Shown here in pieces: positions 1 through 64,000 of a stretch of DNA of 64,000 nucleotides. Position numbers and translations under genes: made by a program. This DNA is from Bdellovibrionales bacterium (GTDB taxonomy: Bacteria > Bdellovibrionota > Bdellovibrionia > Bdellovibrionales > Bdellovibrionaceae): the NCBI GenBank assembly GCA_005793345.1, contig SXSU01000092.1, positions 1-64,000 of the forward strand, in the 5' to 3' direction. Each line of letters starts with the position of its first letter. Position 1 is the first letter of the stretch. The notes under the pieces are model-generated. The model worked only from the letters and a program-made list of their open reading frames with translations. It was not told where the DNA came from and ran no database searches.

Positions 1-17
1 AAAAATAAAAAAAAATA

Positions 18-1034
18 GTGCTTTATGCGCCTAGAAGATGCGGGAAAAGTTCAATATCTAAAAATATAATTCCACAAGAATTAAAATCAAAAAACTTTAT
101 GGCGATTTACTGTGATTTTATGGGAACCAAAACAAAAGAAGAAGTAGCGTTTAGACTATCAAAAGGACTTGCAGAAGGAATGGAGGAATATATTCCTGCT
201 CAAAAGCTCTTTGAAGCTGCAAAGCAAATCATAAAAAATATGACAATAGCATTTGATACCAATCCTATTACGGGAGAAGCTTCCTTTGGCTTAGCTGTAA
301 AAAAAGGTCAGGGTCCATCAATTTCTAGCATTACTAAAAATTATTTAGAATTATCTAAAAAATATAACTGCTTGTTTATATTTGATGAGTTTCAAGATAT
401 AAAAGACGTAGATGATACCTTAAGCTTGCTAAGAACAGATTTGCAAACCTTAAAAAACACACCAATTTTATTTTTAGGAAGTAAAAGAAGATTACTCAAT
501 GAGATATTCACAAGTTACCAATCTCCATTTTTTAATTTTGCAGATGAGTATATCTTAAAACCGATACCCTTACAAGATTGGGTAGAATTTTTTGAAGAGA
601 GATTGAACCCAATAAAAGTAAATTTAGCAGAAGAAGCATTGAGTGAATTGTTAAAAATTTCTTTAGATGTCCCAAATACGATTTGTGAGATAGGTTCTTA
701 TATTCAATCTAAATGTAAAAAAGAAAAGATTAACAATACTAAATTGTTCACATTAATTGATGAGCTAATAAATGCAAAATCAGAAAGTTTTTATTTTCAA
801 TTAAAGCAGCTGACTAGCTCAGAGGGAAAAATACTTTCTGCTCTAGCTAAAAATGAGTATACTTTAGAAATTCAAAGTAAATCATTTCAAGCAATGACAG
901 AATTAAGTTTGTCAGGAATTAAAAAATCGATAAACAAGTTATACAATAACGGGCTGGTGGAAGAAGAAGCAAAAGGGTATCGACTTTCAAATCCACTGTT
1001 TAGATTATTTTTATTAAAAAACCCTGTGGTATAA
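18..1034 (+). CDS. AAA ATPase with C-terminal winged helix (5' end missing or frameshifted)
   Basis: P-loop ATPase of the archaeal-type/STAND-like ATPase_2 kind. A Walker A motif (APRRCGKSS) lies at residues 4-12, a Walker B (FDEFQD) near residue 122 and a sensor-like GSK about 30 residues later. The last 70 residues look like a winged helix (SALAKNEYTLEIQ to LSNPLFRLFLLKN). It is a paralogue of the ATPase at 39130, which has about 37 more residues before Walker A. Here the only start is GTG at 18, with an in-frame TAA at 6-8 and a run of nine A at 7-15. The codons just before the GTG (K K I) still match the paralogue, so the true N-terminus probably lies upstream in another frame. Function is unknown; ligand-sensing or DNA-linked roles are typical of the family. 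Confidence 0.7.
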   Translation: MLYAPRRCGKSSISKNIIPQELKSKNFMAIYCDFMGTKTKEEVAFRLSKGLAEGMEEYIPAQKLFEAAKQIIKNMTIAFDTNPITGEASFGLAVKKGQGPSISSITKNYLELSKKYNCLFIFDEFQDIKDVDDTLSLLRTDLQTLKNTPILFLGSKRRLLNEIFTSYQSPFFNFADEYILKPIPLQDWVEFFEERLNPIKVNLAEEALSELLKISLDVPNTICEIGSYIQSKCKKEKINNTKLFTLIDELINAKSESFYFQLKQLTSSEGKILSALAKNEYTLEIQSKSFQAMTELSLSGIKKSINKLYNNGLVEEEAKGYRLSNPLFRLFLLKNPVV

Positions 1035-1038
1035 ATTC

Positions 1039-2148
1039 TTAACTTGCTAATCCCTCTGGAACTTTGCCATCTAAAATCGCTTGTGCAATTTTTTGATGAT
1101 CAGAATGTCCAATCCATTGTTTTGCTTCACTCCATGGTTCAGGATCAGCCTGAGTAAGTGATTCAGTTTTATGGGATTGAATTTTTTCATAAATACTTTT
1201 GATTTGCTCTTCTTTAATTCTACCATCGGCGACAGCTCTAGTTATGGCTTGAATGGCAAGAGGAGGGCTAAGTGGTTCATTACAATATAAAAGCATATCA
1301 ACGCCGGCTTCAATTGCTCTTACAGCAATGTCTTCAGTTGAATATTTATTTGTCAAAGCTTTCATATCTAAATCATCTGAAATGATTAAACCACGATAAC
1401 GGCATTCTTCTCTGATTATTTTTTTCAGAAATATTTCTGATAAAGTCACAGGCCATTTGTCATCAATATTATGAAATAAAATATGTGAAGTCATGACCAT
1501 ATCCACTCTTGATTTAAAAGCCTTTTTAAAAGGAAGTAATTCAATTTCATTGAGTCGATTTAAGTCAGAGCTTTCAATTGGAAGATCAAAATGACTATCA
1601 AGTAGTGTGTTCCCGTGTCCAGGGAAGTGTTTCACACAAGACATGATTTCAGATTTAAGATAACCTCTTACAAGAGCCGAGGATAACTTACTTACCATTT
1701 CTGGATCAGATGAAAGAGAGCGATCCCCTATAACTGTATTTTTAGGATTAGTTAGAACATCAAGGCAGGGTGCAAAATCTAGATTGATTCCAACGGACTT
1801 AAGTTCTTTTCCCATGCAGTAAGAGAATTGAAAGCAAAGAGAAGGAGAATTTAATGCGCCTAATTTTTGTAAAGAAGGCCATTGGGTAAATGGAGATTTA
1901 AGTCTTTGAACTCGTCCCCCCTCCATATCGATGCCAATATAAAAAGGAGATTTATCTGGTAAATCATGTCTTAATTTTTGAATTTCTGTGCATAAAGAAT
2001 GAATTTGTTCAGGACTTTCTACATTTCGTGCAAATAAAACAATTCCACCAATATTATTAGATGTAATAAATTTTTTTTCATCCGTGGTGAGTTTTGTAGA
2101 TGAAACTCCCATAAACATTAATTGTCCTAACATGTGTTGTAATTTCAT
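1039..2148 (-). CDS. nagZ: Beta-N-acetylhexosaminidase NagZ (glycoside hydrolase family 3)
   Basis: Cytoplasmic enzyme that removes N-acetylglucosamine from anhydromuropeptides during peptidoglycan recycling. The GH3 signature is clear: IGIDMEGGRVQRL in the first third, the KHFPGHG loop followed by DSH (the His-Asp general acid dyad of NagZ), and ISDDLDM carrying the catalytic aspartate. Length (369 residues) is usual for the family and no signal peptide is seen. The start is preceded by AAGGATG at suitable spacing. The gene follows the secreted-protein gene at 2171-3124 by 22 bases on the same strand, so the two may be cotranscribed. It converges with the ATPase at 18-1034 with only 4 bases between. 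Confidence 0.93.
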   Translation of the reverse strand: MKLQHMLGQLMFMGVSSTKLTTDEKKFITSNNIGGIVLFARNVESPEQIHSLCTEIQKLRHDLPDKSPFYIGIDMEGGRVQRLKSPFTQWPSLQKLGALNSPSLCFQFSYCMGKELKSVGINLDFAPCLDVLTNPKNTVIGDRSLSSDPEMVSKLSSALVRGYLKSEIMSCVKHFPGHGNTLLDSHFDLPIESSDLNRLNEIELLPFKKAFKSRVDMVMTSHILFHNIDDKWPVTLSEIFLKKIIREECRYRGLIISDDLDMKALTNKYSTEDIAVRAIEAGVDMLLYCNEPLSPPLAIQAITRAVADGRIKEEQIKSIYEKIQSHKTESLTQADPEPWSEAKQWIGHSDHQKIAQAILDGKVPEGLAS

Positions 2149-2170
2149 AATTAAGTCATCCTTTTTAAAT

Positions 2171-3124
2171 TTATTTTCCAGTTTTTAATTGAATACCTTT
2201 GCCTCCAGGAACGCCATGCTGCTTTGATGGAGGTATATTTGAATTTAACTTTAAGCTATCTTGGCTTTTCTCTTCTTTAATCGCAGAAGGTGTTTGGGTT
2301 GGTAAGGGAGTTGAGGTTGTGGCAGCACTAGCGGTCGATTCATAAAGTGAATGCGTTATTCCTTTAGGAACAGATCCAAATAAAAGAGTCATGTTTTTTT
2401 CACTAAAACTAAAATCTTTTATAGCGTCTTTGGGATTATTGACTAATTCAGTTTCAATAGCTTGACTTGGAGATTTAGTTGAAAGAGCTTCACCTTTTTC
2501 TGTTACTAAACTTACAAACTGAACACCCTTAAACTCATTTAATATTTTATAAACTTTAAGGCCCTTAAAAATTTCAATTTCACCAATTTGCGCAATTCCA
2601 GATGTAATCTCTCCATCTTCCTCTGCAATGGCTTTATATTCATATTTAGTACCAGTTTTCATCCCTTGTGGACTTTTTAACATCACATAGCCAAGAAACT
2701 GACTTAAAAAAATACCAGGTTCAATATTTTTGGTACTTTTTGAAACCTTTCCATTATCTGTAATTTTAAGATTTAGTTTATTCTTTTTAAAAGTACCTTC
2801 AATTACTTTAGTTTTTCCCCCGTTTACACTTGTATATTGAAAAGATAAAGGCTCGAGTTTTTCATTTGAGGTGGCCTTTACAGATTCATTTATGGAGCCG
2901 CCAAGCTCATTAGTTTTTAACAAATAAATTCCAGAAAAAGTTTTCTTTTTAGAATCAAAGGAGTATTGATTAACAAAATAACCTACATGGGAACCACCAA
3001 TAAGAACCTTAGAGTAACCTTCAAACAGGACTTCAGACCTGGACGGAAGGGGGCTGATTAAAATTAGAAAATTTAATATAAAAGTAAAAAATAGAGGTAT
3101 TTTTAAAAAATTAATTTTATTCAT
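2171..3124 (-). CDS. Secreted protein of unknown function
   Basis: The protein has 317 residues with an N-terminal signal sequence (positive MNKINFLK, then a long hydrophobic stretch ending near PSRSEV). The mature part is rich in beta-strand-like segments (GIYLLKTNELGGSINES, KVYKILNEFKGVQFVS) and ends with a low-complexity, proline/serine/lysine-rich tail. The strand pattern recalls periplasmic DUF3108-like proteins, but no diagnostic motif supports a name. It is upstream of and close to nagZ on the same strand. Confidence 0.75.
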   Translation of the reverse strand: MNKINFLKIPLFFTFILNFLILISPLPSRSEVLFEGYSKVLIGGSHVGYFVNQYSFDSKKKTFSGIYLLKTNELGGSINESVKATSNEKLEPLSFQYTSVNGGKTKVIEGTFKKNKLNLKITDNGKVSKSTKNIEPGIFLSQFLGYVMLKSPQGMKTGTKYEYKAIAEEDGEITSGIAQIGEIEIFKGLKVYKILNEFKGVQFVSLVTEKGEALSTKSPSQAIETELVNNPKDAIKDFSFSEKNMTLLFGSVPKGITHSLYESTASAATTSTPLPTQTPSAIKEEKSQDSLKLNSNIPPSKQHGVPGGKGIQLKTGK

Positions 3125-3513
3125 GAAAGTAGTTTACTACCTACCTTTTTCTAGAGTCAAAGCAACCCATAAAAATCCACGTCGCCCTCTACCAAAATCC
3201 AGTTGTATGTTGTCAAAACTTATTAAACTAGTTTAGGGTTTCCCTGAAAGTAAAAATTATTTAACTGCGAATTAATTTTCGAATTAAATTCAATATCAAA
3301 GAATTTTTATTTAATAAAATTTGGATTTAGAAAATATTAAATATACATCAAAATTCAGATTTTAAGTGAGAAGTTTTATTATTTTCTAAGGTTAGGTGAA
3401 TAAGATCATCCCAGACAATCATGAGAATAACTACTTATGGCTGTTGTGTTTGATATAATCGTGAAGAGATCAAACTTACTCATGGCAGTTATTAAAAAGA
3501 GGAGAATTAAAAA
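3125..3513. other. Intergenic region between divergent genes
   Basis: This 389-base AT-rich stretch separates the secreted-protein gene (minus) from the FAH gene (plus). It holds a candidate extended -10 promoter at 3451-3459. The segment 3410-3495 has short matches (CAGACAATCATGAGAA, TGGCAGTTATTA) to the repeat at 55874-56025 and may be a decayed copy. No open frame of note was seen. Confidence 0.4.
3451..3459 (+). promoter_or_regulatory. Candidate extended -10 promoter of the FAH gene
   Basis: TGATATAAT is a TGN-TATAAT extended -10 element lying 55 bases upstream of the FAH start codon. No good -35 box is seen at 16-18 bases spacing, which extended -10 promoters tolerate. The AGAGGAGAATT ribosome binding site follows at 3499-3509. 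Confidence 0.4.
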
Positions 3514-4491
3514 ATGAAATTAGGAACTCTTATTAGCGGCAAAAAAAATGGTGAACTTATAATTGTAAGTAAGAACTTAAAATCTGCAATTAAAGTTTCC
3601 GACATAGCAAAAAATTTTTCTGATGCAATTGAAAATTGGAATGAAGTTTCCCCAATTTTGGAAAAAAAATATAAATTTCTAAACGAAGGAAAAGAAAAAG
3701 ATGCTTTTAATATAAATGAAAAAGATTTAATGGCATGTGTACCTTCGGCTCCACTATTTGCAGATGGATCAGCATTTATTCAGCATGTAAAATTAGTAAG
3801 AATGGCGCGCAAAGCTCCATTGCCTGAAACACTAGAAACAGTTCCTTTGATGTATCAGGGTGAGAGCGGTAGATTTTTAAATCCAACAGAGAATATTAAG
3901 GTGGCGGATTTTAACTATGGGACTGATTTTGAAGGAGAGGTTGGAGTTGTTACTGATTTTGTTCCTCAAGGAATTTCTGCCGAAGAGGCATTAAAGCATA
4001 TTAAGCTTATATTATTGATCAATGATATTTCACTTCGTGGCCTGATCCCCGCAGAATTGGCTCAAGGATTTGGTTTTTTTCAAAGCAAGCCCGCATCAGC
4101 GTTATCTCCTTTTTGTGTTACACCAGAAGAATTGGGTGAAGCTTGGGTCAATGGTCGTGTTCAACTGCCATTATTGGTAAACTATAATAGGAAATTTTTT
4201 GGCAAAGCTAACGCAAAAGAAATGCACTTTAATTTTGGTCAACTTATTTCTCATGCAGCTAAAACAAGAGATCTTCAAGCGGGAACCATAATTGGAAGTG
4301 GTACTGTTTCTAATGAAGACGAATCAGTAGGTTCAAGTTGTTTGGCTGAAGTACGAATGATTGAACAAATAAAATTGGGTGAAATGAAAACGCCATTTAT
4401 GAAAAATGGCGATGAAGTTTCAATTGAAATGCTAGATATTAACGGTGAGTCTATTTTTGGTCAAATTAATCAAAAAGTCGTTATATCTTAG
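3514..4491 (+). CDS. Fumarylacetoacetate hydrolase family protein
   Basis: This is a 325-residue protein with a FAH-type C-terminal domain. The acidic metal-binding region is visible as TDFEGEVGVVTDF and LLINDISLR, followed by GFGFFQSKPASALSPF and the GTIIGSGTVSNED turn. The family hydrolyses or decarboxylates acylpyruvates and related 2-oxo compounds; the exact substrate cannot be read from the sequence. A strong AGAGGAG site precedes the ATG. The last 11 bases overlap the convergent aminopeptidase gene. The final 241 bases (4242-4482) are repeated almost exactly at 6561-6801, see the fragment there. Confidence 0.88.
   Translation: MKLGTLISGKKNGELIIVSKNLKSAIKVSDIAKNFSDAIENWNEVSPILEKKYKFLNEGKEKDAFNINEKDLMACVPSAPLFADGSAFIQHVKLVRMARKAPLPETLETVPLMYQGESGRFLNPTENIKVADFNYGTDFEGEVGVVTDFVPQGISAEEALKHIKLILLINDISLRGLIPAELAQGFGFFQSKPASALSPFCVTPEELGEAWVNGRVQLPLLVNYNRKFFGKANAKEMHFNFGQLISHAAKTRDLQAGTIIGSGTVSNEDESVGSSCLAEVRMIEQIKLGEMKTPFMKNGDEVSIEMLDINGESIFGQINQKVVIS
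4242..4482 (+). repeat. Direct repeat, copy 1 (FAH 3' end)
   Basis: This segment encodes the last 80 or so residues of the FAH protein and recurs in the same orientation at 6561-6801 with only a few base changes. Together the copies flank the aminopeptidase gene on the opposite strand. Confidence 0.9.
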
Positions 4492-6352
4492 TATTAAAAA
4501 TTTTATCTAGAGTATTTTGAACACTTGGAAAATAGTTAATTCGATTTTCTTTATATACTCTTTTTGCAAAATCAATTAACTCTCTATCTTCGGAGTTTAA
4601 TAAATTTTCATAAATTGGTTTTAACCAAACATCTGATCCTGCAAATTTTAAAAACTCTTCCATTCCTTGAAGATACTTTTTATTTTTTAGTTTTGAGCAA
4701 AGCTCATACCATCTTTTGAGGATGACTTTATTTTTTAAATCAGGGCCAATTAATGATTGGTATAAAAAGTCCAAACTATTACCAACCAAATTTGATTCTT
4801 GAACTAGTTTGAAAAGAAGTAAGATCTTCCCAGTAGGAGTTAAGCTTTGTAAAGTTAATCTCAGCTCTTGACTTTGAGTGCTAAGTTCATTTTTTAATAA
4901 ATAAATTTTAGTAATTTGTTCAGATTGCGGCTCTTTATAAGATTTAGGAAAATCAAAATCATAGATCCAAGAGTCAATAGTAAACCAGTCTAAGTTTAAA
5001 TGTTCTAGTTGGGAAAAACTTTGTAATTCGCTCAAGAACAATTCCGTTGTTATGCTTTTCATGTAGTATTTTTTAAAATAGTTAATCCAAAATTTATCAA
5101 ATTTCTTTCTTCCGATAAATTCTTCCAGGTATCTTAGAAGCCGATAACCTTTGTTATACGGGATTCCAGTAAAACCTTCATCAGGGTGGCGTCCAACTAA
5201 ATTCATTTTTAATTTTAAAATATTAAAATCATCTTTATGAAAAATATTAATATCTTTATTTAATGAAATCCAATCAAACTCATCTTCTAATTCTAAGAAA
5301 GATTTACCATTTACTTTTTCAATAATTCTTTTTTCAAAATAAGTAGTAACTGCTTCATTTAACCAAAACTCGTTCCAATTAGCATTTGTAGTGGCGTTTC
5401 CTGCCCAATAATGGGAGAGTTCATGGGCCACAGTATACATTTGAGATTTATCACCAACTATTATACTATCTGACACAAAGGTTAATCGTGGATTTTCCAT
5501 TCCTCCATAAGGAAAACTAAAAGGCATTACCAACATATCAAAGCGACCCCATTTAAATTCTCCCAACAAAGATTCTGCAATATTAATATATTTTTCTATG
5601 TCTTCAAACTCATGCGCAGCCTCTTCTAGCTTTAAAGGATCAGCATAAACACCAGAACGTCTTCCAAGGGATTTGAATTTGATATTTCCACTTACTAATA
5701 CAATTAAATATGAAGGTATTGGAATATCCATTTTAAAACTATATAATCCATTTGGATTAACCTCAACAGGGTTCTCAGCGCTCATTAATGCAATTAAACT
5801 AGGGTCTGATACCTTCACACTTGCAGTATAAGTAGCTCTAACAGCAGGAGAGTCTTGACATGGAAACCAAGAGCGAGCACCTATTGATTCGCTTTGAGTA
5901 AAAAAGAAAGGTTGTTTGGATAAAGTTAAATCTTTTGAAAGCCATTGAAAACCAGGTCCTGTATTATTTGTAGTATATTCAATTTCTACGTAAACAGTTT
6001 TTTCAGATAACTGAATTTCTAATGCCGATCCTAAATTTGGATCTTTATCATGAAATTTAAATTGAGTATTAGTTTTTTTGCCCTCGTTTGAAATGAGTAA
6101 GATATTTTTTATATTTAAATCAAAGGTATCTAGAATTAAAGAAGCGGTTTTATTTTTTCGCATGAGTTTTAATTTTATAATCCCATTTAACAACTGTTGT
6201 TCAAAATCAAGATTAAGTGTAAAATCCATATGGGTAACTTGAACTTCTTCATAGTTGGCGTAACTATGGGGATCCTTAGTGTTACCATAAGTTTCAATGC
6301 GAATTAGCAATATCAAAATAAAAAATGTTTTTATAAAAAAACTAAAGTTCAT
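4481..6352 (-). CDS. M1 family aminopeptidase, leukotriene-A4-hydrolase-like, exported
   Basis: Zinc metallopeptidase of 623 residues with an N-terminal signal sequence (MNFSFFIKTFFILILLI). The exopeptidase motif GGMENP lies about 20 residues before the zinc site HELSH (near residue 310), and the third zinc ligand lies in WLNEAVTTYFEKR. The overall length, and a C-terminal helical domain that starts with NLDWFTIDSWIYD, match the leukotriene A4 hydrolase subfamily rather than PepN. It probably trims amino acids from peptides in the periplasm. The gene sits between the full FAH gene and a duplicated FAH 3' fragment and overlaps the end of the former by 11 bases, so it may have arrived with the duplication. 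Confidence 0.9.
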   Translation of the reverse strand: MNFSFFIKTFFILILLIRIETYGNTKDPHSYANYEEVQVTHMDFTLNLDFEQQLLNGIIKLKLMRKNKTASLILDTFDLNIKNILLISNEGKKTNTQFKFHDKDPNLGSALEIQLSEKTVYVEIEYTTNNTGPGFQWLSKDLTLSKQPFFFTQSESIGARSWFPCQDSPAVRATYTASVKVSDPSLIALMSAENPVEVNPNGLYSFKMDIPIPSYLIVLVSGNIKFKSLGRRSGVYADPLKLEEAAHEFEDIEKYINIAESLLGEFKWGRFDMLVMPFSFPYGGMENPRLTFVSDSIIVGDKSQMYTVAHELSHYWAGNATTNANWNEFWLNEAVTTYFEKRIIEKVNGKSFLELEDEFDWISLNKDINIFHKDDFNILKLKMNLVGRHPDEGFTGIPYNKGYRLLRYLEEFIGRKKFDKFWINYFKKYYMKSITTELFLSELQSFSQLEHLNLDWFTIDSWIYDFDFPKSYKEPQSEQITKIYLLKNELSTQSQELRLTLQSLTPTGKILLLFKLVQESNLVGNSLDFLYQSLIGPDLKNKVILKRWYELCSKLKNKKYLQGMEEFLKFAGSDVWLKPIYENLLNSEDRELIDFAKRVYKENRINYFPSVQNTLDKIFNTKI

Positions 6353-6504
6353 ATTTACTCCTCAAGAATATACATTGCAATATGTGAGCCAAAATACGTA
6401 TTTTAAAATTATAAAAGTTTTTTAAATCTTAAGTTACAGAACTGTTAAATTTTTTAAAAAAAAGATCGTATCTATTAGTTAGTAATTAGTAGTCAATTCT
6501 TTCT

Positions 6505-6537
6505 TTTTTGTCACTACTGTATAAAAGTCTACAGTTG
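6505..6537 (+). repeat. 33-bp motif, copy 1
   Basis: This stretch ends in GTCTACAGTTG and matches 6939-6971 at 29 of 33 positions. It lies directly upstream of the FAH fragment. It may be a regulatory site or promoter that was duplicated with the flanking sequence. Confidence 0.55.
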
Positions 6538-6560
6538 TTATTAAATACAGTTTACTATCT

Positions 6561-6810
6561 ACTTATTTCTCATGCAGCTAAAACAAGAGATCTTCAAGCG
6601 GGCACCATAATTGGTAGTGGTACTGTTTCTAATGAAGATGAATCTGTAGGTTCAAGTTGTTTGGCAGAAGTGCGAATGATTGAGCAAATAAAAATGGGCG
6701 AAATGAAAACGCCATTTATGAAAAATGGCGATGAAATTTCAATTGAAATGCTAGATATTAACGGTGAGTCTATTTTTGGTCAAATCAATCAAAAAGTCAT
6801 AGTCGAATAA
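6561..6810 (+). pseudogene. Fragment of FAH-family gene (3' end only)
   Basis: From 6561 the frame reads the same residues as the C-terminus of the gene at 3514-4491 (LISHAAKTRDLQAG through IFGQINQKV), with changes such as L to M, V to I and a different last three residues. Upstream of 6561 the similarity stops abruptly and the frame (possible start at 6508) encodes unrelated residues, so the catalytic N-terminal part is missing. Most substitutions are silent or conservative. This implies a fairly recent duplication or ongoing gene conversion. It is very unlikely to make an active enzyme. Confidence 0.85.
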
Positions 6811-6938
6811 AATATTGCTGATGAATAATTTTGAGTGCTATGTGATAATTTCAGACTTATTAATTTGCTGTTATTTTTAATAATGTATTAAGAATTTTTC
6901 TTAATACATTGAATTTAATTAGTTAAATTAAAGTCCTA

Positions 6939-6971
6939 TTTTTGTCTCTAGTGTTTAAATGTCTACAGTTG
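6939..6971 (+). repeat. 33-bp motif, copy 2
   Basis: This is the second copy of the motif at 6505-6537 (29 of 33 identical, same orientation). It lies 72 bases before the gene at 7043, where it may serve as a promoter or operator region. Confidence 0.55.
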
Positions 6972-7042
6972 CGAAAAACTTTAGTAATCTATATATTTAT
7001 CTCTTACCAAAAAAGTAAGAAAATTAAATTCTTGGAGGAGAA

Positions 7043-7615
7043 ATGAAATATTTAGTATTAATTTTTATTATTGCAAGTCAGTTTTCTACTGCTTTTGCAA
7101 AGGAAATCAAAAGTAATAGAGAAATTGCAAGACATATGTGTATGAGTAGTTGGAAAGTATGTTTGACGACATCAATTGATGAGAATAATGAAAAAATGAT
7201 GGAAATTGGTATTGGTGAAAATTATGGTAATAGAAGTTATAATTTTGATAGAAAGTTTTACCCAATTAAGTATGATCAGTTAAATTCATTTAAAGTTAAA
7301 ACAGGAGAAAGAGGAGAACCTCAATCTTGGTTGAAAAGATTAGTTGGCACCTTTGTTGATGATCAAAATCAAAGTAAAGAAATTATAATTGGGATGCTTG
7401 GCAGTGGAACAGATGATACTGTTAGAGGAATTTCATACCATGAACTTTTCTTAGATCAGAATGATTACAATGAAGAAGTTAGCTGTAATGAAGATACTTC
7501 TTTCTTAAGTAAACTTAGTTTTTTAGGTAGAAAAGATTGTTTTAAATATTTATTATTTGAAACAGAAGTAAATGGTACTAATTATAAACTTCAGACAACA
7601 GGGTTTCAAAACTAA
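7043..7615 (+). CDS. Secreted protein of unknown function
   Basis: The 190-residue protein has a clear signal peptide (MKYLVLIFIIASQFSTAFA, cleavage after AFA) and an excellent GGAGGAG ribosome binding site. The mature protein has five cysteines (CMSSWKVC near the start, later SCNED and RKDC), compatible with periplasmic disulphides. No family was recognised. It is monocistronic: a 33-bp motif lies upstream and a strong terminator hairpin follows at 7661-7691. Confidence 0.75.
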   Translation: MKYLVLIFIIASQFSTAFAKEIKSNREIARHMCMSSWKVCLTTSIDENNEKMMEIGIGENYGNRSYNFDRKFYPIKYDQLNSFKVKTGERGEPQSWLKRLVGTFVDDQNQSKEIIIGMLGSGTDDTVRGISYHELFLDQNDYNEEVSCNEDTSFLSKLSFLGRKDCFKYLLFETEVNGTNYKLQTTGFQN

Positions 7616-7660
7616 TTCATTTATTTAAAAATTTATTTTTTTATGGAATTCTTAGTTAGT

Positions 7661-7691
7661 AGGTTCTATTAAAAAACTTTTAATAGAACCT
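7661..7691. terminator. Bidirectional terminator hairpin
   Basis: A perfect 14-bp inverted repeat (AGGTTCTATTAAAA at 7661-7674, its complement at 7678-7691) has a 3-base loop. T-rich sequence follows on the plus strand. It sits between the convergent genes 7043-7615 and 7695-8360, so it can end both transcripts. Confidence 0.75.
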
Positions 7692-7694
7692 TTA

Positions 7695-8360
7695 TTAAGC
7701 TTGAGTATTTAGTTTACGACTCTTGATCCAACCAACCAATACTGGTACTATGCTTAAGAAAATTACTGCAATAATTATTATATGAAAATTTGTTTTTACT
7801 GAGGGTATGTTTCCAAAAAAATAACCAGCATATAAAAACGAAGCAACCCATGCAATGGCGCCAGTTGTATTATAAGCTGCAAATTTAAAATAATTCATAT
7901 GTCCAATGCCTGCCACAAAAGGCGCGAAGGTTCTAATTATTGGTGCGAATCGAGCAATGATAATTGTTTTAGGCCCATGCTGATCATAAAAAATTTGAGT
8001 TTTACGTAAATGATCTTTGTTAAAGAAAATTGAATCTTCTTTTTTAAATATTTTTGGACCTAAATATTTTCCGATACTGTAATTTACGAAATCACCAAGA
8101 ATACCAGCAAAGATTAGAAGTAAAGCCATTACGTGGACTGAGTACGCACTATTTTCTACAGCTCCTAATGCTCCAACAGCAAATAATAATGAATCACCAG
8201 GTAAAAATGGAGTTACCACAAACCCAGTTTCGGCAAAAATAATAAAAAATAATACTAAATATAACCAAGGGCCCATCCAAATTGCCCAATCATTTAAATG
8301 CACATCGAGGTGAAGGATAATATCTACAAATTGTAAAGTTAAATTTATAAGTTGGTTCAA
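7695..8360 (-). CDS. DedA family inner-membrane protein
   Basis: The 221-residue polytopic membrane protein carries the DedA signature: FAETGFVVTPFLPGDSLLF near residue 45, the conserved GDFVNYSIGKYLGP, and the ARFAPIIRTFAPFVAGI loop with its arginines. DedA proteins work in the inner membrane as lipid scramblases or flippases and in proton-motive-force homeostasis. At least four hydrophobic helices are visible, and the last (IIIIAVIFLSIVPVLVGW) is followed by a short basic tail. A GGAG site precedes the start codon. The gene is divergent from the 6S RNA. Confidence 0.92.
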   Translation of the reverse strand: MNQLINLTLQFVDIILHLDVHLNDWAIWMGPWLYLVLFFIIFAETGFVVTPFLPGDSLLFAVGALGAVENSAYSVHVMALLLIFAGILGDFVNYSIGKYLGPKIFKKEDSIFFNKDHLRKTQIFYDQHGPKTIIIARFAPIIRTFAPFVAGIGHMNYFKFAAYNTTGAIAWVASFLYAGYFFGNIPSVKTNFHIIIIAVIFLSIVPVLVGWIKSRKLNTQA

Positions 8361-8438
8361 AATGCGTCTCCTTTAAATCATCAACATCGAATATGTCTCA
8401 ATTTGAGAAGAGTGACAATCTTTGTTTTATAGAGTGTA

Positions 8439-8467
8439 TTGACCTCTCGATAATAAGAGGCTATTCT
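8439..8467 (+). promoter_or_regulatory. Sigma-70 promoter of the 6S RNA
   Basis: TTGACC (8439-8444), a 17-base spacer and TATTCT (8462-8467) make a near-consensus housekeeping promoter. It places the transcript start near 8474, exactly where the closing stem of the 6S RNA begins. Confidence 0.75.
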
Positions 8468-8473
8468 GTTGTT

Positions 8474-8645
8474 GTCTCAAGGGGCAAAGGCTACTGAGAA
8501 ATAAACCCTACAAGTAAAAGTACGGGGGCTGTCCCTGACAATGGTGTGCAAGCTCAACTCTGTATTGAGAAGCCTAAAGTTGTTATCATGGCCACCCACC
8601 TTAACAAACCTGGGTTTATATGTCAGAGCTGCTCCTTGGGATTTT
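8474..8645 (+). ncRNA. ssrS: 6S RNA (RNA polymerase regulator)
   Basis: The segment begins 7 bases after a good -10 box. Its ends pair: TCTCAAGGGGCA at 8475-8486 with TGCTCCTTGGGA at 8630-8641, allowing G-U pairs. The 3' half contains the conserved GAGAAGCCTAAAGTTGT run (compare GAGAAGCCTTAAAACTG in E. coli ssrS), followed by CCACCTTAACAAACCTGGGTT, the counterpart of the E. coli CACCTTGAACCAAGGGTT stem-loop. A run of nine T follows the closing stem. The length of about 170 nt fits the family. 6S RNA mimics an open promoter and sequesters the housekeeping RNA polymerase in stationary phase. Confidence 0.85.
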
Positions 8646-8731
8646 TTTTTACTTTCTTATAAAAGAAATTTTTTGATTAAAAAAATTCACATAAAAATTC
8701 TAATATTAAAAATAAAAAATCAGAATCAGAA

Positions 8732-9328
8732 TTAAAAACTAAAAATAAAAGTAAAATTAGGATAAATGATGGTTCTTTTATAGGAAACATCTGTGATGAT
8801 ATTGTTTGTAACACTTTCTTTAAACGAAGGATTATAAAAATGAATTTTGGCGGCTAATGCTATTGCGTCGCTTAACCAAAAGTTGTACCCAAAATCAAAT
8901 TTTATTCCAGTGCCACGGTAAGATACTTCTGTGCCTGTCCCGTCATTATATTTAGCTGTAGAAGTAAAATAATAAATTAAAGAAGTACTCCAAGTTCGAT
9001 TTTTATTCCAAAAATAAATAAATTTTAAACCTAGATCTGAAGTTGTGAATGAAGTTTCTGATGAGCCTTCTTTATTTTTTATCTGCGCAGAGCCCGAATT
9101 TAATCCTAAAACAATTTGTTTATTGTTTGTGGCTTCAAAACCAATTGTTAAATCGTAAATTGAACGAGTGTAAGAATTAACAGAGGCATTTGTAAATTGA
9201 TCAGTGAAACTAAAATAGTTCAAATCAATATAGGCAGCCATTGATTTGCTTCCTAAAGAAATTAAAAAAAGTGAAAACATTAAATTTAAGAAAATTGAAT
9301 TCATTGCATTATTATAACTCACTTGCAT
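8732..9328 (-). CDS. Predicted outer-membrane beta-barrel protein
   Basis: The 198-residue protein has an N-terminal hydrophobic segment (SIFLNLMFSLFLISLGSKSMA) that looks like a signal peptide. Alternating amphipathic strands follow (GFEATNNKQIVLGLNSGSAQI, KFDFGYNFWLSDAIALAAKIHFYNP) and the C-terminus is FIFSF, typical of small outer-membrane barrels ending in phenylalanine. An alternative start at 9304 would give a shorter, more typical leader. No named family was recognised. The gene is convergent with the 6S RNA. Confidence 0.7.
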   Translation of the reverse strand: MQVSYNNAMNSIFLNLMFSLFLISLGSKSMAAYIDLNYFSFTDQFTNASVNSYTRSIYDLTIGFEATNNKQIVLGLNSGSAQIKNKEGSSETSFTTSDLGLKFIYFWNKNRTWSTSLIYYFTSTAKYNDGTGTEVSYRGTGIKFDFGYNFWLSDAIALAAKIHFYNPSFKESVTNNIITDVSYKRTIIYPNFTFIFSF

Positions 9329-9629
9329 AAATGCTCAGAGGCCAGATTTATGGAAATTATGTTTTATTCTGGATGAAAGTTTGACTAGATGTTCAATTAA
9401 ATAGCTATATAGCATCAATTAAATTTTCATTAAATGTAAGAAAATTGTTGTATTCGATTACTATTTTTATTTTAATGGCTCAAATTTTGAGATTTAGATT
9501 TCAAGTTTAAATAATCTGTTTATTTTTTTTAAGGAAATGTAAGATTTCTCTTGAAACGAATAAATTATTATGACGAAATAAACAAATCTTAAAAAATATT
9601 AACTAAACGGAGTTTAGGGGGAGACAAAG
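9329..9629. other. Intergenic region upstream of the dksA-like gene
   Basis: This is a 301-base AT-rich region between divergent genes. It contains one candidate promoter (9381-9409), and the strong AGGGGGAG ribosome binding site of the dksA-like gene lies at its end. No other structure was recognised. Confidence 0.35.
9381..9409 (+). promoter_or_regulatory. Candidate promoter of the dksA-like gene
   Basis: TTGACT (9381-9386) is separated by 17 bases from GCTATA (9404-9409). It lies about 220 bases upstream of the start codon, so the leader would be long. AT-rich background makes chance matches likely. Confidence 0.3.
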
Positions 9630-9998
9630 ATGTCGCAAATTCCAACAACACTTTTAAAAGAGTGCAAAATGAAACTTCTTCAAGTCAAAACTGAAATTTT
9701 AAATAGAGTCAGAGAATCAAGATTTGATCTTAATGCCGACGAAAAAGGTGGAGATGAAGCAGATCAAACAATGAGAGTCTTGGCAGAAGTTGAAGCTCTA
9801 ACTATGCATGAACGATTAAGACATCAATTACTTGAAATTGAAAATGCACTTTTAAGAATTGAAAATGGAAGCTATGGAATTTGTGAAGAAACTGAAGAGC
9901 TTATTGAGCAAGACAGATTAAGAGCAATTCCATGGACACGTTTAAGTATTGAGGGTGCTGAAATTCGCGAAAGCATGAATAAGCGATACGCAAGATAA
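9630..9998 (+). CDS. DksA/TraR family protein with degenerate zinc finger
   Basis: The 122-residue protein has the DksA layout: an N-terminal coiled-coil region (LLKECKMKLLQVKTEILN, then LRHQLLEIENALLRIENGSYGIC) and a C-terminal globular part. Family members bind the RNA polymerase secondary channel and adjust transcription, often with ppGpp. The usual CxxC...CxxC zinc site is reduced to a single cysteine (YGICEETEEL; the second pair is replaced in PWTRLSIEGAE), while RLRAIPW keeps the RL-A-P core. It may therefore fold without zinc, as do the zinc-free DksA variants known in some bacteria. A strong AGGGGGAG site precedes the ATG. Confidence 0.87.
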   Translation: MSQIPTTLLKECKMKLLQVKTEILNRVRESRFDLNADEKGGDEADQTMRVLAEVEALTMHERLRHQLLEIENALLRIENGSYGICEETEELIEQDRLRAIPWTRLSIEGAEIRESMNKRYAR

Positions 9999-10140
9999 TT
10001 TAAAGTTATAAAATAGCTCTAAAATAGCTCTAAAGAAGAAAAGAATATTTGCTATCATTGTTTAGAAGTCTTAACTTAAAATGAGTTTTTAGGTTAATTA
10101 AACTAAGCAAACAAGAAAATGATTCTTCTTTGGAGTTTTT

Positions 10141-11373
10141 ATGATTATTTATTTTCGGCAAAATCAACTTTGTAAACGTCTATTAGGTTTTTACTTTTTA
10201 ATTAACATAATATTTTTTTCGTTTTCAAATGCCGTAACTGAACATGAGTTAGAGAGCGTTGTATTTCAATCCCCAAATTTACTTCTAAACTTAGAAGAAT
10301 ACAATTTACTCAATGCTGAGTATGAAAAAGAGTTTAGATTTCAAAATCCAGAGCTAAAATATGAAAAAATGAATATTGATGATGAAAATCCAGTATGGAC
10401 TTTCACACAAAAAATACCTTCTTTGCTTGAATGGTATTTTTTGGATGCCTCATATAATTCAAAAAATAAATCTCAAGAAATTAAAAATAAACTAGCGCGT
10501 AATTTTGAGATAAATAATATAAATCAAATTCAATATGAATTACTGTTATTAAATAAACGAAAAGAACTGCTTACAGAACAACAAAAAATTTTTGATCAAC
10601 TTATTTCAAATTTTAAGAATCAATATGTTCTAGAGAAAATGAGTCAAACAGAATTACTAAATATTCAAATTGCAAAAATTGAAAAAAGTGAAGAGCTTTT
10701 AAATTTAGAATCTGAAATAGAAACAAAAAAAAATGAACTCAATATAATAATTGGTGAAAGTGATATAAACCTTTATCAAATAGCTGTACCTGCAATTTTT
10801 TTTACTGAGGATAAACTCAATTTTATTTTGAATGATGAACCTCAGTTGCACCGTCTCATTGAATCCTCATACCAGGTTCAGATTATTCGAGAGAAGAGTA
10901 TTGCTGAAAAAGAATTTGTTTCGTCTCAAAAAGCAAAGTTTTTTCCTGAATTTGAATTAATGTATTTTAAAAAAGGAAATGAAAATGGATATGGAATATC
11001 ATTAGAGTTGCCTTTATGGGGTGCTGGAGATTTTCGAAGTGATATTCAGATTGCAAGAAGTAAACAAATTATTACTGACCATGAAGTTGAGTTGACACGA
11101 AGAGAGACAAAAGCAGCAATTAAAAATGCTCTTTTTAAATATATACAAATTATTAAAAAGAAGAAGTTTTTTGAAAGCGGACTATTAGCTCTTTCACAAC
11201 AATCCTATGTGTCTTCATTGTCTAACTATAAAACCGGAAAAATTCGATATACAGATTTACTGAATTCACTTAATGGATTTTTTGAGTCACAATTTAAGTA
11301 TGAAGAAACAAAAATTGATTTGGCCAAATTAAGTTCGGAATTAAAATTAAAATATAATATAGTTCAATATTAA
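10141..11373 (+). CDS. TolC-like outer-membrane efflux protein (CusC/CzcC type)
   Basis: The 410-residue protein has a signal-anchor (LLGFYFLINIIFFSFSNA) and long helical, coiled-coil-rich repeats typical of outer-membrane factor proteins (EKMSQTELLNIQIAKIEKSEELLNLESEIETKKNEL is one run, seen at about residues 170-205). The second half repeats the pattern, ending with SYVSSLSNYKTGKIRYTDLLNSLNGF, a conserved motif of the OEP family. It should form the outer-membrane channel for the adaptor and pump encoded directly downstream. The stop codon is 16 bases before the adaptor start, so the three genes are surely an operon. Confidence 0.87.
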   Translation: MIIYFRQNQLCKRLLGFYFLINIIFFSFSNAVTEHELESVVFQSPNLLLNLEEYNLLNAEYEKEFRFQNPELKYEKMNIDDENPVWTFTQKIPSLLEWYFLDASYNSKNKSQEIKNKLARNFEINNINQIQYELLLLNKRKELLTEQQKIFDQLISNFKNQYVLEKMSQTELLNIQIAKIEKSEELLNLESEIETKKNELNIIIGESDINLYQIAVPAIFFTEDKLNFILNDEPQLHRLIESSYQVQIIREKSIAEKEFVSSQKAKFFPEFELMYFKKGNENGYGISLELPLWGAGDFRSDIQIARSKQIITDHEVELTRRETKAAIKNALFKYIQIIKKKKFFESGLLALSQQSYVSSLSNYKTGKIRYTDLLNSLNGFFESQFKYEETKIDLAKLSSELKLKYNIVQY

Positions 11374-11389
11374 ATTGAGAGGCGCGATT

Positions 11390-12508
11390 ATGAAGAATAA
11401 ATTTTGGATTTACTTAATTATAATAGCATTCATTGCTTCAATAAGCGGATATTTGATTACTGTTAATTTAGGGATTTTTCAAAATCAAAAAATTAACCAA
11501 ACTACTGTTGATAATAAAAAAGTAGAGCTTCCTCCAGAGAAAAAGCAAATCTATAGATGTCCAATGCATCCACACATAGTTTCAGATCATCCTGGCACTT
11601 GTCCGATTTGTCATATGGATTTACAATTGGTTGAAGAAGAATCTTTGAATACAGCAAATCCCATAAGTTCCCCAGTTTCAAACATTTCAGGCCGTGATGA
11701 TATTGAATTGGGATTTGAGCGTCAGCAGTTAATTGGTGTAACTTTTGGAACTGTCAGTAAAAAAAATCTTATTCGTAAAGTTAGAGCAACAGGAAAAGTT
11801 GCATTTGATCCTGAGTTGTACACTGCTATTGAAGAGTACAGACAGGCTTATGCAACTTGGAAACAAGTTCAATCTGGCTCTGTCGTTGAAATGAAAAAGC
11901 AAATTTTTGAACTATTACAATCTTCAAGGACAAAATTAAAATTATTAGGTCTAAATGAAAGTAAAATCGATAAAATTAAAGACTCATATGATAACAGTTT
12001 AAATTTACTTTTACCTCAAGGTAAGGCTTGGATTTATGCAGAGGTATTTGAACACGAAATGAGTGGTATAAAAGTAGGTCAAAAAATACTAGCAACAATT
12101 CCGTCTAAAGTTCATGAAACATTTGTGGGGAACATTTCATCAATAAGTCCTGTCTTAAATGGGCAAAGTCGAACAATTCGTGTTAGAGCTGAGGTCCCTG
12201 ATCCAAAAGGAATTTTGAGACCGGATACTTTTATGAATGTTACGATTGAAATTGAGTTTGGTGAGAAGCTTGCAATTCCTGAGGATTCAATTTTGTTTTC
12301 TGAAGGTGACTCATTTGTATTTTTAGTTAAAGACAATGGCAAGTTTATTCCTAAACGAGTAACATTAGGAGAAAAAACACAAGATTATTATGAGGTCGTT
12401 GAAGGTTTAAATGAAAACGATAAAATTGTAACGAGTGCAAATTTTTTAATTGATTCTGAATCTAAATTAAAATCGGTACTCAATCGTGCCTTAAAAAACA
12501 CAAACTAG
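11390..12508 (+). CDS. Heavy-metal efflux periplasmic adaptor (CusB-like) with metal-binding domain
   Basis: Membrane fusion protein linking the RND pump to the outer-membrane channel. It has an N-terminal transmembrane anchor (FWIYLIIIAFIASISGYLI). A heavy-metal-binding domain follows near residue 60 (YRCPMHPHIVSDHPGTCPIC, then HMDL), then the lipoyl-hairpin-barrel region (KVRATGKVAFDPELY; LLPQGKAWIYAEVFEHE) and the C-terminal RVTLGEKTQDYYEVVEGL strand. The ATG at 11390 is preferred over the upstream TTG at 11375 because GAGAGGCG sits at the right distance and the membrane anchor starts just after. It is the second gene of the efflux operon. Likely substrates are Cu(I)/Ag(I) or other soft metals. 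Confidence 0.9.
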   Translation: MKNKFWIYLIIIAFIASISGYLITVNLGIFQNQKINQTTVDNKKVELPPEKKQIYRCPMHPHIVSDHPGTCPICHMDLQLVEEESLNTANPISSPVSNISGRDDIELGFERQQLIGVTFGTVSKKNLIRKVRATGKVAFDPELYTAIEEYRQAYATWKQVQSGSVVEMKKQIFELLQSSRTKLKLLGLNESKIDKIKDSYDNSLNLLLPQGKAWIYAEVFEHEMSGIKVGQKILATIPSKVHETFVGNISSISPVLNGQSRTIRVRAEVPDPKGILRPDTFMNVTIEIEFGEKLAIPEDSILFSEGDSFVFLVKDNGKFIPKRVTLGEKTQDYYEVVEGLNENDKIVTSANFLIDSESKLKSVLNRALKNTN

Positions 12509-12519
12509 GGATAGTTACC

Positions 12520-15500
12520 ATGATTGAAAAAATTATTGAATTCAGTGCGAAGAATAAAATATTTGTAATTTTAGTTACCTTAGTAGCTCTTGTAGGGGCT
12601 TATCAAGTTATTCATCGCATGCCCTTAGATGCAATTCCAGATATGTCAGATACCCAAGTCATTATTTATTCTAAGTGGGATAGATCACCGGATGTTATAG
12701 AAGACCAAGTGACTTACCCCATTGTGACATCTTTACTGGGCGCTCCCAAAATAAAAACTATTCGAGGTATTTCAGATTTTGGATACTCATATGTATATGT
12801 GATTTTTGAAGACGGTACTGATTTATATTGGGCACGATCACGAATTATTGAATATTTGAGTAAAATAAATTCAAGCTTGCCTGAAGGTGTAAAAACTGAA
12901 ATTGGCCCCGATGCGACCAGTGTTGGTTGGGTATACCAATATTCAATAATTGATGAATCAAATAAATTAAATTTAGCAGAACTTAGAAGTTTACAAGATT
13001 GGGAGTTAAAGTTTCATTTACAATCTACTCCGGGTGTTGCTGAAGTTGCATCAATTGGAGGTTTTGTAAAGCAATATCAAATTCAAGTTAATCCACATAT
13101 GCTCAATGCGTATGGAATTTCACTCACCCAAGTTGTAGAAGCCGTTCAAAAAGGAAATCAAGATACCGGAGGCCGAGTTTTAGAAATAGCTGGAACTGAA
13201 TATATGATTCGTGGTCGAGGCTATGCAAAAAATATTTCTGATATTGAGAATATGGTTGTTATTACTGATGAGAAAACGCATGTTCCTATTTTAATTAAAC
13301 ACATTGGTCGCGTTACAGTTGGACCAGATATGAGACGAGGAGTGACTGATTTAAATGGATGGGGAGATGCCGTAGGTGGAATAATAATTATGCGCCAAGG
13401 AGAAAACGCTCTTAATGTTATTACTTCGGTTAAAGAAAAAATAAAAGAACTTTCATTGAGTTTACCTGAGGGTGTAAAAATAGTTCCAGTTTATGATCGC
13501 TCTAACCTTATTAATCGAGCTATTGCAAATCTAAAAGTAAAAGTCACAGAAGAAGTTATTATAGTAAGTTTGGTAATTTTAATTTTCTTATGGCATATAC
13601 CATCAGCCATTGTTCCCATTGTTACTATTCCTATATCAATATTTTTATCATTTATTCCACTTTATTTTATGGGTCTAACAACCAACATTATGTCACTTGC
13701 AGGAATAGCAATATCTATTGGAGTACTCGTTGATGGAGCAATTGTTGAAGTCGAAAATGCATATAAAAAATTAGAACTTTGGAACTCAAGCGGGCGAGTT
13801 GGTGACTTTCATCTTGTTCGTTTAGAAGCGCTAAAAGAAGTTGGTCCTTCAGTATTTTTTTCTTTATTAGTAATTACAGTAAGTTTTTTACCAGTTTTTA
13901 CATTGGTGGATCAGGAAGGACGTCTATTTTCTCCATTAGCTTTTTCAAAGACTTTAGCAATGGCGCTTGCTGCGATTTTGGCACTTACATTAGATCCGGC
14001 ACTTCGTATGATGTTTTCAAGAATGGATGATTTTAATTTCAAGCAGTCATGGCTCAATAAAATATTAAATCCATTACTAGTTGGAAAATATTATCCTGAA
14101 GAACAACATCCTATAAGTAAATTTCTTTTTAAAATTTATGAGCCAATTGTTCATTGGGTAATTGAACATAGTAAAAAAACTGTTATTATTTCTATAGGTT
14201 TATTTTTAATTTCAATACCCTTGTTTTTTAAGTTGGGGTCGGAGTTCATGCCACCTTTAAATGAAGGTGATTTTTTATATATGCCAACGGCCTTTCCTGG
14301 AATGTCAGTTACTGAAGCTCAAAGAATATTACAAAAGCAAGATGCAATTATAAAATCATTTCCTGAAGTAGAAACAGTATTTGGAAAATCTGGTCGAGCA
14401 GAAACATCAACTGATCCAGCTCCATTTTCAATGATGGAAACAACAGTTACTCTTAAACCAAAGGAAGAATGGCCTAACCCTAAAAAAACGATGGAACAGC
14501 TTCGTAAAGAAATGGACGATAAGCTTAAGTTTGCGGGCATCCCAAATATTTGGACAATGCCAATTAAAAATCGAATTGATATGTTATCAACAGGAATTAG
14601 AACACCTGTTGGAATAAAAGTATTGGGCCCTGATTTAAAAGTGATTCAATCAATTAGTGAAGAAATCGAATCTAAAGTTCGAGCGATAGAGGGGACAACA
14701 AATGTTTTTGCAGAAAGAACATCTGGGGGATACTATATTGATTTTCAACTTAAACGAGATGAACTTGCTAGATATGGAATTACTGTTGAGACTGCTCAAA
14801 GTGTAATTTCGCAAGCTATTGGTGGTGAAGTAGTTTCTAAAACAATTGAAGGTCGAAAAAGATTTGGGATTAGTGTTCGATATAGTCGCGAATTTAGAGA
14901 AGATATAAAATCACTGGAACATGTTTTAGTCCCAACTCCAAACGGAGGTCAAATTCCAATGGCTCAAATCGCTGACCTTAAATTAGTTGAAGGGCCTGCA
15001 ATGATTCGAAATGAAAATGGGATACTGGCAGGTTTTGTTTATATAGATATCCAAGATAGAGATGTTGGAAGTTATGTTGAAGAGGCAAAAAAATTAATTT
15101 CAGAAGAAGTTAATTTACCGAAGGGATATAACTTAGTTTGGAGCGGACAATATGAGAATATGATTCGAGTTAAAGAAAGATTAAAAATTGTAATTCCAAT
15201 TACATTGTTTTTAATTGCACTTTTATTATTTATGAACACTCGTTCTTGGATCAAAACAGGAATAATTATGCTAGCTGTTCCATTTTCTTTGATTGGTGCT
15301 TTGTGGATTTTGTTTGCTTTGGGTTATCATCTTTCAATAGCAGTTTGGGTAGGTATGATTGCGCTTATGGGGCTAGACGCCGAGACCGGTGTTTTTATGC
15401 TGATGTATTTAGATCATTCTTATGAAGATGCAAAAAAAGAAAATAAATTAAATAATAAAGAAGATTTAATTCAAGCAATTATTTATGGAGCTGTAAAAAG

Positions 15501-15726
15501 AATTCGACCTAAAATGATGACAGTGATGGCGGCTTTTATGGGATTAATTCCTATTATGTTCTCAATGGGTACGGGAAGCGATGTTATGAAAAGAATAGCT
15601 GCACCTATGGTTGGTGGACTTATTTCTAGTTTTGCTTTAGAGCTTCTTGTTTATCCAGCTATCTTTTATATATGGAAAACATATGAAATGAATAAAAAAG
15701 ATTGGCCTAAAGGCGAATTTACTTAA
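12520..15726 (+). CDS. Heavy-metal efflux RND pump (CusA/CzcA family)
   Basis: The 1068-residue inner-membrane proton/metal antiporter shows all RND landmarks: the N-terminal helix with RMPLDAIPDMSDTQVI, the membrane helix motif MSLAGIAISIGVLVDGAIVEVENA, the second-half MPPLNEGDFLYMP, and the twin motif AVWVGMIALMGLDAETGVFMLMYL. Methionines in NRIDMLSTG and APFSMMETT match two positions of the CusA metal-relay cluster, while the RYGITVETA segment has Ile where CusA has Met (by memory of the E. coli protein). Monovalent copper or silver is plausible but unproven. The start lies 11 bases after the adaptor stop. A small GGGTGA/TCACCC hairpin without a T-run follows at 15773-15789. Confidence 0.93.
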   Translation: MIEKIIEFSAKNKIFVILVTLVALVGAYQVIHRMPLDAIPDMSDTQVIIYSKWDRSPDVIEDQVTYPIVTSLLGAPKIKTIRGISDFGYSYVYVIFEDGTDLYWARSRIIEYLSKINSSLPEGVKTEIGPDATSVGWVYQYSIIDESNKLNLAELRSLQDWELKFHLQSTPGVAEVASIGGFVKQYQIQVNPHMLNAYGISLTQVVEAVQKGNQDTGGRVLEIAGTEYMIRGRGYAKNISDIENMVVITDEKTHVPILIKHIGRVTVGPDMRRGVTDLNGWGDAVGGIIIMRQGENALNVITSVKEKIKELSLSLPEGVKIVPVYDRSNLINRAIANLKVKVTEEVIIVSLVILIFLWHIPSAIVPIVTIPISIFLSFIPLYFMGLTTNIMSLAGIAISIGVLVDGAIVEVENAYKKLELWNSSGRVGDFHLVRLEALKEVGPSVFFSLLVITVSFLPVFTLVDQEGRLFSPLAFSKTLAMALAAILALTLDPALRMMFSRMDDFNFKQSWLNKILNPLLVGKYYPEEQHPISKFLFKIYEPIVHWVIEHSKKTVIISIGLFLISIPLFFKLGSEFMPPLNEGDFLYMPTAFPGMSVTEAQRILQKQDAIIKSFPEVETVFGKSGRAETSTDPAPFSMMETTVTLKPKEEWPNPKKTMEQLRKEMDDKLKFAGIPNIWTMPIKNRIDMLSTGIRTPVGIKVLGPDLKVIQSISEEIESKVRAIEGTTNVFAERTSGGYYIDFQLKRDELARYGITVETAQSVISQAIGGEVVSKTIEGRKRFGISVRYSREFREDIKSLEHVLVPTPNGGQIPMAQIADLKLVEGPAMIRNENGILAGFVYIDIQDRDVGSYVEEAKKLISEEVNLPKGYNLVWSGQYENMIRVKERLKIVIPITLFLIALLLFMNTRSWIKTGIIMLAVPFSLIGALWILFALGYHLSIAVWVGMIALMGLDAETGVFMLMYLDHSYEDAKKENKLNNKEDLIQAIIYGAVKRIRPKMMTVMAAFMGLIPIMFSMGTGSDVMKRIAAPMVGGLISSFALELLVYPAIFYIWKTYEMNKKDWPKGEFT

Positions 15727-15809
15727 AGATTATTTGTGTTACTCTTATGGCTAGCTTTTAAAAAATTAATAGGGGTGAATTAGTCACCCAATAGTTAGGA
15801 TGACTATTT

Positions 15810-16733
15810 ATGAGTATTAAAAGAATTATTATTTTATTTGCCGCATATCTAACACTATGCTTATTTAGTTCGAAAATATTTGCTGCCAAATCGTCTTCTA
15901 GAAATACAGCTCAAGAATCTACAAAAGAAACTTCTATAGAGCCAAATTCTGTAAATAAAAATTCGGATTCAAAATTAACTGATACAAAAGTAAAATCAAA
16001 AGTTAAATCAGATGATTCAGAAGTTGAAATAAGTTCTGATGTTGTTAATTTAGATGATTCAAGAGGAATACTTGCAGGTTTAGATTATCCAGAGTTGCAA
16101 GTTGTGCCAAGAGCCAGTGAACGACTTTCAATGGAAGCACAAGAAGAAAAAGATAGAGTAATCTCACCTTATTGGCCAGTGCAATTCTCTGCATTCTCGT
16201 TAATATACTCCGGAATATACGCTTCTGGAAAATATAAAGTTGCAAATCCAACAGATGCTCAAAAAAAAGAAAATAAAATGGCTTCGCAAATGGCTATTCT
16301 TACCGGTGGATTATGGTTAGGCTCAACTCTTTATTTAACAAATATTCTCTCTTATTCATCTGAATTGCAGAAACTAAAAAAAATATCAGGGAAAGATAAA
16401 AAAAGCCAATTATTAAAAGAGCGAATAGCTGAAGAAGCTATAGAGAGACCTGCGAGAATTGCATACTTAGTTAATACAATGTCAGTGATTTCGTCGCTGA
16501 TTTGTTCGTTGTATGTTTCAGGAAATACTTCACAAAGTAACCCGGGATATTCAAATTTTTCAATTGCGTTAGCATTTTTACCATGGATTATTGATAATCG
16601 CATTACTATGAACTGGGAAAAGCATCTCGAATATAAACGAAAAATATATGCGCCTTTAACAATGGGAACTTTTCAATACAATGAAAAAGCAAAAAAATGG
16701 GAACCATTTTTAACTTATAATTGGAGCTTTTAA
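15810..16733 (+). CDS. Membrane-associated protein of unknown function
   Basis: The 307-residue protein has a signal sequence (RIIILFAAYLTLCLFSSKIFA), a Ser/Thr/Lys-rich linker of about 80 residues, and a C-terminal part with several moderately hydrophobic stretches (QFSAFSLIYSGIYASG, MAILTGGLWLGSTLYLTNIL, YLVNTMSVISSLICSLYVSG, IALAFLPWIIDN). The chain ends in TYNWSF. Aromatic ending and glycine-rich hydrophobic runs could mean an inner-membrane or outer-membrane protein. No family was recognised. It is the first of three same-strand genes of unknown function after the efflux operon, spaced 35 bases from the next. Confidence 0.65.
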   Translation: MSIKRIIILFAAYLTLCLFSSKIFAAKSSSRNTAQESTKETSIEPNSVNKNSDSKLTDTKVKSKVKSDDSEVEISSDVVNLDDSRGILAGLDYPELQVVPRASERLSMEAQEEKDRVISPYWPVQFSAFSLIYSGIYASGKYKVANPTDAQKKENKMASQMAILTGGLWLGSTLYLTNILSYSSELQKLKKISGKDKKSQLLKERIAEEAIERPARIAYLVNTMSVISSLICSLYVSGNTSQSNPGYSNFSIALAFLPWIIDNRITMNWEKHLEYKRKIYAPLTMGTFQYNEKAKKWEPFLTYNWSF

Positions 16734-16768
16734 CTCAGTCCATTGGTTACTTTTTTTAGGAAACAAGA

Positions 16769-17794
16769 ATGTTAGATAATAAACTCAATATTAATTTAAA
16801 TTTAAATTTAATTTTAATTTTTTTAATAATATTTATTTTTAAACAAAATCTTTTTGCAATGGAATATTCTGAAAAACTTGATCGACTAACTCCTATTGAA
16901 AAAGAAAGAGTTTTAATGTGGAGCTTTGATAAAAAACATCCTGAATTATGTAGCCCAACAAAAGAGTTTAAAGAAGCTTTAAGTTTTATGAGATTGAATA
17001 AAAGTGATATTAATCCATCCGAGGGACGAGCGCGTTTAATGGCCGCTGAAATTGCTAAAGGCTGTGATGGAGCTGCTTCTAGATTTGCAAAGGTATATTT
17101 AGTTTTAGTAAAGTCAGGTGTAGATATAGGAAAATCAGTAGAGACTGCTTTGAAATTTTCAAAAGAAGATGATGAAACAACAGAAAATTTTTTTCAAATT
17201 TTTAAAAAAACATATTTAAGCGAGTTTTTTGATTTTGATTACTCATCGGCTATTCAATTGAGCTATGAAATATCAACACAGTATAAAGGTAATCGCAAAA
17301 AATCCAGGGAAGATTTTTTGAACTTATTAAAATATTGTACTGATAAAAATGAAATTAGCTTGCCAATGAAGACCTGTGCTGAACTAACATTAAAATTAGC
17401 AAGACTTAGTCAATATTACCCTGATGGAATTTTTAAATCATTTGTTGAGTTATATAAAACACTAAGAACAGATAAGCGATTTGGAGTTTCTGTAAGCGTA
17501 GCTATTAGTATTTTAATGGATGTATTACCCTATGGGCCTACAGCTCCAAAAAACTTTATAGAGTCGTATGATTATGCAATGAGCACAGAAGGACTTGGTG
17601 TAGAAGGAAAAGAAGCTTTACAATTTGCACTTGCTATGGCTCATAGATCTTCAAAAAAACTTCCACCTCCAATTTATATCCCACCCAAAGAAATCATCTT
17701 ACAAAATGGTGCAGAACCACCTAAAGATTCTGCTTTAAATGCTTCCTATGAGTTAAGTAAAAAAGATGAGGTCAAAGGTGATAGTAGTAGATAA
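16769..17794 (+). CDS. Secreted helical protein of unknown function
   Basis: The 341-residue protein has a long hydrophobic leader rich in Asn/Leu/Ile (LNLILIFLIIFIFKQNLFA) and a mainly alpha-helical mature part with regularly spaced helices (RLTPIEKERVLMW, SKEDDETTENFFQIF, TCAELTLKLARLSQYYPDG). Two cysteines are near the middle (CTDKNE, TCAEL). It ends with a proline-rich segment. No family was recognised. The next gene starts inside its 3' end, so translation may be coupled. Confidence 0.65.
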   Translation: MLDNKLNINLNLNLILIFLIIFIFKQNLFAMEYSEKLDRLTPIEKERVLMWSFDKKHPELCSPTKEFKEALSFMRLNKSDINPSEGRARLMAAEIAKGCDGAASRFAKVYLVLVKSGVDIGKSVETALKFSKEDDETTENFFQIFKKTYLSEFFDFDYSSAIQLSYEISTQYKGNRKKSREDFLNLLKYCTDKNEISLPMKTCAELTLKLARLSQYYPDGIFKSFVELYKTLRTDKRFGVSVSVAISILMDVLPYGPTAPKNFIESYDYAMSTEGLGVEGKEALQFALAMAHRSSKKLPPPIYIPPKEIILQNGAEPPKDSALNASYELSKKDEVKGDSSR

Positions 17795-18818
17795 GAAACA
17801 GAAAAGAAATAAGTTTAGAATATTTATAAAATGGAAAATACTTGTAAATATTATTACATTATTCATTATAAATTTGAATGCTATTAAAAGTATTTGTGAA
17901 ACACAAGACAAAACAATTTTCACAAAAAGATTTGTTGAGATTGAGTGGGATGAGATTCCGTATGCAATTAAATATGATTTAGAAATTTATAATTTTCAAT
18001 CTAAGAAATTTATAAAATTATTTTCTTCAAGTACAAATTTATTTAAATTAAATGTACGAATGGGCAAGTATTTAATTCGGTCTAGGTTCACTGATAAATT
18101 TGAAAGGATTTCTCCTTGGTCAGAGTTAAGTGAATTGATTATAGCTCCGCCGCCAACAGAGATATTATCTTTCCCCCCTGCCGATGGCACATCAATTTTT
18201 GCTAATAAAACAACAGGTGTAGCAGAAATTAATTTAAATTGGAAGCCTTTGCCTCAAATAGAAAAATATTTAGTTAGTGTAGAAAATCCAGAAGGAGATA
18301 TTGTGAAAGAATTTTACACTTCGAAAGATAATATTGCAATTCTATTACCTCCAAGTACTTACGCATTTAAAGTAAAAGCTGTGTTGGCAGACGGAACAAT
18401 AGGTGAACCGAGTCCTAAATCAAAGTATTACACAATTGTTGGAGCTAAAATTTTACCTCCACGAATAAAGTATAGAAAAGATAAAAATGGAAATTCTATA
18501 TTAAGTATGAATAGTGAACTTAAAAATGGAGTTGTAAGTGGCATAATTGAGTATCAACATTTTGAAAGTGATAACTGGATTATGATTGAAAAAATTGAAA
18601 ATCAAAAAATAGGAGATTTAAAATTAGATTCAAAATTCAAACCGGGAAAATACAAATCTACTTTTTTAAGTTCAGCTAAAGGATTTTCAAATTCTGATAC
18701 GATAACGTATGAGTTCGTGATTAAACCAAAACAACAAGACTTAGATAGTATTGATGAAGAATTGAAATTATTAGGTAAAATTAAAACGCATAATGAAAAA
18801 TTCACAAAAATAGAATAA
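17766..18818 (+). CDS. Fibronectin-type-III-like exported protein
   Basis: The 350-residue protein has an N-terminal hydrophobic anchor (IKWKILVNIITLFIINLNAI). At least two beta-sandwich repeats follow, of the FnIII/Ig style: VEIEWDEIPYAIKYDLEIYN with LIRSRFTDKFERISPWSEL, and INLNWKPLPQIEKYLVSVEN with YAFKVKAVLADGTIGEPSPKS. The pattern W-x-P-x-x-x-Y-x-(V/L)-x-(V/I) followed by SPWSE/EPSPK is the same as in the FecR-like protein at 40308. The start overlaps the previous gene by 29 bases. A GTG at 17778 with GAGG 6 bases upstream is an alternative start. Likely an envelope protein; function unknown. Confidence 0.65.
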   Translation: MRSKVIVVDKKQKRNKFRIFIKWKILVNIITLFIINLNAIKSICETQDKTIFTKRFVEIEWDEIPYAIKYDLEIYNFQSKKFIKLFSSSTNLFKLNVRMGKYLIRSRFTDKFERISPWSELSELIIAPPPTEILSFPPADGTSIFANKTTGVAEINLNWKPLPQIEKYLVSVENPEGDIVKEFYTSKDNIAILLPPSTYAFKVKAVLADGTIGEPSPKSKYYTIVGAKILPPRIKYRKDKNGNSILSMNSELKNGVVSGIIEYQHFESDNWIMIEKIENQKIGDLKLDSKFKPGKYKSTFLSSAKGFSNSDTITYEFVIKPKQQDLDSIDEELKLLGKIKTHNEKFTKIE

Positions 18819-18925
18819 TAACTGTTCTTGATTAAGTCTGATTGCTTCACAATTGTACGAGACAAAATCCTTCGCCGTTATTCTCATATTTGTTGAGGGC
18901 GATTTTCAATCACCCCGTATTATGA
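18819..18925 (-). repeat. Dispersed hairpin repeat, copy B
   Basis: About 105 bases here are the reverse complement of 55922-56030. They share GTCTGATTGC, CAATTGTA, GAGACAAAATC, CGCCGTTATT and GGGCGATTTTCAATCACCCC, all in the same order. The copy fills almost the whole gap between two convergent genes (ends at 18818 and 18927). The GGGCGATT/AATCACCC part can fold as a hairpin with a 3-base loop. Confidence 0.8.
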
Positions 18926-18926
18926 A

Positions 18927-20873
18927 CTAGAGCGCGATATATTTAGTTAACATATTCGCTAATATTGCTGGATCTATTGGCTTCATTAAAATATCATTCA
19001 TGCCATACTCTAAGCATTTTTTTATTTCATCTTCTGTAACTCCAGCAGTTAATGCAATGATTGGAATATCAATTTTTAATTTTCGAATTTTGAGAGAAGC
19101 TTCTAAGCCATTTAATATGGGCATATGTATATCCATTAAAATACCATCAAATTCATGCTCATTAGATAGAAGTATATTTAAACAATCCTCACCATTGTTT
19201 GCAATTACATATTTAATACTAGCAATTCTCAAATACCCTGCAATCACTGTTTGATTTACACAATCATCTTCTACAATTAAAATTTTTTTATTTTTTAAGT
19301 GTGCAATTTTATGTTCAAAAATTTGTTTAAGTGATTGTATTTTGGAAGTGGTAACTTCAATTTTTGAAATTGATTTTGACGGAGCTAATAAATTCAAAGT
19401 GAAACTAAATATTGATCCTTTGCCTTGTTCGCTTGTAAAGTCTAAATTGCTATCCATAAGCTGTAACAAGTTTTTTGAAATAAATAATCCTAAACCACTA
19501 CCTCCAAATTTTCGACTAATTGAATTGTCAGCTTGTACAAAGGGGATGGTGAGATTTTTTAGTACACTGGGATCAATTCCAATACCTGTATCCTCAATAA
19601 TAAATTTTATTTTAGCACGATTATTTATAATGCCAATATGAAGTACTTTTATTTTTACATAACCTTTATCGGTAAATTTGATTGCATTTCCTACAATATT
19701 AGTAAGAATTTGCCGAATTCTAAAATGATCACCAATTAAAATCTTTGGGATATTAGAGTCAATTTCACAGATTAAATCAACTGATTTTTGTTTTGCAGTA
19801 ATATCAAAGATAACAAGCATTGGATCAATAATTTCATGGATATTGAATTCAGAATTCTCAATAAAAATTTTACCTGCTTCAATTCTAGAGTAATCAAGAA
19901 TCTCATTTATTAAACCATTTAATCCTTCAGAGGTTTTTAAAATTCTAGTAAGATCATTTTTTGTTGAAGGATCGTCAGTATTTTCCAATAAAAGTCTAAC
20001 CATTCCATTTATACCGTTTAATGGTGAACGAATTTCATGACTCATAGTTGATAAAAACCTAGATTTAGATTCACTTAATTTTTCAGCTCGAATTTTTTCT
20101 TGATTGAGTAAGTTTATTATTTTTTTATTTTCGGTAATATCTCTTACGAAAATTGTTAAAATTCCATGACGCATTGGAAAAATTGATACACTAATTTCAA
20201 TATCTAAAATTGTACCATCTTTTTTTCGATGTTGAGTTTCAAAACGATCATATCCTCGCTCTTTCACTTTTGCAATATGAGCAATTATATCACTTTCACT
20301 TTCAATTGCTTCGAGATCCTTTATGGACATCTTTAATAATTCACTTCGAGAATATCCACTCATTAAAATATAAGCTTCATTTACTTCTAATAGTTTTCCA
20401 TTAAAATCCGAAAGCCAGAACCCTTCGGGACTAGTATTTATTAGTTCCTTATATAAACCATCGGTTTCTTTTTTAGAAGTAATATCAAATCGCAAAGCTA
20501 AGAATTCAATAATTTCATTTTGACTATCTTTGATTGGAATGATGGTACTATCTACCCAAAAGTATTCATCGAATTTACTTATATTGCGTATTTCACCTCT
20601 CCAAATTTTACCTTCTAAAATTGTATTCCATAAATGGGTAAAAAATTCTTTTGAGTGATAATTTGAATTTACAATTCTATGATTTTTACCAATAAGCTCG
20701 TTTTGATTATATCCCGATATTTGGCAAAAATTTTCATTGGCATATATAAAATTACCTTCACGATCTGTTAAAGTTATAATTGCAAAATTATTTAGTCCAC
20801 TTAAGATTTGTAAAATATAATCTTTATTTTCTTGATTGAAAAGAATATTGTCTATGTCAAATAATTTATTCAT
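18927..20873 (-). CDS. Hybrid histidine kinase (PAS-PAS-HisKA-HATPase-REC)
   Basis: The cytoplasmic sensor kinase has 648 residues and no membrane segment. Domains in order: PAS 1 (about 25-150, YANENFCQISGYNQNELIGKNHR), PAS 2 (about 150-260, LEVNEAYILMSGYSRSELL), and HisKA with the phospho-histidine in STMSHEIRSPLNG near residue 279. The HATPase has the N box NIVGNAIKFTD, the G1 box DTGIGID and the G2 box GGSGLGLFISK. A receiver follows with EDD and the phospho-acceptor aspartate in LMDIHMP near residue 579 and a lysine in MKPID. The end-of-chain receiver needs an Hpt partner, and two Hpt genes lie upstream in the same orientation. It follows the response regulator by 28 bases. Confidence 0.93.
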   Translation of the reverse strand: MNKLFDIDNILFNQENKDYILQILSGLNNFAIITLTDREGNFIYANENFCQISGYNQNELIGKNHRIVNSNYHSKEFFTHLWNTILEGKIWRGEIRNISKFDEYFWVDSTIIPIKDSQNEIIEFLALRFDITSKKETDGLYKELINTSPEGFWLSDFNGKLLEVNEAYILMSGYSRSELLKMSIKDLEAIESESDIIAHIAKVKERGYDRFETQHRKKDGTILDIEISVSIFPMRHGILTIFVRDITENKKIINLLNQEKIRAEKLSESKSRFLSTMSHEIRSPLNGINGMVRLLLENTDDPSTKNDLTRILKTSEGLNGLINEILDYSRIEAGKIFIENSEFNIHEIIDPMLVIFDITAKQKSVDLICEIDSNIPKILIGDHFRIRQILTNIVGNAIKFTDKGYVKIKVLHIGIINNRAKIKFIIEDTGIGIDPSVLKNLTIPFVQADNSISRKFGGSGLGLFISKNLLQLMDSNLDFTSEQGKGSIFSFTLNLLAPSKSISKIEVTTSKIQSLKQIFEHKIAHLKNKKILIVEDDCVNQTVIAGYLRIASIKYVIANNGEDCLNILLSNEHEFDGILMDIHMPILNGLEASLKIRKLKIDIPIIALTAGVTEDEIKKCLEYGMNDILMKPIDPAILANMLTKYIAL

Positions 20874-20901
20874 TCACTAATTTAAACTCAATTAAAAAAA
20901 T

Positions 20902-21645
20902 TTATCTTTCAAAAAAAGGTAGTTGATCATGATTAGTAAGTAAGTTTTTTTGATTTTTTAATTTTTTTATTTGAAGTATATAACCTTCACTTCTTTTATT
21001 AAGTAGCTCTAGCTGAGTTAAATTTAATTTTTTACGAAGTTTACTTATATGTGTATCTACATTTCGTGCGGAAACAAAAATCTCACTCCAAATTGTTTTT
21101 CGGATTAATTCTCGTGGTAATTTTGAATTAATATTTTTAACTAATAATAGAATAATTTTAAATTCAATAGGTGTTAAATTTAAGTCTACCTTTTTATTTT
21201 CTTGAATATTAAATGCAGATTGATTGGTAAGATCTAAAAATAAATCTTTTATTAAAATAGTTGAGTCTGATGTGCGAATAGGTCCTCGTCTTAAAATAGA
21301 ATGTACTCTTGCTAATAACTCATCTTTATCAAATGGTTTTGATACAAAATCATCAGCACCTAATGTTAAACCTGTAACTCTTGATGGAGAATCATCTTTA
21401 GAGGATAAAATTATTACAGGTATTTTAGCTAAATTATCATCAGCACAAATATCTTTTAAAAAATCTAAACCATAACCATCAGGTAGTAATAAATCCAAAA
21501 TAATGAGATCAAAAAATTTAAATTCAAGTTGTTTTCTTGCAGAAGTTAAGTCGTAGCATGAAAAAATAGTATGCTCATTTGCCAATGCATTTCTCAGTAA
21601 AATCTGAGTCTCGACATTATCTTCAATGGCTAGTATAGATGACAT
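20902..21645 (-). CDS. OmpR-family response regulator
   Basis: The 247-residue protein has an N-terminal receiver (acidic pair in LAIEDN, phospho-acceptor in IILDLLLPDG, lysine in VSKPFD) and a C-terminal winged-helix DNA-binding domain (LTPIEFKIILLLVKN, RNVDTHISKLRKKL, EGYILQ). It is the likely output of the hybrid kinase encoded 28 bases downstream, directly or through the Hpt proteins. The C-terminal tail after YILQ is unusually long and basic (about 25 residues). GAAAGGCG provides the ribosome binding site. Confidence 0.92.
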   Translation of the reverse strand: MSSILAIEDNVETQILLRNALANEHTIFSCYDLTSARKQLEFKFFDLIILDLLLPDGYGLDFLKDICADDNLAKIPVIILSSKDDSPSRVTGLTLGADDFVSKPFDKDELLARVHSILRRGPIRTSDSTILIKDLFLDLTNQSAFNIQENKKVDLNLTPIEFKIILLLVKNINSKLPRELIRKTIWSEIFVSARNVDTHISKLRKKLNLTQLELLNKRSEGYILQIKKLKNQKNLLTNHDQLPFFER

Positions 21646-21752
21646 ATACGCCTTTCAATTTCATATACATAAAAAATATCATTGATGACATTATTTATTA
21701 CATAAAAGTATTTTGCAAAAGTAAATTTGTATGTAAAGAAAAATCCAACTGA

Positions 21753-22151
21753 TTATTTCTTCCATTTATTTGCAACTGTTTTAAGATAAGTTATAATTTT
21801 AAAAAGTTCATTTTCAAAATAGTTAATTTCTTCTATAGTTAAGTTTATATTATATTTTTTTCCTGCTTCAATTTCAATTTCTTTGAGTCTTGTTGTTAAT
21901 GAATTCTGCATTATATTAACAAGTGAGCCACGCAATTTATGTGTTTCATTTATAAGTCCTGTAATTTGGCCATTACTTAAACAAGATTTCATTTCTTTTA
22001 AAGAAATTCTGCAATTTTTTTTAAAATGAATTAAAACTTCACTTAATAATTTAGAATCTCCAAAAAATCGACTTTCTAAGTATGTCATATCCAAAGGAAT
22101 TAAATTATTAGAATTTAAACTAAAATTTTTCATATTTTTGTTAATTCGCAT
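21753..22151 (-). CDS. Histidine phosphotransfer (Hpt) domain protein
   Basis: The 132-residue all-helical protein has the Hpt phosphorylation motif ETHKLRGSLVNI (canonical H-x-L-K-G-S) about midway, and an N-terminal D-x-x-x-L-x-x-x-F-x-G-D segment (DMTYLESRFFGD) usual for Hpt domains. It should shuttle phosphate between the receiver of the hybrid kinase and a response regulator. It lies third in a five-gene same-strand run (membrane receiver, Hpt, Hpt, response regulator, hybrid kinase). GGAAG precedes the ATG by about 12 bases. Confidence 0.82.
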   Translation of the reverse strand: MRINKNMKNFSLNSNNLIPLDMTYLESRFFGDSKLLSEVLIHFKKNCRISLKEMKSCLSNGQITGLINETHKLRGSLVNIMQNSLTTRLKEIEIEAGKKYNINLTIEEINYFENELFKIITYLKTVANKWKK

Positions 22152-22196
22152 TTATTTTTTAACTTCCTTTTTGTAAGTAGCAATATTTATATAAAC

Positions 22197-22565
22197 TTAA
22201 TAATGAATATTAAGTCTTTTTATAGCATTTAAAACATTATTCATTTCGTACTTTATCTGTAATAATACATTATCAAGTTTAGTTTCCAGTTCAGGATCTT
22301 TTTCATACTTTTGACAATATTCAGAAAGCTTTGATGCACCAATTGTCAAAGCGCTAGATTTTAAAGCATGTAATTCAAATTTAAACCCAACAATGTTTTT
22401 ACTCTCACTATATATTGTTAATTGATCTATTCTTTGTTTCGAAGATTTTGTGAATACATCTAAAATTTCTGATAAAAAGTCAGTTCCACTTTCGGACTGT
22501 AGCGCTTTTAATTCTTTAATTATTTTTTCGCATAAAATAAGATTGTTATTGTTTTGAGTGCTCAT
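22197..22565 (-). CDS. Histidine phosphotransfer (Hpt) domain protein
   Basis: The 122-residue helical protein has the motif FELHALKSSALTIGA, in which HALKSS is the Hpt phospho-histidine site. Further helices (LSEILDVFTKSSKQRIDQL, LDNVLLQIKYEMNNVLNAI) complete the four-helix bundle. It is a second, sequence-diverged Hpt next to the one at 21753, which suggests branching of the phosphorelay. It starts 21 bases after the membrane receiver gene and is 45 bases before the next Hpt. Confidence 0.85.
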   Translation of the reverse strand: MSTQNNNNLILCEKIIKELKALQSESGTDFLSEILDVFTKSSKQRIDQLTIYSESKNIVGFKFELHALKSSALTIGASKLSEYCQKYEKDPELETKLDNVLLQIKYEMNNVLNAIKRLNIHY

Positions 22566-22586
22566 AGAAGTACCTTACTTTGAATT

Positions 22587-23165
22587 TTAGACAGCAATAC
22601 CAAAATTTTTATTAAAACTTTTTAATAATCCATTAGTAAATGCATCTTTTTTACTTAAGATGCCCCTATAGTTTAAGTTTTGTAATAATTTTGAATTGAA
22701 ATGAACAACTTCTGGACTACCTGTAAACAACAAAACCTTTGGTCTATTTGCTTGTGAAATTTGACTGTAATTTTTATCAAGTCTCAATAAAAACTCTTCT
22801 CCATTAAGCTCAGGCATCATATTGTCTATAACTGCAAAATCAAAAATTTTATTATTCATCTCTGCTAATGCTGCGATTGGATTCAAATAAGCTGCAACCC
22901 TAAATCCCATTGTTTGAAAAAATCTTTTTAAAGAATGTAAAGCAACAGCATCATCATCGACAACCACAATTAAAGGTCGTTCGATTTCAAGGTCATTGAC
23001 TTTTAAAGAATCACTTTTATAAATTATAGCTAAAAGTACAGAAATCCCACCTATAATTATTAAAAATGGTGAAAAAATAAATAAAACCCATGGTCCTACT
23101 AGACCTAATATTAAAGTTAATTGTGACATTACCCCAATTAAGATAATCTTTTTAAAGATATTCAT
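22587..23165 (-). CDS. Membrane-anchored receiver-domain protein
   Basis: The 192-residue protein starts with two hydrophobic helices (IILIGVMSQLTLILGLVGPWVLFIF and PFLIIIGGISVLLAIIY, residues about 7-48). A receiver domain follows with the acidic triad VVVDDDA, the phospho-acceptor in AVIDNMMPELNG and the lysine in ILSKKD. No output domain follows. A receiver tethered to the membrane without an effector may act as a phosphate sink or a localised switch for the Hpt proteins encoded next to it. AAGGAGG at ideal spacing marks the start, and it is the promoter-proximal gene of the cluster. Confidence 0.85.
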   Translation of the reverse strand: MNIFKKIILIGVMSQLTLILGLVGPWVLFIFSPFLIIIGGISVLLAIIYKSDSLKVNDLEIERPLIVVVDDDAVALHSLKRFFQTMGFRVAAYLNPIAALAEMNNKIFDFAVIDNMMPELNGEEFLLRLDKNYSQISQANRPKVLLFTGSPEVVHFNSKLLQNLNYRGILSKKDAFTNGLLKSFNKNFGIAV

Positions 23166-23546
23166 AAGTTCCTCCTTAAACGTACTTCAATGTATCTCGT
23201 GATTATACCTAATATAATCCTATTCTAAGTATAATCATAAGATTTTATTTATTTTAATTTCAAATTGAACTAAGTTCAATTCATTGCTATTTACTTTTAA
23301 TCAATTAAATTTCTCCTCGGTATTAGAATATAATTGTTGAAATCTGATGACATTGACAATGAGTTTTCTCAATATTTCTAAACAAACAATATTTATTTTT
23401 TAATTTCAATTAATACTGTTTAATATTGTTCTTATATAAATTTAAGTACTTTCATCAGCTGATAAACCTTTCATATATCTGATTGTGTTTAAGTTAAATC
23501 GTCAGTTCGATTTGATCAGATTTAAACAAAAAAAGGTTCAAATGCT
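23166..23546. promoter_or_regulatory. Divergent control region of the phosphorelay cluster
   Basis: The 381 bases between the membrane receiver gene (minus) and the small ORF and regulator (plus) carry two inverted repeats. TGATTATAC (23200-23208) pairs with GTATAATCA (23229-23237), and AATTGAAC (23263-23270) with GTTCAATT (23274-23281). A shorter palindrome ATCAGCTGAT lies near 23455. These could bind a dimeric regulator such as the OmpR-type proteins encoded on either side. Basis: seen symmetry; binding is inference. Confidence 0.4.
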
Positions 23547-23678
23547 GTGAATGAAAATGAAAGTGCCAAATTTTGTACTTACCTTAGATGTATGATAGAT
23601 CAATTATATCCGCTTGTAAGTAGAAATGAAATGATGGACTGCGATTGTCTCTTAATAAATGCAAAGATGGGTTTATAA
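23547..23678 (+). CDS. Possible small protein (43 residues) upstream of response regulator
   Basis: A GTG-started frame preceded by AAAAAAAGG reads VNENESAKFCTYLRCMIDQL and goes on for 23 more residues, ending at TAA 23676-23678. It has four cysteines in two pairs (CTYLRC, CDC). The local base composition is less AT-rich than the flanks and the regulator start follows 25 bases later, so the two would be cotranslated from one message. No homology is claimed. It could be a leader peptide, a small regulatory protein or chance. Confidence 0.4.
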   Translation: MNENESAKFCTYLRCMIDQLYPLVSRNEMMDCDCLLINAKMGL

Positions 23679-23703
23679 ATCTCTTATTTGATTGGAGTGC
23701 CAA

Positions 23704-24402
23704 ATGTTTAATTTATTATTAATAGATAATAATAACGAAATAAAGGAAGTTATTAAAAAACTATTTTTACACACGGCAAATGTAGCTTCATTTTCAAATT
23801 TAAAACTCAGCAAAGATTTTCTTAACTTGCATGAAACAAAAATTATAATAATCGATATAGATTTTCATGAAGAAGATATTTACAATTGGATTGGAAATTT
23901 GAAGAGTGATGAAAAATTTTTTAATATTCCCATTATAATTTTATCTGCTCAGTATCGTATTCAGGATATGGTTCTTGCATTTCAGATGGGTGCTGAAGAT
24001 TATTTGATAAAACCGTTTAATCCAATTGAATTAAAAATTAGAGTAGAATCTAAGATAAAAAATAATTCAAGGTCCAAAGAAGCTTTGCCATTAACTATAA
24101 TTGAAAACTTAACTATTAATTCGATTGAACGAGTTGTTACTCTTACAAAAGACAATACTTCAAAAAATGTAGAACTTACGGCAACTGAATTTAGAATTTT
24201 AAATTACTTTGCTAATAATAAAGAACACGTGATTGAGCGCGAGCAATTGATTAGTGCCATTTGGAACTATGGTTGCCACATTTCAGATAGAACAATTGAT
24301 TCACATATAAGCCGAATAAGAAAAAAAATAAATGAATCTAACTATTCGATATTTGCGGTGCAAAAAGTTGGTTATAAATTTACAAATGGAAGAGATGAGT
24401 AA
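23704..24402 (+). CDS. OmpR-family response regulator with altered acidic pocket
   Basis: Receiver plus winged-helix protein of 232 residues from the ATG at 23704, which has TGGAG 6 bases upstream; a TTG at 23692 is the longer alternative. The receiver has the phospho-acceptor region IIIDIDF and the lysine in YLIKPFN. The usual acidic DD/DE cluster at the end of strand 1 reads LIDNNNE, so one of the two metal-binding acids is replaced by Asn. The DNA-binding part is normal (LTATEFRILNYFANN, RTIDSHISRIRKK, VGYKF). It is transcribed away from the phosphorelay operon and ends before a strong terminator at 24473. Confidence 0.9.
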   Translation: MFNLLLIDNNNEIKEVIKKLFLHTANVASFSNLKLSKDFLNLHETKIIIIDIDFHEEDIYNWIGNLKSDEKFFNIPIIILSAQYRIQDMVLAFQMGAEDYLIKPFNPIELKIRVESKIKNNSRSKEALPLTIIENLTINSIERVVTLTKDNTSKNVELTATEFRILNYFANNKEHVIEREQLISAIWNYGCHISDRTIDSHISRIRKKINESNYSIFAVQKVGYKFTNGRDE

Positions 24403-24472
24403 ATATAAAAAAATATAAAAAATAATTTTACACATAAAACTATTTTTTATATTTAGAAAATTAATATAATTC

Positions 24473-24496
24473 GGGGGTAATTATTATATTACCCCC
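24473..24496. terminator. Hairpin between convergent genes
   Basis: GGGGGTAAT (24473-24481) pairs with ATTACCCCC (24488-24496) around a 6-base loop, a 9-bp perfect stem with five G-C pairs. It lies between the ends of the regulator (24402) and the vWA gene (24560). No long T-run follows on either strand, so termination may be weak or factor-assisted. Confidence 0.55.
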
Positions 24497-24559
24497 ACTT
24501 CAGTTTAATAAAAAAGATTCTTTAGTTTACTATTGCCCATTATAATAAAACATATTTTC

Positions 24560-26359
24560 TTAAAAAATTGGATCACCTGTAATATCGTCAATTCCATCTT
24601 GATTTTCATCAACTACTCCTGGAGGTAAAATAATTGGAGTACCTGTTGGAGTAGGAGTTGGGGTGGGTGCAATTGTTTCAACTGGAATTGGGTTAACTGT
24701 AGGAGTTGGAGTTGGAGTTGGAGTAGGTACATTTGTTTCTACCGGAATTGGATTTACAGTAGGTGAAGGAGTTGGGGTTGGAGTAGGTACAATTGTCTCA
24801 ACCGGAGTAGGAATTACTGTAGGTGTAGGCTCAATTGTTTCAACCGGTGTTGGGTTAATAGTAGGGATAGGGGTTGGGGTAGGAGTAGGAGATGCTGTAG
24901 CTACTGGCGAGTTCTCACAGTAAGAAATTTTAATTTCAGAACCAGCAGATCCTAAATCACCTATTAAAAGTACATTTTCGTCCTCTATTATTGCTTCAAC
25001 TGATTTGCTATCAATATCAACTTTTAATGAGTCAGGATTTAAATTCTGAGTATGCTCCAGTTCGATTCTATCGAAAAGTTGTAGTCTTTGAGAAGTTAAG
25101 TTACCTATACTTTTCAAACCTTCAAGGTAAGAAGAATTGGCTAAATCTATCGCATTGCCTTTGTTAAGATTAATTAAATCAAGATAACCATGTCCAACTT
25201 CATTTTCACCATCTTTATTTAAAGTTAAATTATCAGTATAAATTATTCCACTAATTAAAAGAGGTCTATCCTTCATATGGCTTACTAGTTTAGAATAAAC
25301 AGATTCAGGGGTGATGCCTTTACAGTCTCTTTTAAAAGCACTTTCCTCTAGTTTATCTGGATCGCGAACAGGAACTAAATCCTTAGGGTAGTTAAAGCAA
25401 ATATCGTTTTCATCTGCGATAAACAAAATAGCCAGCGCAGCATCTTCTCTTAACATCCCATGAGCTTGAATTGAATTTAGTTTTCCATTATCTAAACTTC
25501 TATTTAGTGAGTATAAACCCTCTTCACCTCCATCAGAAAAATAATCTCCTTGCATATGGGTAAGACTTTTTACCAATGAATTACTAATTTCTAATTGAGT
25601 TAACACAGTAGATTTTAGAACAATAGGTTCGTTTTTATATTTCCAAAGAGCGCCAGAATGACTTCCGCGACTACCGTGTGCAGGTAAAATACCAATTTGA
25701 TAATCGATTCCATTTGGTAACTGATTTATAAAAGCTCCAATTTCAGTTGCGATTTTTTCTCTTTCTTTATTTAGAGAGCCTGATGTGTCAGAAATAATTA
25801 ATACATCTAATTTATTTACTTTTTCAGCTAAAGGTTGATGTGCAATTTGAATATAACACATTGGAGAAGCTGATGGCGGGATTTCTTTTATACAATTTTC
25901 AGATAGTTTATGATGATGTTTACCTTTTCTTTTTTTATTTTTATTATGGTCGTCTTTGTCATGTTTATCTTCTTTATCAGAATCTAAGTTTTTTGTGACA
26001 CTCCCATGATTTGAATCATGATGTTCACCTTCATCGTTATCCTCTTTATCATCCTTCTTCTCATCATTTTTAACTACTTCATTAGAATCGTGATCATTAT
26101 GATCCCCATTTCCAACTTGTGAGTCATGATTATCATTATCATGATCATCATTTTTATTTTCAGATTCGTCTTGTTCGTCCTCATCATCTTCTTTTACTAA
26201 ACAAGTTTCTTCTTCACTTTCAGACGAAAATGATTGCTCATTAGTATTATTGTGATTTTGGGTTTGCGTTGAACTACTAGAATTATCTTGGCTAAGGCAC
26301 CCAGTTAAGGTTGTTAAGAATGCCGATATTATCAGGCTAAGCATTAACTGTTTGTTCAT
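24560..26359 (-). CDS. von Willebrand factor A domain lipoprotein with acidic/His-rich region
   Basis: Lipoprotein of about 599 residues; the lipobox LTGC follows the signal MNKQLMLSLIISAFLTT. AAGGAG directly precedes this ATG, which is preferred to the upstream GTG at 26410. Domains in order: Ser/Asn linker, then about 100 residues very rich in Asp, Glu, His and Lys (likely cation-binding). The vWA domain has an intact MIDAS start DTSGS (VLIISDTSGSLNKE). Then comes a Thr-Pro repeat region (VETIVPTPTPTP units) and a final DENQDGIDD calcium-binding-like motif. A surface-exposed adhesion or sensor role is plausible. Confidence 0.82.
   Translation of the reverse strand: MNKQLMLSLIISAFLTTLTGCLSQDNSSSSTQTQNHNNTNEQSFSSESEEETCLVKEDDEDEQDESENKNDDHDNDNHDSQVGNGDHNDHDSNEVVKNDEKKDDKEDNDEGEHHDSNHGSVTKNLDSDKEDKHDKDDHNKNKKRKGKHHHKLSENCIKEIPPSASPMCYIQIAHQPLAEKVNKLDVLIISDTSGSLNKEREKIATEIGAFINQLPNGIDYQIGILPAHGSRGSHSGALWKYKNEPIVLKSTVLTQLEISNSLVKSLTHMQGDYFSDGGEEGLYSLNRSLDNGKLNSIQAHGMLREDAALAILFIADENDICFNYPKDLVPVRDPDKLEESAFKRDCKGITPESVYSKLVSHMKDRPLLISGIIYTDNLTLNKDGENEVGHGYLDLINLNKGNAIDLANSSYLEGLKSIGNLTSQRLQLFDRIELEHTQNLNPDSLKVDIDSKSVEAIIEDENVLLIGDLGSAGSEIKISYCENSPVATASPTPTPTPIPTINPTPVETIEPTPTVIPTPVETIVPTPTPTPSPTVNPIPVETNVPTPTPTPTPTVNPIPVETIAPTPTPTPTGTPIILPPGVVDENQDGIDDITGDPIF
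24650..24890. repeat. Minisatellite encoding Thr-Pro repeats
   Basis: Tandem units of about 57-60 bases (ACTGTAGGAGTTGG-type cores joined by ATTGTTTCAACCGG-type spacers) occur about four times. They encode the VETxxPTPTPTPTPxxNP units of the lipoprotein stalk. The units are imperfect. Such arrays can change copy number by slippage and alter stalk length. Confidence 0.75.
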
Positions 26360-26431
26360 AGTAACTCCTTTATATAACATTTCCCTGTTATTTGGTTTCC
26401 ACTTACGCACAGCTTTATGAGGTTAGTTTAT

Positions 26432-26447
26432 TAGACAACTGTCTAAA
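26432..26447. promoter_or_regulatory. Palindrome upstream of the vWA lipoprotein gene
   Basis: TTAGACA (26432-26438) and TGTCTAA (26441-26447) form a 7-bp inverted repeat with a 2-base spacer, about 75 bases before the start codon of the minus-strand gene. It could be an operator. No matching site was noticed elsewhere in the window. Confidence 0.3.
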
Positions 26448-26888
26448 GGTCTAGTGTCCTTCTAAAATTAAGACAGCATTTTAGTAATAAATTTCATCGT
26501 GGATTTCAAAATATTGGCGAACTAATTTACAACCTCAGAAATAAAATTAAGATATAAAATTTTATGAAAAACTTTTAATCATTTTTTATTAAACTAATTT
26601 TAAGTGACTCATATTTAGAATTGAATTTAAGTTTTTTTAAATTCTCCAAAAACAACATCCGTTTTGCCTCATTTTTAACGGAATGCAATTTTCTGATAAA
26701 TTGTATTATAAGTATCATAAATTAGGGATATTGCACGATCATTAACCGAAAGGTAATTCTGATTCTCAATAAATTTAAAGTCATAAACGACATTAAATTT
26801 TAAATCAAAAACTTCTTTGCAACAATAAATGGCATTCATTTTTTTAAAAATTTAAATAGATTAGCTGAATCATTGACTAAATCTAAAA
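26448..26888. other. Gene-free AT-rich stretch
   Basis: These 441 bases between the vWA gene and the MITE-like element hold no convincing gene. A small TCCGTT/AACGGA inverted repeat is near 26670. Short open frames here run into the element but carry no recognisable motif. Confidence 0.35.
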
Positions 26889-27220
26889 GTGACCTCGCTG
26901 GCTTCCTTGAAACGAATTCATCCCACAGAAGCTCGCTCTCAATCATTGGTCGAGTTAGAAAATTAATTGTTTATGTATTTTCGTTTCAAAACAAAAAACG
27001 TCCAGCCAACTACGATCTTATCGAATACGTTCCGCTAAAAAAGATCTAACAATTTTTTAAAAATATTCAAAATTAACAAAATTATTTTTAAAATTTTATA
27101 AAGTTCTTTCCAATTATGACGATATATACACTGGTTGGGTGTATATATGTTAATTTTAATCATAATGACCTCCTTTTTAGTTTGTGGGAGGTCATTTCTT
27201 TTATAAGCCAACGAGGTCAC
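26889..27220. mobile_element. MITE-like element, copy 1 (332 bp)
   Basis: The ends form 16-bp terminal inverted repeats, GTGACCTCGCTGGCTT (26889-26904) and AAGCCAACGAGGTCAC (27205-27220), with one mismatch. Imperfect 9-bp direct repeats flank it (AATCTAAAA and AATCTATTA), consistent with target duplication. About 170 bases from the left end recur inverted at 32850-33021. Two further strong hairpins lie inside (27122-27148 and 27164-27196). No transposase is encoded, so movement would need one supplied elsewhere. Confidence 0.75.
27164..27196 (-). promoter_or_regulatory. Hairpin covering a Shine-Dalgarno sequence inside the element
   Basis: AATGACCTCC and GGAGGTCATT (10-bp arms, 13-base loop) pair on either strand. 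On the minus strand the AGGAGGTC half directly precedes an ATG at 27161-27163, so the ribosome site of a short frame (42 codons) would be hidden. Such hairpins protect some insertion-sequence genes from read-through translation. Confidence 0.45.
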
Positions 27221-27543
27221 AATCTATTATTGCAAACCAAAGTCTTTTGTTAAATTCAATTTGCTTTAATCTATAATTATAAAACCGGATATATAATCCA
27301 TTTTTCGAACTTTATTTTTTGCAACACCAATTTTTTCTAGTCATTTTTTTATTATGAAAAAACAAATATGCCATCATTTTAGGTTGTGAAAAATTCATAG
27401 GAGTTATTTCTAAATTTAAAAAGGCAAAAACATACAAATATTCATTAGAGAAAGTTCAAATTCCAAACCAAAAACAACATTTGTCTTAATAAAAAACAAT
27501 AATTCCAATTTTCTTTTTTGCCAAAATGCATTAGAAGATTTGT
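27221..27543. other. Gene-free stretch upstream of trmO
   Basis: This is a very AT-rich 323-base region. A 43-codon open stretch near 27360-27490 has no start signal and no recognisable motif. No clear ribosome binding site precedes trmO. Confidence 0.3.
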
Positions 27544-28248
27544 ATGGATTTAAACTTAAAAAAAATTGCTACTATTGATTCATGTTATCGAGATCGTTTT
27601 GCAGTGCCACGACAATCATTACTTGTCTCAAAAGCAGAATCTATAATTGTTTTTGAAAATTGGATTCAACCTGAATTGGCACTTCAAGGTTTAAGTGAAT
27701 TTAGTCATATTTGGGTGATATTTGGATTTCATTTGAATAAGGAAGGTCGTTATCATGCTAAAGTTCATCCTCCACGATTAAATGGAGAAACGATGGGTGC
27801 ATTAGCAACTCGCAGTCCTCATCGGCCAAATCCTATTGGATTATCTTTAGTTCAAATTTCAAAAGTTAATACTAATAATTTAGAAATTTTGGGGGGAGAT
27901 TTTGCAAATGGTACTCCTGTCTATGATATTAAGCCATATCTTCCCGAAACAGAATCGCAGCCGTTTGCCAATGGGGGATGGTTAAAAAAAGCCCAAAACA
28001 ATTTATTAGAGATTGAATTCGAGAACCAAACTGTAGAGTCAATATTAGAGGATTGGGCTAAACAAATTAATAAACCATTTCTAAAGGATATAATTATACA
28101 AACTTTAGAAAGAGATCCTCGGCCCTTAGTTTATAAAAAAATAGATGGTAATTATAAAGACAAACATGCATTTCGTTTATTTAATGGGGATATTCACTTT
28201 TATATACAAGGTAACAAGGTTGTGATTTTTCAAATTTTAATCAGCTAG
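27544..28248 (+). CDS. trmO: tRNA (N6-threonylcarbamoyladenosine37-N6)-methyltransferase TrmO
   Basis: TsaA/YaeB-family enzyme that methylates t6A37 of tRNA-Thr using S-adenosylmethionine. Recognised by LSEFSHIWVIFGFH, the HPPRLNGETMGALATRSPHRPNPIGLS block (residues about 75-105) and the GTPVYDIKPYLPETE motif. The C-terminal part (about 90 residues) is also typical. Length 234 residues is normal. It is a single gene, convergent with 28308-28634. Confidence 0.92.
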   Translation: MDLNLKKIATIDSCYRDRFAVPRQSLLVSKAESIIVFENWIQPELALQGLSEFSHIWVIFGFHLNKEGRYHAKVHPPRLNGETMGALATRSPHRPNPIGLSLVQISKVNTNNLEILGGDFANGTPVYDIKPYLPETESQPFANGGWLKKAQNNLLEIEFENQTVESILEDWAKQINKPFLKDIIIQTLERDPRPLVYKKIDGNYKDKHAFRLFNGDIHFYIQGNKVVIFQILIS

Positions 28249-28253
28249 AATTA

Positions 28254-28282
28254 TACTCTAATTATCATCCGTAATCAGAGTA
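28254..28282. terminator. Terminator-like hairpin
   Basis: An 11-bp stem with one mismatch (TACTCTAATTA at 28254-28264, TAATCAGAGTA at 28272-28282) and a 7-base loop lies just after the trmO stop codon and before the convergent gene end. A T-rich stretch appears only about 25 bases further on. Confidence 0.45.
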
Positions 28283-28307
28283 ATACTTAATTGGGTATTT
28301 GGTGGAT

Positions 28308-28634
28308 TTATTTTTTTGCTTTTTGCGTTTGTTTGACGTGTTTATCGTCCTTTTCTTTCACTAATTTTGAATTAGATTGTTGAGGAACAGGGGCTGAGGT
28401 GGCTAAAGCAATTTTTGCATCCTTAGTATCTTTGGATTTTTTCAACTTTCGTTCATTCACGATACGATCTAAGATTTCGAAAGCTTCTTTTTGAAGATCG
28501 TTTTCATAAATGAATCTATAAAAACCTTCAATCTCTGGACTTTGGCGAAATTTTTTAACAGACGTTGGAATACTTTCAGATTGAATAAAATCGATTGAGC
28601 TACCATCTTTTGAAAGTTTAACTTTGTCTGCCAT
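28308..28634 (-). CDS. Small hypothetical protein
   Basis: This cytoplasmic protein has 108 residues from the ATG at 28634, which has AAAGGAG at ideal spacing; an upstream ATG at 28694 lacks such a site. It has a charged middle (FRQSPEIEGFYRFIYENDLQKEAFEILDRIV) that looks like a small helical domain, and a Lys/Ala/Gln-rich basic tail typical of nucleic-acid-binding or disordered regions. No family was recognised. It is divergent from folD with 105 bases between start codons. Confidence 0.65.
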   Translation of the reverse strand: MADKVKLSKDGSSIDFIQSESIPTSVKKFRQSPEIEGFYRFIYENDLQKEAFEILDRIVNERKLKKSKDTKDAKIALATSAPVPQQSNSKLVKEKDDKHVKQTQKAKK

Positions 28635-28739
28635 TAAATCTCCTTTAAGTGCGTCTGAATAATTATTGCAACATTTAGATATTTGTAACATCATCCCCTT
28701 TTAAAATCAACTTAGCAACTTGAAAAAATGGAGGATATA

Positions 28740-29618
28740 ATGCTTGTTTTAGATGGAAAAATAGTTTCACAACTTCTTAAAACAGAAATATCTCAAAAGG
28801 TGACAGAGTTTAAGGCAAAATATCATAGAACTCCAGGGCTCGGTGTAATCATAGTTGGAAATAATCCTGCAAGCCATGTTTATGTTCGAAATAAAGAAAT
28901 AGCTTGTAAAAATGTTGGAATGAATTCTATAAAATGGGATTTTCCCGAAGATATCTCTGAAGATGATTTAGTTAAACAAATTAAAAAAATGAATGAATTA
29001 AAAGATGTTGATGCCTTTTTAGTTCAAATGCCGCTCCCTCAACATATTAATACAGATAAAATTTTAGATGCCATTGATCCGTTAAAAGATGCTGATGGAT
29101 TACATCCATATAATTTAGGTATGTTATGGGTTAATCGCCAAATAGTTGCTCCGTGTACTCCTTGGGGAGTTATACGAATTTTAAAACATTATGAAATCTC
29201 AATTGCAGGAAAGAATTGTGTAGTTGTGGGCAGAAGTCAAATAGTAGGTAAGCCAATGGCTCATTTACTAACCCAAGCAGATGGAACAGTTACAATTGTT
29301 CATAGTCGAACTAAAAATATTTCAGATTTTACTCGTCAAGCGGATATTGTAGTCGTTGCTGCTGGTAAAAAGCATTTGATGGGTAAAAATGATTTTAAAG
29401 TAGGCTCTGTGATTATAGATGTGGGTATTCATGGGTCAGGCTTGTCATCTTCAGATCAAAGAGAAAAAAGTAAAATAAGTGGAGATGTTAGATTTGATGA
29501 ATTGCAAGGATGGGTTTCGGCTGCAACCCCAGTCCCTGGTGGTGTTGGACCTATGACAATAGCTTGCCTGCTAGAGAACACGTTAAAATTAGCCGAAAAT
29601 AGAATGAAAATTTGCTAA
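28740..29618 (+). CDS. folD: Methylenetetrahydrofolate dehydrogenase/cyclohydrolase FolD
   Basis: Bifunctional one-carbon enzyme converting 5,10-methylene-THF to 10-formyl-THF with NADP. Signatures: YVRNKEIACKNVGM with the catalytic lysine, VQMPLPQHI, the D-A-D-G-L-H-P motif in PLKDADGLHPYN, the Rossmann CVVVGRSQIVGKPMAHLL and the C-terminal PVPGGVGPMTIACLLENT. The ATG at 28740 with GGAGG upstream is preferred to the ATG at 28728. It ends 3 bases before the stop of the convergent transporter gene. Confidence 0.96.
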   Translation: MLVLDGKIVSQLLKTEISQKVTEFKAKYHRTPGLGVIIVGNNPASHVYVRNKEIACKNVGMNSIKWDFPEDISEDDLVKQIKKMNELKDVDAFLVQMPLPQHINTDKILDAIDPLKDADGLHPYNLGMLWVNRQIVAPCTPWGVIRILKHYEISIAGKNCVVVGRSQIVGKPMAHLLTQADGTVTIVHSRTKNISDFTRQADIVVVAAGKKHLMGKNDFKVGSVIIDVGIHGSGLSSSDQREKSKISGDVRFDELQGWVSAATPVPGGVGPMTIACLLENTLKLAENRMKIC

Positions 29619-29621
29619 TTT

Positions 29622-30998
29622 TTAAATAGATTTTCCAATTATTTTTTCTAAAGGTTTTTTGGCAATGAAAAATAGTGTACCATTTGCAATACCAAAAGCT
29701 GCAAGCATTAAAAAGAAGTTTTCAGGACTCATTTTGCTATAATAAATTCCAAGATACCCAGCTAAGTTATTTCCAAAAAAGCTTGATAAAAACCAAGCCC
29801 CCATCATCATTGATAATATTGGAGCAGGTGCAACTTTTGTTACTAATGAGAGTCCAATCGGCGATAGATAAAGTTCACCAAGAGTAAAAATAAAAACAGT
29901 ACCGACTAACCACATAATATTGCCTTTGTCTGCTTCTGGATTAAATCGAGCGGCTAAAATCATTACTAAATAGGCAAGCCCACAATATATGGAACCAATT
30001 CCCATCTTTGTAACAGATGAAGACTCCTTACCAACCTTAGCTCTTTTATTCCAAAAGGAAGAAAGGAGAGGGGCAAATAATATAATCATAAGAGGATTGA
30101 AGGATTGAAACCAAGTTGATGGAATTGTAAATCCTAATAAGTTCCAATTCGTTTTTTCATCGGCCCATAATTGCAAGGTATTGCCTTGTTGTTCGTAAAT
30201 AGCCCAAAAAGTGATATTTAAAAAACATAAAAATAAAAGTGCAAAAACAGAAAAGTATTCTTCTTTTGATAGTTTTGTTTTTGTAGTGGATTCTAAATTT
30301 AATTGTAACTTATGATCGTCTCTTGGAACTAAGTTTTCACCTAACCAATAAAATATCAAACCAATTAGCATTCCCACCCCTGCTGCGCCGAATCCCCAAT
30401 GCCATCCAACTAATTGTCCCAAGGTGCCACAAATCAAAGGCGAAAACATTGCTCCTAAATTAATTCCCATATAAAAAATTGTAAAAGCAGAATCTCTTCG
30501 ACTATCACCTTCTTTATATAAATTACCAACTTGAGTTGAAATATTTGGTTTAAATGCTCCATTACCTAAGATTAAAAACAAAATGGCAATAAGGAACATA
30601 TTTTCATAGGCCATTAAAAAATGACCAATGGCCATAAGTAAACCGCCTAGATATACTGATTTTCTTTGTCCCAAGTATTTATCTGCAAGGATGCCACCAA
30701 AAAAAGGCGTAAAATAAACAAAGCCTGTATACCATCCATATATTATTGAGCTTGTCTGTTGAACATTCATTTCGCCATACATTGAATTTAAAAAATTTTG
30801 TAACCATTGAAACCCAATGACTTGATCGGCACGGACAGGATCAATAATTAAGTATTTTGTCATATAAAGCATGAGTAATGCTTTCATTCCATAAAAAGAA
30901 AAACGTTCCCACATTTCAGTAAAGAATAATACGTAGAGACCAGCTGGGTGACCCCAAATTTCTTTGGATTTCAATTTTGTGGTTAGCATTTCTTTCAT
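29622..30998 (-). CDS. Proton-dependent oligopeptide transporter (POT/PTR2 family)
   Basis: Major-facilitator peptide/H+ symporter of 458 residues. The POT signature ExxERFxYY appears as FTEMWERFSFYGMKALL at the start, followed by GGILADKYLGQRKSV and the FxIFYMGINLGAMFSP motif (PTR2 signature 2). About 12-14 hydrophobic helices are visible along the chain. It imports di- and tripeptides, a sensible partner to the exported aminopeptidase and other degradative enzymes of this genome. A dispersed repeat lies just upstream of its start. Confidence 0.93.
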   Translation of the reverse strand: MKEMLTTKLKSKEIWGHPAGLYVLFFTEMWERFSFYGMKALLMLYMTKYLIIDPVRADQVIGFQWLQNFLNSMYGEMNVQQTSSIIYGWYTGFVYFTPFFGGILADKYLGQRKSVYLGGLLMAIGHFLMAYENMFLIAILFLILGNGAFKPNISTQVGNLYKEGDSRRDSAFTIFYMGINLGAMFSPLICGTLGQLVGWHWGFGAAGVGMLIGLIFYWLGENLVPRDDHKLQLNLESTTKTKLSKEEYFSVFALLFLCFLNITFWAIYEQQGNTLQLWADEKTNWNLLGFTIPSTWFQSFNPLMIILFAPLLSSFWNKRAKVGKESSSVTKMGIGSIYCGLAYLVMILAARFNPEADKGNIMWLVGTVFIFTLGELYLSPIGLSLVTKVAPAPILSMMMGAWFLSSFFGNNLAGYLGIYYSKMSPENFFLMLAAFGIANGTLFFIAKKPLEKIIGKSI

Positions 30999-31021
30999 TA
31001 CGAATCCTCACTATATCAAAA

Positions 31022-31073
31022 GCAATTATTCTCTTGTTTGTTTGGGGCGATTTTCAATCGCCCTTTATTATGA
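31022..31073 (-). repeat. Dispersed hairpin repeat, copy C (partial)
   Basis: About 52 bases match the middle of the repeat at 55874-56025 in reverse orientation, including TTGTTTGTTTGGGGCGATTT. The GGGCGATT/AATCGCCC hairpin is perfect here (8-bp stem, 3-base loop, 31046-31064). It lies in the gap between two minus-strand genes. Confidence 0.75.
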
Positions 31074-31155
31074 CGACATGCCAACATTACTCATTGTCAA
31101 AAGAGATGCAACATTTTTTAAAATGTACATTTTTATACAGAAATATTTAAATATC

Positions 31156-31806
31156 CTACTTGTTTAATTTTGATTTTTTAAATTTTAAAACTTGAGAAGC
31201 CAATGGGCCAGAGATTGTCAATGAAGACTCGTGAAATTCAATTTCACTAATGGGTACATTAAATGTAATTATATAGGCATTATTCCAATGAGTATGAAAG
31301 GGAAAAATATTTTGAATTTCTGAAACAAGAAAACTATATTTAGAAACCTTCCCTTCGTAGCGATTGCCGCCAGCAGTTAATATGACCTTCCAAAGTGTTT
31401 CTGATCTTGTGAGATCATTGTTTTTTCTTTCAGGTGTATAGAATGATACAAAAAACTCTGAATTCTTTGAATTTATTAAAAAACGGTCCGTGTAATCCTT
31501 ATCAAATTGTTCTTTATTCCAATTTAAAGTTGTGGCTTTTCTTTTTGAAATAGCCTGGGAAACTTCTGTATTAAGAATAGTAGCATTTACCTCCAGAGTA
31601 TTATGAAGCCCATCATATTCAGTGGCCTTGTCCGTGAATTTTTCTATAATGTTTTCGTAATCAGAATCATCAATTGTGATATTGGTGTTTTGTGGAACTT
31701 GAGTTTCATTGAACTCTTTATTTTGTTGAGTGCTGCACCCAAGTGCAAAAATAAGTGTTGCAGAAATAAATATCTTAAAAGTAAAAAAAATTGCATTTAA
31801 TTTCAT
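31156..31806 (-). CDS. Putative lipoprotein
   Basis: The protein has 216 residues from the ATG at 31806, which is preceded by TTGGAGA. The signal peptide ends in the lipobox ALGC (IFISATLIFALGCSTQQ). The mature part has beta-strand segments (FFVSFYTPERKN, AYIITFNVPISEIEF, SLTISGPLASQVL) and a single lipid-attachment cysteine. No family was recognised. It is followed by a repeat and then the transporter gene on the same strand. Confidence 0.72.
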   Translation of the reverse strand: MKLNAIFFTFKIFISATLIFALGCSTQQNKEFNETQVPQNTNITIDDSDYENIIEKFTDKATEYDGLHNTLEVNATILNTEVSQAISKRKATTLNWNKEQFDKDYTDRFLINSKNSEFFVSFYTPERKNNDLTRSETLWKVILTAGGNRYEGKVSKYSFLVSEIQNIFPFHTHWNNAYIITFNVPISEIEFHESSLTISGPLASQVLKFKKSKLNK

Positions 31807-31897
31807 ATTGATTCTCCAACTCACAAATTTTCAAGATTTGAAGTTCTAAATATAGCGTCAATTTTAATTATTTAATCAGATCCTTGTGAGGTCAAAC

Positions 31898-32656
31898 TTA
31901 AAACACTATATTAAAATCTAAAATCCTATCTAATTTTATTCCATTTGCAGAAATTTTAACTACCAATGGAGTAATTTTTAGACCTTCGTCATGAGCTTGT
32001 TTTAAAAGCTGTGCATATTCGGGATCAATATGAGTAGCTGGTTTAAAAATTTCACAATCATCTCTTTGGATGATATATAACATTTCAGCGGTGAATCCTT
32101 TTTTCATAAGATTCATTAATTCGTGCAAATGCTTTTGACCTCGCTCAGTTATAGCGTCTGGAAAATAAACCACTCCATTTTCACTTAAGGTCACATTTTT
32201 AACTTCAACCAAATGAAAGGGTAAATTTGTTTTTTCAAAAAAAGAAGGGGTTATTTTACCGTCATAAATTGTTTGATTCCAAATTACAAGATCGATACGG
32301 CTTTCTTTACTAATTTTAACTTCTGTTTGCACTCGATCAAATTTATTCCAGTGTGGAATATGTTTTTCGTTAAATGCCTCAACGGCTAACTTATTTGGCC
32401 AAGAGGTATTTACTCCGACCCAGGTGTTATTCGTTTTAATTGCTTCAAGGGTATAAGGAAGTTTTCTATCAAGAGAGTCACTTTTTGAAATAAGACATGG
32501 GCTATTAGGTGTATTACAACTTTTCATGCTACCAGTATTTGGAACGTGAACTGTAATGATCTCGTTATTTAATTTTATATCAGCTAAAAATCGATTATAG
32601 CGTTTTAAAAAAATACCCTCAAAACATTGATTTTTAAAGTTCATAATTTTATCCAT
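31898..32656 (-). CDS. sfsA: Sugar fermentation stimulation protein A homologue
   Basis: Family of predicted nucleic-acid-binding/nuclease-like proteins whose true activity is unsettled. Matches to E. coli SfsA include LKRYNRFLADI, VHVPNTGSMKSC, the V-x-VNT-W motif (WVGVNTSWPNKLAVEAF), SRIDLVI, HLVEVKNVTLSENGV, YFPDAITERGQKHL and HIDPEYAQLL. The EVK and D residues form a PD-(D/E)xK-like core. Start 32656 is kept; an internal ATG at 32644 is possible and neither has a good ribosome site. Confidence 0.93.
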   Translation of the reverse strand: MDKIMNFKNQCFEGIFLKRYNRFLADIKLNNEIITVHVPNTGSMKSCNTPNSPCLISKSDSLDRKLPYTLEAIKTNNTWVGVNTSWPNKLAVEAFNEKHIPHWNKFDRVQTEVKISKESRIDLVIWNQTIYDGKITPSFFEKTNLPFHLVEVKNVTLSENGVVYFPDAITERGQKHLHELMNLMKKGFTAEMLYIIQRDDCEIFKPATHIDPEYAQLLKQAHDEGLKITPLVVKISANGIKLDRILDFNIVF

Positions 32657-32833
32657 TCATATTTTTTTATGAAACTATCTTTAAAATTATAAAGTTCAAG
32701 AAAATATTTAATATTTTTAAATTTTTTAATTCACTAAACTATGGATCCGATTTCTGAATAATTTTATGGTTCATTGATTTCAAATCGCTTTAAACAAGAG
32801 CTTGATGTGGAAAATGAATTGTAGATCTTGGAT

Positions 32834-33021
32834 TCGACCTCGTTTGCTTTTAAAAAATTGTTAGATCTTTTTTAGCGGAACGTATTCGATAAGATCGTAG
32901 TTGGCTGGACGTTTTTTGTTTTGAAACAATGAAACATAAACAATTAATTTTCTAACTCGACCAATGATTGAGAGCGAGCTTCTGTGGGATGGATTCGTTT
33001 CAAGGAAGCCAGCGAGGTCAC
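32834..33021. mobile_element. MITE-like element, copy 2 (188 bp, internally deleted)
   Basis: This is the inverted copy of the element at 26889-27220. The right end AAGCCAGCGAGGTCAC (33006-33021) is identical to the complement of copy 1's left end, and the other end (TCGACCTCGTTTGCTT, 32834-32849) is a decayed terminal repeat. About 170 bases are nearly identical to copy 1, and the part holding the two hairpins is missing. TCTTG-containing 8-9-bp flanks (32826 and 33022) suggest a target duplication. Confidence 0.72.
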
Positions 33022-34220
33022 TCTTGTAATTTTAAAAATCGTTTATGCAATTTTTGAAACCAGTGGGGAGCTTGTTTGGTCATAACAAGATCTAACATAT
33101 ATTTTCCTGGTAAGTTATAAAAATAATTACCCCAAAATCGAGAATTTAAACTACAGGTATCATTTATTTCATTCAAGTTATTTTCCTTAGCCTCAGTAAT
33201 TTCTGTAGAGTGATTTTTAATACAGTCTAATTTTACCACTTCATTGATTATGCGAAAGTGTTCATTCAGAGTTTGGTTTGGGAGGTAAATTAAATTCAAT
33301 ATATGACTTAAAATATTATCTGGAAACTTTTTATTCAAATCGGAATCAAGATCTCCGGTTGGTGCTATATTGGTTAACTCTAAAACATAAGGACTAAAGG
33401 GGTAAGATAAAAGGGCACTTGCTAAAATTACTTCGCCTTCAACTGCATTTTGAACTAATGTGTTGAAACTCAATTTTTGAATTAAAACTTTAATTTTTTC
33501 TAGAAGCTCAATCGATTTTTGATGTTTTGTTCTTGCAGCATCATGAATAAAATTTTTTGTTTTATTAAGTAGAACTTCGTAAATTAGTCCCTCTATTAGG
33601 CTAAATGAAGAATTATTTAACAATTGATAATTAAAATAATAGAAATGTTCTAATTCAAGAGCAATTCCATCTCGAATTTTAATGTTATTTAGATTTTCAT
33701 TCCATTTTAAATTTAAGAACATTAAATAATGTTTGGAGATATTGAAGTAGGCTAAAATTGGTTTTTTAAGGTGCAGATTTGTGCCTTTGCATCCAAAATT
33801 GTTGCCTTTTAATATTTCTAATAACCGATCAATATATATTTTCTCATTTGGCAATTGTGTTTTAAGTTCTGTAGTTTCATCATTTGTAAAATTACAAATA
33901 CCTTTGCAGGGGTCGACAAGTTTTAAGTTACTTTTAAAGTTTGGTATTTTTATATCATTTAAGTAATTATTTTCGATACTAGGTGTGGCTTTAAGTTGGT
34001 CTAGAAGTTTTCTGCCCTCAATATCAGAATCGATGTCAGCAGGTGATCCAATTGCTAATAATTTAGAGCATTTCAAGTTGTCTTCATCGCTCATTAAAGA
34101 ATTTTTTTTGAGAATTAACTCTACATTTGAATTTAAAGTTTCATCAAATTGATTAATTAAAAAGAATAATAAAAAAAAAGAAAAGATGGCGACGCTTAAA
34201 TATAAAATTATTTTTTTCAT
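33018..34220 (-). CDS. Exported protein of unknown function, 3' end altered by element insertion
   Basis: About 400 residues from the ATG at 34220 (GGAG upstream; an ATG at 34232 is less likely). A single N-terminal hydrophobic segment (KIILYLSVAIFSFFLLFFLI) is followed by a helical, cysteine-containing periplasmic domain (six or more Cys, for example DPCKGICNF). No family was recognised. Its TGA stop codon lies inside the terminal inverted repeat of the element at 32834-33021, so the original C-terminus was probably longer or different. Confidence 0.68.
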   Translation of the reverse strand: MKKIILYLSVAIFSFFLLFFLINQFDETLNSNVELILKKNSLMSDEDNLKCSKLLAIGSPADIDSDIEGRKLLDQLKATPSIENNYLNDIKIPNFKSNLKLVDPCKGICNFTNDETTELKTQLPNEKIYIDRLLEILKGNNFGCKGTNLHLKKPILAYFNISKHYLMFLNLKWNENLNNIKIRDGIALELEHFYYFNYQLLNNSSFSLIEGLIYEVLLNKTKNFIHDAARTKHQKSIELLEKIKVLIQKLSFNTLVQNAVEGEVILASALLSYPFSPYVLELTNIAPTGDLDSDLNKKFPDNILSHILNLIYLPNQTLNEHFRIINEVVKLDCIKNHSTEITEAKENNLNEINDTCSLNSRFWGNYFYNLPGKYMLDLVMTKQAPHWFQKLHKRFLKLQE

Positions 34221-34520
34221 TAATCGCTCCAACCGTTTAAAACTTAAAAAACAAATAGTAATATATCGTAAAATAAATAAAATTGATACTGTAGATTTTC
34301 AGACAGTATAAAAACTTACAAATGTAAAAATAATATACATTCATTAACTATTTACTCATGGAATATTACTTTTTAAATCTTGAGATTGAAACTTTATTAG
34401 TATAAGTTGATTGAATAACGCATCACAAAACTTTAATAGAAATCAATCAACTCTCTGAAGACTTTAGAGTAGTGTACCGTCCAATATTGTTGTTAAATCC
34501 AAAACATTAAAAGGAGATTT
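34221..34520. other. Intergenic region between divergent genes
   Basis: These 300 AT-rich bases include an inverted repeat TACTGT (34287-34292)/ACAGTA (34303-34308) that may mark a regulator site for the minus-strand gene. The strong AAAAGGAG ribosome site of lipA is at the right end. No gene was seen. Confidence 0.35.
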
Positions 34521-35432
34521 ATGTCTGAAATTGCATTAAAACCAATTCGACATCCTAAACCTGAGTGGCTTAAGGTAAAAGCACCATCTAATGGCGATTA
34601 TCATAAAATTAAAGATATGCTTGGAGCTTTAGGGCTAGCAACTGTATGTCAAGAAGCTCGATGTCCTAATATTGGTGAATGCTGGGGTGGTGGTACTGCT
34701 ACTTTTATGTTGCTGGGTGAAGTATGTACACGCGGATGTAAATTTTGTGCTATCAAAACAGGTAATCCCAAGGGCGTTGTAGATAATTTTGAACCTGAAA
34801 AAGTGGGTTACTCGATAGCGCAAATGAAACTTAATTATGTCGTCATCACAAGTGTAGATCGTGATGATTTACCAGATCAAGGTGCTGATCATTTTGCTCG
34901 TACAATTAAAACAATTAAAACAAATAATTCTAAACTTATTGTTGAAGTTTTGACTCCTGATTTTAGGGGGCAACGTGAGTTAATTGATATTGTAACGCTT
35001 GCTCAACCTGATGTATTTGCACACAATGTGGAGACAGTTGAGAGATTACAAAAAAAAGTAAGAGATCCAAGAGCTGGGTATAAGCAATCATTAGATGTTC
35101 TTACTTTTGTTAAAGAAAAAGATCCCACTCGTTATACAAAAACTTCAATAATGTTGGGTTTGGGTGAAGAGGAAAATGAAGTTATTCAAACTTTAAAAGA
35201 CTTAAGAAATGTTGGCTGTGATGTAGTTACGTTTGGTCAGTATTTACAACCAACCTCAAGACATTTAAAGGTTGAAAAATTTATTTCACCAGATGAGTTT
35301 TTAAACTGGCAAAAGATTGCAGAACAAATGGGGTTTTTATATGTTGCCTCTGGACCTCTTGTAAGAAGTTCTTATCGAGCCGGTGAATTTTTTATGCATG
35401 GAATGATTAAAAAAAATAGAGAAAACATTTAA
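34521..35432 (+). CDS. lipA: Lipoyl synthase
   Basis: Radical-SAM enzyme that inserts two sulphurs into protein-bound octanoyl groups. The auxiliary cluster cysteines are in VCQEARCPNIGEC and the radical-SAM CxxxCxxC is in CTRGCKFCAIK. Further signatures are VITSVDRDDLPDQG, the FAHNVETVERL motif, MLGLGEEENEV and the C-terminal SSYRAGE with the conserved serine ligand. The length of 303 residues is normal. It heads a cluster with E2, lpd and lipB, which it serves. AAAAGGAG precedes the ATG. Confidence 0.96.
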   Translation: MSEIALKPIRHPKPEWLKVKAPSNGDYHKIKDMLGALGLATVCQEARCPNIGECWGGGTATFMLLGEVCTRGCKFCAIKTGNPKGVVDNFEPEKVGYSIAQMKLNYVVITSVDRDDLPDQGADHFARTIKTIKTNNSKLIVEVLTPDFRGQRELIDIVTLAQPDVFAHNVETVERLQKKVRDPRAGYKQSLDVLTFVKEKDPTRYTKTSIMLGLGEEENEVIQTLKDLRNVGCDVVTFGQYLQPTSRHLKVEKFISPDEFLNWQKIAEQMGFLYVASGPLVRSSYRAGEFFMHGMIKKNRENI

Positions 35433-35535
35433 ACATTTAAATGTTTAATTATGTAAATAAATAATTTGCATCTATTGTGAGACTTTTACAAAATTAATAT
35501 CGAAATTAAATTTAAATTAGAAAGGAAACTTAAGA

Positions 35536-36849
35536 ATGGCAGTAACTGAAATTAAATTACCAGAAATTGGCGAGGGAGTAACTGAAGGTGAATTGATCAA
35601 GTGGTTGGTTAAAGTCGGAGATAGTATTAAACCAGATCAAGCCATTGCCGAAGTTATGACTGATAAGGCTACTGTTGAAGTTCCTTCACCTATTGCTGGT
35701 GTTGTTAAAGCTATTAAAGCAAAAGAAGGCGATGTCATTAAAGTGGAACAAGTTATGATTGAGGTGGAAGCATCAGGTGCTGCCCCAGCTGCTGTTGCGC
35801 ATTCTCCAGTTCAGCCTTCTTCTAATATACCTGCTGCGCCAGTCGCAAATCCTCCAAAGTTAGCGACAACAAATACAACTCCAACTCCAACAATTAATGC
35901 TGCGGGGGCAAGTTATTATCCTCCAGCTGCCGATTCAAAAGTTTTAGCGACTCCTGCCACTCGAAGATTAGCCCGTGAAACGGGAGTTGATATCAATGGT
36001 ATTAACGGAACTGGGTTAGCGGGGCGAGTAACTAGAGAAGATGTTATTCAAAATGTTGGAATATCGACATCTGTAACAACAACGGCATCAACAACTAAGT
36101 CAATTGGAGCAATACCAAGATTAGCTTATACTAGTACTAATGCTGCTCTTGAGGAGCGTGTTCCTTTGAGAGGTGTTCGCAAGAAAATCGCTGAAAATAT
36201 GCAAATGTGTAAGCAAATTGTTCCCCACTTTACTTTGATGGATGAAGTGAATGTTACTTCGCTTGTAGCTTTTAGAGAGCAATTAAAATCTTTAGCAGAA
36301 AAAGAAGGAACAAAGATTACATATTTACCTTTTGTAATGAAGGCATTGATCTCTACAATTAGACAGTTTCCGATGTTTAATGCTTCGATGGATGATGCAG
36401 CTCAAGAAATTGTTTACAAAAAATATTTTAACATTGGCTTTGCTGCGGACACACCAAATGGTTTAATGGTACCAGTTATTAAAAATGCAGATCAAAAAAC
36501 TATTGTAGAATTAAGTAAAGAAATTATTGATCTTTCAAAACGCGCACGCGATGGAAAATTAAAGCCAGAAGAAATGAAAGGTGCAACAATCACCATTACC
36601 AATATTGGTTCTGTTGGTGGTACATATGCGACTCCAATCATTAATCATCCTGAAGTTGCAATTCTTGGTATGTATAAAATCCAAGATAAAGTTATTTTAG
36701 AGAATGGTGATTTTAAAGTGATTAAAGCGATGAACTATACCATCACAGCAGATCATCGATTGATTGATGGTGCTGTTGCAGCTAATTTCTTGAGAGCATT
36801 TTTTCAACGTATTGAGAACCCTGCAGTATTAATGGCAGATATGATTTAA
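35536..36849 (+). CDS. 2-oxoacid dehydrogenase E2 (dihydrolipoamide acyltransferase)
   Basis: The 437-residue protein starts with one lipoyl domain with the target lysine in VMTDKATVEVPSP (about residue 43), then an Ala/Pro-rich linker and a peripheral-subunit-binding domain (VLATPATRRLARETGVDI, near 140-175). The catalytic domain has LRGVRKKIAENM and ADHRLIDGAVAANF, in which the HxxxDG motif is the active site. The GEGVTEGE lipoyl start is like branched-chain 2-oxoacid E2. It could also serve pyruvate dehydrogenase. No E1 genes are in the window. It lies 24 bases before lpd. Confidence 0.92.
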   Translation: MAVTEIKLPEIGEGVTEGELIKWLVKVGDSIKPDQAIAEVMTDKATVEVPSPIAGVVKAIKAKEGDVIKVEQVMIEVEASGAAPAAVAHSPVQPSSNIPAAPVANPPKLATTNTTPTPTINAAGASYYPPAADSKVLATPATRRLARETGVDINGINGTGLAGRVTREDVIQNVGISTSVTTTASTTKSIGAIPRLAYTSTNAALEERVPLRGVRKKIAENMQMCKQIVPHFTLMDEVNVTSLVAFREQLKSLAEKEGTKITYLPFVMKALISTIRQFPMFNASMDDAAQEIVYKKYFNIGFAADTPNGLMVPVIKNADQKTIVELSKEIIDLSKRARDGKLKPEEMKGATITITNIGSVGGTYATPIINHPEVAILGMYKIQDKVILENGDFKVIKAMNYTITADHRLIDGAVAANFLRAFFQRIENPAVLMADMI

Positions 36850-36873
36850 ATTAAAATATTGGAGTAAATAATT

Positions 36874-38331
36874 ATGAGTCAAAATTTTGATGTAGTAGTA
36901 ATTGGTTCTGGTCCCGGTGGTTATGTGGCTGCAATTCGTTGCGGTCAGTTGGGTTTAAAAACAGCGATCATAGAAAAAGAGTCATTGGGTGGGGTGTGTT
37001 TAAATGTGGGATGTATCCCCTCTAAAGCCATGATTACAGCTTCGCATTTTTTGCATCGAGCTCAGCATGATGCTCCTGAAATGGGTTTTGAAATTCCAGG
37101 TGAAATAAAAGTGAATATGAAAAAGCTTCTTTCGTGGAAAGAATCTGTGACAACCAAAATGTCAGGCGGAGTGGCCCAGCTTTTAAAAGGTAACGGAGTT
37201 ACTGTAATTAAAGGTGACGCCCAATTTAAAACGACAAAAGAAATAACTGTTAAAACATCAACTGGAACAACAGAATCTTTTAGTGCAAAACATTTTATTA
37301 TTGCGACAGGTTCTCGCCCAATAGAAATTCCAAATTTTGCATTTGATGAAAAAGATATTATGTCTTCAACAGGTGCATTAGCTTTGGATCATATTCCTAA
37401 AAAACTACTTGTGATTGGTGGAGGGTATATTGGTCTTGAGATAGGAACTTATTTAGCAAAATTTGGAACTGAAGTGACTGTAGCAGAAGCTCAACAAGCT
37501 ATTTTAAATGGAGTGGTTGACCCCGAGTGTGCGCAAGTTGTTGCACGTAAATTGAAGAAAAATAAAGTTGAAGTTTTATTAAATACTAAAGCTAAAACAC
37601 AAAAGAAAACAAGTAATGGTATTGAGGTTACACTTGAAGTACAAGGTAAAGATCAAGTTAAAATTTTTGATAAAGTTCTAGTTACTGTTGGCCGTCGACC
37701 AAATTCAGATCAAGCTCAGATTAAAAATGTTGGAATCTTGGTTGATGAAAGAGGTTTTGTAAAAGTAGACGCGCAAAGAAGAACTAATATAAATAATATT
37801 TTTGCAATTGGTGATATTGCTTGCCAACCTATGCTAGCTCATAAAGCAAGTTATGAAGGTGTCATGGTTGCTGAAATTATCGCAGGTAAAAATAGAGTTT
37901 ATGATGTTAAGACAGTACCGGCTGTAGTATTTACTGATCCTGAAATTGCATCTGCAGGTATGACTGAAGATGAAGCAAAGGCTAAAGGTTATAAAGATTT
38001 ATTAGTTTCAAAATTTCCGTTTGGTGCAAATGGCAGAGCGGTTTCAATGATGGAAACTGATGGTTTTGTAAAAATGATTGCTGATTCAAAAACACATATT
38101 TTATTAGGTGTTCATATTGTTGGTCCAGAGGCGAGCAATCTGATTTCAGAAGCAGCCCTTGCAATTGAAATGGGTGCGAGATTAGAAGACCTTGCATTAA
38201 CAATTCATCCTCACCCTACACTTGGTGAAACTATGATGGAAGCAGCTGAAGCCACTTTAGGTCATGCAATTCATGTTATTCAAAAACCGCTTGGTGCTTC
38301 GGTAACAGCAAAGCATGAAGCAGCTAAATAA
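36874..38331 (+). CDS. lpdA: Dihydrolipoyl dehydrogenase (E3)
   Basis: FAD/NAD flavoenzyme that reoxidises the dihydrolipoamide of the E2 next door. Signatures: the FAD-binding GSGPGGYVAAIR, the redox disulphide GGVCLNVGCIPSK, the NAD-binding GGGYIGLEIGTYLAKFG, a second FAD motif AIGDIA, and the catalytic His-Glu in HPHPTLGETMMEAAE. Length 485. Its last codons overlap the start of lipB by 17 bases. Confidence 0.96.
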   Translation: MSQNFDVVVIGSGPGGYVAAIRCGQLGLKTAIIEKESLGGVCLNVGCIPSKAMITASHFLHRAQHDAPEMGFEIPGEIKVNMKKLLSWKESVTTKMSGGVAQLLKGNGVTVIKGDAQFKTTKEITVKTSTGTTESFSAKHFIIATGSRPIEIPNFAFDEKDIMSSTGALALDHIPKKLLVIGGGYIGLEIGTYLAKFGTEVTVAEAQQAILNGVVDPECAQVVARKLKKNKVEVLLNTKAKTQKKTSNGIEVTLEVQGKDQVKIFDKVLVTVGRRPNSDQAQIKNVGILVDERGFVKVDAQRRTNINNIFAIGDIACQPMLAHKASYEGVMVAEIIAGKNRVYDVKTVPAVVFTDPEIASAGMTEDEAKAKGYKDLLVSKFPFGANGRAVSMMETDGFVKMIADSKTHILLGVHIVGPEASNLISEAALAIEMGARLEDLALTIHPHPTLGETMMEAAEATLGHAIHVIQKPLGASVTAKHEAAK

Positions 38332-38986
38332 TATTTTGAAGTTTGAAGATTGGGGCCTTGTCAAATATAGTGAGGCCCTTCAAAAGCAAGAACTATATGT
38401 TGAAGAGGTAAAATCTCAAACACGTACCTCTACTGTAATTTTTTGTTCCCACCCTCCAATTGTGACTCTTGGTCGTTCAACTCAAGAGGGTGATTTATGT
38501 GGATGGACGGGGGAAATTCTTAATGTGAATCGTGGCGGTCGGGCCACTTATCATGGCCCTAGCCAATTGGTAATCTATCCTATCATTTCAATTAAAGGGA
38601 CTCGAAATAATTCTGGACCTCAAGATGTCGGAGCTTTTCTTCGTGATTTTGAAAGTGCTATCGTGAAAGTGTTAAAAGATATAAATATTAATTCAACTGG
38701 TAAAAGTTATCAACCGAAGTCACAAAACTCAGATCCATCACCAGAGACTGGAGTATGGGTTGGAGATAAGAAAATCGCATCACTTGGGTTAGCAATTCGA
38801 CATTGGATCACATATCATGGTGCTGCAATTAATGTTGAATATGACAATAAAGCTTTTATTGGATTAAAGCCTTGTGGCTTTGACCCCTCTGTGATGACAT
38901 CCATCGAAGAACAGTTAGGTGCTCCTCCTGATCGTTTATTTCTCAAAGATAGACTTATGATTAGACTCAAAGAAGAATTGTTATAG
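38315..38986 (+). CDS. lipB: Lipoyl(octanoyl) transferase LipB
   Basis: Transfers octanoate from acyl carrier protein to lipoyl domains, the step before LipA. Motifs: VNRGGRATYHGPSQLVIYP, the lysine motif GDKKIASLGLAI and the catalytic cysteine in IGLKPCGFDPSVMTS. Length 223. It overlaps the end of lpd and completes a lipA-E2-lpd-lipB cluster, so enzyme and cofactor assembly are encoded together. Confidence 0.95.
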   Translation: MKQLNNILKFEDWGLVKYSEALQKQELYVEEVKSQTRTSTVIFCSHPPIVTLGRSTQEGDLCGWTGEILNVNRGGRATYHGPSQLVIYPIISIKGTRNNSGPQDVGAFLRDFESAIVKVLKDININSTGKSYQPKSQNSDPSPETGVWVGDKKIASLGLAIRHWITYHGAAINVEYDNKAFIGLKPCGFDPSVMTSIEEQLGAPPDRLFLKDRLMIRLKEELL

Positions 38987-39055
38987 TTTGAGAGTCTTAA
39001 ATAGTGTTTATTTCCAACTACTAAATATATATTGAATTTTTTATGTCAGAACTTG

Positions 39056-39104
39056 TATGATAGGATTGTCATGATAGAAAGTCTATCATGACAATCCTAT
39101 CATA
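39056..39104. repeat. Perfect 23-bp inverted repeat upstream of AAA ATPase gene
   Basis: The arms at 39056-39078 and 39082-39104 are exact reverse complements with a 3-base loop. The core is TTGTCATGATAGA and its complement. It ends 25 bases before the start codon of the ATPase at 39130. No T-run follows on the plus strand, so a simple terminator for lipB is less likely than an operator, an RNA processing hairpin or a mobile-element relic. Confidence 0.85.
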
Positions 39105-39129
39105 AGGTAATATCGAAAGAGGTAGTTAA

Positions 39130-40254
39130 ATGTCATTTATTCATGATGTAATTTTAAACGAAGAAGATATTTGTAACTTAAGTAGAGAGAAAAAAATATT
39201 AAATCATGGGATAGAAAACGGAAAAAAACTGGTGGTCTACGGCAGACGTAACTCCGGTAAAACAAGCTTACTTAAAAATGTAATAATACCAAAATTTGAA
39301 AAAAAAAACAAAAGTGCTTTTGTGATTTTTTGTGATTTTATGGAAGTTAAAGATATAGACTCTATAGCTTTAAGATTAAGAGTTAGTTTTGAAAAAGCTT
39401 TTATGAAAGCATTTCCCAAAGAGACCTTTGTAAAGCAAATTAAAAATTTTTTAGTAGGTTTGCGACCACAGATTACTGTTGATCCTTTAACAGGAGAAAC
39501 ATCTTTAAGTATTACAGCTGAAAAAGCGGGGCAAGAAGTTTCACTGGAGTCAATATTTGAGATACTCGGAAAAAAAATTGCAACGAAAATGAATGTACTA
39601 ATTGTATTAGATGAATTTCAAGACATATCTTTTGTTCCTGAGGCTCAAGGATTATTCAGAGATGCTCTTCAAAAAATGGGAAAAATTCCAGTAGTCATAA
39701 TGGGATCTAAAAAACATTTATTGGCAAAGATGTTTGCTGTTCCGGATGCTCCATTCGCTGACTTTGGTGTAGATATTGAGTTTAATGATATTCCTTACGA
39801 GGAGTACCATGCTTATTGCCAAGAACGATTAAGTAAAAAAGGCATAAAATTATCACTAGAGAACTCAACTATATGGCAAAATTTAATGTGCCGAAATGCT
39901 GAAGCAATGAATATTTTGGGAGCTTATATTTTGGAAAACTTTAGTAATAAAAATATAAATGAATTGGATTTACGGAAATCAATTGAATCAATTATATCAG
40001 AACGTGGATCGCGATATGAAGAGTATATAGGGCACCTGCTAACTTCTGAACAAGAAGTGTTAATAGCAATTGCAAAATATGGTCCTGTACTTGAGCCATC
40101 TTCTAAAGAATTTATCAAAAATCTCAAGTCAGCTCATGCAACTATACTGAAGGCCGTTCGAAATTTAGAAAATCACTCTTATATTGAAAAAACTATGCAA
40201 GGTTATCAATTGGTTAATCCTATGCTAAAGTACTATCTATTGAAGAATAGATAA
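39130..40254 (+). CDS. AAA ATPase with C-terminal winged helix (ATPase_2-like)
   Basis: The 374-residue protein is paralogous to the one at 18-1034 over its length. Walker A YGRRNSGKTS is at about residues 37-46, Walker B VLDEFQD near 160 and IMGSKKH further on. The C-terminal winged helix runs ATILKAVRNLENHSYIEK to NPMLKYYLLKN. Other shared motifs are VIFCDFMEV, VDPLTGETS, and APFADFG before the lid. The family is often found as lone regulators in archaea and bacteria, and some relatives act in defence or in mobile elements. It is monocistronic, preceded by a perfect hairpin. Function unknown. Confidence 0.8.
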   Translation: MSFIHDVILNEEDICNLSREKKILNHGIENGKKLVVYGRRNSGKTSLLKNVIIPKFEKKNKSAFVIFCDFMEVKDIDSIALRLRVSFEKAFMKAFPKETFVKQIKNFLVGLRPQITVDPLTGETSLSITAEKAGQEVSLESIFEILGKKIATKMNVLIVLDEFQDISFVPEAQGLFRDALQKMGKIPVVIMGSKKHLLAKMFAVPDAPFADFGVDIEFNDIPYEEYHAYCQERLSKKGIKLSLENSTIWQNLMCRNAEAMNILGAYILENFSNKNINELDLRKSIESIISERGSRYEEYIGHLLTSEQEVLIAIAKYGPVLEPSSKEFIKNLKSAHATILKAVRNLENHSYIEKTMQGYQLVNPMLKYYLLKNR

Positions 40255-40307
40255 TATTAGACTTTTGCCCTCTAAACTTTTGGTTTTAAAAGTCATACAA
40301 TAATTTA

Positions 40308-41552
40308 ATGCCACGTAAGTATTTAGATACAATTTTATTTTTAATATTTGCTACTTTTTTTTCTTTAATATTTAAAGAAAAAATTCATAAGGCGTTTTTC
40401 TTTAAACACCAAGTTGCAATTGGGCAAATAAAAATAATTGGCAAAGAGTCCTTGAGAAAAGAAAAAAATAGTACTGAATTTGATTTTATAAAATCAAAAA
40501 AAGATAAACTTATCCTTTTTGACCAAGATGTTATTCAGACAGGGGTTGGTTCAAAGGCAATAATAACTGTTGGTTCACTTGTTGAATTAAAAATTAATGA
40601 AAAATCTGAATTTGAATTTTTAAGACTTGAGAATAATAATTATGAAATTAAAATTAATAAAGGGACAGCCGTTGGGACTTTAGAAGAGTCTAACTTTGAA
40701 ACTAAGATAAATAAAAAAAGAAAATTGATATTTAGCGCAGGTAATAAGAGAGTTACAGTGAAACCTTTATTCATTAAAAAAGGTGAAAAAAAAGTAGAAT
40801 TTAAAATTATTAGTAAATCACAAATTGAATTTAATATTGAAGTAGTAACTGGATTCCTGATCGTAAATGAAGAAAGTACTTTAAATGGCCAAGAGAAAGT
40901 CAGTTCTTCTGAAATAATTATGGAACCAAATGATTTATATCCTTCTGAAGAGTTATCATTAAAATCGAAACCTTGCACTTTTATTTCTCCCAAAGAAAAC
41001 GAAATTACTGAATGGTTAAATGAATGGGGAAGTTATCAGTTGCAATGGATGAAAGAAGGAAATTGTACAGATTTTTTAGCGGAAGTGAGCAAATCCGATA
41101 ATTTTGATAAAGTATACTGGTCAAATAAAACTACTGAACAAGTGATTAGTATTGAGCCTCCAAATGAAAAATTTTTTTATTGGAGAATAATTGGATTTAC
41201 TAAAGCTCAAAAAGAAGTTGGGGTTTCAAAAGTAGTTAAGGTAGTAAGGCAAAAATTATTACCTCCTATAATTTCAAATCCAAAAGTTGGTCAGATAATA
41301 TTTCTTAAGAAAAAGAAAAAAAACATAAAAGTATTTGGTGATTGGCATTCTGAACTTGATACCGAGTATTATGAGTATGAACTTGCAAAAGATGTAGAGT
41401 TTAAAAATTTAGTTAAAACTGAACATATTAAACTTCCTCAAGTATTATTTCGGGAATTAGGAGCGGGCACTTATTATTTTAGAGTAAAAAGTAAAAATTC
41501 AAATCGTCCAGATACCCCTTGGTCAGAAATAGTTGATTTCAAAGTTCAATAA
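40308..41552 (+). CDS. FecR-like protein with fibronectin-type-III-like repeats
   Basis: The 414-residue protein has one N-terminal membrane helix (TILFLIFATFFSLIF). A FecR-like domain follows (KLILFDQDVIQTGVGSKAIITVGSLVELKINEKSEF, seen in two stretches of residues 65-100) of the kind that senses cues in the periplasm or binds peptidoglycan. The C-terminal half has two beta-sandwich segments (YQLQWMKEGNCTDFLAEVSK; VFGDWHSELDTEYYEYELAK to TYYFRVKSKNSNRPDTPWSE). The WSE ending resembles the repeats of the protein at 17766. Similar FecR proteins of the same architecture are common in Bdellovibrio-like genomes (from memory). Function unknown. Confidence 0.7.
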   Translation: MPRKYLDTILFLIFATFFSLIFKEKIHKAFFFKHQVAIGQIKIIGKESLRKEKNSTEFDFIKSKKDKLILFDQDVIQTGVGSKAIITVGSLVELKINEKSEFEFLRLENNNYEIKINKGTAVGTLEESNFETKINKKRKLIFSAGNKRVTVKPLFIKKGEKKVEFKIISKSQIEFNIEVVTGFLIVNEESTLNGQEKVSSSEIIMEPNDLYPSEELSLKSKPCTFISPKENEITEWLNEWGSYQLQWMKEGNCTDFLAEVSKSDNFDKVYWSNKTTEQVISIEPPNEKFFYWRIIGFTKAQKEVGVSKVVKVVRQKLLPPIISNPKVGQIIFLKKKKKNIKVFGDWHSELDTEYYEYELAKDVEFKNLVKTEHIKLPQVLFRELGAGTYYFRVKSKNSNRPDTPWSEIVDFKVQ

Positions 41553-41576
41553 TTAAATTTCACTATTCAATTTTCA

Positions 41577-42437
41577 CTATTTTATTTTTACTAAAGTAGG
41601 ATTATTAGTATCTAACTGATTTGAATCAACATCATAAGGTAATGGGAGGACAGGTTTGTATCCTTTTTCATAAAGCTGAATAAGAAAACTTTCTAAGGAA
41701 GATGCCGTAAGTTCTATAGAATCATGAAATAAAATTATACCCTTTTTATATTTATCTAATTCGTTAAGAGTATTTTGAATAAAGGTTTCAGAATTTTGAT
41801 TGGGGTTAACTGCGTCTTTTGTATCTATTTGCCACTGAAAAGCAATAAGGTTTTTTGTAGTTAAAAAATTTCCCAAATCTGAATCATGTTCTCCAAATGG
41901 AAAACGAAAGAATGGTGAAGCGTATCCGTTTAGTGCTGCTGCCACCATTTGATGTCCAAGAGTAATTTCGCGTTTTGCTTTATTAAGAGAAAGTGCAGAT
42001 GGAAAAAAGGAAAATCCATCTATTACATTTTGTTTTTTGCAATTCCAAGTATTTGCAATACAAGAATGTCCGTTGCTCGGTGAGCCGTAAGTATGAGACC
42101 CTACAGCATGACCACTCTTTGCAATGTCTTGAACCAAACTAAAAGTAGAAGAATCAATCTTATGTCCGATCATGAAAAAAACTGCTTTGGCGTTATATTT
42201 GTTTAAAGTTTCTAATACGCGAGGAGTTGTTGATAAACGAGGACCATCATCAAATGTTAAAATAACTTCTTTATCATTAAGTCCTAAGTTTTCATTAGTT
42301 AAGTTGTTATTGTACAAAGATGAATTTTTAGTAGAAACATTTTTATAGGCAACAGGAAACTCGAAGTTGGATAAGGCAATTTGAGAGGTAAAAAAAATAA
42401 AAACCAAAATAAAATTATTACTATTAATTTTAAACAT
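41577..42437 (-). CDS. Polysaccharide deacetylase (NodB homology), exported
   Basis: The 286-residue protein has a signal sequence (NNFILVFIFFTSQIALS) and a carbohydrate esterase 4 domain. It shows motif 1 ILTFDDGPRLS with catalytic and metal Asp, motif 2 VGSHTYGSP, motif 3 FFRFPFGEHDSDLG, and motif 5 IILFHDS. A longer than usual insertion sits between motifs 2 and 3. It removes acetyl groups from peptidoglycan or other polysaccharides. Predatory bacteria use related enzymes on prey walls, so this is a reasonable but unproven role. Confidence 0.88.
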   Translation of the reverse strand: MFKINSNNFILVFIFFTSQIALSNFEFPVAYKNVSTKNSSLYNNNLTNENLGLNDKEVILTFDDGPRLSTTPRVLETLNKYNAKAVFFMIGHKIDSSTFSLVQDIAKSGHAVGSHTYGSPSNGHSCIANTWNCKKQNVIDGFSFFPSALSLNKAKREITLGHQMVAAALNGYASPFFRFPFGEHDSDLGNFLTTKNLIAFQWQIDTKDAVNPNQNSETFIQNTLNELDKYKKGIILFHDSIELTASSLESFLIQLYEKGYKPVLPLPYDVDSNQLDTNNPTLVKIK

Positions 42438-42607
42438 ATTTTTTAATCCTTAAAAAATTGAAAATTGTTTGCTGCAAATATAGAATTTATCACTTTTTTT
42501 ATAATTAAAGAAAAAAAAATGAAAGTTTTAAGAAAAATTAAAATTCTTACATTTAGAGTTAGTTAAAAGTAACATTTTTTGTCTTGCAGCTCGATTTTAT
42601 AAAGATG

Positions 42608-42640
42608 AAAATACAAACGTAAGTTTGGGTTTGAATAATC
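42608..42640 (+). repeat. Dispersed hairpin repeat, copy D (short fragment)
   Basis: About 33 bases match the first hairpin of the repeat at 55874-56025, including CAAACGTAAGTTTGGGTTT. The CAAAC/GTTTG stem with loop GTAA is kept, while the outer stem is broken. Confidence 0.6.
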
Positions 42641-42696
42641 ACTCAATATTAAATCTAGACAATGGTCTAGAGCCATTCTTATCTAAATAACTTTTC

Positions 42697-42725
42697 TTAA
42701 CAAGTCTAATTCAATAGTAGATACT
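42697..42725 (+). promoter_or_regulatory. Candidate promoter of the prkA operon
   Basis: TTAACA (42697-42702), 17 bases and GATACT (42720-42725) resemble a sigma-70 promoter 34 bases before the prkA start. The inverted repeat TCTAGAC/GTCTAGA lies 26 bases upstream of it. Confidence 0.4.
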
Positions 42726-42758
42726 GCTAAGAGGAGCATCTTAAGAGAAGGAGAATGT

Positions 42759-44840
42759 ATGTCTACTCAAAAAGCTTTTGACTTTGATAATATAGTTTCG
42801 AATTGGCAAGCTAAAAACCCTTCAATCACGCATCATTGGTCAGGGACTTTTCAAGAGTATTTAGATCTTATAAAAAAGAATCCAAAAATTACTCGTAATG
42901 CATTTCAAAGAATGTTCGATATGATTATCGAAGCCGGTACTGAAGAATATACAGATTTTAAAAAACCAATTGTTCGATATAAATTTTTTGATGATTCAAA
43001 AAATAATGGTAAAGATGCTGTGTTTGGGCTTGATGTTCCAATTATGAAATTAGTTAACGTCCTTCGTTCGGCAGCACTTGGATATGGTACTGAAAAACGT
43101 GTTATCTTATTACATGGACCTGTAGGAAGTGCAAAATCAACCATTTGTCGATTAATTAAAAAAGGTGTGGAAGCTTACTCTAAAACTGATGCGGGAGCTT
43201 TATATACTTTTGAGTGGATTGATGAAAAAGGTGATCTTGGTTCATTGCTTGGTAAAGATGTTAAAAATTATCAAAGCCCAATGCATGAAGAACCTTTATT
43301 ATTAATTCCAGAGGAACTGAGAGCTCAAATTTGTGAATCATTAAATAAGGGTCAAGAGGGATCTTTTCGAGTTCATATTGATGGCGAGTTATGCCCCCCT
43401 TCTCGATTTATTTTTAAAGCACTAATGGAAAAATATAATGGCGATCTTAAAAAAGTTTTAAGCCATGTAAGGGTCAAAAGGCTTTTCTTAAGTGAAGCAG
43501 ATCGTATTGGTATTGGAACTTTTCAACCTAAAGATGAAAAAAACCAAGACTCAACAGAATTAACTGGAGACATTAATTATCGTAAAATTGCTGAGTATGG
43601 TTCTGACTCTGATCCACGAGCATTTAACTTTGATGGTGAGTTTAACGTTGCAAATCGCGGTATTATTGAATTTGTCGAAGTTTTAAAATTAGATGTCGCT
43701 TTCTTGTATGACTTACTTGGAGCTTCGCAAGAGCATAAAGTAAAACCAAAGAAATTTGCCCAGACTCATATTGATGAAGTGATTATCGGACATACAAATG
43801 AACCTGAATATCGACGACTTCAAGATAATGAGTTTATGGAAGCATTAAGAGACCGAACAGTAAAAATTGATATTCCATATATCACTCGTTGGAGAGATGA
43901 AATTAATATTTATAAAAAAGATTTTAATTCTCAAAAAATGAGGGGAATCAGTATTGCTCCACATACAATCGAAATGGCAGCAATGTGGGCGATCATGACT
44001 CGATTAGAGAAACCAAAAAAAGCAAATCTAACAAGACTACAAAAACTTAAATTGTACAATGGTAAAACATTACCAAATTATACTGAAGACAATGTTAAAG
44101 AACTTCGTAAAGAAGCTGTTCGAGAAGGTTTAGATGGTATGTCACCTCGGTATATCCAAGATAAATTATCAAATGCAATAGTAGCGGCTCAACAAAACAA
44201 TAAAGGTTCTGTAAATCCATTTATGGTAATGAATGAACTTGAGTCTGGATTAAAAAATCACTCTTTACTTTCTAATGAAGAAATTAAAAGTGAATACAAA
44301 GAACTTTTAAGCGTAGTTAAACAAGAGTATGAAGAAATTATCAAAGGTGAAGTGCAAAGAGCAATTAGTGCTGATGAGTCTGCATTAACTCGTCTTTGTG
44401 GAAATTATATTGATAACGTAAAAGCTTTTACACAAAAAGAGCGAGTTCGAAATCAATTTACTGGTCAAGATGAAGAACCTAATGAACCACTTATGAGATC
44501 GGTCGAAGAAAAAATTGATATCCCAGAATCTCGTAAAGAAGATTTTAGACGTGAGATCATGAATTATATCGGAGCGCTTTCACTTGAAGGAAAAAAATTC
44601 GATTATAAAATGAATGAACGACTTCATAAAGCTTTGGAGCTTAAGTTATTTGAAGATCAAAAAGACAGTATTAAATTAACTTCACTAGTTTCTTCAGTTA
44701 CAGATAAAAGCACCCAAGAAAAAATTGATATTGTTAAGAGTCGTTTAATTAAAGATTTTGGTTATGATGAAATTTCTGCGACCGATGTTCTACACTACGT
44801 TGCGAGTATTTTTGCTCGAGGGGATGTAAAGAATAAATAA
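42759..44840 (+). CDS. prkA: PrkA-type serine protein kinase / AAA protein
   Basis: The 693-residue protein has the PrkA AAA domain (Walker [15 protein letters not shown] near residue 119) and the family's long alpha-helical C-terminal part ([43 protein letters not shown]). In other bacteria PrkA works with YeaH and SpoVR in nutrient-stress and stationary-phase signalling. Recent reports describe protease activity for Bacillus PrkA (from memory). It shares one base with the next gene (TAATG), so the two are translationally coupled. Confidence 0.95.
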
Positions 44841-45940
44841 TGGCAATCAAAGAAGATCAAAACCGATTTCGAGATATTATCAAGGGTCGAGTTAAAGAGG
44901 ATCTTAAAAAGTATGTTAGTCACGGTGAAATGATTGGGAAACGTGAAAATGACTTTGTTAAGATTCCAATTCCTCAGATCGACATTCCGAATTTTCGATA
45001 TGGTCCTAAGCAAAAGGGCGGAGTGGGTCAAGGAGATGGTAAGGCCGGAGATGGAGTTGGTGATCCGAGTGATGGGTCAGGTCAAGGAAAGGCCGGCGAT
45101 CAATCTGGAGAACATAATCTTGAAGTTGAACTCACTATGGATGAACTTGCAGATATTCTAGGAGAAAAACTAGAACTTCCTCGTATATTGCCTAAAGGTA
45201 ATAAAAATATTGATTCAGTAAAAACAAAATACACAGGTTTATCCCCAGTGGGACCTGAGAGCTTAAGACACTTTAAATCCTCTTATAAAAATGCACTTAA
45301 GAGGTATTTATCATCTGGTATTTATAACCCAGAAGATCCTATAATAATTCCGATAAAGAGAGATCTTGAGTATCGTACATTTAAAAAAATAAATCAGCCA
45401 CAAACTAAAGCTGTTGTAATTTATATGATGGATGTATCAGGCTCGATGGGTGATGAGCAAAAAGAAATTGTTCGCATTGAAAGTTTTTGGATCAATACAT
45501 GGCTTAAAAAACACTATAAAGGTTTAGAGACTCGTTTTATCATTCATGATGCTTCTGCCAAAGAAGTTGATGAAAATACTTTTTTTAGAACCAGCGAATC
45601 TGGTGGAACACTAATTAGTTCTGCATATAAACTATGCCAAGACATTATTCTAAAAGATTACCCAGTGAATGAGTGGAATATTTATCCGTTTCATTTTAGT
45701 GATGGCGATAATTGGAGTAGCGAAGATACAAGATTGTGTCTTAAATTGCTAAAAGACTTTTTTATGCCACATACAAATGTTTTTTGTTATGGCCAAGTTG
45801 AGAGTAAATATGGAAGCGGGCAATTCTTAAAAGATTTAACTAAAGAATTTACTGGTGATGAGCGATTGATTGTAAGTCAGATAGAATCTCGAGATAAAAT
45901 TCTTGATTCGATTCGTGATTTTTTAGGAAAAGGAAAGTAA
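44840..45940 (+). CDS. yeaH: YeaH/YhbH family protein (DUF444)
   Basis: The 366-residue protein starts with [16 protein letters not shown], then a Gly/Asp-rich low-complexity stretch ([20 protein letters not shown]). A vWA-like domain follows with the MIDAS-like [12 protein letters not shown] near residue 197 and [10 protein letters not shown]. It is the standard partner of PrkA and SpoVR, and the three are transcribed in the order found in enterobacteria. The start codon overlaps the prkA stop and the stop lies 6 bases before spoVR. Confidence 0.94.
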
Positions 45941-45946
45941 TAGGCC

Positions 45947-47515
45947 ATGGCTAATCTAACTCCTGAACTTGAAAAACATAGAAAAAAAATCGAAAAAGTT
46001 GCAAAAAGTTATGGGTTAGATTTTTTTGAAACAATTTTTGAAGTTGTTAATTATGATTATATAAATCAATTTGCTGCTTATGGTGGTTTTCCAGTTCGTT
46101 ATCCCCATTGGAAATTTGGAATGGAATACGAACATCTTTCAAAAAGTTACGAATATGGACTTTCTAAAATATATGAAATGGTTATAAATACAGATCCTTG
46201 TTATGCCTACCTCATGGAAGGCAATTTAATGATGGATCAAAAACTAGTAATGGCCCATGTCTATGGTCACTGTGACTTTTTTAAAAATAATATTTGGTTT
46301 GGAAAAACAAATCGTAAAATGATGGATCAAATGGCAAATCATGCCACACGTATTCGAAGATATATTGATAAGTACGGTTATGACACAGTTGAAAATTTTA
46401 TTGATGTGTGTTTGAGCTTAGAAAATTTAATTGATCGTTTTAGCCCCTATGTTGAAAAATCAAGATCAATTGTAAAATCAGATGGATCGACGATAAGTAA
46501 ATCTAGTTCCAATAGTGATACTGAATTTGATGGGAGTGATGAAGATGGTTCACATCAAAACCCTAATGATCCACATTTATTAAAAGTTAATAAATCATAC
46601 ATGCGTGATTATATTAACCCCCCTGAATTTGTTAAAGAGCAACAAGAAAAAAAGCGAAGAGAAAATGAAGATAAATTTAGTAAGTTCCCACCAGAACCTG
46701 AAAAAGATGTGTTAAAATTTTTAATGCTATACTCGCCACTACCTGATTGGAAAAAAGATATAATATCAATTATCAGAGATGAATCATATTATTTTGCTCC
46801 TCAAGGTATGACAAAAACTATGAATGAGGGTTGGGCAAGTTATTGGCATTCAAAGATTATGACCGAGCATATTTTAACTGATGCTGAGATTATTGATTTC
46901 GCTGATCATCACAGTGGCACTACGCAAATGCAACCCAACGGATATAATCCATATAAAGTTGGAATTGAACTTATGCGAAATATAGAAGAACGATGGAATC
47001 GTGGACAATTTGGTCGGGAATGGGAAGATTGTGATGATATTCGAGAGAAAAAAAATTGGGATCGAAAATTAGGTTTAGGTCGCCAAAAAATATTTGAAGT
47101 TCGAAAAATATATAATGATGTCACGTTTATAGATGAGTTTTTAACAGAAGAGTTTTGTGTAAAAAATAAATTTTTTGTTTATAAATTTAATCAAAAAACA
47201 AATCGTTTCGAATTAGATACTAGAGATTTTAAAGCAATAAAAGCAAAATTACTATTTCATCTTACAAATTTTGGTCAACCTATAATTAAAGTAGAGGATG
47301 CAAACTTTGGTAATCGCGGTGAGCTATTATTGACTCATCACTATGAAGGAATTGATTTACAACCAGATTACATGTCGCAGACCTTGAAGAATGTTTTTAA
47401 AATTTGGATGAGGCCAGTAAATATTCTTACCGTAATGGATAATGATGCGCAAATATTTAGATTTGATGGCAACGAATATACAAATACCAAAATTTCTAAA
47501 ACTGACGAAAAATAA
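45947..47515 (+). CDS. spoVR: SpoVR family protein
   Basis: The 522-residue protein shows the family's landmarks: the N-terminal GLDFFETIFEVVNYDYINQFAAYGGFPVRYPHW in the first 65 residues (two segments), then YGHCDFFKNN, and EGWASYWHSKIM with the central HxxxH-like histidines. In Bacillus it acts in spore cortex formation, but in non-spore-formers it is linked to PrkA/YeaH stress signalling. It lies 5 bases before the next gene, so the operon extends to 49565. Confidence 0.95.
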   Translation: MANLTPELEKHRKKIEKVAKSYGLDFFETIFEVVNYDYINQFAAYGGFPVRYPHWKFGMEYEHLSKSYEYGLSKIYEMVINTDPCYAYLMEGNLMMDQKLVMAHVYGHCDFFKNNIWFGKTNRKMMDQMANHATRIRRYIDKYGYDTVENFIDVCLSLENLIDRFSPYVEKSRSIVKSDGSTISKSSSNSDTEFDGSDEDGSHQNPNDPHLLKVNKSYMRDYINPPEFVKEQQEKKRRENEDKFSKFPPEPEKDVLKFLMLYSPLPDWKKDIISIIRDESYYFAPQGMTKTMNEGWASYWHSKIMTEHILTDAEIIDFADHHSGTTQMQPNGYNPYKVGIELMRNIEERWNRGQFGREWEDCDDIREKKNWDRKLGLGRQKIFEVRKIYNDVTFIDEFLTEEFCVKNKFFVYKFNQKTNRFELDTRDFKAIKAKLLFHLTNFGQPIIKVEDANFGNRGELLLTHHYEGIDLQPDYMSQTLKNVFKIWMRPVNILTVMDNDAQIFRFDGNEYTNTKISKTDEK

Positions 47516-47520
47516 ATTGT

Positions 47521-48438
47521 ATGAAAAAAGTTTTTTTTATTAATAAAAAAATTTTGAAACTGATAATTATTTTATTAGGATATTTATTTGTTGGGTGTTC
47601 CAATATTTTTAAACCAGCTGCAAATATCTATACGGATAAAGCATTATATTATCAAGGGAACAAAGAGTTAGATAATCGTAATTATCAAACAGCTCTTCAA
47701 TTTTTTGATCAAATGAGTGAATCTTTTGCGTCCTCTAATGCCGTAAGATTAAAGTATGCAAGTGCACTAGCTGGGGCTTGTGGTATGGAATTTATAACCT
47801 TCTTTGAAAATATAAAGAATGCAGATGTATCTCAAGGTGGCTCATTGTTTAAATATTTAATGAGTTCATTCACTGATTATCCAACGACTCCAAACTATTG
47901 TACTTTAGCTGAAGCAAAAATTAAAGCAATTGGTGCAACTGCAACAGATCGTTTAGCTGCTACTGGTAAAGGTGATTCAAGTATTTTTATGGCCATTCTT
48001 GCGATGGCAAAAATTGGTTCTTATTTAAGATCAAATGCTGATGTTGATGGAACAAATTCAAATGGAGATGGAACAACAGATTTAAGTTTTGATCCATGTA
48101 TAAAAGATGCAACAAATGGATTTGAATCAACAGAGGTTGATGAGATTGCCACAGGGTTTGGTTTACTTTTAGAAAACTTACCAGCTTTGCTTGGCTCAAG
48201 TAACTCGACTGCGCAATCGTTGCAAGCGGCCTCACTTTTACTTTCACCAATTTGTGCTTTGCCAACTATAAATGTAACATCTACGAACTGTGTGGTTACA
48301 GATATAAGTTCTGTTCCAGAAGGGGAATTGAAAAATTTTAGATATGTTTATAGAATTTTATTAGCTTACAGTGCCATAGGAATCGGAAATGTAGGAACAC
48401 TTGATATTGCCACTTGTCCATCTGGAGCACCAGATTGA
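47521..48438 (+). CDS. Lipoprotein with TPR-like repeats
   Basis: The 305-residue protein has a signal peptide and lipobox FVGC (KLIIILLGYLFVGCSN). A TPR-like segment follows (ALYYQGNKELDNRNYQTALQFFDQM), and then a mostly helical Ala/Leu-rich region with several cysteines. It starts 5 bases after spoVR, and the next gene starts inside its stop codon, which suggests cotranslation with the outer-membrane protein downstream. No family was recognised; a structural role at the outer membrane is plausible. Confidence 0.7.
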   Translation: MKKVFFINKKILKLIIILLGYLFVGCSNIFKPAANIYTDKALYYQGNKELDNRNYQTALQFFDQMSESFASSNAVRLKYASALAGACGMEFITFFENIKNADVSQGGSLFKYLMSSFTDYPTTPNYCTLAEAKIKAIGATATDRLAATGKGDSSIFMAILAMAKIGSYLRSNADVDGTNSNGDGTTDLSFDPCIKDATNGFESTEVDEIATGFGLLLENLPALLGSSNSTAQSLQAASLLLSPICALPTINVTSTNCVVTDISSVPEGELKNFRYVYRILLAYSAIGIGNVGTLDIATCPSGAPD

Positions 48439-49565
48439 AAATTTTAAGATCAATAACTTTTTTTATATTTGCTTTAATATTCTGTATTGAAAATTCATTT
48501 AGTGCAGAAATTTATGAATATGGACAATCCATTAGAGCATTGGGTATGGGTAATGCGTACACTGCTGTAGTTAATAATTACGAGGCGATGTGGTATAATC
48601 CAGGAGCCTTAGGAAGAGTTGAAGGAATTAATTTAACAATATTAGATTTAAATTTTGGAGTTGATGGTCAGGATGCTGTAAAGACTGTTAATGAATTTAA
48701 ATCGTCAACAGCATCTGGTTTGCAAAAATTTAGTGCTCTATACGGTAAGCAAATTTGGGCGGGTTTAGGAGCTAAAGTTGCTTTAGCGTGGCCCTATTTT
48801 GGAGTTGGAGTATATGACTCAGGATTTTTTAAATTAAACTTAAAAAATCCAGCTCTCCCAACTTTTAATGTTGGCTACATGAATGACTTAGGTTTTACAA
48901 TCGGCGGAGCTGTTGCGGTAGGTCCAAGTGCATATGTGGGATTAGTAGGTAAAAAAGTTATTCGATCGGGTACAGTTGGTGAATATGAAGTTTCAAATTT
49001 TTTAGATGGAAATACTGAAGACATTACCAATGATTTAAAACGAAAAGGAAGTGCATACGGAGCTGATCTCGGTTTTACTTGGACATTGCCTGGGCCACTG
49101 TCTACAACAGTTTCAGGAGTGTGGAAAGATGTTGGGATGACAACATTTGTAAAAGAATCGGGGTTTCTTGCTCCACCAAGAATTGAAGATGAACGTATTT
49201 TGGGAGTAGCGACAGGTTTTGATTTAACAGTTATAGATATGACTGCTGCAATAGATTATAAACACATTAATAATAATAGTGAAAATATTGGTAAAAAAAT
49301 TCATATGGGATTAGAAATAGGTTTACCAATGATTGATATTCGAGGTGGCTTTAGTCAAGGTTATTATTCGATGGGAGCCTCACTTGATCTTTTTATTCTT
49401 CGAATGGATTTAGCGTATTACGGAGTAGAATTAGGAGAGTATCCAGGGCAACATGAAGATCGACGTTTCGAAGCTCAATTAGTAATGGAGTTAGGATTTG
49501 ATCCGAGCTTTAACTTTCTTGAAATCAATAAAGCAAAAGGACGCCGGCTTAAACAAAGACGGTAG
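48435..49565 (+). CDS. Outer-membrane beta-barrel protein (PorV/FadL-like)
   Basis: The 376-residue protein starts at TTG 48435, which overlaps the TGA of the lipoprotein gene and has TCTGGAG upstream. The longer TTG start at 48414 is less likely because it would precede the signal peptide (ILRSITFFIFALIFCIENSFSA). The mature start EYGQSIRALGMGNAYTAVVN and YEAMWYNPGALG is the typical first plug/strand motif of the PorV/UPF0164 barrel family. The rest is strand-rich. It is the last gene of the prkA operon, and a terminator follows. Confidence 0.8.
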   Translation: MKILRSITFFIFALIFCIENSFSAEIYEYGQSIRALGMGNAYTAVVNNYEAMWYNPGALGRVEGINLTILDLNFGVDGQDAVKTVNEFKSSTASGLQKFSALYGKQIWAGLGAKVALAWPYFGVGVYDSGFFKLNLKNPALPTFNVGYMNDLGFTIGGAVAVGPSAYVGLVGKKVIRSGTVGEYEVSNFLDGNTEDITNDLKRKGSAYGADLGFTWTLPGPLSTTVSGVWKDVGMTTFVKESGFLAPPRIEDERILGVATGFDLTVIDMTAAIDYKHINNNSENIGKKIHMGLEIGLPMIDIRGGFSQGYYSMGASLDLFILRMDLAYYGVELGEYPGQHEDRRFEAQLVMELGFDPSFNFLEINKAKGRRLKQRR

Positions 49566-49567
49566 GG

Positions 49568-49597
49568 ATTATCTTTTGCTTGGGTGATAATTTTTTT
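49568..49597 (+). terminator. Rho-independent terminator of the prkA operon
   Basis: ATTATC (49568-49573) pairs with GATAAT (49586-49591), and seven T follow (49591-49597). It lies 3 bases after the last stop codon. The stem is short and A/T-rich, so it may be leaky. Confidence 0.5.
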
Positions 49598-49630
49598 GAC
49601 ATCAAAACTTATCTCATCCAAATATAAAAC

Positions 49631-52366
49631 ATGTTAAATATTATTTGTGTAAATTCTCATGCTCAAAAAAGAATTGAAATATTAGATTTATGTCAACACT
49701 ATGAAGTTGTTAATGAAAAATTTCTGATCATTGTTTCTGACCTTGAGTCCAAAAGGTATTGGAAGCGAGAGTTAAGTGAAAAAAAACTTGAAGGTTCTCT
49801 TTTTCGAGCCCATGATTTTTGGAAGTTTATTTTCGAAAAAAGTTATCCAGATTTTAAAATATTAAATTCAAATACGCTCGGGTTGGTGATTAAATCATTT
49901 TGTGATGAAAGTTTATTGGAGCAGTACCAGTTATCGTATATTAAATTCAGTCGCTTGAAAAAATATTTTGAAGAATTGTTTCCATTGTTTTCTCATCCAA
50001 ATTCTGAAGAAATTATGCAAGCCTGGTTCACTGAAAATGAAATTGGTCAACAGGTTCAATGGAAAAATATATATCAATTTTGTAAAATTATTTGGAATAC
50101 TCTTTTGCTAAAAAAACATATTCCAGAATCATGTTTAATACATTATATTTTAAGTTCTACAAATTTTGAGCAGTTTTGGAAAAATACAAAAATCCTAGTT
50201 GATTTGGGTGGACATTTTAAATCAATAGAATCTGAAGTCATCATTAATTTAAGTCTGATTACAGATGTAACATGTTTTGAGCCAGATATTATATCACAGG
50301 AAAATTATTTTTGGCTAAATAGACCTTACGAACATTTAAGAACTCGAAAATTTAAAGTTGAGCATTCGAAACATAATATAGAAGATAAATTGGTTAGTAA
50401 TGAGAAATATTTACGATTTCAAACTCCAATGGGAGAAATTGAATATTGTATAATTAAAGTAAATGAATTATTAAAAAATAAAAAAATTGATCCGATAGAT
50501 ATTGCAATTTCCGCTCCCAATATTGAATATTATTGGCCAATGCTTGAGTACAATTTGCAGAAAAAGCAAATAGCTTATTCTAAAGTGAAAATTATAAACT
50601 TAATTGAACTCTCAATGTGTAGAAAATTATTAGCATTGTTAAAGGGTAAATATTTATTTAATATTAAATTTATCGATATAGAACAAGCTATTTTTCTAAA
50701 TGAAAACTCTAGTGAGCCAACTATTAAATTTTCACTATTTAAAGATCGACTTAGCAATATTAATACTAAATCCGATTTGTCTCGATTACCTGAAGTAAAT
50801 ATTCTCTTAGATACTTATTTTGAATTATTATCACCGGAGCAAAAGCTGTTAAGTGCGTCTGATTATATTGGAGTAAATGATTTTCTAGATTTGCTAAAAA
50901 AAGTGTTTAATCGAATAAATTCTGATGAAGCTGATCTAGTAACTTTTATTGAAGAAAACTTTATAAAATTTAATATGGAACAAATCCAATGGACTATACC
51001 CCAGTGGATTGAGTCTTTAGACTTATTTTTTCAAAAGCAAGAAAAAACAGTTGAACATGCTACAGTTGGAGTTTCTATTTTGCCTATAAGCCAACTCTAT
51101 TCAAATAATTTTAAAATTATTATTATTATGGGATTAAATGAAGGTGAGGTAAAGGCGGATTCTAGTGTTGTTGCAGGGAAAGACGTATTAAGCTTAATGC
51201 ATCATACTGGTCATGTTCTAAATCATTCTGATAAAAATCAAAATGAATTTTATTTAAAATGGCTACAAAAAAGTGAGTGTGATAAATACTTTTTATTTTC
51301 AGAATTAGATTGGAAACACAAAGAGCTTACACCGTCTTTATTTTGGACAAATGGATTTAATAAGTTTAAAGAATTACAAAATAATTTAGAGAATGAGTTG
51401 TTACATATTGATTCCGAGAAATTATTAAATACTAAAATTAAAAATTTAAATCAGGGCAGCATAGAAAAATCAATCGGGTCCATCGAAATAAACATTAAAT
51501 TGTCGCCAAGTAGTTTAATTCGTTATTTAGAGTGTCCATTTAAATTTTATATGGAACGTGTTTTAAAACAAACTGAGGAACAGTTACTTGATCTTGATTT
51601 GTCAAATCTCACTTCTGGGACTTTACTGCATAATGTTTGTGAGGAGTTAATTGAGGATCCCTTTAATGGCAAATCAGAAATTACCGATGAGTTTTTAAAA
51701 AGTAAGATTACTACCATTATTGATAAAAACTCTTCTGGTTTTATAAGTGGAGTTCAAAAATCAATTTTTATAGAAAAAATTATGTCTTGGGCTATAAGAT
51801 TTTTAAAAAATGAAGAAAATATTAGAAAACAATCTCCTGAATTAAAAACAATTTATAAAGAAAAATCATTTAAAACTATGATTGAAGGAATAGAATATTC
51901 GGGGAAGATAGATCGAATTGATTATTGTAGTAATTCAAAAGAGAGGTTATTTTATGTTATTGATTATAAATCATCTGTAACTTCTATTTCGAGCTATAAA
52001 TCTTGGATAAAAAATTTTGATATTCAAATCTTTGCCTATATTTATGCTTTAGAGCAAGGTTGGGTAATTGGCTTCAACCCTAATCAAGATAAAGTCGTTG
52101 GTGGTTCGTATTATTGTTTAAAAACATTTACAAAAAAAGGGTTCTTGCTTGAAGGAGTAAGCTCACAATTTATTATTGAGCAAAATACACGAAACATAAT
52201 AACTGAAGATGATAAAAATGATTTAGTTAAAAATTTTGAAGATGTTTTAATGAGTGTTGTCACCAACGTAAAGAGTAAAAAATTTGATCCAAAACCTTAT
52301 GATTCCAAAATCTGTAAAGAATGCAACTGGAGATATGTATGTCCCAATCCTCAACTGAATTTATAA
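49631..52366 (+). CDS. AddB/RexB-like exonuclease subunit with PD-(D/E)xK nuclease
   Basis: The 911-residue protein carries a C-terminal RecB-type nuclease: GKIDRID and VIDYKSS give the metal and DxK residues near residues 760-785. Four cysteines, LECPFKFY near 635 and the terminal CKECNWRYVC, match the AddB iron-sulphur staple. The N-terminal two thirds look like a helicase-fold scaffold without a recognisable Walker A, as in RexB. With the helicase encoded next it should form an AddAB-like double-strand-break resection complex. It overlaps the helicase gene by 28 bases. Confidence 0.85.
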   Translation: MLNIICVNSHAQKRIEILDLCQHYEVVNEKFLIIVSDLESKRYWKRELSEKKLEGSLFRAHDFWKFIFEKSYPDFKILNSNTLGLVIKSFCDESLLEQYQLSYIKFSRLKKYFEELFPLFSHPNSEEIMQAWFTENEIGQQVQWKNIYQFCKIIWNTLLLKKHIPESCLIHYILSSTNFEQFWKNTKILVDLGGHFKSIESEVIINLSLITDVTCFEPDIISQENYFWLNRPYEHLRTRKFKVEHSKHNIEDKLVSNEKYLRFQTPMGEIEYCIIKVNELLKNKKIDPIDIAISAPNIEYYWPMLEYNLQKKQIAYSKVKIINLIELSMCRKLLALLKGKYLFNIKFIDIEQAIFLNENSSEPTIKFSLFKDRLSNINTKSDLSRLPEVNILLDTYFELLSPEQKLLSASDYIGVNDFLDLLKKVFNRINSDEADLVTFIEENFIKFNMEQIQWTIPQWIESLDLFFQKQEKTVEHATVGVSILPISQLYSNNFKIIIIMGLNEGEVKADSSVVAGKDVLSLMHHTGHVLNHSDKNQNEFYLKWLQKSECDKYFLFSELDWKHKELTPSLFWTNGFNKFKELQNNLENELLHIDSEKLLNTKIKNLNQGSIEKSIGSIEINIKLSPSSLIRYLECPFKFYMERVLKQTEEQLLDLDLSNLTSGTLLHNVCEELIEDPFNGKSEITDEFLKSKITTIIDKNSSGFISGVQKSIFIEKIMSWAIRFLKNEENIRKQSPELKTIYKEKSFKTMIEGIEYSGKIDRIDYCSNSKERLFYVIDYKSSVTSISSYKSWIKNFDIQIFAYIYALEQGWVIGFNPNQDKVVGGSYYCLKTFTKKGFLLEGVSSQFIIEQNTRNIITEDDKNDLVKNFEDVLMSVVTNVKSKKFDPKPYDSKICKECNWRYVCPNPQLNL

Positions 52367-54714
52367 ATAAAATGGTTAGGGCTGGCGCTGGGGCTGGCAA
52401 AACCCATGATCTTATTGAAAAAATATTTCGAATTATTTTTGAGTATGCAGAATTAAATCAAGGTAAACTTCCACAAATTGTAGTTTGTACTTTTACTCGT
52501 AAAGCTACTCAAGAAATTAAAGAGCGTTTATTAAAAAAAGCATTTCAACTTCAGTCAGAGGGTGATAGTCGTGCTGATAAAGCACTTCAGTTTTTATCAA
52601 AGTCAAATCTTCTCCATGTTTCAACTATACATGGGGTATTGTTATTGTATCTGCGTAAATATGGTCATTTAATGAAATTAGATAGTGACCTTAAATTAAT
52701 TGAATCCCATGAATGTGAATTTGCACGAAAACAATTATTCAACCAGATATTAAAAAGTGAAGATCAGTCTGCTAAAGATATTTTCAAGTTATGGAAATGG
52801 GATGATATAAATTATTTTTCAGAAAAGTTTAGGATGGCAAAAGCGCTAAATCACAATCTACGACCTCTGAATTCGAAATCTATTTGTTCTGAGCTGCTAT
52901 TTGAATTTGAAAACATTAAAAAAGAACTTACTTTGTTATTAAATGTGTTTGAAAGATATCGAGATACCAAAAAAGAAAGCGCAGTAAATAAATTTTGTGA
53001 CGCCCTTAAAATATTTTTAGATTTCATTAAAAAAAATAATATAGCTATCCCATTGCATTCAAATGATATTCACAATCAATTACTGCAAGCATATGAAAAA
53101 ATTCCTCAGAAACTTGGAGCTATGAAAAATATTGATGAGGAGACAAAGGAATTAAAAAAACTTATTCACGAGAAAGTTACAAAATTTTTAGATTGCCCAT
53201 TCGTTACGAAGAATATGTTGGATTTATTTCAAAACCAAATGGATACCGAAGCAAAATTTTTAGATGATTTTAATAATCAAGTTCAGCAATTTAAAATTGC
53301 AATGGGAGAGCTTAGTAACTCAGATTTAGAAATATTTTCTTTAAATCTTGTACATGAATTTCCACAAAGTGCTATGGAATTTTCGCAAGAATGGCACTAT
53401 TGGTTTATTGATGAATTTCAAGATACGAGCCCATCACAGGTTGCATTGTTAAAAAAACTGATTGGAGATAAAAATTATTATTTAGTCGGTGATCCTCAAC
53501 AATCTATTTATTTTTTCAGGGGAGCGAGAAGCGAAATCTTTAAGAAAGAATGGTTTCATTTTTTAAACCATGGCTATGAAACAGAACATAAGATAATAAA
53601 TCGAAGATCAGATGCTAAATTGTTAGCATGGATAAACTCCTTTATCACTCATCTAAATTCAGAACAGTTTTCCCCAATGGATCACCTTGATGGGATTGAA
53701 AATTATAAATTATTAAACTCAACTCAAGTTGAATTAAGTGATATTTTAAGTATTAAATTTTATGAGAAAAGTGAATCTGTAATACAAGATAATGAGCTTG
53801 AGTTTATAGGAGAGCAAATCAAGCAACTCAGCTCTAGAGGTTTTGATTATTCTCAAATGGCAATATTGTGTCGTGAAAATTCAGAAATAGAAAAAATAAT
53901 TAATTATTTGCGAAGTGTTGATATACCTGTTCAGAACTTTTCAAAGGGTAAGTTCTTTGAATCAGGTGAAGTACAAAAGTTATTATCTTTTTATAATTTT
54001 TTATTAAATCCTTTTGATGATTTAAATTTGATAAATGTTTTACGAAATATAAATGATGTTACTGAAGTTGAAATTGAGTTGATAAAGCTGACAAATAATA
54101 AAATAAGTAATAAATACTGCTCACTTTGGAATACAGTTGTCAAAAACCCATTGGTGATTACTTCAGGTGAATGTTTGCTACGATTCATAAAGAAGTCTAA
54201 TTCTTATGGTTGCTTAAATACTTGGATTGAGATGTTAACCAATTTTGGATTTCTAGAAAATGATCAAACACTTGTTTGGCAACTTTATCACCATTTAAGT
54301 ACAACTGTTGACCATCATAAAATTATTGAAATGGGTTCTTTACCTCAATTAAAAGAAAGTAATTCAATAAAAATAATGACAATTCATGCATCCAAAGGTC
54401 TTGAGTTTGACCATGTCTTTTTACCATACTTAGAGAAGAAAATTAAAAAAGATGGACCAGATATTTTCATGATTCAAGATGAGCAAAATATTTATGTTTC
54501 GCCACTTAAAATTGAAGCAACAGGTGAGAATAATTACCCACCTTACAGTTATAAAATAAAAGATGAAGAGTTTCAACAGCTTCAACTTGAGCAAGAGCGT
54601 TTAATTTATGTTGCAGTAACAAGAGCTAAAAAAAGTTTGCATTTTCTTATTGAAAATATTGAAGATGAAAATCGCCCATGGGTTCAGTTTTTAAAACGAA
54701 TAAGTGAGACCTAA
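52339..54714 (+). CDS. UvrD/AddA-like helicase without terminal nuclease
   Basis: Superfamily 1A helicase of 791 residues from the ATG at 52339 (TGGAGA upstream). Motif I is AGAGAGKTH, then Ia CTFTRKATQEI, motif II WFIDEFQDTSPSQ, motif III LVGDPQQSIYFFRGA, motif V MTIHASKGLEFDHVF and motif VI IYVAVTRAKKSLHF. AddA usually has about 1200 residues with its own nuclease domain. Here the chain ends 25 or so residues after motif VI, so the partner gene alone provides the nuclease. It converges with the barrel gene at 54691 by a 24-base overlap. Confidence 0.88.
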   Translation: MSQSSTEFINKMVRAGAGAGKTHDLIEKIFRIIFEYAELNQGKLPQIVVCTFTRKATQEIKERLLKKAFQLQSEGDSRADKALQFLSKSNLLHVSTIHGVLLLYLRKYGHLMKLDSDLKLIESHECEFARKQLFNQILKSEDQSAKDIFKLWKWDDINYFSEKFRMAKALNHNLRPLNSKSICSELLFEFENIKKELTLLLNVFERYRDTKKESAVNKFCDALKIFLDFIKKNNIAIPLHSNDIHNQLLQAYEKIPQKLGAMKNIDEETKELKKLIHEKVTKFLDCPFVTKNMLDLFQNQMDTEAKFLDDFNNQVQQFKIAMGELSNSDLEIFSLNLVHEFPQSAMEFSQEWHYWFIDEFQDTSPSQVALLKKLIGDKNYYLVGDPQQSIYFFRGARSEIFKKEWFHFLNHGYETEHKIINRRSDAKLLAWINSFITHLNSEQFSPMDHLDGIENYKLLNSTQVELSDILSIKFYEKSESVIQDNELEFIGEQIKQLSSRGFDYSQMAILCRENSEIEKIINYLRSVDIPVQNFSKGKFFESGEVQKLLSFYNFLLNPFDDLNLINVLRNINDVTEVEIELIKLTNNKISNKYCSLWNTVVKNPLVITSGECLLRFIKKSNSYGCLNTWIEMLTNFGFLENDQTLVWQLYHHLSTTVDHHKIIEMGSLPQLKESNSIKIMTIHASKGLEFDHVFLPYLEKKIKKDGPDIFMIQDEQNIYVSPLKIEATGENNYPPYSYKIKDEEFQQLQLEQERLIYVAVTRAKKSLHFLIENIEDENRPWVQFLKRISET

Positions 54715-55845
54715 TAAAAATTTAGAATTACCAAAATTAGTATTATCAACTACTTTTAAATTAAACTCATTATTAGATCCATATAATGAATCTGAATTTG
54801 TTATTCCAGTATAAAACGAAAATGAATCAGTGAAATCCACATTTAGTAATTCTGTGAACTCATAAATGTTTTTCGTATTATTACCATAATCCCAACTTTG
54901 AGTATCGCCATATATTAAATTCAATGATAATTTTGAAACTAATTTTATTGTTAAACTCAAACGTTCAGATATAGAAGTTTGAGGGTTATATTTAAGCTCT
55001 GTAGAATCAACTGAATCTAAAGCATCAATGTCAATTTCATCAACATCAACACTTGTTGCCGTGAGGTTGTTAGACTCATTTTCGCTAGGTGGAGCTACAT
55101 ATGCAGTTGTGTATTCATAAAAACTTTTATGTACACTAATAATACCTTGAAATGAAAATCGGTCTGAGCCAAAGGTATTTTCAGTTGAGTTTATAATTAA
55201 TCGCAGTCCTGAACCAAATAAAAATCCATCAAGTTTTTGCTTTTCAGAAACAGGTAAGGTATTGCGAAAAACTGAAGTTACCTTAAATAAACTTCCAATA
55301 TCAAATTTATAAAAATTAAGTGACAAAGCTAAGGAAGATAATTTTCCAGATTTTGATGTATTATCTATATCTCCACTTAATGCAGCTCCAAGTGAGTAAT
55401 TGTCATTAAATTTATAACTTGGCATTAATAAATAGGAAGTTTCTACGGTTTTTTTCTGAGTACTTTCTTTAGGTTTCATTGACTCAGTAGCGCTTTCTAA
55501 ATTTATAACTGCTTTGAAGCTGGGAGTAGAACTGAGGGTTGCATCCACTTTACTTACAGACTGAGAAAGAGACTTTGAACTAGGATAATTAGAATTATTA
55601 TTGCTATTAGAACTTACTACAATCCCTTTTTTACTATTTTGTAATTCAAATTCAGAAGTTTCGGCAAAATTATCTAATTCGCTGTAATTTCTGATTTCAC
55701 CATTTGTTTGTTTATTAAAATTTAATTCGAGATTAGTTTTTTTATTTTTAGAATTTGTTTTAGAAGTTGAAAGTGCAAATGAAAAATTAAATATTATTAA
55801 TGATAAAAATATAATAAACAAATTGTTTTTCATTCGAAACTCCAT
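54691..55845 (-). CDS. Predicted outer-membrane beta-barrel protein
   Basis: The 384-residue protein has a signal peptide (NNLFIIFLSLIIFNFSFA), a Ser/Asn/Lys-rich linker of about 100 residues, and a strand-rich barrel-like C-terminal part (SYLLMPSYKFNDNYSLGAALSG, RFSFQGIISVHKSFYEY, LLGLTYSF at the end). Terminal phenylalanine is usual for outer-membrane barrels. No named family was recognised. It overlaps the convergent helicase gene by 24 bases and has a dispersed repeat upstream. Confidence 0.7.
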   Translation of the reverse strand: MEFRMKNNLFIIFLSLIIFNFSFALSTSKTNSKNKKTNLELNFNKQTNGEIRNYSELDNFAETSEFELQNSKKGIVVSSNSNNNSNYPSSKSLSQSVSKVDATLSSTPSFKAVINLESATESMKPKESTQKKTVETSYLLMPSYKFNDNYSLGAALSGDIDNTSKSGKLSSLALSLNFYKFDIGSLFKVTSVFRNTLPVSEKQKLDGFLFGSGLRLIINSTENTFGSDRFSFQGIISVHKSFYEYTTAYVAPPSENESNNLTATSVDVDEIDIDALDSVDSTELKYNPQTSISERLSLTIKLVSKLSLNLIYGDTQSWDYGNNTKNIYEFTELLNVDFTDSFSFYTGITNSDSLYGSNNEFNLKVVDNTNFGNSKFLLGLTYSF

Positions 55846-55873
55846 GAATGATATCTAAACTTAAGTCTTGTCG

Positions 55874-56030
55874 TAACTACTTTGGCAGTTATTATGAAAA
55901 CACAAACGTAAGTTTGGGTTTTCATAATACGGGGTGATTGAAAATCGCCCCAAACAAACAAGAAAATAACGGCGCATGATTTTGTCTCGCATACAATTGC
56001 GGAGCAATCAGACATAATCATGAGAAGTTA
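55874..56030 (+). repeat. Dispersed hairpin repeat, copy A (most complete)
   Basis: Three potential hairpins follow each other. At 55891-55928 the arms are 17 bp with one mismatch and loop GTAA. At 55931-55951 GGGGTGATT pairs with AATCGCCCC. At 55996-56008 ATTGC pairs with GCAAT. Copies or fragments are at 18819-18925, 31022-31073 and 42608-42640. It lies in a divergent intergenic region. A frame of about 60 codons on the minus strand across it is considered spurious. Confidence 0.8.
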
Positions 56031-56102
56031 TTATATATGTTTATTCGAAAAAAAACCACAAAACCAAACTAGCTTTTCAAATTTACAATTTTTATTACTA
56101 AA

Positions 56103-57731
56103 GTGACAAAAAAAGTTAATTTTGGACTCGTCATAATCAGAATTTGTATAGATAATTTAAAAATGGCAGTTTTAAATATAATTCACTTAAAGTTCATTCA
56201 CCAAAAGACTATAATTAAAATTTTTAAAAGTTTTATTAAAAATTTTGCAGTTGTAAGTATAATAATTTTTTTTGATTATAATAATTCAATTGCTAATACA
56301 AAAGTAAGAACGAAAACCCATAAAGGAGTTTTGATAACTCACACTGAGTTTATGAATTTAAATTTTGAACAACGACGGTATTATCTTAAATCAGTTCAAA
56401 AAATTCTCCAGAAATTTGATAAATTTGATTTAAAAAAATCAGCTTTATTTTTCGGAATGTTAAATATTTTAAGTTTTGCACAGGATACAGATTATGAATT
56501 CGTTAGTGATTCGTATCTTGCAAACAAAAGACTATTTGATTTTTTTGATACATATGCTTCAAGTAATAATGAAAAAGAAAAGCAACAAAAAATTCAAAAT
56601 CTTTTCAAAGAATTAGAAAGAGAAATTGAGTTAGATAAATCAAGTGAGAATAGCAAATTAGGTCTTTTAGTTCAGGAGCGGAGTGGAGATTTTAAAGAAA
56701 AGTTTATATTATTCTACAATAGTGCTGGCAAGAAGTTGTCACCTACGGAATTTGATGAAAAGTATAAACAACTTAAATTAGATATTAATAAAGAAATTGT
56801 AAAACTAGGAAGTAACAAAGAAATACTAGCAAAAGCATTGAAATCTGATCTTGAGTCGCTTAGAATTATGATAGATGTAGCAGGTGAGCCGCCACCACTT
56901 AATCATTCTGAGAAAAGAATAAAAAATGCAACCGAAAAAATATTATTAGAGCATGAACAAAATTATAATTTACCAACAGTACTTAATCCCCAAACAAGTG
57001 GCATAGAAGGAAAAAACCAACAAAGAGATTTCGATTCAAAATATCATATCAACCCTGATAATAAAATATCAAGTAAGTTAGTTAACGCTGAAAATACTTT
57101 TACAGATGATAACCTTCCAAAGGTCTATGATTCTATTTTAACTCAAGATCAAGTATTGCAACAAAGTAAGATAGAAAATTTAAAATTTAGATGTATTTAC
57201 GCTGGTAATATTATAAAAGGCGAAGAGTGTATTGCTCCAAGTGAGATCTCATTTGGGCGAATAACTTATTCATGTAATGGAGATAAAAATATTATTTGTA
57301 ATCCTTTAGTATATGGTTTAGATGCTCCTGAAACAATATGTAATACAAATCAAATTGAAAATCTCAGTAATTTAAAACCCATTTGTATTTCAAAATCGTC
57401 TAAAGCTTCTTTAAATTGTTCAAATGCTGCAGCCAATATTTCAAATAATTGTTCTAATGTTTTGATGGCAATGAACTATATTACTGAGTGGGAAAAATTT
57501 AATGATGACTTCACATCGATTTGCATTTCGTATGCAGAAATGGAAAAAGCACCATCAAGGTATGCCGCAAGTTTACTTAGTAATCCTTTTAATGATCTGG
57601 CTTCAACTTGTAAAATAGTTAAAAAAGACCTATTGAAATTAAATCAAAACATTGCAAATTATAATGTACAAAAAACTGCCCCTAAGAACTCATACCAAGG
57701 AGCCCAGAGTCAACCGAGCACTAATCAATAA
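56103..57731 (+). CDS. Exported protein of unknown function with C-terminal cysteine cluster
   Basis: The 542-residue protein uses a GTG start at 56103; an ATG at 56163 would also retain the hydrophobic export signal (IKNFAVVSIIIFFDYNNSIA). The N-terminal half is helical and charged (QKILQKFDKFDLKKSALFFG, KEKQQKIQNLFKELEREIEL). The C-terminal third holds about ten cysteines (FRCIYAGN, EECIAPS, SCNGDKNIICNP, NCSNVLM), which implies disulphides in the periplasm or outside. No family was recognised. A Gln/Ser/Pro-rich tail ends the chain. Confidence 0.65.
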   Translation: MTKKVNFGLVIIRICIDNLKMAVLNIIHLKFIHQKTIIKIFKSFIKNFAVVSIIIFFDYNNSIANTKVRTKTHKGVLITHTEFMNLNFEQRRYYLKSVQKILQKFDKFDLKKSALFFGMLNILSFAQDTDYEFVSDSYLANKRLFDFFDTYASSNNEKEKQQKIQNLFKELEREIELDKSSENSKLGLLVQERSGDFKEKFILFYNSAGKKLSPTEFDEKYKQLKLDINKEIVKLGSNKEILAKALKSDLESLRIMIDVAGEPPPLNHSEKRIKNATEKILLEHEQNYNLPTVLNPQTSGIEGKNQQRDFDSKYHINPDNKISSKLVNAENTFTDDNLPKVYDSILTQDQVLQQSKIENLKFRCIYAGNIIKGEECIAPSEISFGRITYSCNGDKNIICNPLVYGLDAPETICNTNQIENLSNLKPICISKSSKASLNCSNAAANISNNCSNVLMAMNYITEWEKFNDDFTSICISYAEMEKAPSRYAASLLSNPFNDLASTCKIVKKDLLKLNQNIANYNVQKTAPKNSYQGAQSQPSTNQ

Positions 57732-57859
57732 TACTATTGAATAATTCTGATCGTTGAAGCAATAACGCAAGGCTATTGCCCCAGAATTAGTCGGCTAAAG
57801 TTCTTGTCAATTTATTATTATCCACTTAAAATTTTCAATTGATTTAGGGGGTAATTTAC

Positions 57860-58774
57860 TTGAAACAAGACTTAAAAATTCAAAAAGTTAAAAAGGCCGT
57901 TATTCCTGCTGCAGGTCTTGGAACTCGGTTTCTACCAGCAACAAAGAGTGTACCTAAAGAGATGTTAACTGTAGTTGATGCTCCAACAATTTTATATGTT
58001 GTCGAGGAGGCAGTAAATGCTGGCATTGAGGATATTGTTTTAATTCAAGGTCGTGGTAAATATTCAATTGAAGATTTTTTTGATGTGTCCTATGAGTTGG
58101 AAGATAAATTAGCTAAAGATGGTAAACAAAACACTCTTGATCGTATTAATCGAATTAAAAATATGGCAAATATTATTTCTATTCGTCAAAAACAAGCATT
58201 GGGTTTGGGGCATGCAGTATATTGTTCAAAATCAGTTATTGGTGATGAGCCATTCGCTGTTTTACTTGGCGATGAGATAATGGTTTCTCCTATTGGTGAA
58301 CCAAATGTGAGTCAGCAGTTGGTAGATTCATTTTCGCAATTTGGAAATTCAACAATTGCTGTAATGAAAGTTAACGATGAAGATGTAAGTAAATATGGTA
58401 TAGCTGAGGTTGAAGAGACTGATTTTAAAATTTCAAACTCTACTGTTTTTCAAGTTAAAGGCTTGGTTGAAAAACCAAAACCACAAGAAACCACTAGTCG
58501 TTGGGCGCTACCTGGCCGTTATGTATTTTCTCCAGAAATTTTTGAGTTCTTAGCGAATACACCAAGTGGTAAAAATGGAGAAATTCAACTCACTGATGCC
58601 ATGGCACTGATGCTTAAAAATTTTAAAATGAAAGCAGTAGCAGTGCAGAGTCAGAGGTTTGATGCTGGTGACCCCTTTGGTTTTATCAAGGCAAATATTG
58701 AACTCTCATTGCGACACCCTGAAATTGGTGAACATGTTAAAAAATTTATTAAAGAATTGGTAACTAAATTATGA
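57860..58774 (+). CDS. galU: UTP-glucose-1-phosphate uridylyltransferase
   Basis: Makes UDP-glucose for cell-envelope glycans. The nucleotidyltransferase signature PAAGLGTRFLPATKSVPKEML opens the chain (two adjoining motifs), followed by GLGHAVYCSK, LLGDEIM with the metal Asp, and the VEKPKPQ and GRYVFSPEIF motifs. It has 304 residues and a TTG start with TAGGGGG upstream. The stop codon overlaps the ATG of the next gene (ATGA). Confidence 0.94.
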   Translation: MKQDLKIQKVKKAVIPAAGLGTRFLPATKSVPKEMLTVVDAPTILYVVEEAVNAGIEDIVLIQGRGKYSIEDFFDVSYELEDKLAKDGKQNTLDRINRIKNMANIISIRQKQALGLGHAVYCSKSVIGDEPFAVLLGDEIMVSPIGEPNVSQQLVDSFSQFGNSTIAVMKVNDEDVSKYGIAEVEETDFKISNSTVFQVKGLVEKPKPQETTSRWALPGRYVFSPEIFEFLANTPSGKNGEIQLTDAMALMLKNFKMKAVAVQSQRFDAGDPFGFIKANIELSLRHPEIGEHVKKFIKELVTKL

Positions 58775-59637
58775 AAAAAATTTTTTCGACAAAATTAATT
58801 GCGCTAGTTTTAGTAAATCTAATTTGTTATTCTGTAACAGTTTATTCTTATATCCCAAATTCAAAATGGATTTTGAGTAAATGGGCTGAAAACAACAATT
58901 CTGGAAATGTTTATTTTGAACAAGAAATACAGCTTCAAGGTAAGGGTCAAATTTATTTTTTAAAGGAACAATGGCTTGTAGATAATGAAGGTTCAATGAA
59001 AGTCTTAGTTAAGGGTTCTAGGGACCTAGCTGATAAGATTCAATTTCAAATTCAATACAATACAAATATTCGAACAATGACACCAAATTGGATGACACAA
59101 CGAACACCTGTTGGATTAGATTTTTATGAACCTTTATTTTTCTATAAATCTCCGCAGCGTATAGTTCAATTCTTAGTAAAAAATAAAATTTTAAATACAG
59201 ATATATCTAATTCTAAAAATTATCAAAAAGTTGATAACTCATATATTCATACGCCAGAAGATTTTATCCGATTGGGGCGAACTTCAGGAGTGATAAGCAT
59301 AATATTTGGACCCCAACCTCAAGTAGATTCAAAAGATACCAAAAATCTTGGAGTCTGGCTCGATCAAGATAAATTTTTTGTTTTAAAAATTAGAGGCGTT
59401 TCATTAGCAGAGTTGAATATTGACAAATGGCAACTGAGTTACAAAGGTGTTTATTTGCCCAAGGATCGAACCTATTTATGGGAAGATAAGATTGCTTCTG
59501 CTAAGCTTGGTGAAGCAAAACCAATTTCTGCTTCTCACAGATTAATATTTAATAAACCAATTGAAATGTATCCACCAGACTTTGATGACTCTGCACTTAA
59601 AGAACTATTACTGAATTTTTATTCAAAGTTTAGATAA
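58771..59637 (+). CDS. Secreted protein of unknown function
   Basis: The 288-residue protein has a signal sequence (IFSTKLIALVLVNLICYSVTVYS) and a mature region with strand-like segments (VYFEQEIQLQGKGQIYFLKEQW; LYKSPQRIVQF-like patterns; RTYLWEDKIASAKLG). It resembles periplasmic or outer-membrane-lipoprotein-sorting-like folds only loosely. No family was recognised. It is translationally coupled to galU and ends at the priA start, so the three are one operon. Confidence 0.7.
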   Translation: MKKIFSTKLIALVLVNLICYSVTVYSYIPNSKWILSKWAENNNSGNVYFEQEIQLQGKGQIYFLKEQWLVDNEGSMKVLVKGSRDLADKIQFQIQYNTNIRTMTPNWMTQRTPVGLDFYEPLFFYKSPQRIVQFLVKNKILNTDISNSKNYQKVDNSYIHTPEDFIRLGRTSGVISIIFGPQPQVDSKDTKNLGVWLDQDKFFVLKIRGVSLAELNIDKWQLSYKGVYLPKDRTYLWEDKIASAKLGEAKPISASHRLIFNKPIEMYPPDFDDSALKELLLNFYSKFR

Positions 59638-61677
59638 ATGAAAATCTATTGGAACGTAGTTATAGATTGCCCCATTGATACGGTTTTTACTTATTCAGAT
59701 TCAAATTTAACTGAAGAGGAAAAAACAAAAATTCAACGGGGCATAATAGTAGAGGTTCCTTTTGGGCGTGGGAAAAAAAATACAACAGGTGTCATTTTAG
59801 GTAAATCCGAATCACAAATTGAGAGTCTATTTCAATTTGAAATAAAAAGTATAGCAGCAATTTCTATTGATATGCCCCCAATTCCAGAATCCTATTTATT
59901 GTGGATCGAATGGTTATCGCAATATTATCTCTACCCCTTGGGGCAAATTTTATCATTTACAATTCCTCCACTTTTAAAAAAGGCCGAGAAAAAAAAATTA
60001 ATTAAATCTAAAAATATTATTTCTTCCGCGCCTCCTCAATTAACTGTAGAGCAGGCTAAAGTCGTTCGAGACGTATTAACTTATCCTAATTTTGGTGTGC
60101 ACTTGGTATTTGGAGTAACTGGTTCTGGCAAAACTGAAATATATATGCGTGTTCTACATGAGATCTTATTAAAAGGAAAATCTGGGCTGGTTATTGTGCC
60201 TGAAATTTCATTAACTCCACAATTAATAAGTCGATTTAATGATCGTTTTGGTGATGCGGTGGCCGTGATACATTCCCATCTCACACCCAGAGAAAAAACT
60301 AATCAATGGTGGGCAATGGTTGATCAAAAAAAATCAATTTTAATAGGTGCTCGCTCTGCACTTTTTTGCCCAATACCAAACCTAGGAATTATTGTTGTTG
60401 ATGAAGAACACGAACCAAGTTTTAAACAAGAAGAGGCCTTGAGGTATCATGCACGTGATGCTGCCATTGTTTTAGCAAAAAATAATAATTGTCCAATTCT
60501 TCTTGGTTCTGCTACGCCATCTTTAGAGAGTTGGAATAATGCTTTGAACGGACGTTATCATTTACATCGTCTTAATTCCAGAGTTGAAAATCGTGCTCTT
60601 CCTAATGTTGAAATTGTAGATTTAAAAAAAGAAAAACTCCTTAGGAAAGATGCAAAAAATCCCTCGTGGATGACTGAGATTTTATATAGCGAGATGATTG
60701 CTGTTTTAAATCGTGGTCAACAAGTTGTTTTATTTTTAAATCGTCGAGGATTTGCAAATGTTGTTCAATGTCCTGAGTGTGCATTTATTGTTGAATGTCC
60801 TAATTGTGATATCAGTTTAACATTACATGGAAGAAACCATCTTGTTTGTCATTATTGTGATTATCAAATGAATCTTTCTTCAGTATGCACCAATTGCAAT
60901 CAAGGAGAATGGAAACCTTTAGGATTAGGAACAGAACAAATTGAAGACGAATTAAAAAAAATGTTTCCTCAATATGTGATAGCAAGAGCTGATCGAGATG
61001 AAATTAAGAATAGAAAAGATATGGAAACTCTGATTGAAGATATGGAGACTGGGCGTATTCAAATTTTGATTGGCACACAAATGATTGCAAAAGGACTAGA
61101 TTTTCCAAATTTAACCTTAGTGGGGTTATTGCTTGCTGATGTGGGATTACACATGCCTGATTTTCGTAGTTCAGAGCGGGGTTTTCAATTAATTACTCAA
61201 GTTAGTGGAAGAGCTGGACGACATGTGAAGCCAGGAGAAGAGCCCGGTAAAGTAATAATTCAAACTTATTCTCCTGAACATATAAGTGTGGTCAAAGCTT
61301 GTATTGCAGACTATGAATCATTTGCAGAGCAAGAATTACAAGCAAGAAAAGAACTGAATTACCCACCTTTTGGAAAATTATTATCTTTTAGAATTTCAGG
61401 TTCAGTGCAAAAGGATACTTTAGATCAAGCTATACAATTAAAAAAACGAGCCCAATTATTAAAAGAAAAATATAATAATTATTCTGATATTATAATTATG
61501 GGACCTTCAGAGGCCCCACTTGCTAGATTAAAAAATCAATACCGTTTTCAATTATTATTAAAGGGCCCCAAAAGTATTAATTTAAATAGTTTTGTCAAAC
61601 AACTTATGGGCGATAAAAAATGGATCGCTCCCAAAGTACATATTACAATTGATGTTGATCCTATGAATATGCTCTGA
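59638..61677 (+). CDS. priA: Primosomal protein N' (replication restart helicase PriA)
   Basis: Superfamily 2 helicase of 679 residues that reloads the replisome at stalled forks. Walker A is GVTGSGKTE near residue 160 and Walker B VVDEEHEPSFKQEE. The zinc-binding insertion has eight cysteines in CxxC pairs (CPECAF, CPNCDIS, CHYCDY, CTNCNQG, about residues 378-421), and the late helicase motifs include GTQMIAKGLDFPNL and SGRAGRH. The 3' DNA-binding domain is at the N-terminus (IEVPFGRGKKNTTGV-like). It starts immediately after the preceding stop codon. Confidence 0.95.
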   Translation: MKIYWNVVIDCPIDTVFTYSDSNLTEEEKTKIQRGIIVEVPFGRGKKNTTGVILGKSESQIESLFQFEIKSIAAISIDMPPIPESYLLWIEWLSQYYLYPLGQILSFTIPPLLKKAEKKKLIKSKNIISSAPPQLTVEQAKVVRDVLTYPNFGVHLVFGVTGSGKTEIYMRVLHEILLKGKSGLVIVPEISLTPQLISRFNDRFGDAVAVIHSHLTPREKTNQWWAMVDQKKSILIGARSALFCPIPNLGIIVVDEEHEPSFKQEEALRYHARDAAIVLAKNNNCPILLGSATPSLESWNNALNGRYHLHRLNSRVENRALPNVEIVDLKKEKLLRKDAKNPSWMTEILYSEMIAVLNRGQQVVLFLNRRGFANVVQCPECAFIVECPNCDISLTLHGRNHLVCHYCDYQMNLSSVCTNCNQGEWKPLGLGTEQIEDELKKMFPQYVIARADRDEIKNRKDMETLIEDMETGRIQILIGTQMIAKGLDFPNLTLVGLLLADVGLHMPDFRSSERGFQLITQVSGRAGRHVKPGEEPGKVIIQTYSPEHISVVKACIADYESFAEQELQARKELNYPPFGKLLSFRISGSVQKDTLDQAIQLKKRAQLLKEKYNNYSDIIIMGPSEAPLARLKNQYRFQLLLKGPKSINLNSFVKQLMGDKKWIAPKVHITIDVDPMNML

Positions 61678-61750
61678 CGGGGAGCGCGATTGGTGCGTCA
61701 AACGCAAATTTAATTAGTCAATAAAGCCTAACTTTCGATATCATTAAGTT

Positions 61751-62644
61751 ATGAGTTTAGTAAAATGTCCAAGATGTTCATCTGAAGTTGAATCACTCGT
61801 TATTGTTGATGCGGGATTTCGCAGCCGATTGCAATTATCTGGTCAGTCTCAAGTAGTTGCTGATGAAGTTTGTAATAATTGTTATCAAGAATTAGGAATG
61901 TTACTTTCTTCGCCCACCAATTTAGAGAATACAAAAGATAAAATGAAGGAAGCCTCAAAACTAAGATTGTGGAAAAGCAGGGTCAGTTTAATTCGAAAAG
62001 CTCGCGGACAAATGCAAAAAAAGAATTTTAGCGATGCAGTGATTTCATATGAAAAATACTTAAAAATTTTAGATGTTATTTTTAATACCAATCAAGAAAC
62101 AATAAATCCCGAAATGATCAAAGAACATGGAGCTACTAAAGAGTTGACAGTTATTGCATCTGTTTATTGGGACTTAGTACGTATATATGATTCAAATGAA
62201 AGATATAAAAACAGAATGATTCAAATGGGAAATAAACTTGCTCAATTTGCACGATTTACCCCAATGCATGTAGATTTGATGAAGCAAGCTGAGGCCTATA
62301 AACGTAAAGCAAAAAATCCTGATGTGATTAATAAAATTTTAAAACAGATGGCAATTAAAAAAAGTCGTTGTTTTATTGCGACTTCAGCTTTTGAGTCTCC
62401 GTATACTGATGAAGTTATATTTTTGTCTTTTTGGAGAGATGAATCTTTAATGACTAATCCAATAGGGCAATTTTTTGTTAAGATTTACTATTTGTTTTCG
62501 CCGCATGTAGCGAGGATTCTCGATGAAATTTCGATACTAAAACCACTCATTCGTCTTGTTTTGCGGTTTTTGATTATTTGCATCAGTAAAAAAACACCAA
62601 AAAACTTGCCAACGACAATAGTCTCTAAGAGTTTAATTCCATGA
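61751..62644 (+). CDS. Zinc-ribbon and CFI-box-CTERM protein
   Basis: The 297-residue protein has an N-terminal zinc-ribbon-like pair CPRCSSEVE and CNNCYQELG (residues 5-46). A helical TPR-like middle follows (KKNFSDAVISYEKYLKILDVI; LTVIASVYWDLVRIYDS). The C-terminal CFIATSAFESPYTDEV motif near residue 206 is followed by LRxFRDE-like sequence and a hydrophobic stretch (IGQFFVKIYYLFSPHVARIL). The CFI box is a C-terminal domain seen in diverse bacterial proteins and thought to be a sorting or membrane-association signal. It overlaps the next gene by 4 bases. Confidence 0.75.
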   Translation: MSLVKCPRCSSEVESLVIVDAGFRSRLQLSGQSQVVADEVCNNCYQELGMLLSSPTNLENTKDKMKEASKLRLWKSRVSLIRKARGQMQKKNFSDAVISYEKYLKILDVIFNTNQETINPEMIKEHGATKELTVIASVYWDLVRIYDSNERYKNRMIQMGNKLAQFARFTPMHVDLMKQAEAYKRKAKNPDVINKILKQMAIKKSRCFIATSAFESPYTDEVIFLSFWRDESLMTNPIGQFFVKIYYLFSPHVARILDEISILKPLIRLVLRFLIICISKKTPKNLPTTIVSKSLIP

Positions 62645-63858
62645 CAAAAATAAATTTAAATTTAAGTTTAATCAACAGTGATAATAGCAGTATAAATAAA
62701 TCTCAGTTTATTGTGATAGGTGCAGGATTAGCAGGACTTTTAACTGCTGCGGCTCTAAAGAAAATTGGTCATCAAGTATTGCTACTTGATGGGGCTGACT
62801 TTGCAGGTGGTAGTTCGAGAGGAGTCTATTCTCCAAATGGATTAGTTGATAATGGTTTAAAGAATTTTACATCTATTAACAAAAACGAAGATGAACAAAT
62901 ATTAAATTTATTATCGATGATTATTGGCGAAAAGCTAAAATTAAATTATTTTGAAAATGGGCCAATAACTTTCAAAGAAGGCGAGTTAAAGCCTTTTGTG
63001 GGCTTTGGTTCCCATGCGCCTGATTTTCATAAGCCACTCAGCTATTTTTTAGCACCTAAGCGATTCAATATCGAAGATCAAGATGGTAAGTTACTTACAG
63101 TTCATGATATAGTTTCAAAATTAATACATATAGTAAGTGATTCATTTCAACCACGAATGCTTGTTACGCAAATCATTTCTGATGCAACTGGTGAAGTAAA
63201 TCAATTAATGATCAATGGTTCTAAACTCATTCAAACATCAAATGTGATCTATTGTGGTAGTCCAAGACAATTTAATCAATTATTCTCTGGGCAAAACTTA
63301 ACTTCAAAAATAAAACAAAAATTATCTAAAGGAATATACTGGACAGCTTTATGTTTAGATATTTTTCATAAAGGTGAAGTCACAAAACATGAAGAAATGC
63401 ATCTATTAAATGGCACAACACAAGATGAAATCGGACCATGTGTAGGATTGTTTCACCATATAAATAAAGATACAGGTATTCAGCATTCGCAATGGATTAC
63501 ATATATTGATTCAGAAACTGCTGAGGATGCAGAAGCTGTTGGTCATGTATTAAAGAAAATTAAGCGACAAATTAAACGTGCTTATCATACAGCTCTTGAT
63601 GAAATTGTTTCCGAAAGAATTGTTGTTATGCCATTTACTGAAGCGGAAATTGATTTGAAATTACAAGAGAGTGGTTTGTTGCCTACTTTTAAAAACCTCT
63701 GGGTTGCGTCTGGATCATGGTCAAATAAAGTAAATCTCTGGGGAACCCTAAGTCAAATTTCTACAATTTTTAATTTTGAAGGTATCGTTCAAAATAAATT
63801 AGCACCAGATATGGAAACATTTAATAATGAATCAAATACTCCAACAGAGCTAATTTAA
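62641..63858 (+). CDS. FAD-dependent oxidoreductase (amine-oxidase-like Rossmann fold)
   Basis: The 405-residue protein has an N-terminal FAD-binding motif IGAGLAGLLTAAALKKIGHQVLLLDG (residues about 28-53) and the following GGSSRG, as in phytoene-desaturase and flavin amine oxidase relatives. No signal peptide is seen. The substrate is unknown. The middle strand pattern (VNQLMINGSKLIQTSNVIYCGS) and the C-terminal GLLPTFKNLWVASGS fit the same fold. The ATGA overlap with the upstream CFI-box gene suggests functional linkage. Confidence 0.78.
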   Translation: MTKINLNLSLINSDNSSINKSQFIVIGAGLAGLLTAAALKKIGHQVLLLDGADFAGGSSRGVYSPNGLVDNGLKNFTSINKNEDEQILNLLSMIIGEKLKLNYFENGPITFKEGELKPFVGFGSHAPDFHKPLSYFLAPKRFNIEDQDGKLLTVHDIVSKLIHIVSDSFQPRMLVTQIISDATGEVNQLMINGSKLIQTSNVIYCGSPRQFNQLFSGQNLTSKIKQKLSKGIYWTALCLDIFHKGEVTKHEEMHLLNGTTQDEIGPCVGLFHHINKDTGIQHSQWITYIDSETAEDAEAVGHVLKKIKRQIKRAYHTALDEIVSERIVVMPFTEAEIDLKLQESGLLPTFKNLWVASGSWSNKVNLWGTLSQISTIFNFEGIVQNKLAPDMETFNNESNTPTELI

Positions 63859-63883
63859 CAAAATCTTAGTATAGCTCTAAGCT

Positions 63884-64000
63884 TTATCGAATTTTTATTT
63901 CATCTAGATATTCAGGAAGTTGACTCCAAGGGATTGCAATAATATTTTCTTCTAGCAAAATGCGATTACGACCAGTATAAATTACCATTCCCCCTTTAGG
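63884..64000 (-). CDS. 3' end of an unidentified gene (cut by window edge)
   Basis: On the minus strand a frame open to the window edge reads 38 residues, including GMVIYTGRNRILLEEN and AIPWSQLPEYLDEIKIR, before TAA at 63884-63886. Codon use resembles the neighbours. It is convergent with the FAD oxidoreductase 25 bases away. The fragment is too short to name. Confidence 0.6.
   Translation of the reverse strand, partial: PKGGMVIYTGRNRILLEENIIAIPWSQLPEYLDEIKIR

Follow-up and report, generated by a model that had tools for sequence, protein, structure and literature searches.

A multicopy repeat with pairing ends in Bdellovibrionales is a predicted type I toxin-antitoxin module

The stretch of DNA analysed here (the window, 64 kb) contains two copies of a short repeat, which a sequence-only reading had described as MITE-like. 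Analysis of copy 1 revealed 16-bp terminal inverted repeats with a single mismatch, as that reading had claimed, and, with up to 3 mismatches allowed, the window contained the 16-mer end three times, compared with 0.03 expected. The DNA mismatch of the copy 1 ends becomes a G-U pair as RNA, so that 16/16 positions pair. Copy 2 was confirmed to be inverted, with 178 nt in common with copy 1 at 97% identity (26885-27062 and 32848-33025), and to be an internal-deletion remnant: approximately 147 nt (27063-27209) are gone, and its far end retains only GACCTCGTT (32836-32844). A transposase ORF was absent from both copies, also as described. Read on the minus strand, copy 1 contains GGAGGTCATTATG and an ORF of 42 codons (27163-27035); this 42-aa ORF, its perfect Shine-Dalgarno (SD) sequence and the many copies in the genome had been overlooked. 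DNA comparison within the genome identified approximately 10 more copies or fragments with 68-97% identity, and the suggestion that the repeats form an undescribed family was borne out, their borders being discrete. The full genome copies possess the ORF and the SD at the equivalent place, with one exception that contains a premature stop (L005). The RNA of copy 1 folds with a predicted energy of -90.5 kcal/mol (z -6.84 compared with 100 shuffles) and is closed by its own two ends. The features of both copies are listed in Table 1. Elsewhere the window contains a 6S (SsrS) RNA (8470-8647, plus strand; Rfam, 69.1 bits) and a long ORF (24560-26410, minus strand) whose N-terminal part is rich in aspartate and histidine and whose C-terminal end has PTPTP-rich repeats; its product is likely a surface lipoprotein.

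Table 1. Observed and predicted features of the two copies, with window coordinates
Feature	Coordinates	Strand	Basis
Complete unit of the predicted toxin mRNA (332 nt; direction 27220 to 26889)	26889..27220	-	Fold; further genome copies
5' arm of the pairing between the ends (right 'TIR'); transcription predicted to start at 27220	27205..27220	-	16-nt pairing with 26904-26889, including one G-U; own-versus-cross test
3' arm of end-to-end pairing (left 'TIR')	26889..26904	-	Own-versus-cross test; sequence; fold
42-codon ORF MIKINIYTPNQCIYRHNWKELYKILKIILLILNIFKKLLDLF, including stop	27035..27163	-	Profile match, E 1.4e-21; conserved in about 100 loci; one predicted helix, residues 9-41
Shine-Dalgarno GGAGGT	27168..27173	-	Sequence; strong SD in 96/103 loci
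Hairpin predicted to bury the SD; anti-SD arm TGACCTCCC at 27194-27186	27164..27196	-	Minimum free energy and centroid folds
Predicted hairpin within start of coding sequence	27112..27155	-	Predicted folds; own-versus-cross signal absent family-wide
Sigma-54-type -24/-12 site AAAAGACTTTGGTTTGCA; good -12 half (TTTGCA) and imperfect -24 half; +1 = 27220	27231..27248	-	Sequence; family-conserved motif
Sigma-70-type match, 10/12, overlapping the sigma-54 site, same start	27253-27226	-	Sequence match
Candidate antisense (antitoxin) RNA terminator: hairpin -15.8 kcal/mol, then TTTCTTTT	27164..27202	+	Terminator here in 9/14 own-genome loci
Weak candidate antisense promoter TTCAAA-17-TAAAAT inside ORF	27066..27094	+	9/12; match count not above shuffles
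Copy 2: remnant without 5'UTR hairpin, start codon and most of ORF	32836..33021	+	Sequence comparison with copy 1

The distribution of the peptide was examined using profiles. Within the same genome these identified 15 ORFs of the family, in addition to the remnant copy 2. The first profile was built from nine peptides and found relatives in the same family and order; an enlarged profile was then used, and matched in 35 of 66 genomes of the family. When applied to a 291-genome sample of the phylum, the enlarged profile matched 32 genomes, 31 of which belong to the same order, and no matches were obtained in ten genomes reached via FolD relatives. The cassette family is taxon-restricted: it occurs in Bdellovibrionaceae, the family to which this genome was assigned from named relatives of the neighbouring FolD, and in part of the remaining Bdellovibrionales. 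Altogether, the analysis covered 103 distinct loci. The peptides are 33-48 aa in length, basic (net positive charge) and leucine-rich, and have an N-terminus that varies and a leucine-rich core that is conserved (ILxLxLLxLxIxKxxxDLF). A search with five diverse members against Pfam and NCBIfam, including curated families such as hok, Ldr, Fst and Ibs, identified no family above cut-off, and PADLOC yielded no match for the peptide family.

We also examined the pairing of the two ends across loci. For every locus we scored the best helix formed by its own 5' and 3' stretches, and compared this own pair with pairs from mismatched loci; these local pairing scores replaced duplex energies over the whole flanks, which were noisy (26/102 loci beat all backgrounds, 3.9 expected). 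The own 5'/3' pairing was in the top 5% of cross pairings at 78 of 101 loci, a test in which relatedness is only partly corrected (its binomial P value is not to be taken at face value) and in which the presence of similar loci in the background is conservative. When similar loci were removed, 39/53 loci were in the top 5% and 34/53 in the top 1%, while two control regions gave 6/53 and 1/53. The sequences of the arms differed strongly between loci (GTGACCTCGTTGGCTT, TGGACTTAAGCCAC, GCAGACTTCGCTCAGG), and their place relative to the ORF was nearly constant. The predicted mRNA begins and ends with the sequences that had been described as terminal inverted repeats, and these coevolve as an RNA pairing. 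The coding-sequence hairpin and the SD hairpin showed no own-versus-cross signal of their own across loci, and none of 95 loci gave a signal for an SD arm paired with the 3'UTR. Own pairing of the anti-SD arm with the 3'UTR exceeded cross pairing in 15/53 loci. In the 3'UTR of copy 1, an SD-like GTGGGA could pair with the anti-SD arm (27186-27194, minus strand), and this pairing would compete with burial of the SD.

Analysis of the region upstream of the 5' arm revealed TTGGC..AAAATGCA at most loci. This form corresponds to the -24/-12 consensus of sigma-54 promoters. A strict GG-N10-GC was present within one 13-nt interval at 57/95 loci, compared with 2.4 ± 1.5 in shuffled sequences, and the best sigma-54-type site overall fell in the same interval at 77/95 loci. 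The predicted start, 12 nt on from the motif, falls on or close to the 5' arm's first base (27220 in the window copy), and the gene for sigma-54 (RpoN) was identified in 39 of 40 genomes tested. Strong sigma-70 -10 hexamers were not enriched upstream (24/95 loci compared with 31/95 in a control stretch), and it was this result that led the search to the sigma-54 motif. For the window copy itself, the predicted sigma-70 match fits as well as the sigma-54 site with its imperfect -24 half. Intrinsic terminators were enriched on the antisense strand, with one between -75 and -51 in 51/81 relatives and between -50 and -26, at the SD hairpin, in 9/14 loci of the own genome. The inverted repeat over the start in relatives can terminate sense transcription too, and may serve the upstream gene; because the same repeat can act in this direction, the antisense terminator is not proof of an antisense RNA. 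The ORF contains a weak candidate for an antisense promoter.

We consider it probable, from the arrangement of these elements, that copy 1 represents a chromosomal type I toxin-antitoxin module of a new family in Bdellovibrionales, in which both the toxicity and the antitoxin are predicted. Transcription from a sigma-54-type promoter would yield a toxin mRNA whose first base is also that of the right 'TIR', and the full-length mRNA would close by pairing of its 5' and 3' ends, a step that the coevolution of the arms supports. The closed mRNA together with the local hairpin over the SD would prevent translation. Loss of the 3' end would then open the RNA and lead to synthesis of the peptide, and this basic, leucine-rich, helical molecule of approximately 33-48 residues would act on the cell's own membrane. 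The putative antitoxin would be an antisense RNA that runs from inside the ORF toward the 5' end and stops at the terminator in the 5'UTR/promoter. Copy 2 and the other decayed copies would be units from which the toxin has been deleted.

Two characterized systems were compared with this arrangement. The toxin mRNA of aapA/IsoA from Helicobacter and Campylobacter displays 5'-3' long-distance pairing and an anti-SD hairpin, and its antisense RNA originates from inside the ORF (PMC6733600). The Bdellovibrionales family has the same combination of several chromosomal copies, a short basic helical peptide, 5'-3' pairing that coevolution supports, and a predicted anti-SD hairpin and antisense RNA; it differs in the length of the peptide (33-48 aa compared with 30 aa) and in its sigma-54-type promoter. 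In aapA the long-distance pairing is reported to occlude the SD, whereas in the Bdellovibrionales cassette a predicted local hairpin contains the SD and pairing of the ends takes place outside it. The SD itself is not paired with the 3' end, so silencing by the closed form is less clear than in aapA. AapA1 (sequence from PMC10537873) scored 1.1 and -0.2 bits against two family profiles. Since AapA1 is not detectably similar, we do not class the family as a member of the aapA system, yet by analogy it would work like one. In hok/Sok, a stable full-length mRNA is closed by 5'-3' pairing and is activated by 3' trimming (PMC8309996). The predicted closure of the full-length mRNA resembles that in hok/Sok of plasmid R1 and E. 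coli, and activation of the Bdellovibrionales mRNA is proposed by analogy. In contrast to hok/Sok, no mok-like overlapping reading frame was identified, and the family is chromosomal, restricted to Bdellovibrionales and without a Pfam/NCBIfam match.

The same elements could also belong to a sigma-54-controlled structured mRNA that lacks an antitoxin and encodes a small membrane peptide not toxic to its own cell, with a role in regulating a target, in stress or in predation. The conserved promoter motif and peptide would suit such a role, as would the weakness of the antisense promoter and the predictive basis of the toxicity. We nevertheless regard it as unlikely: type I toxin mRNAs characteristically have closed ends and a buried SD (PMC6733600), the antisense terminators lie over the 5' end, and the family is multicopy and patchily distributed, with repeated loss of the coding part. 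Internal deletions or stops that kill the toxin were found in copy 2, in L005 and in genome G033, where both ends are retained and the C-terminus of the toxin is lost, an internal loss like that of copy 2.

Judged less probable again is the interpretation given in the sequence-only reading, namely a non-autonomous transposon (MITE) with terminal inverted repeats recognised by a transposase in trans. The cassette is like a MITE in its size, inverted ends, multiple copies and internally deleted copies. Between the -24 box and the 3' arm, dispersed copies in genome G021 shared approximately 95% identity, with unrelated flanks and sharp borders, as a transposon would produce; however, these borders are positioned at the promoter, approximately 25-30 nt outside the 5' arm, and not at the inverted repeat. 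Presence and absence at one site would also be expected of a mobile element. Bdellovibrio bacteriovorus Tiberius has approximately 354 nt containing the cassette where strain HD100 has approximately 29 nt, but no target duplication was found at this site. The two cultured strains differ there in the presence of the cassette (L048 and L242; Tiberius 3649112; HD100 3426203-3426233), next to a gene that, from reading its ORF, we take to encode a penicillin-binding-like protein. The 9-bp flanking repeat reported for copy 1 is present at 7/9 positions (AATCTAAAA and AATCTATTA). Seven other genome copies show no such repeat (no target-site duplication in 7/8 copies), and for this reason the repeat of copy 1 is probably due to chance. 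The search for an insertion sequence with the same ends gave 14 genome hits at 1 mismatch compared with 18 for a reversed control, in a draft that is 83% complete, and no transposase-bearing element with these ends stood out. The ends differ between loci yet are complementary at each. Unlike those of a MITE, they show the coevolution of an RNA stem; they also bracket a single promoter-ORF unit and match the position of the predicted transcription start. The cassette has its own promoter and coding capacity, with a conserved ORF and SD. Its discrete dispersal is real, and it is gained or lost as a unit, by a route that could be mobility of some kind, gene conversion, recombination or deletion.

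A family of non-coding RNAs in which the ORF is accidental would account for a structure conserved more strongly than sequence and for codon choice biased beyond amino-acid need at several core columns (a bias that may reflect RNA pairing or an antisense promoter), but is very improbable given that the SD, start codon and hydrophobic pattern are retained in approximately 100 loci despite strong nucleotide divergence and that, per site, close pairs differ by more synonymous than replacement changes.

A broader form of the toxin-antitoxin interpretation, which we put forward tentatively and at somewhat less than even chances, is that these are phylum-specific type I modules of predatory bacteria and their relatives, in which transcription of a self-acting membrane toxin would be gated through sigma-54 by enhancer-binding activators, and which would spread between loci as discrete promoter-to-terminator cassettes. 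According to a 2025 paper, type I systems had been recorded in Proteobacteria, Firmicutes and Tenericutes alone until the cyanobacterial case that it presents (PMC12390103). In the literature we found no type I system described in Bdellovibrio, nor this kind reported in the phylum. The approximately 100 divergent natural sequences with coevolving mRNA ends make the folding logic of toxin mRNAs testable across species, and Tiberius and HD100, with the cassette present and absent at the same locus, offer a direct comparison in culture. If the sigma-54 promoter is real, transcription of the toxin would depend on a specific activator; we know of no description of activator-dependent transcription of type I toxins. 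The locus also calls for caution with short repeats that have inverted ends, which may be transcripts rather than transposons. Grouped modules were observed both in the genome of the window, with four in tandem at L077 (G000:C129:130500-134500), spaced by approximately 455-500 nt and with their own pairing ends TGACTGAGTCATTTG, and in one other genome, with clusters of several similar modules at L176 and L177 (G077 contigs C33 and C24) at distances ranging from a few hundred up to a few thousand bases.
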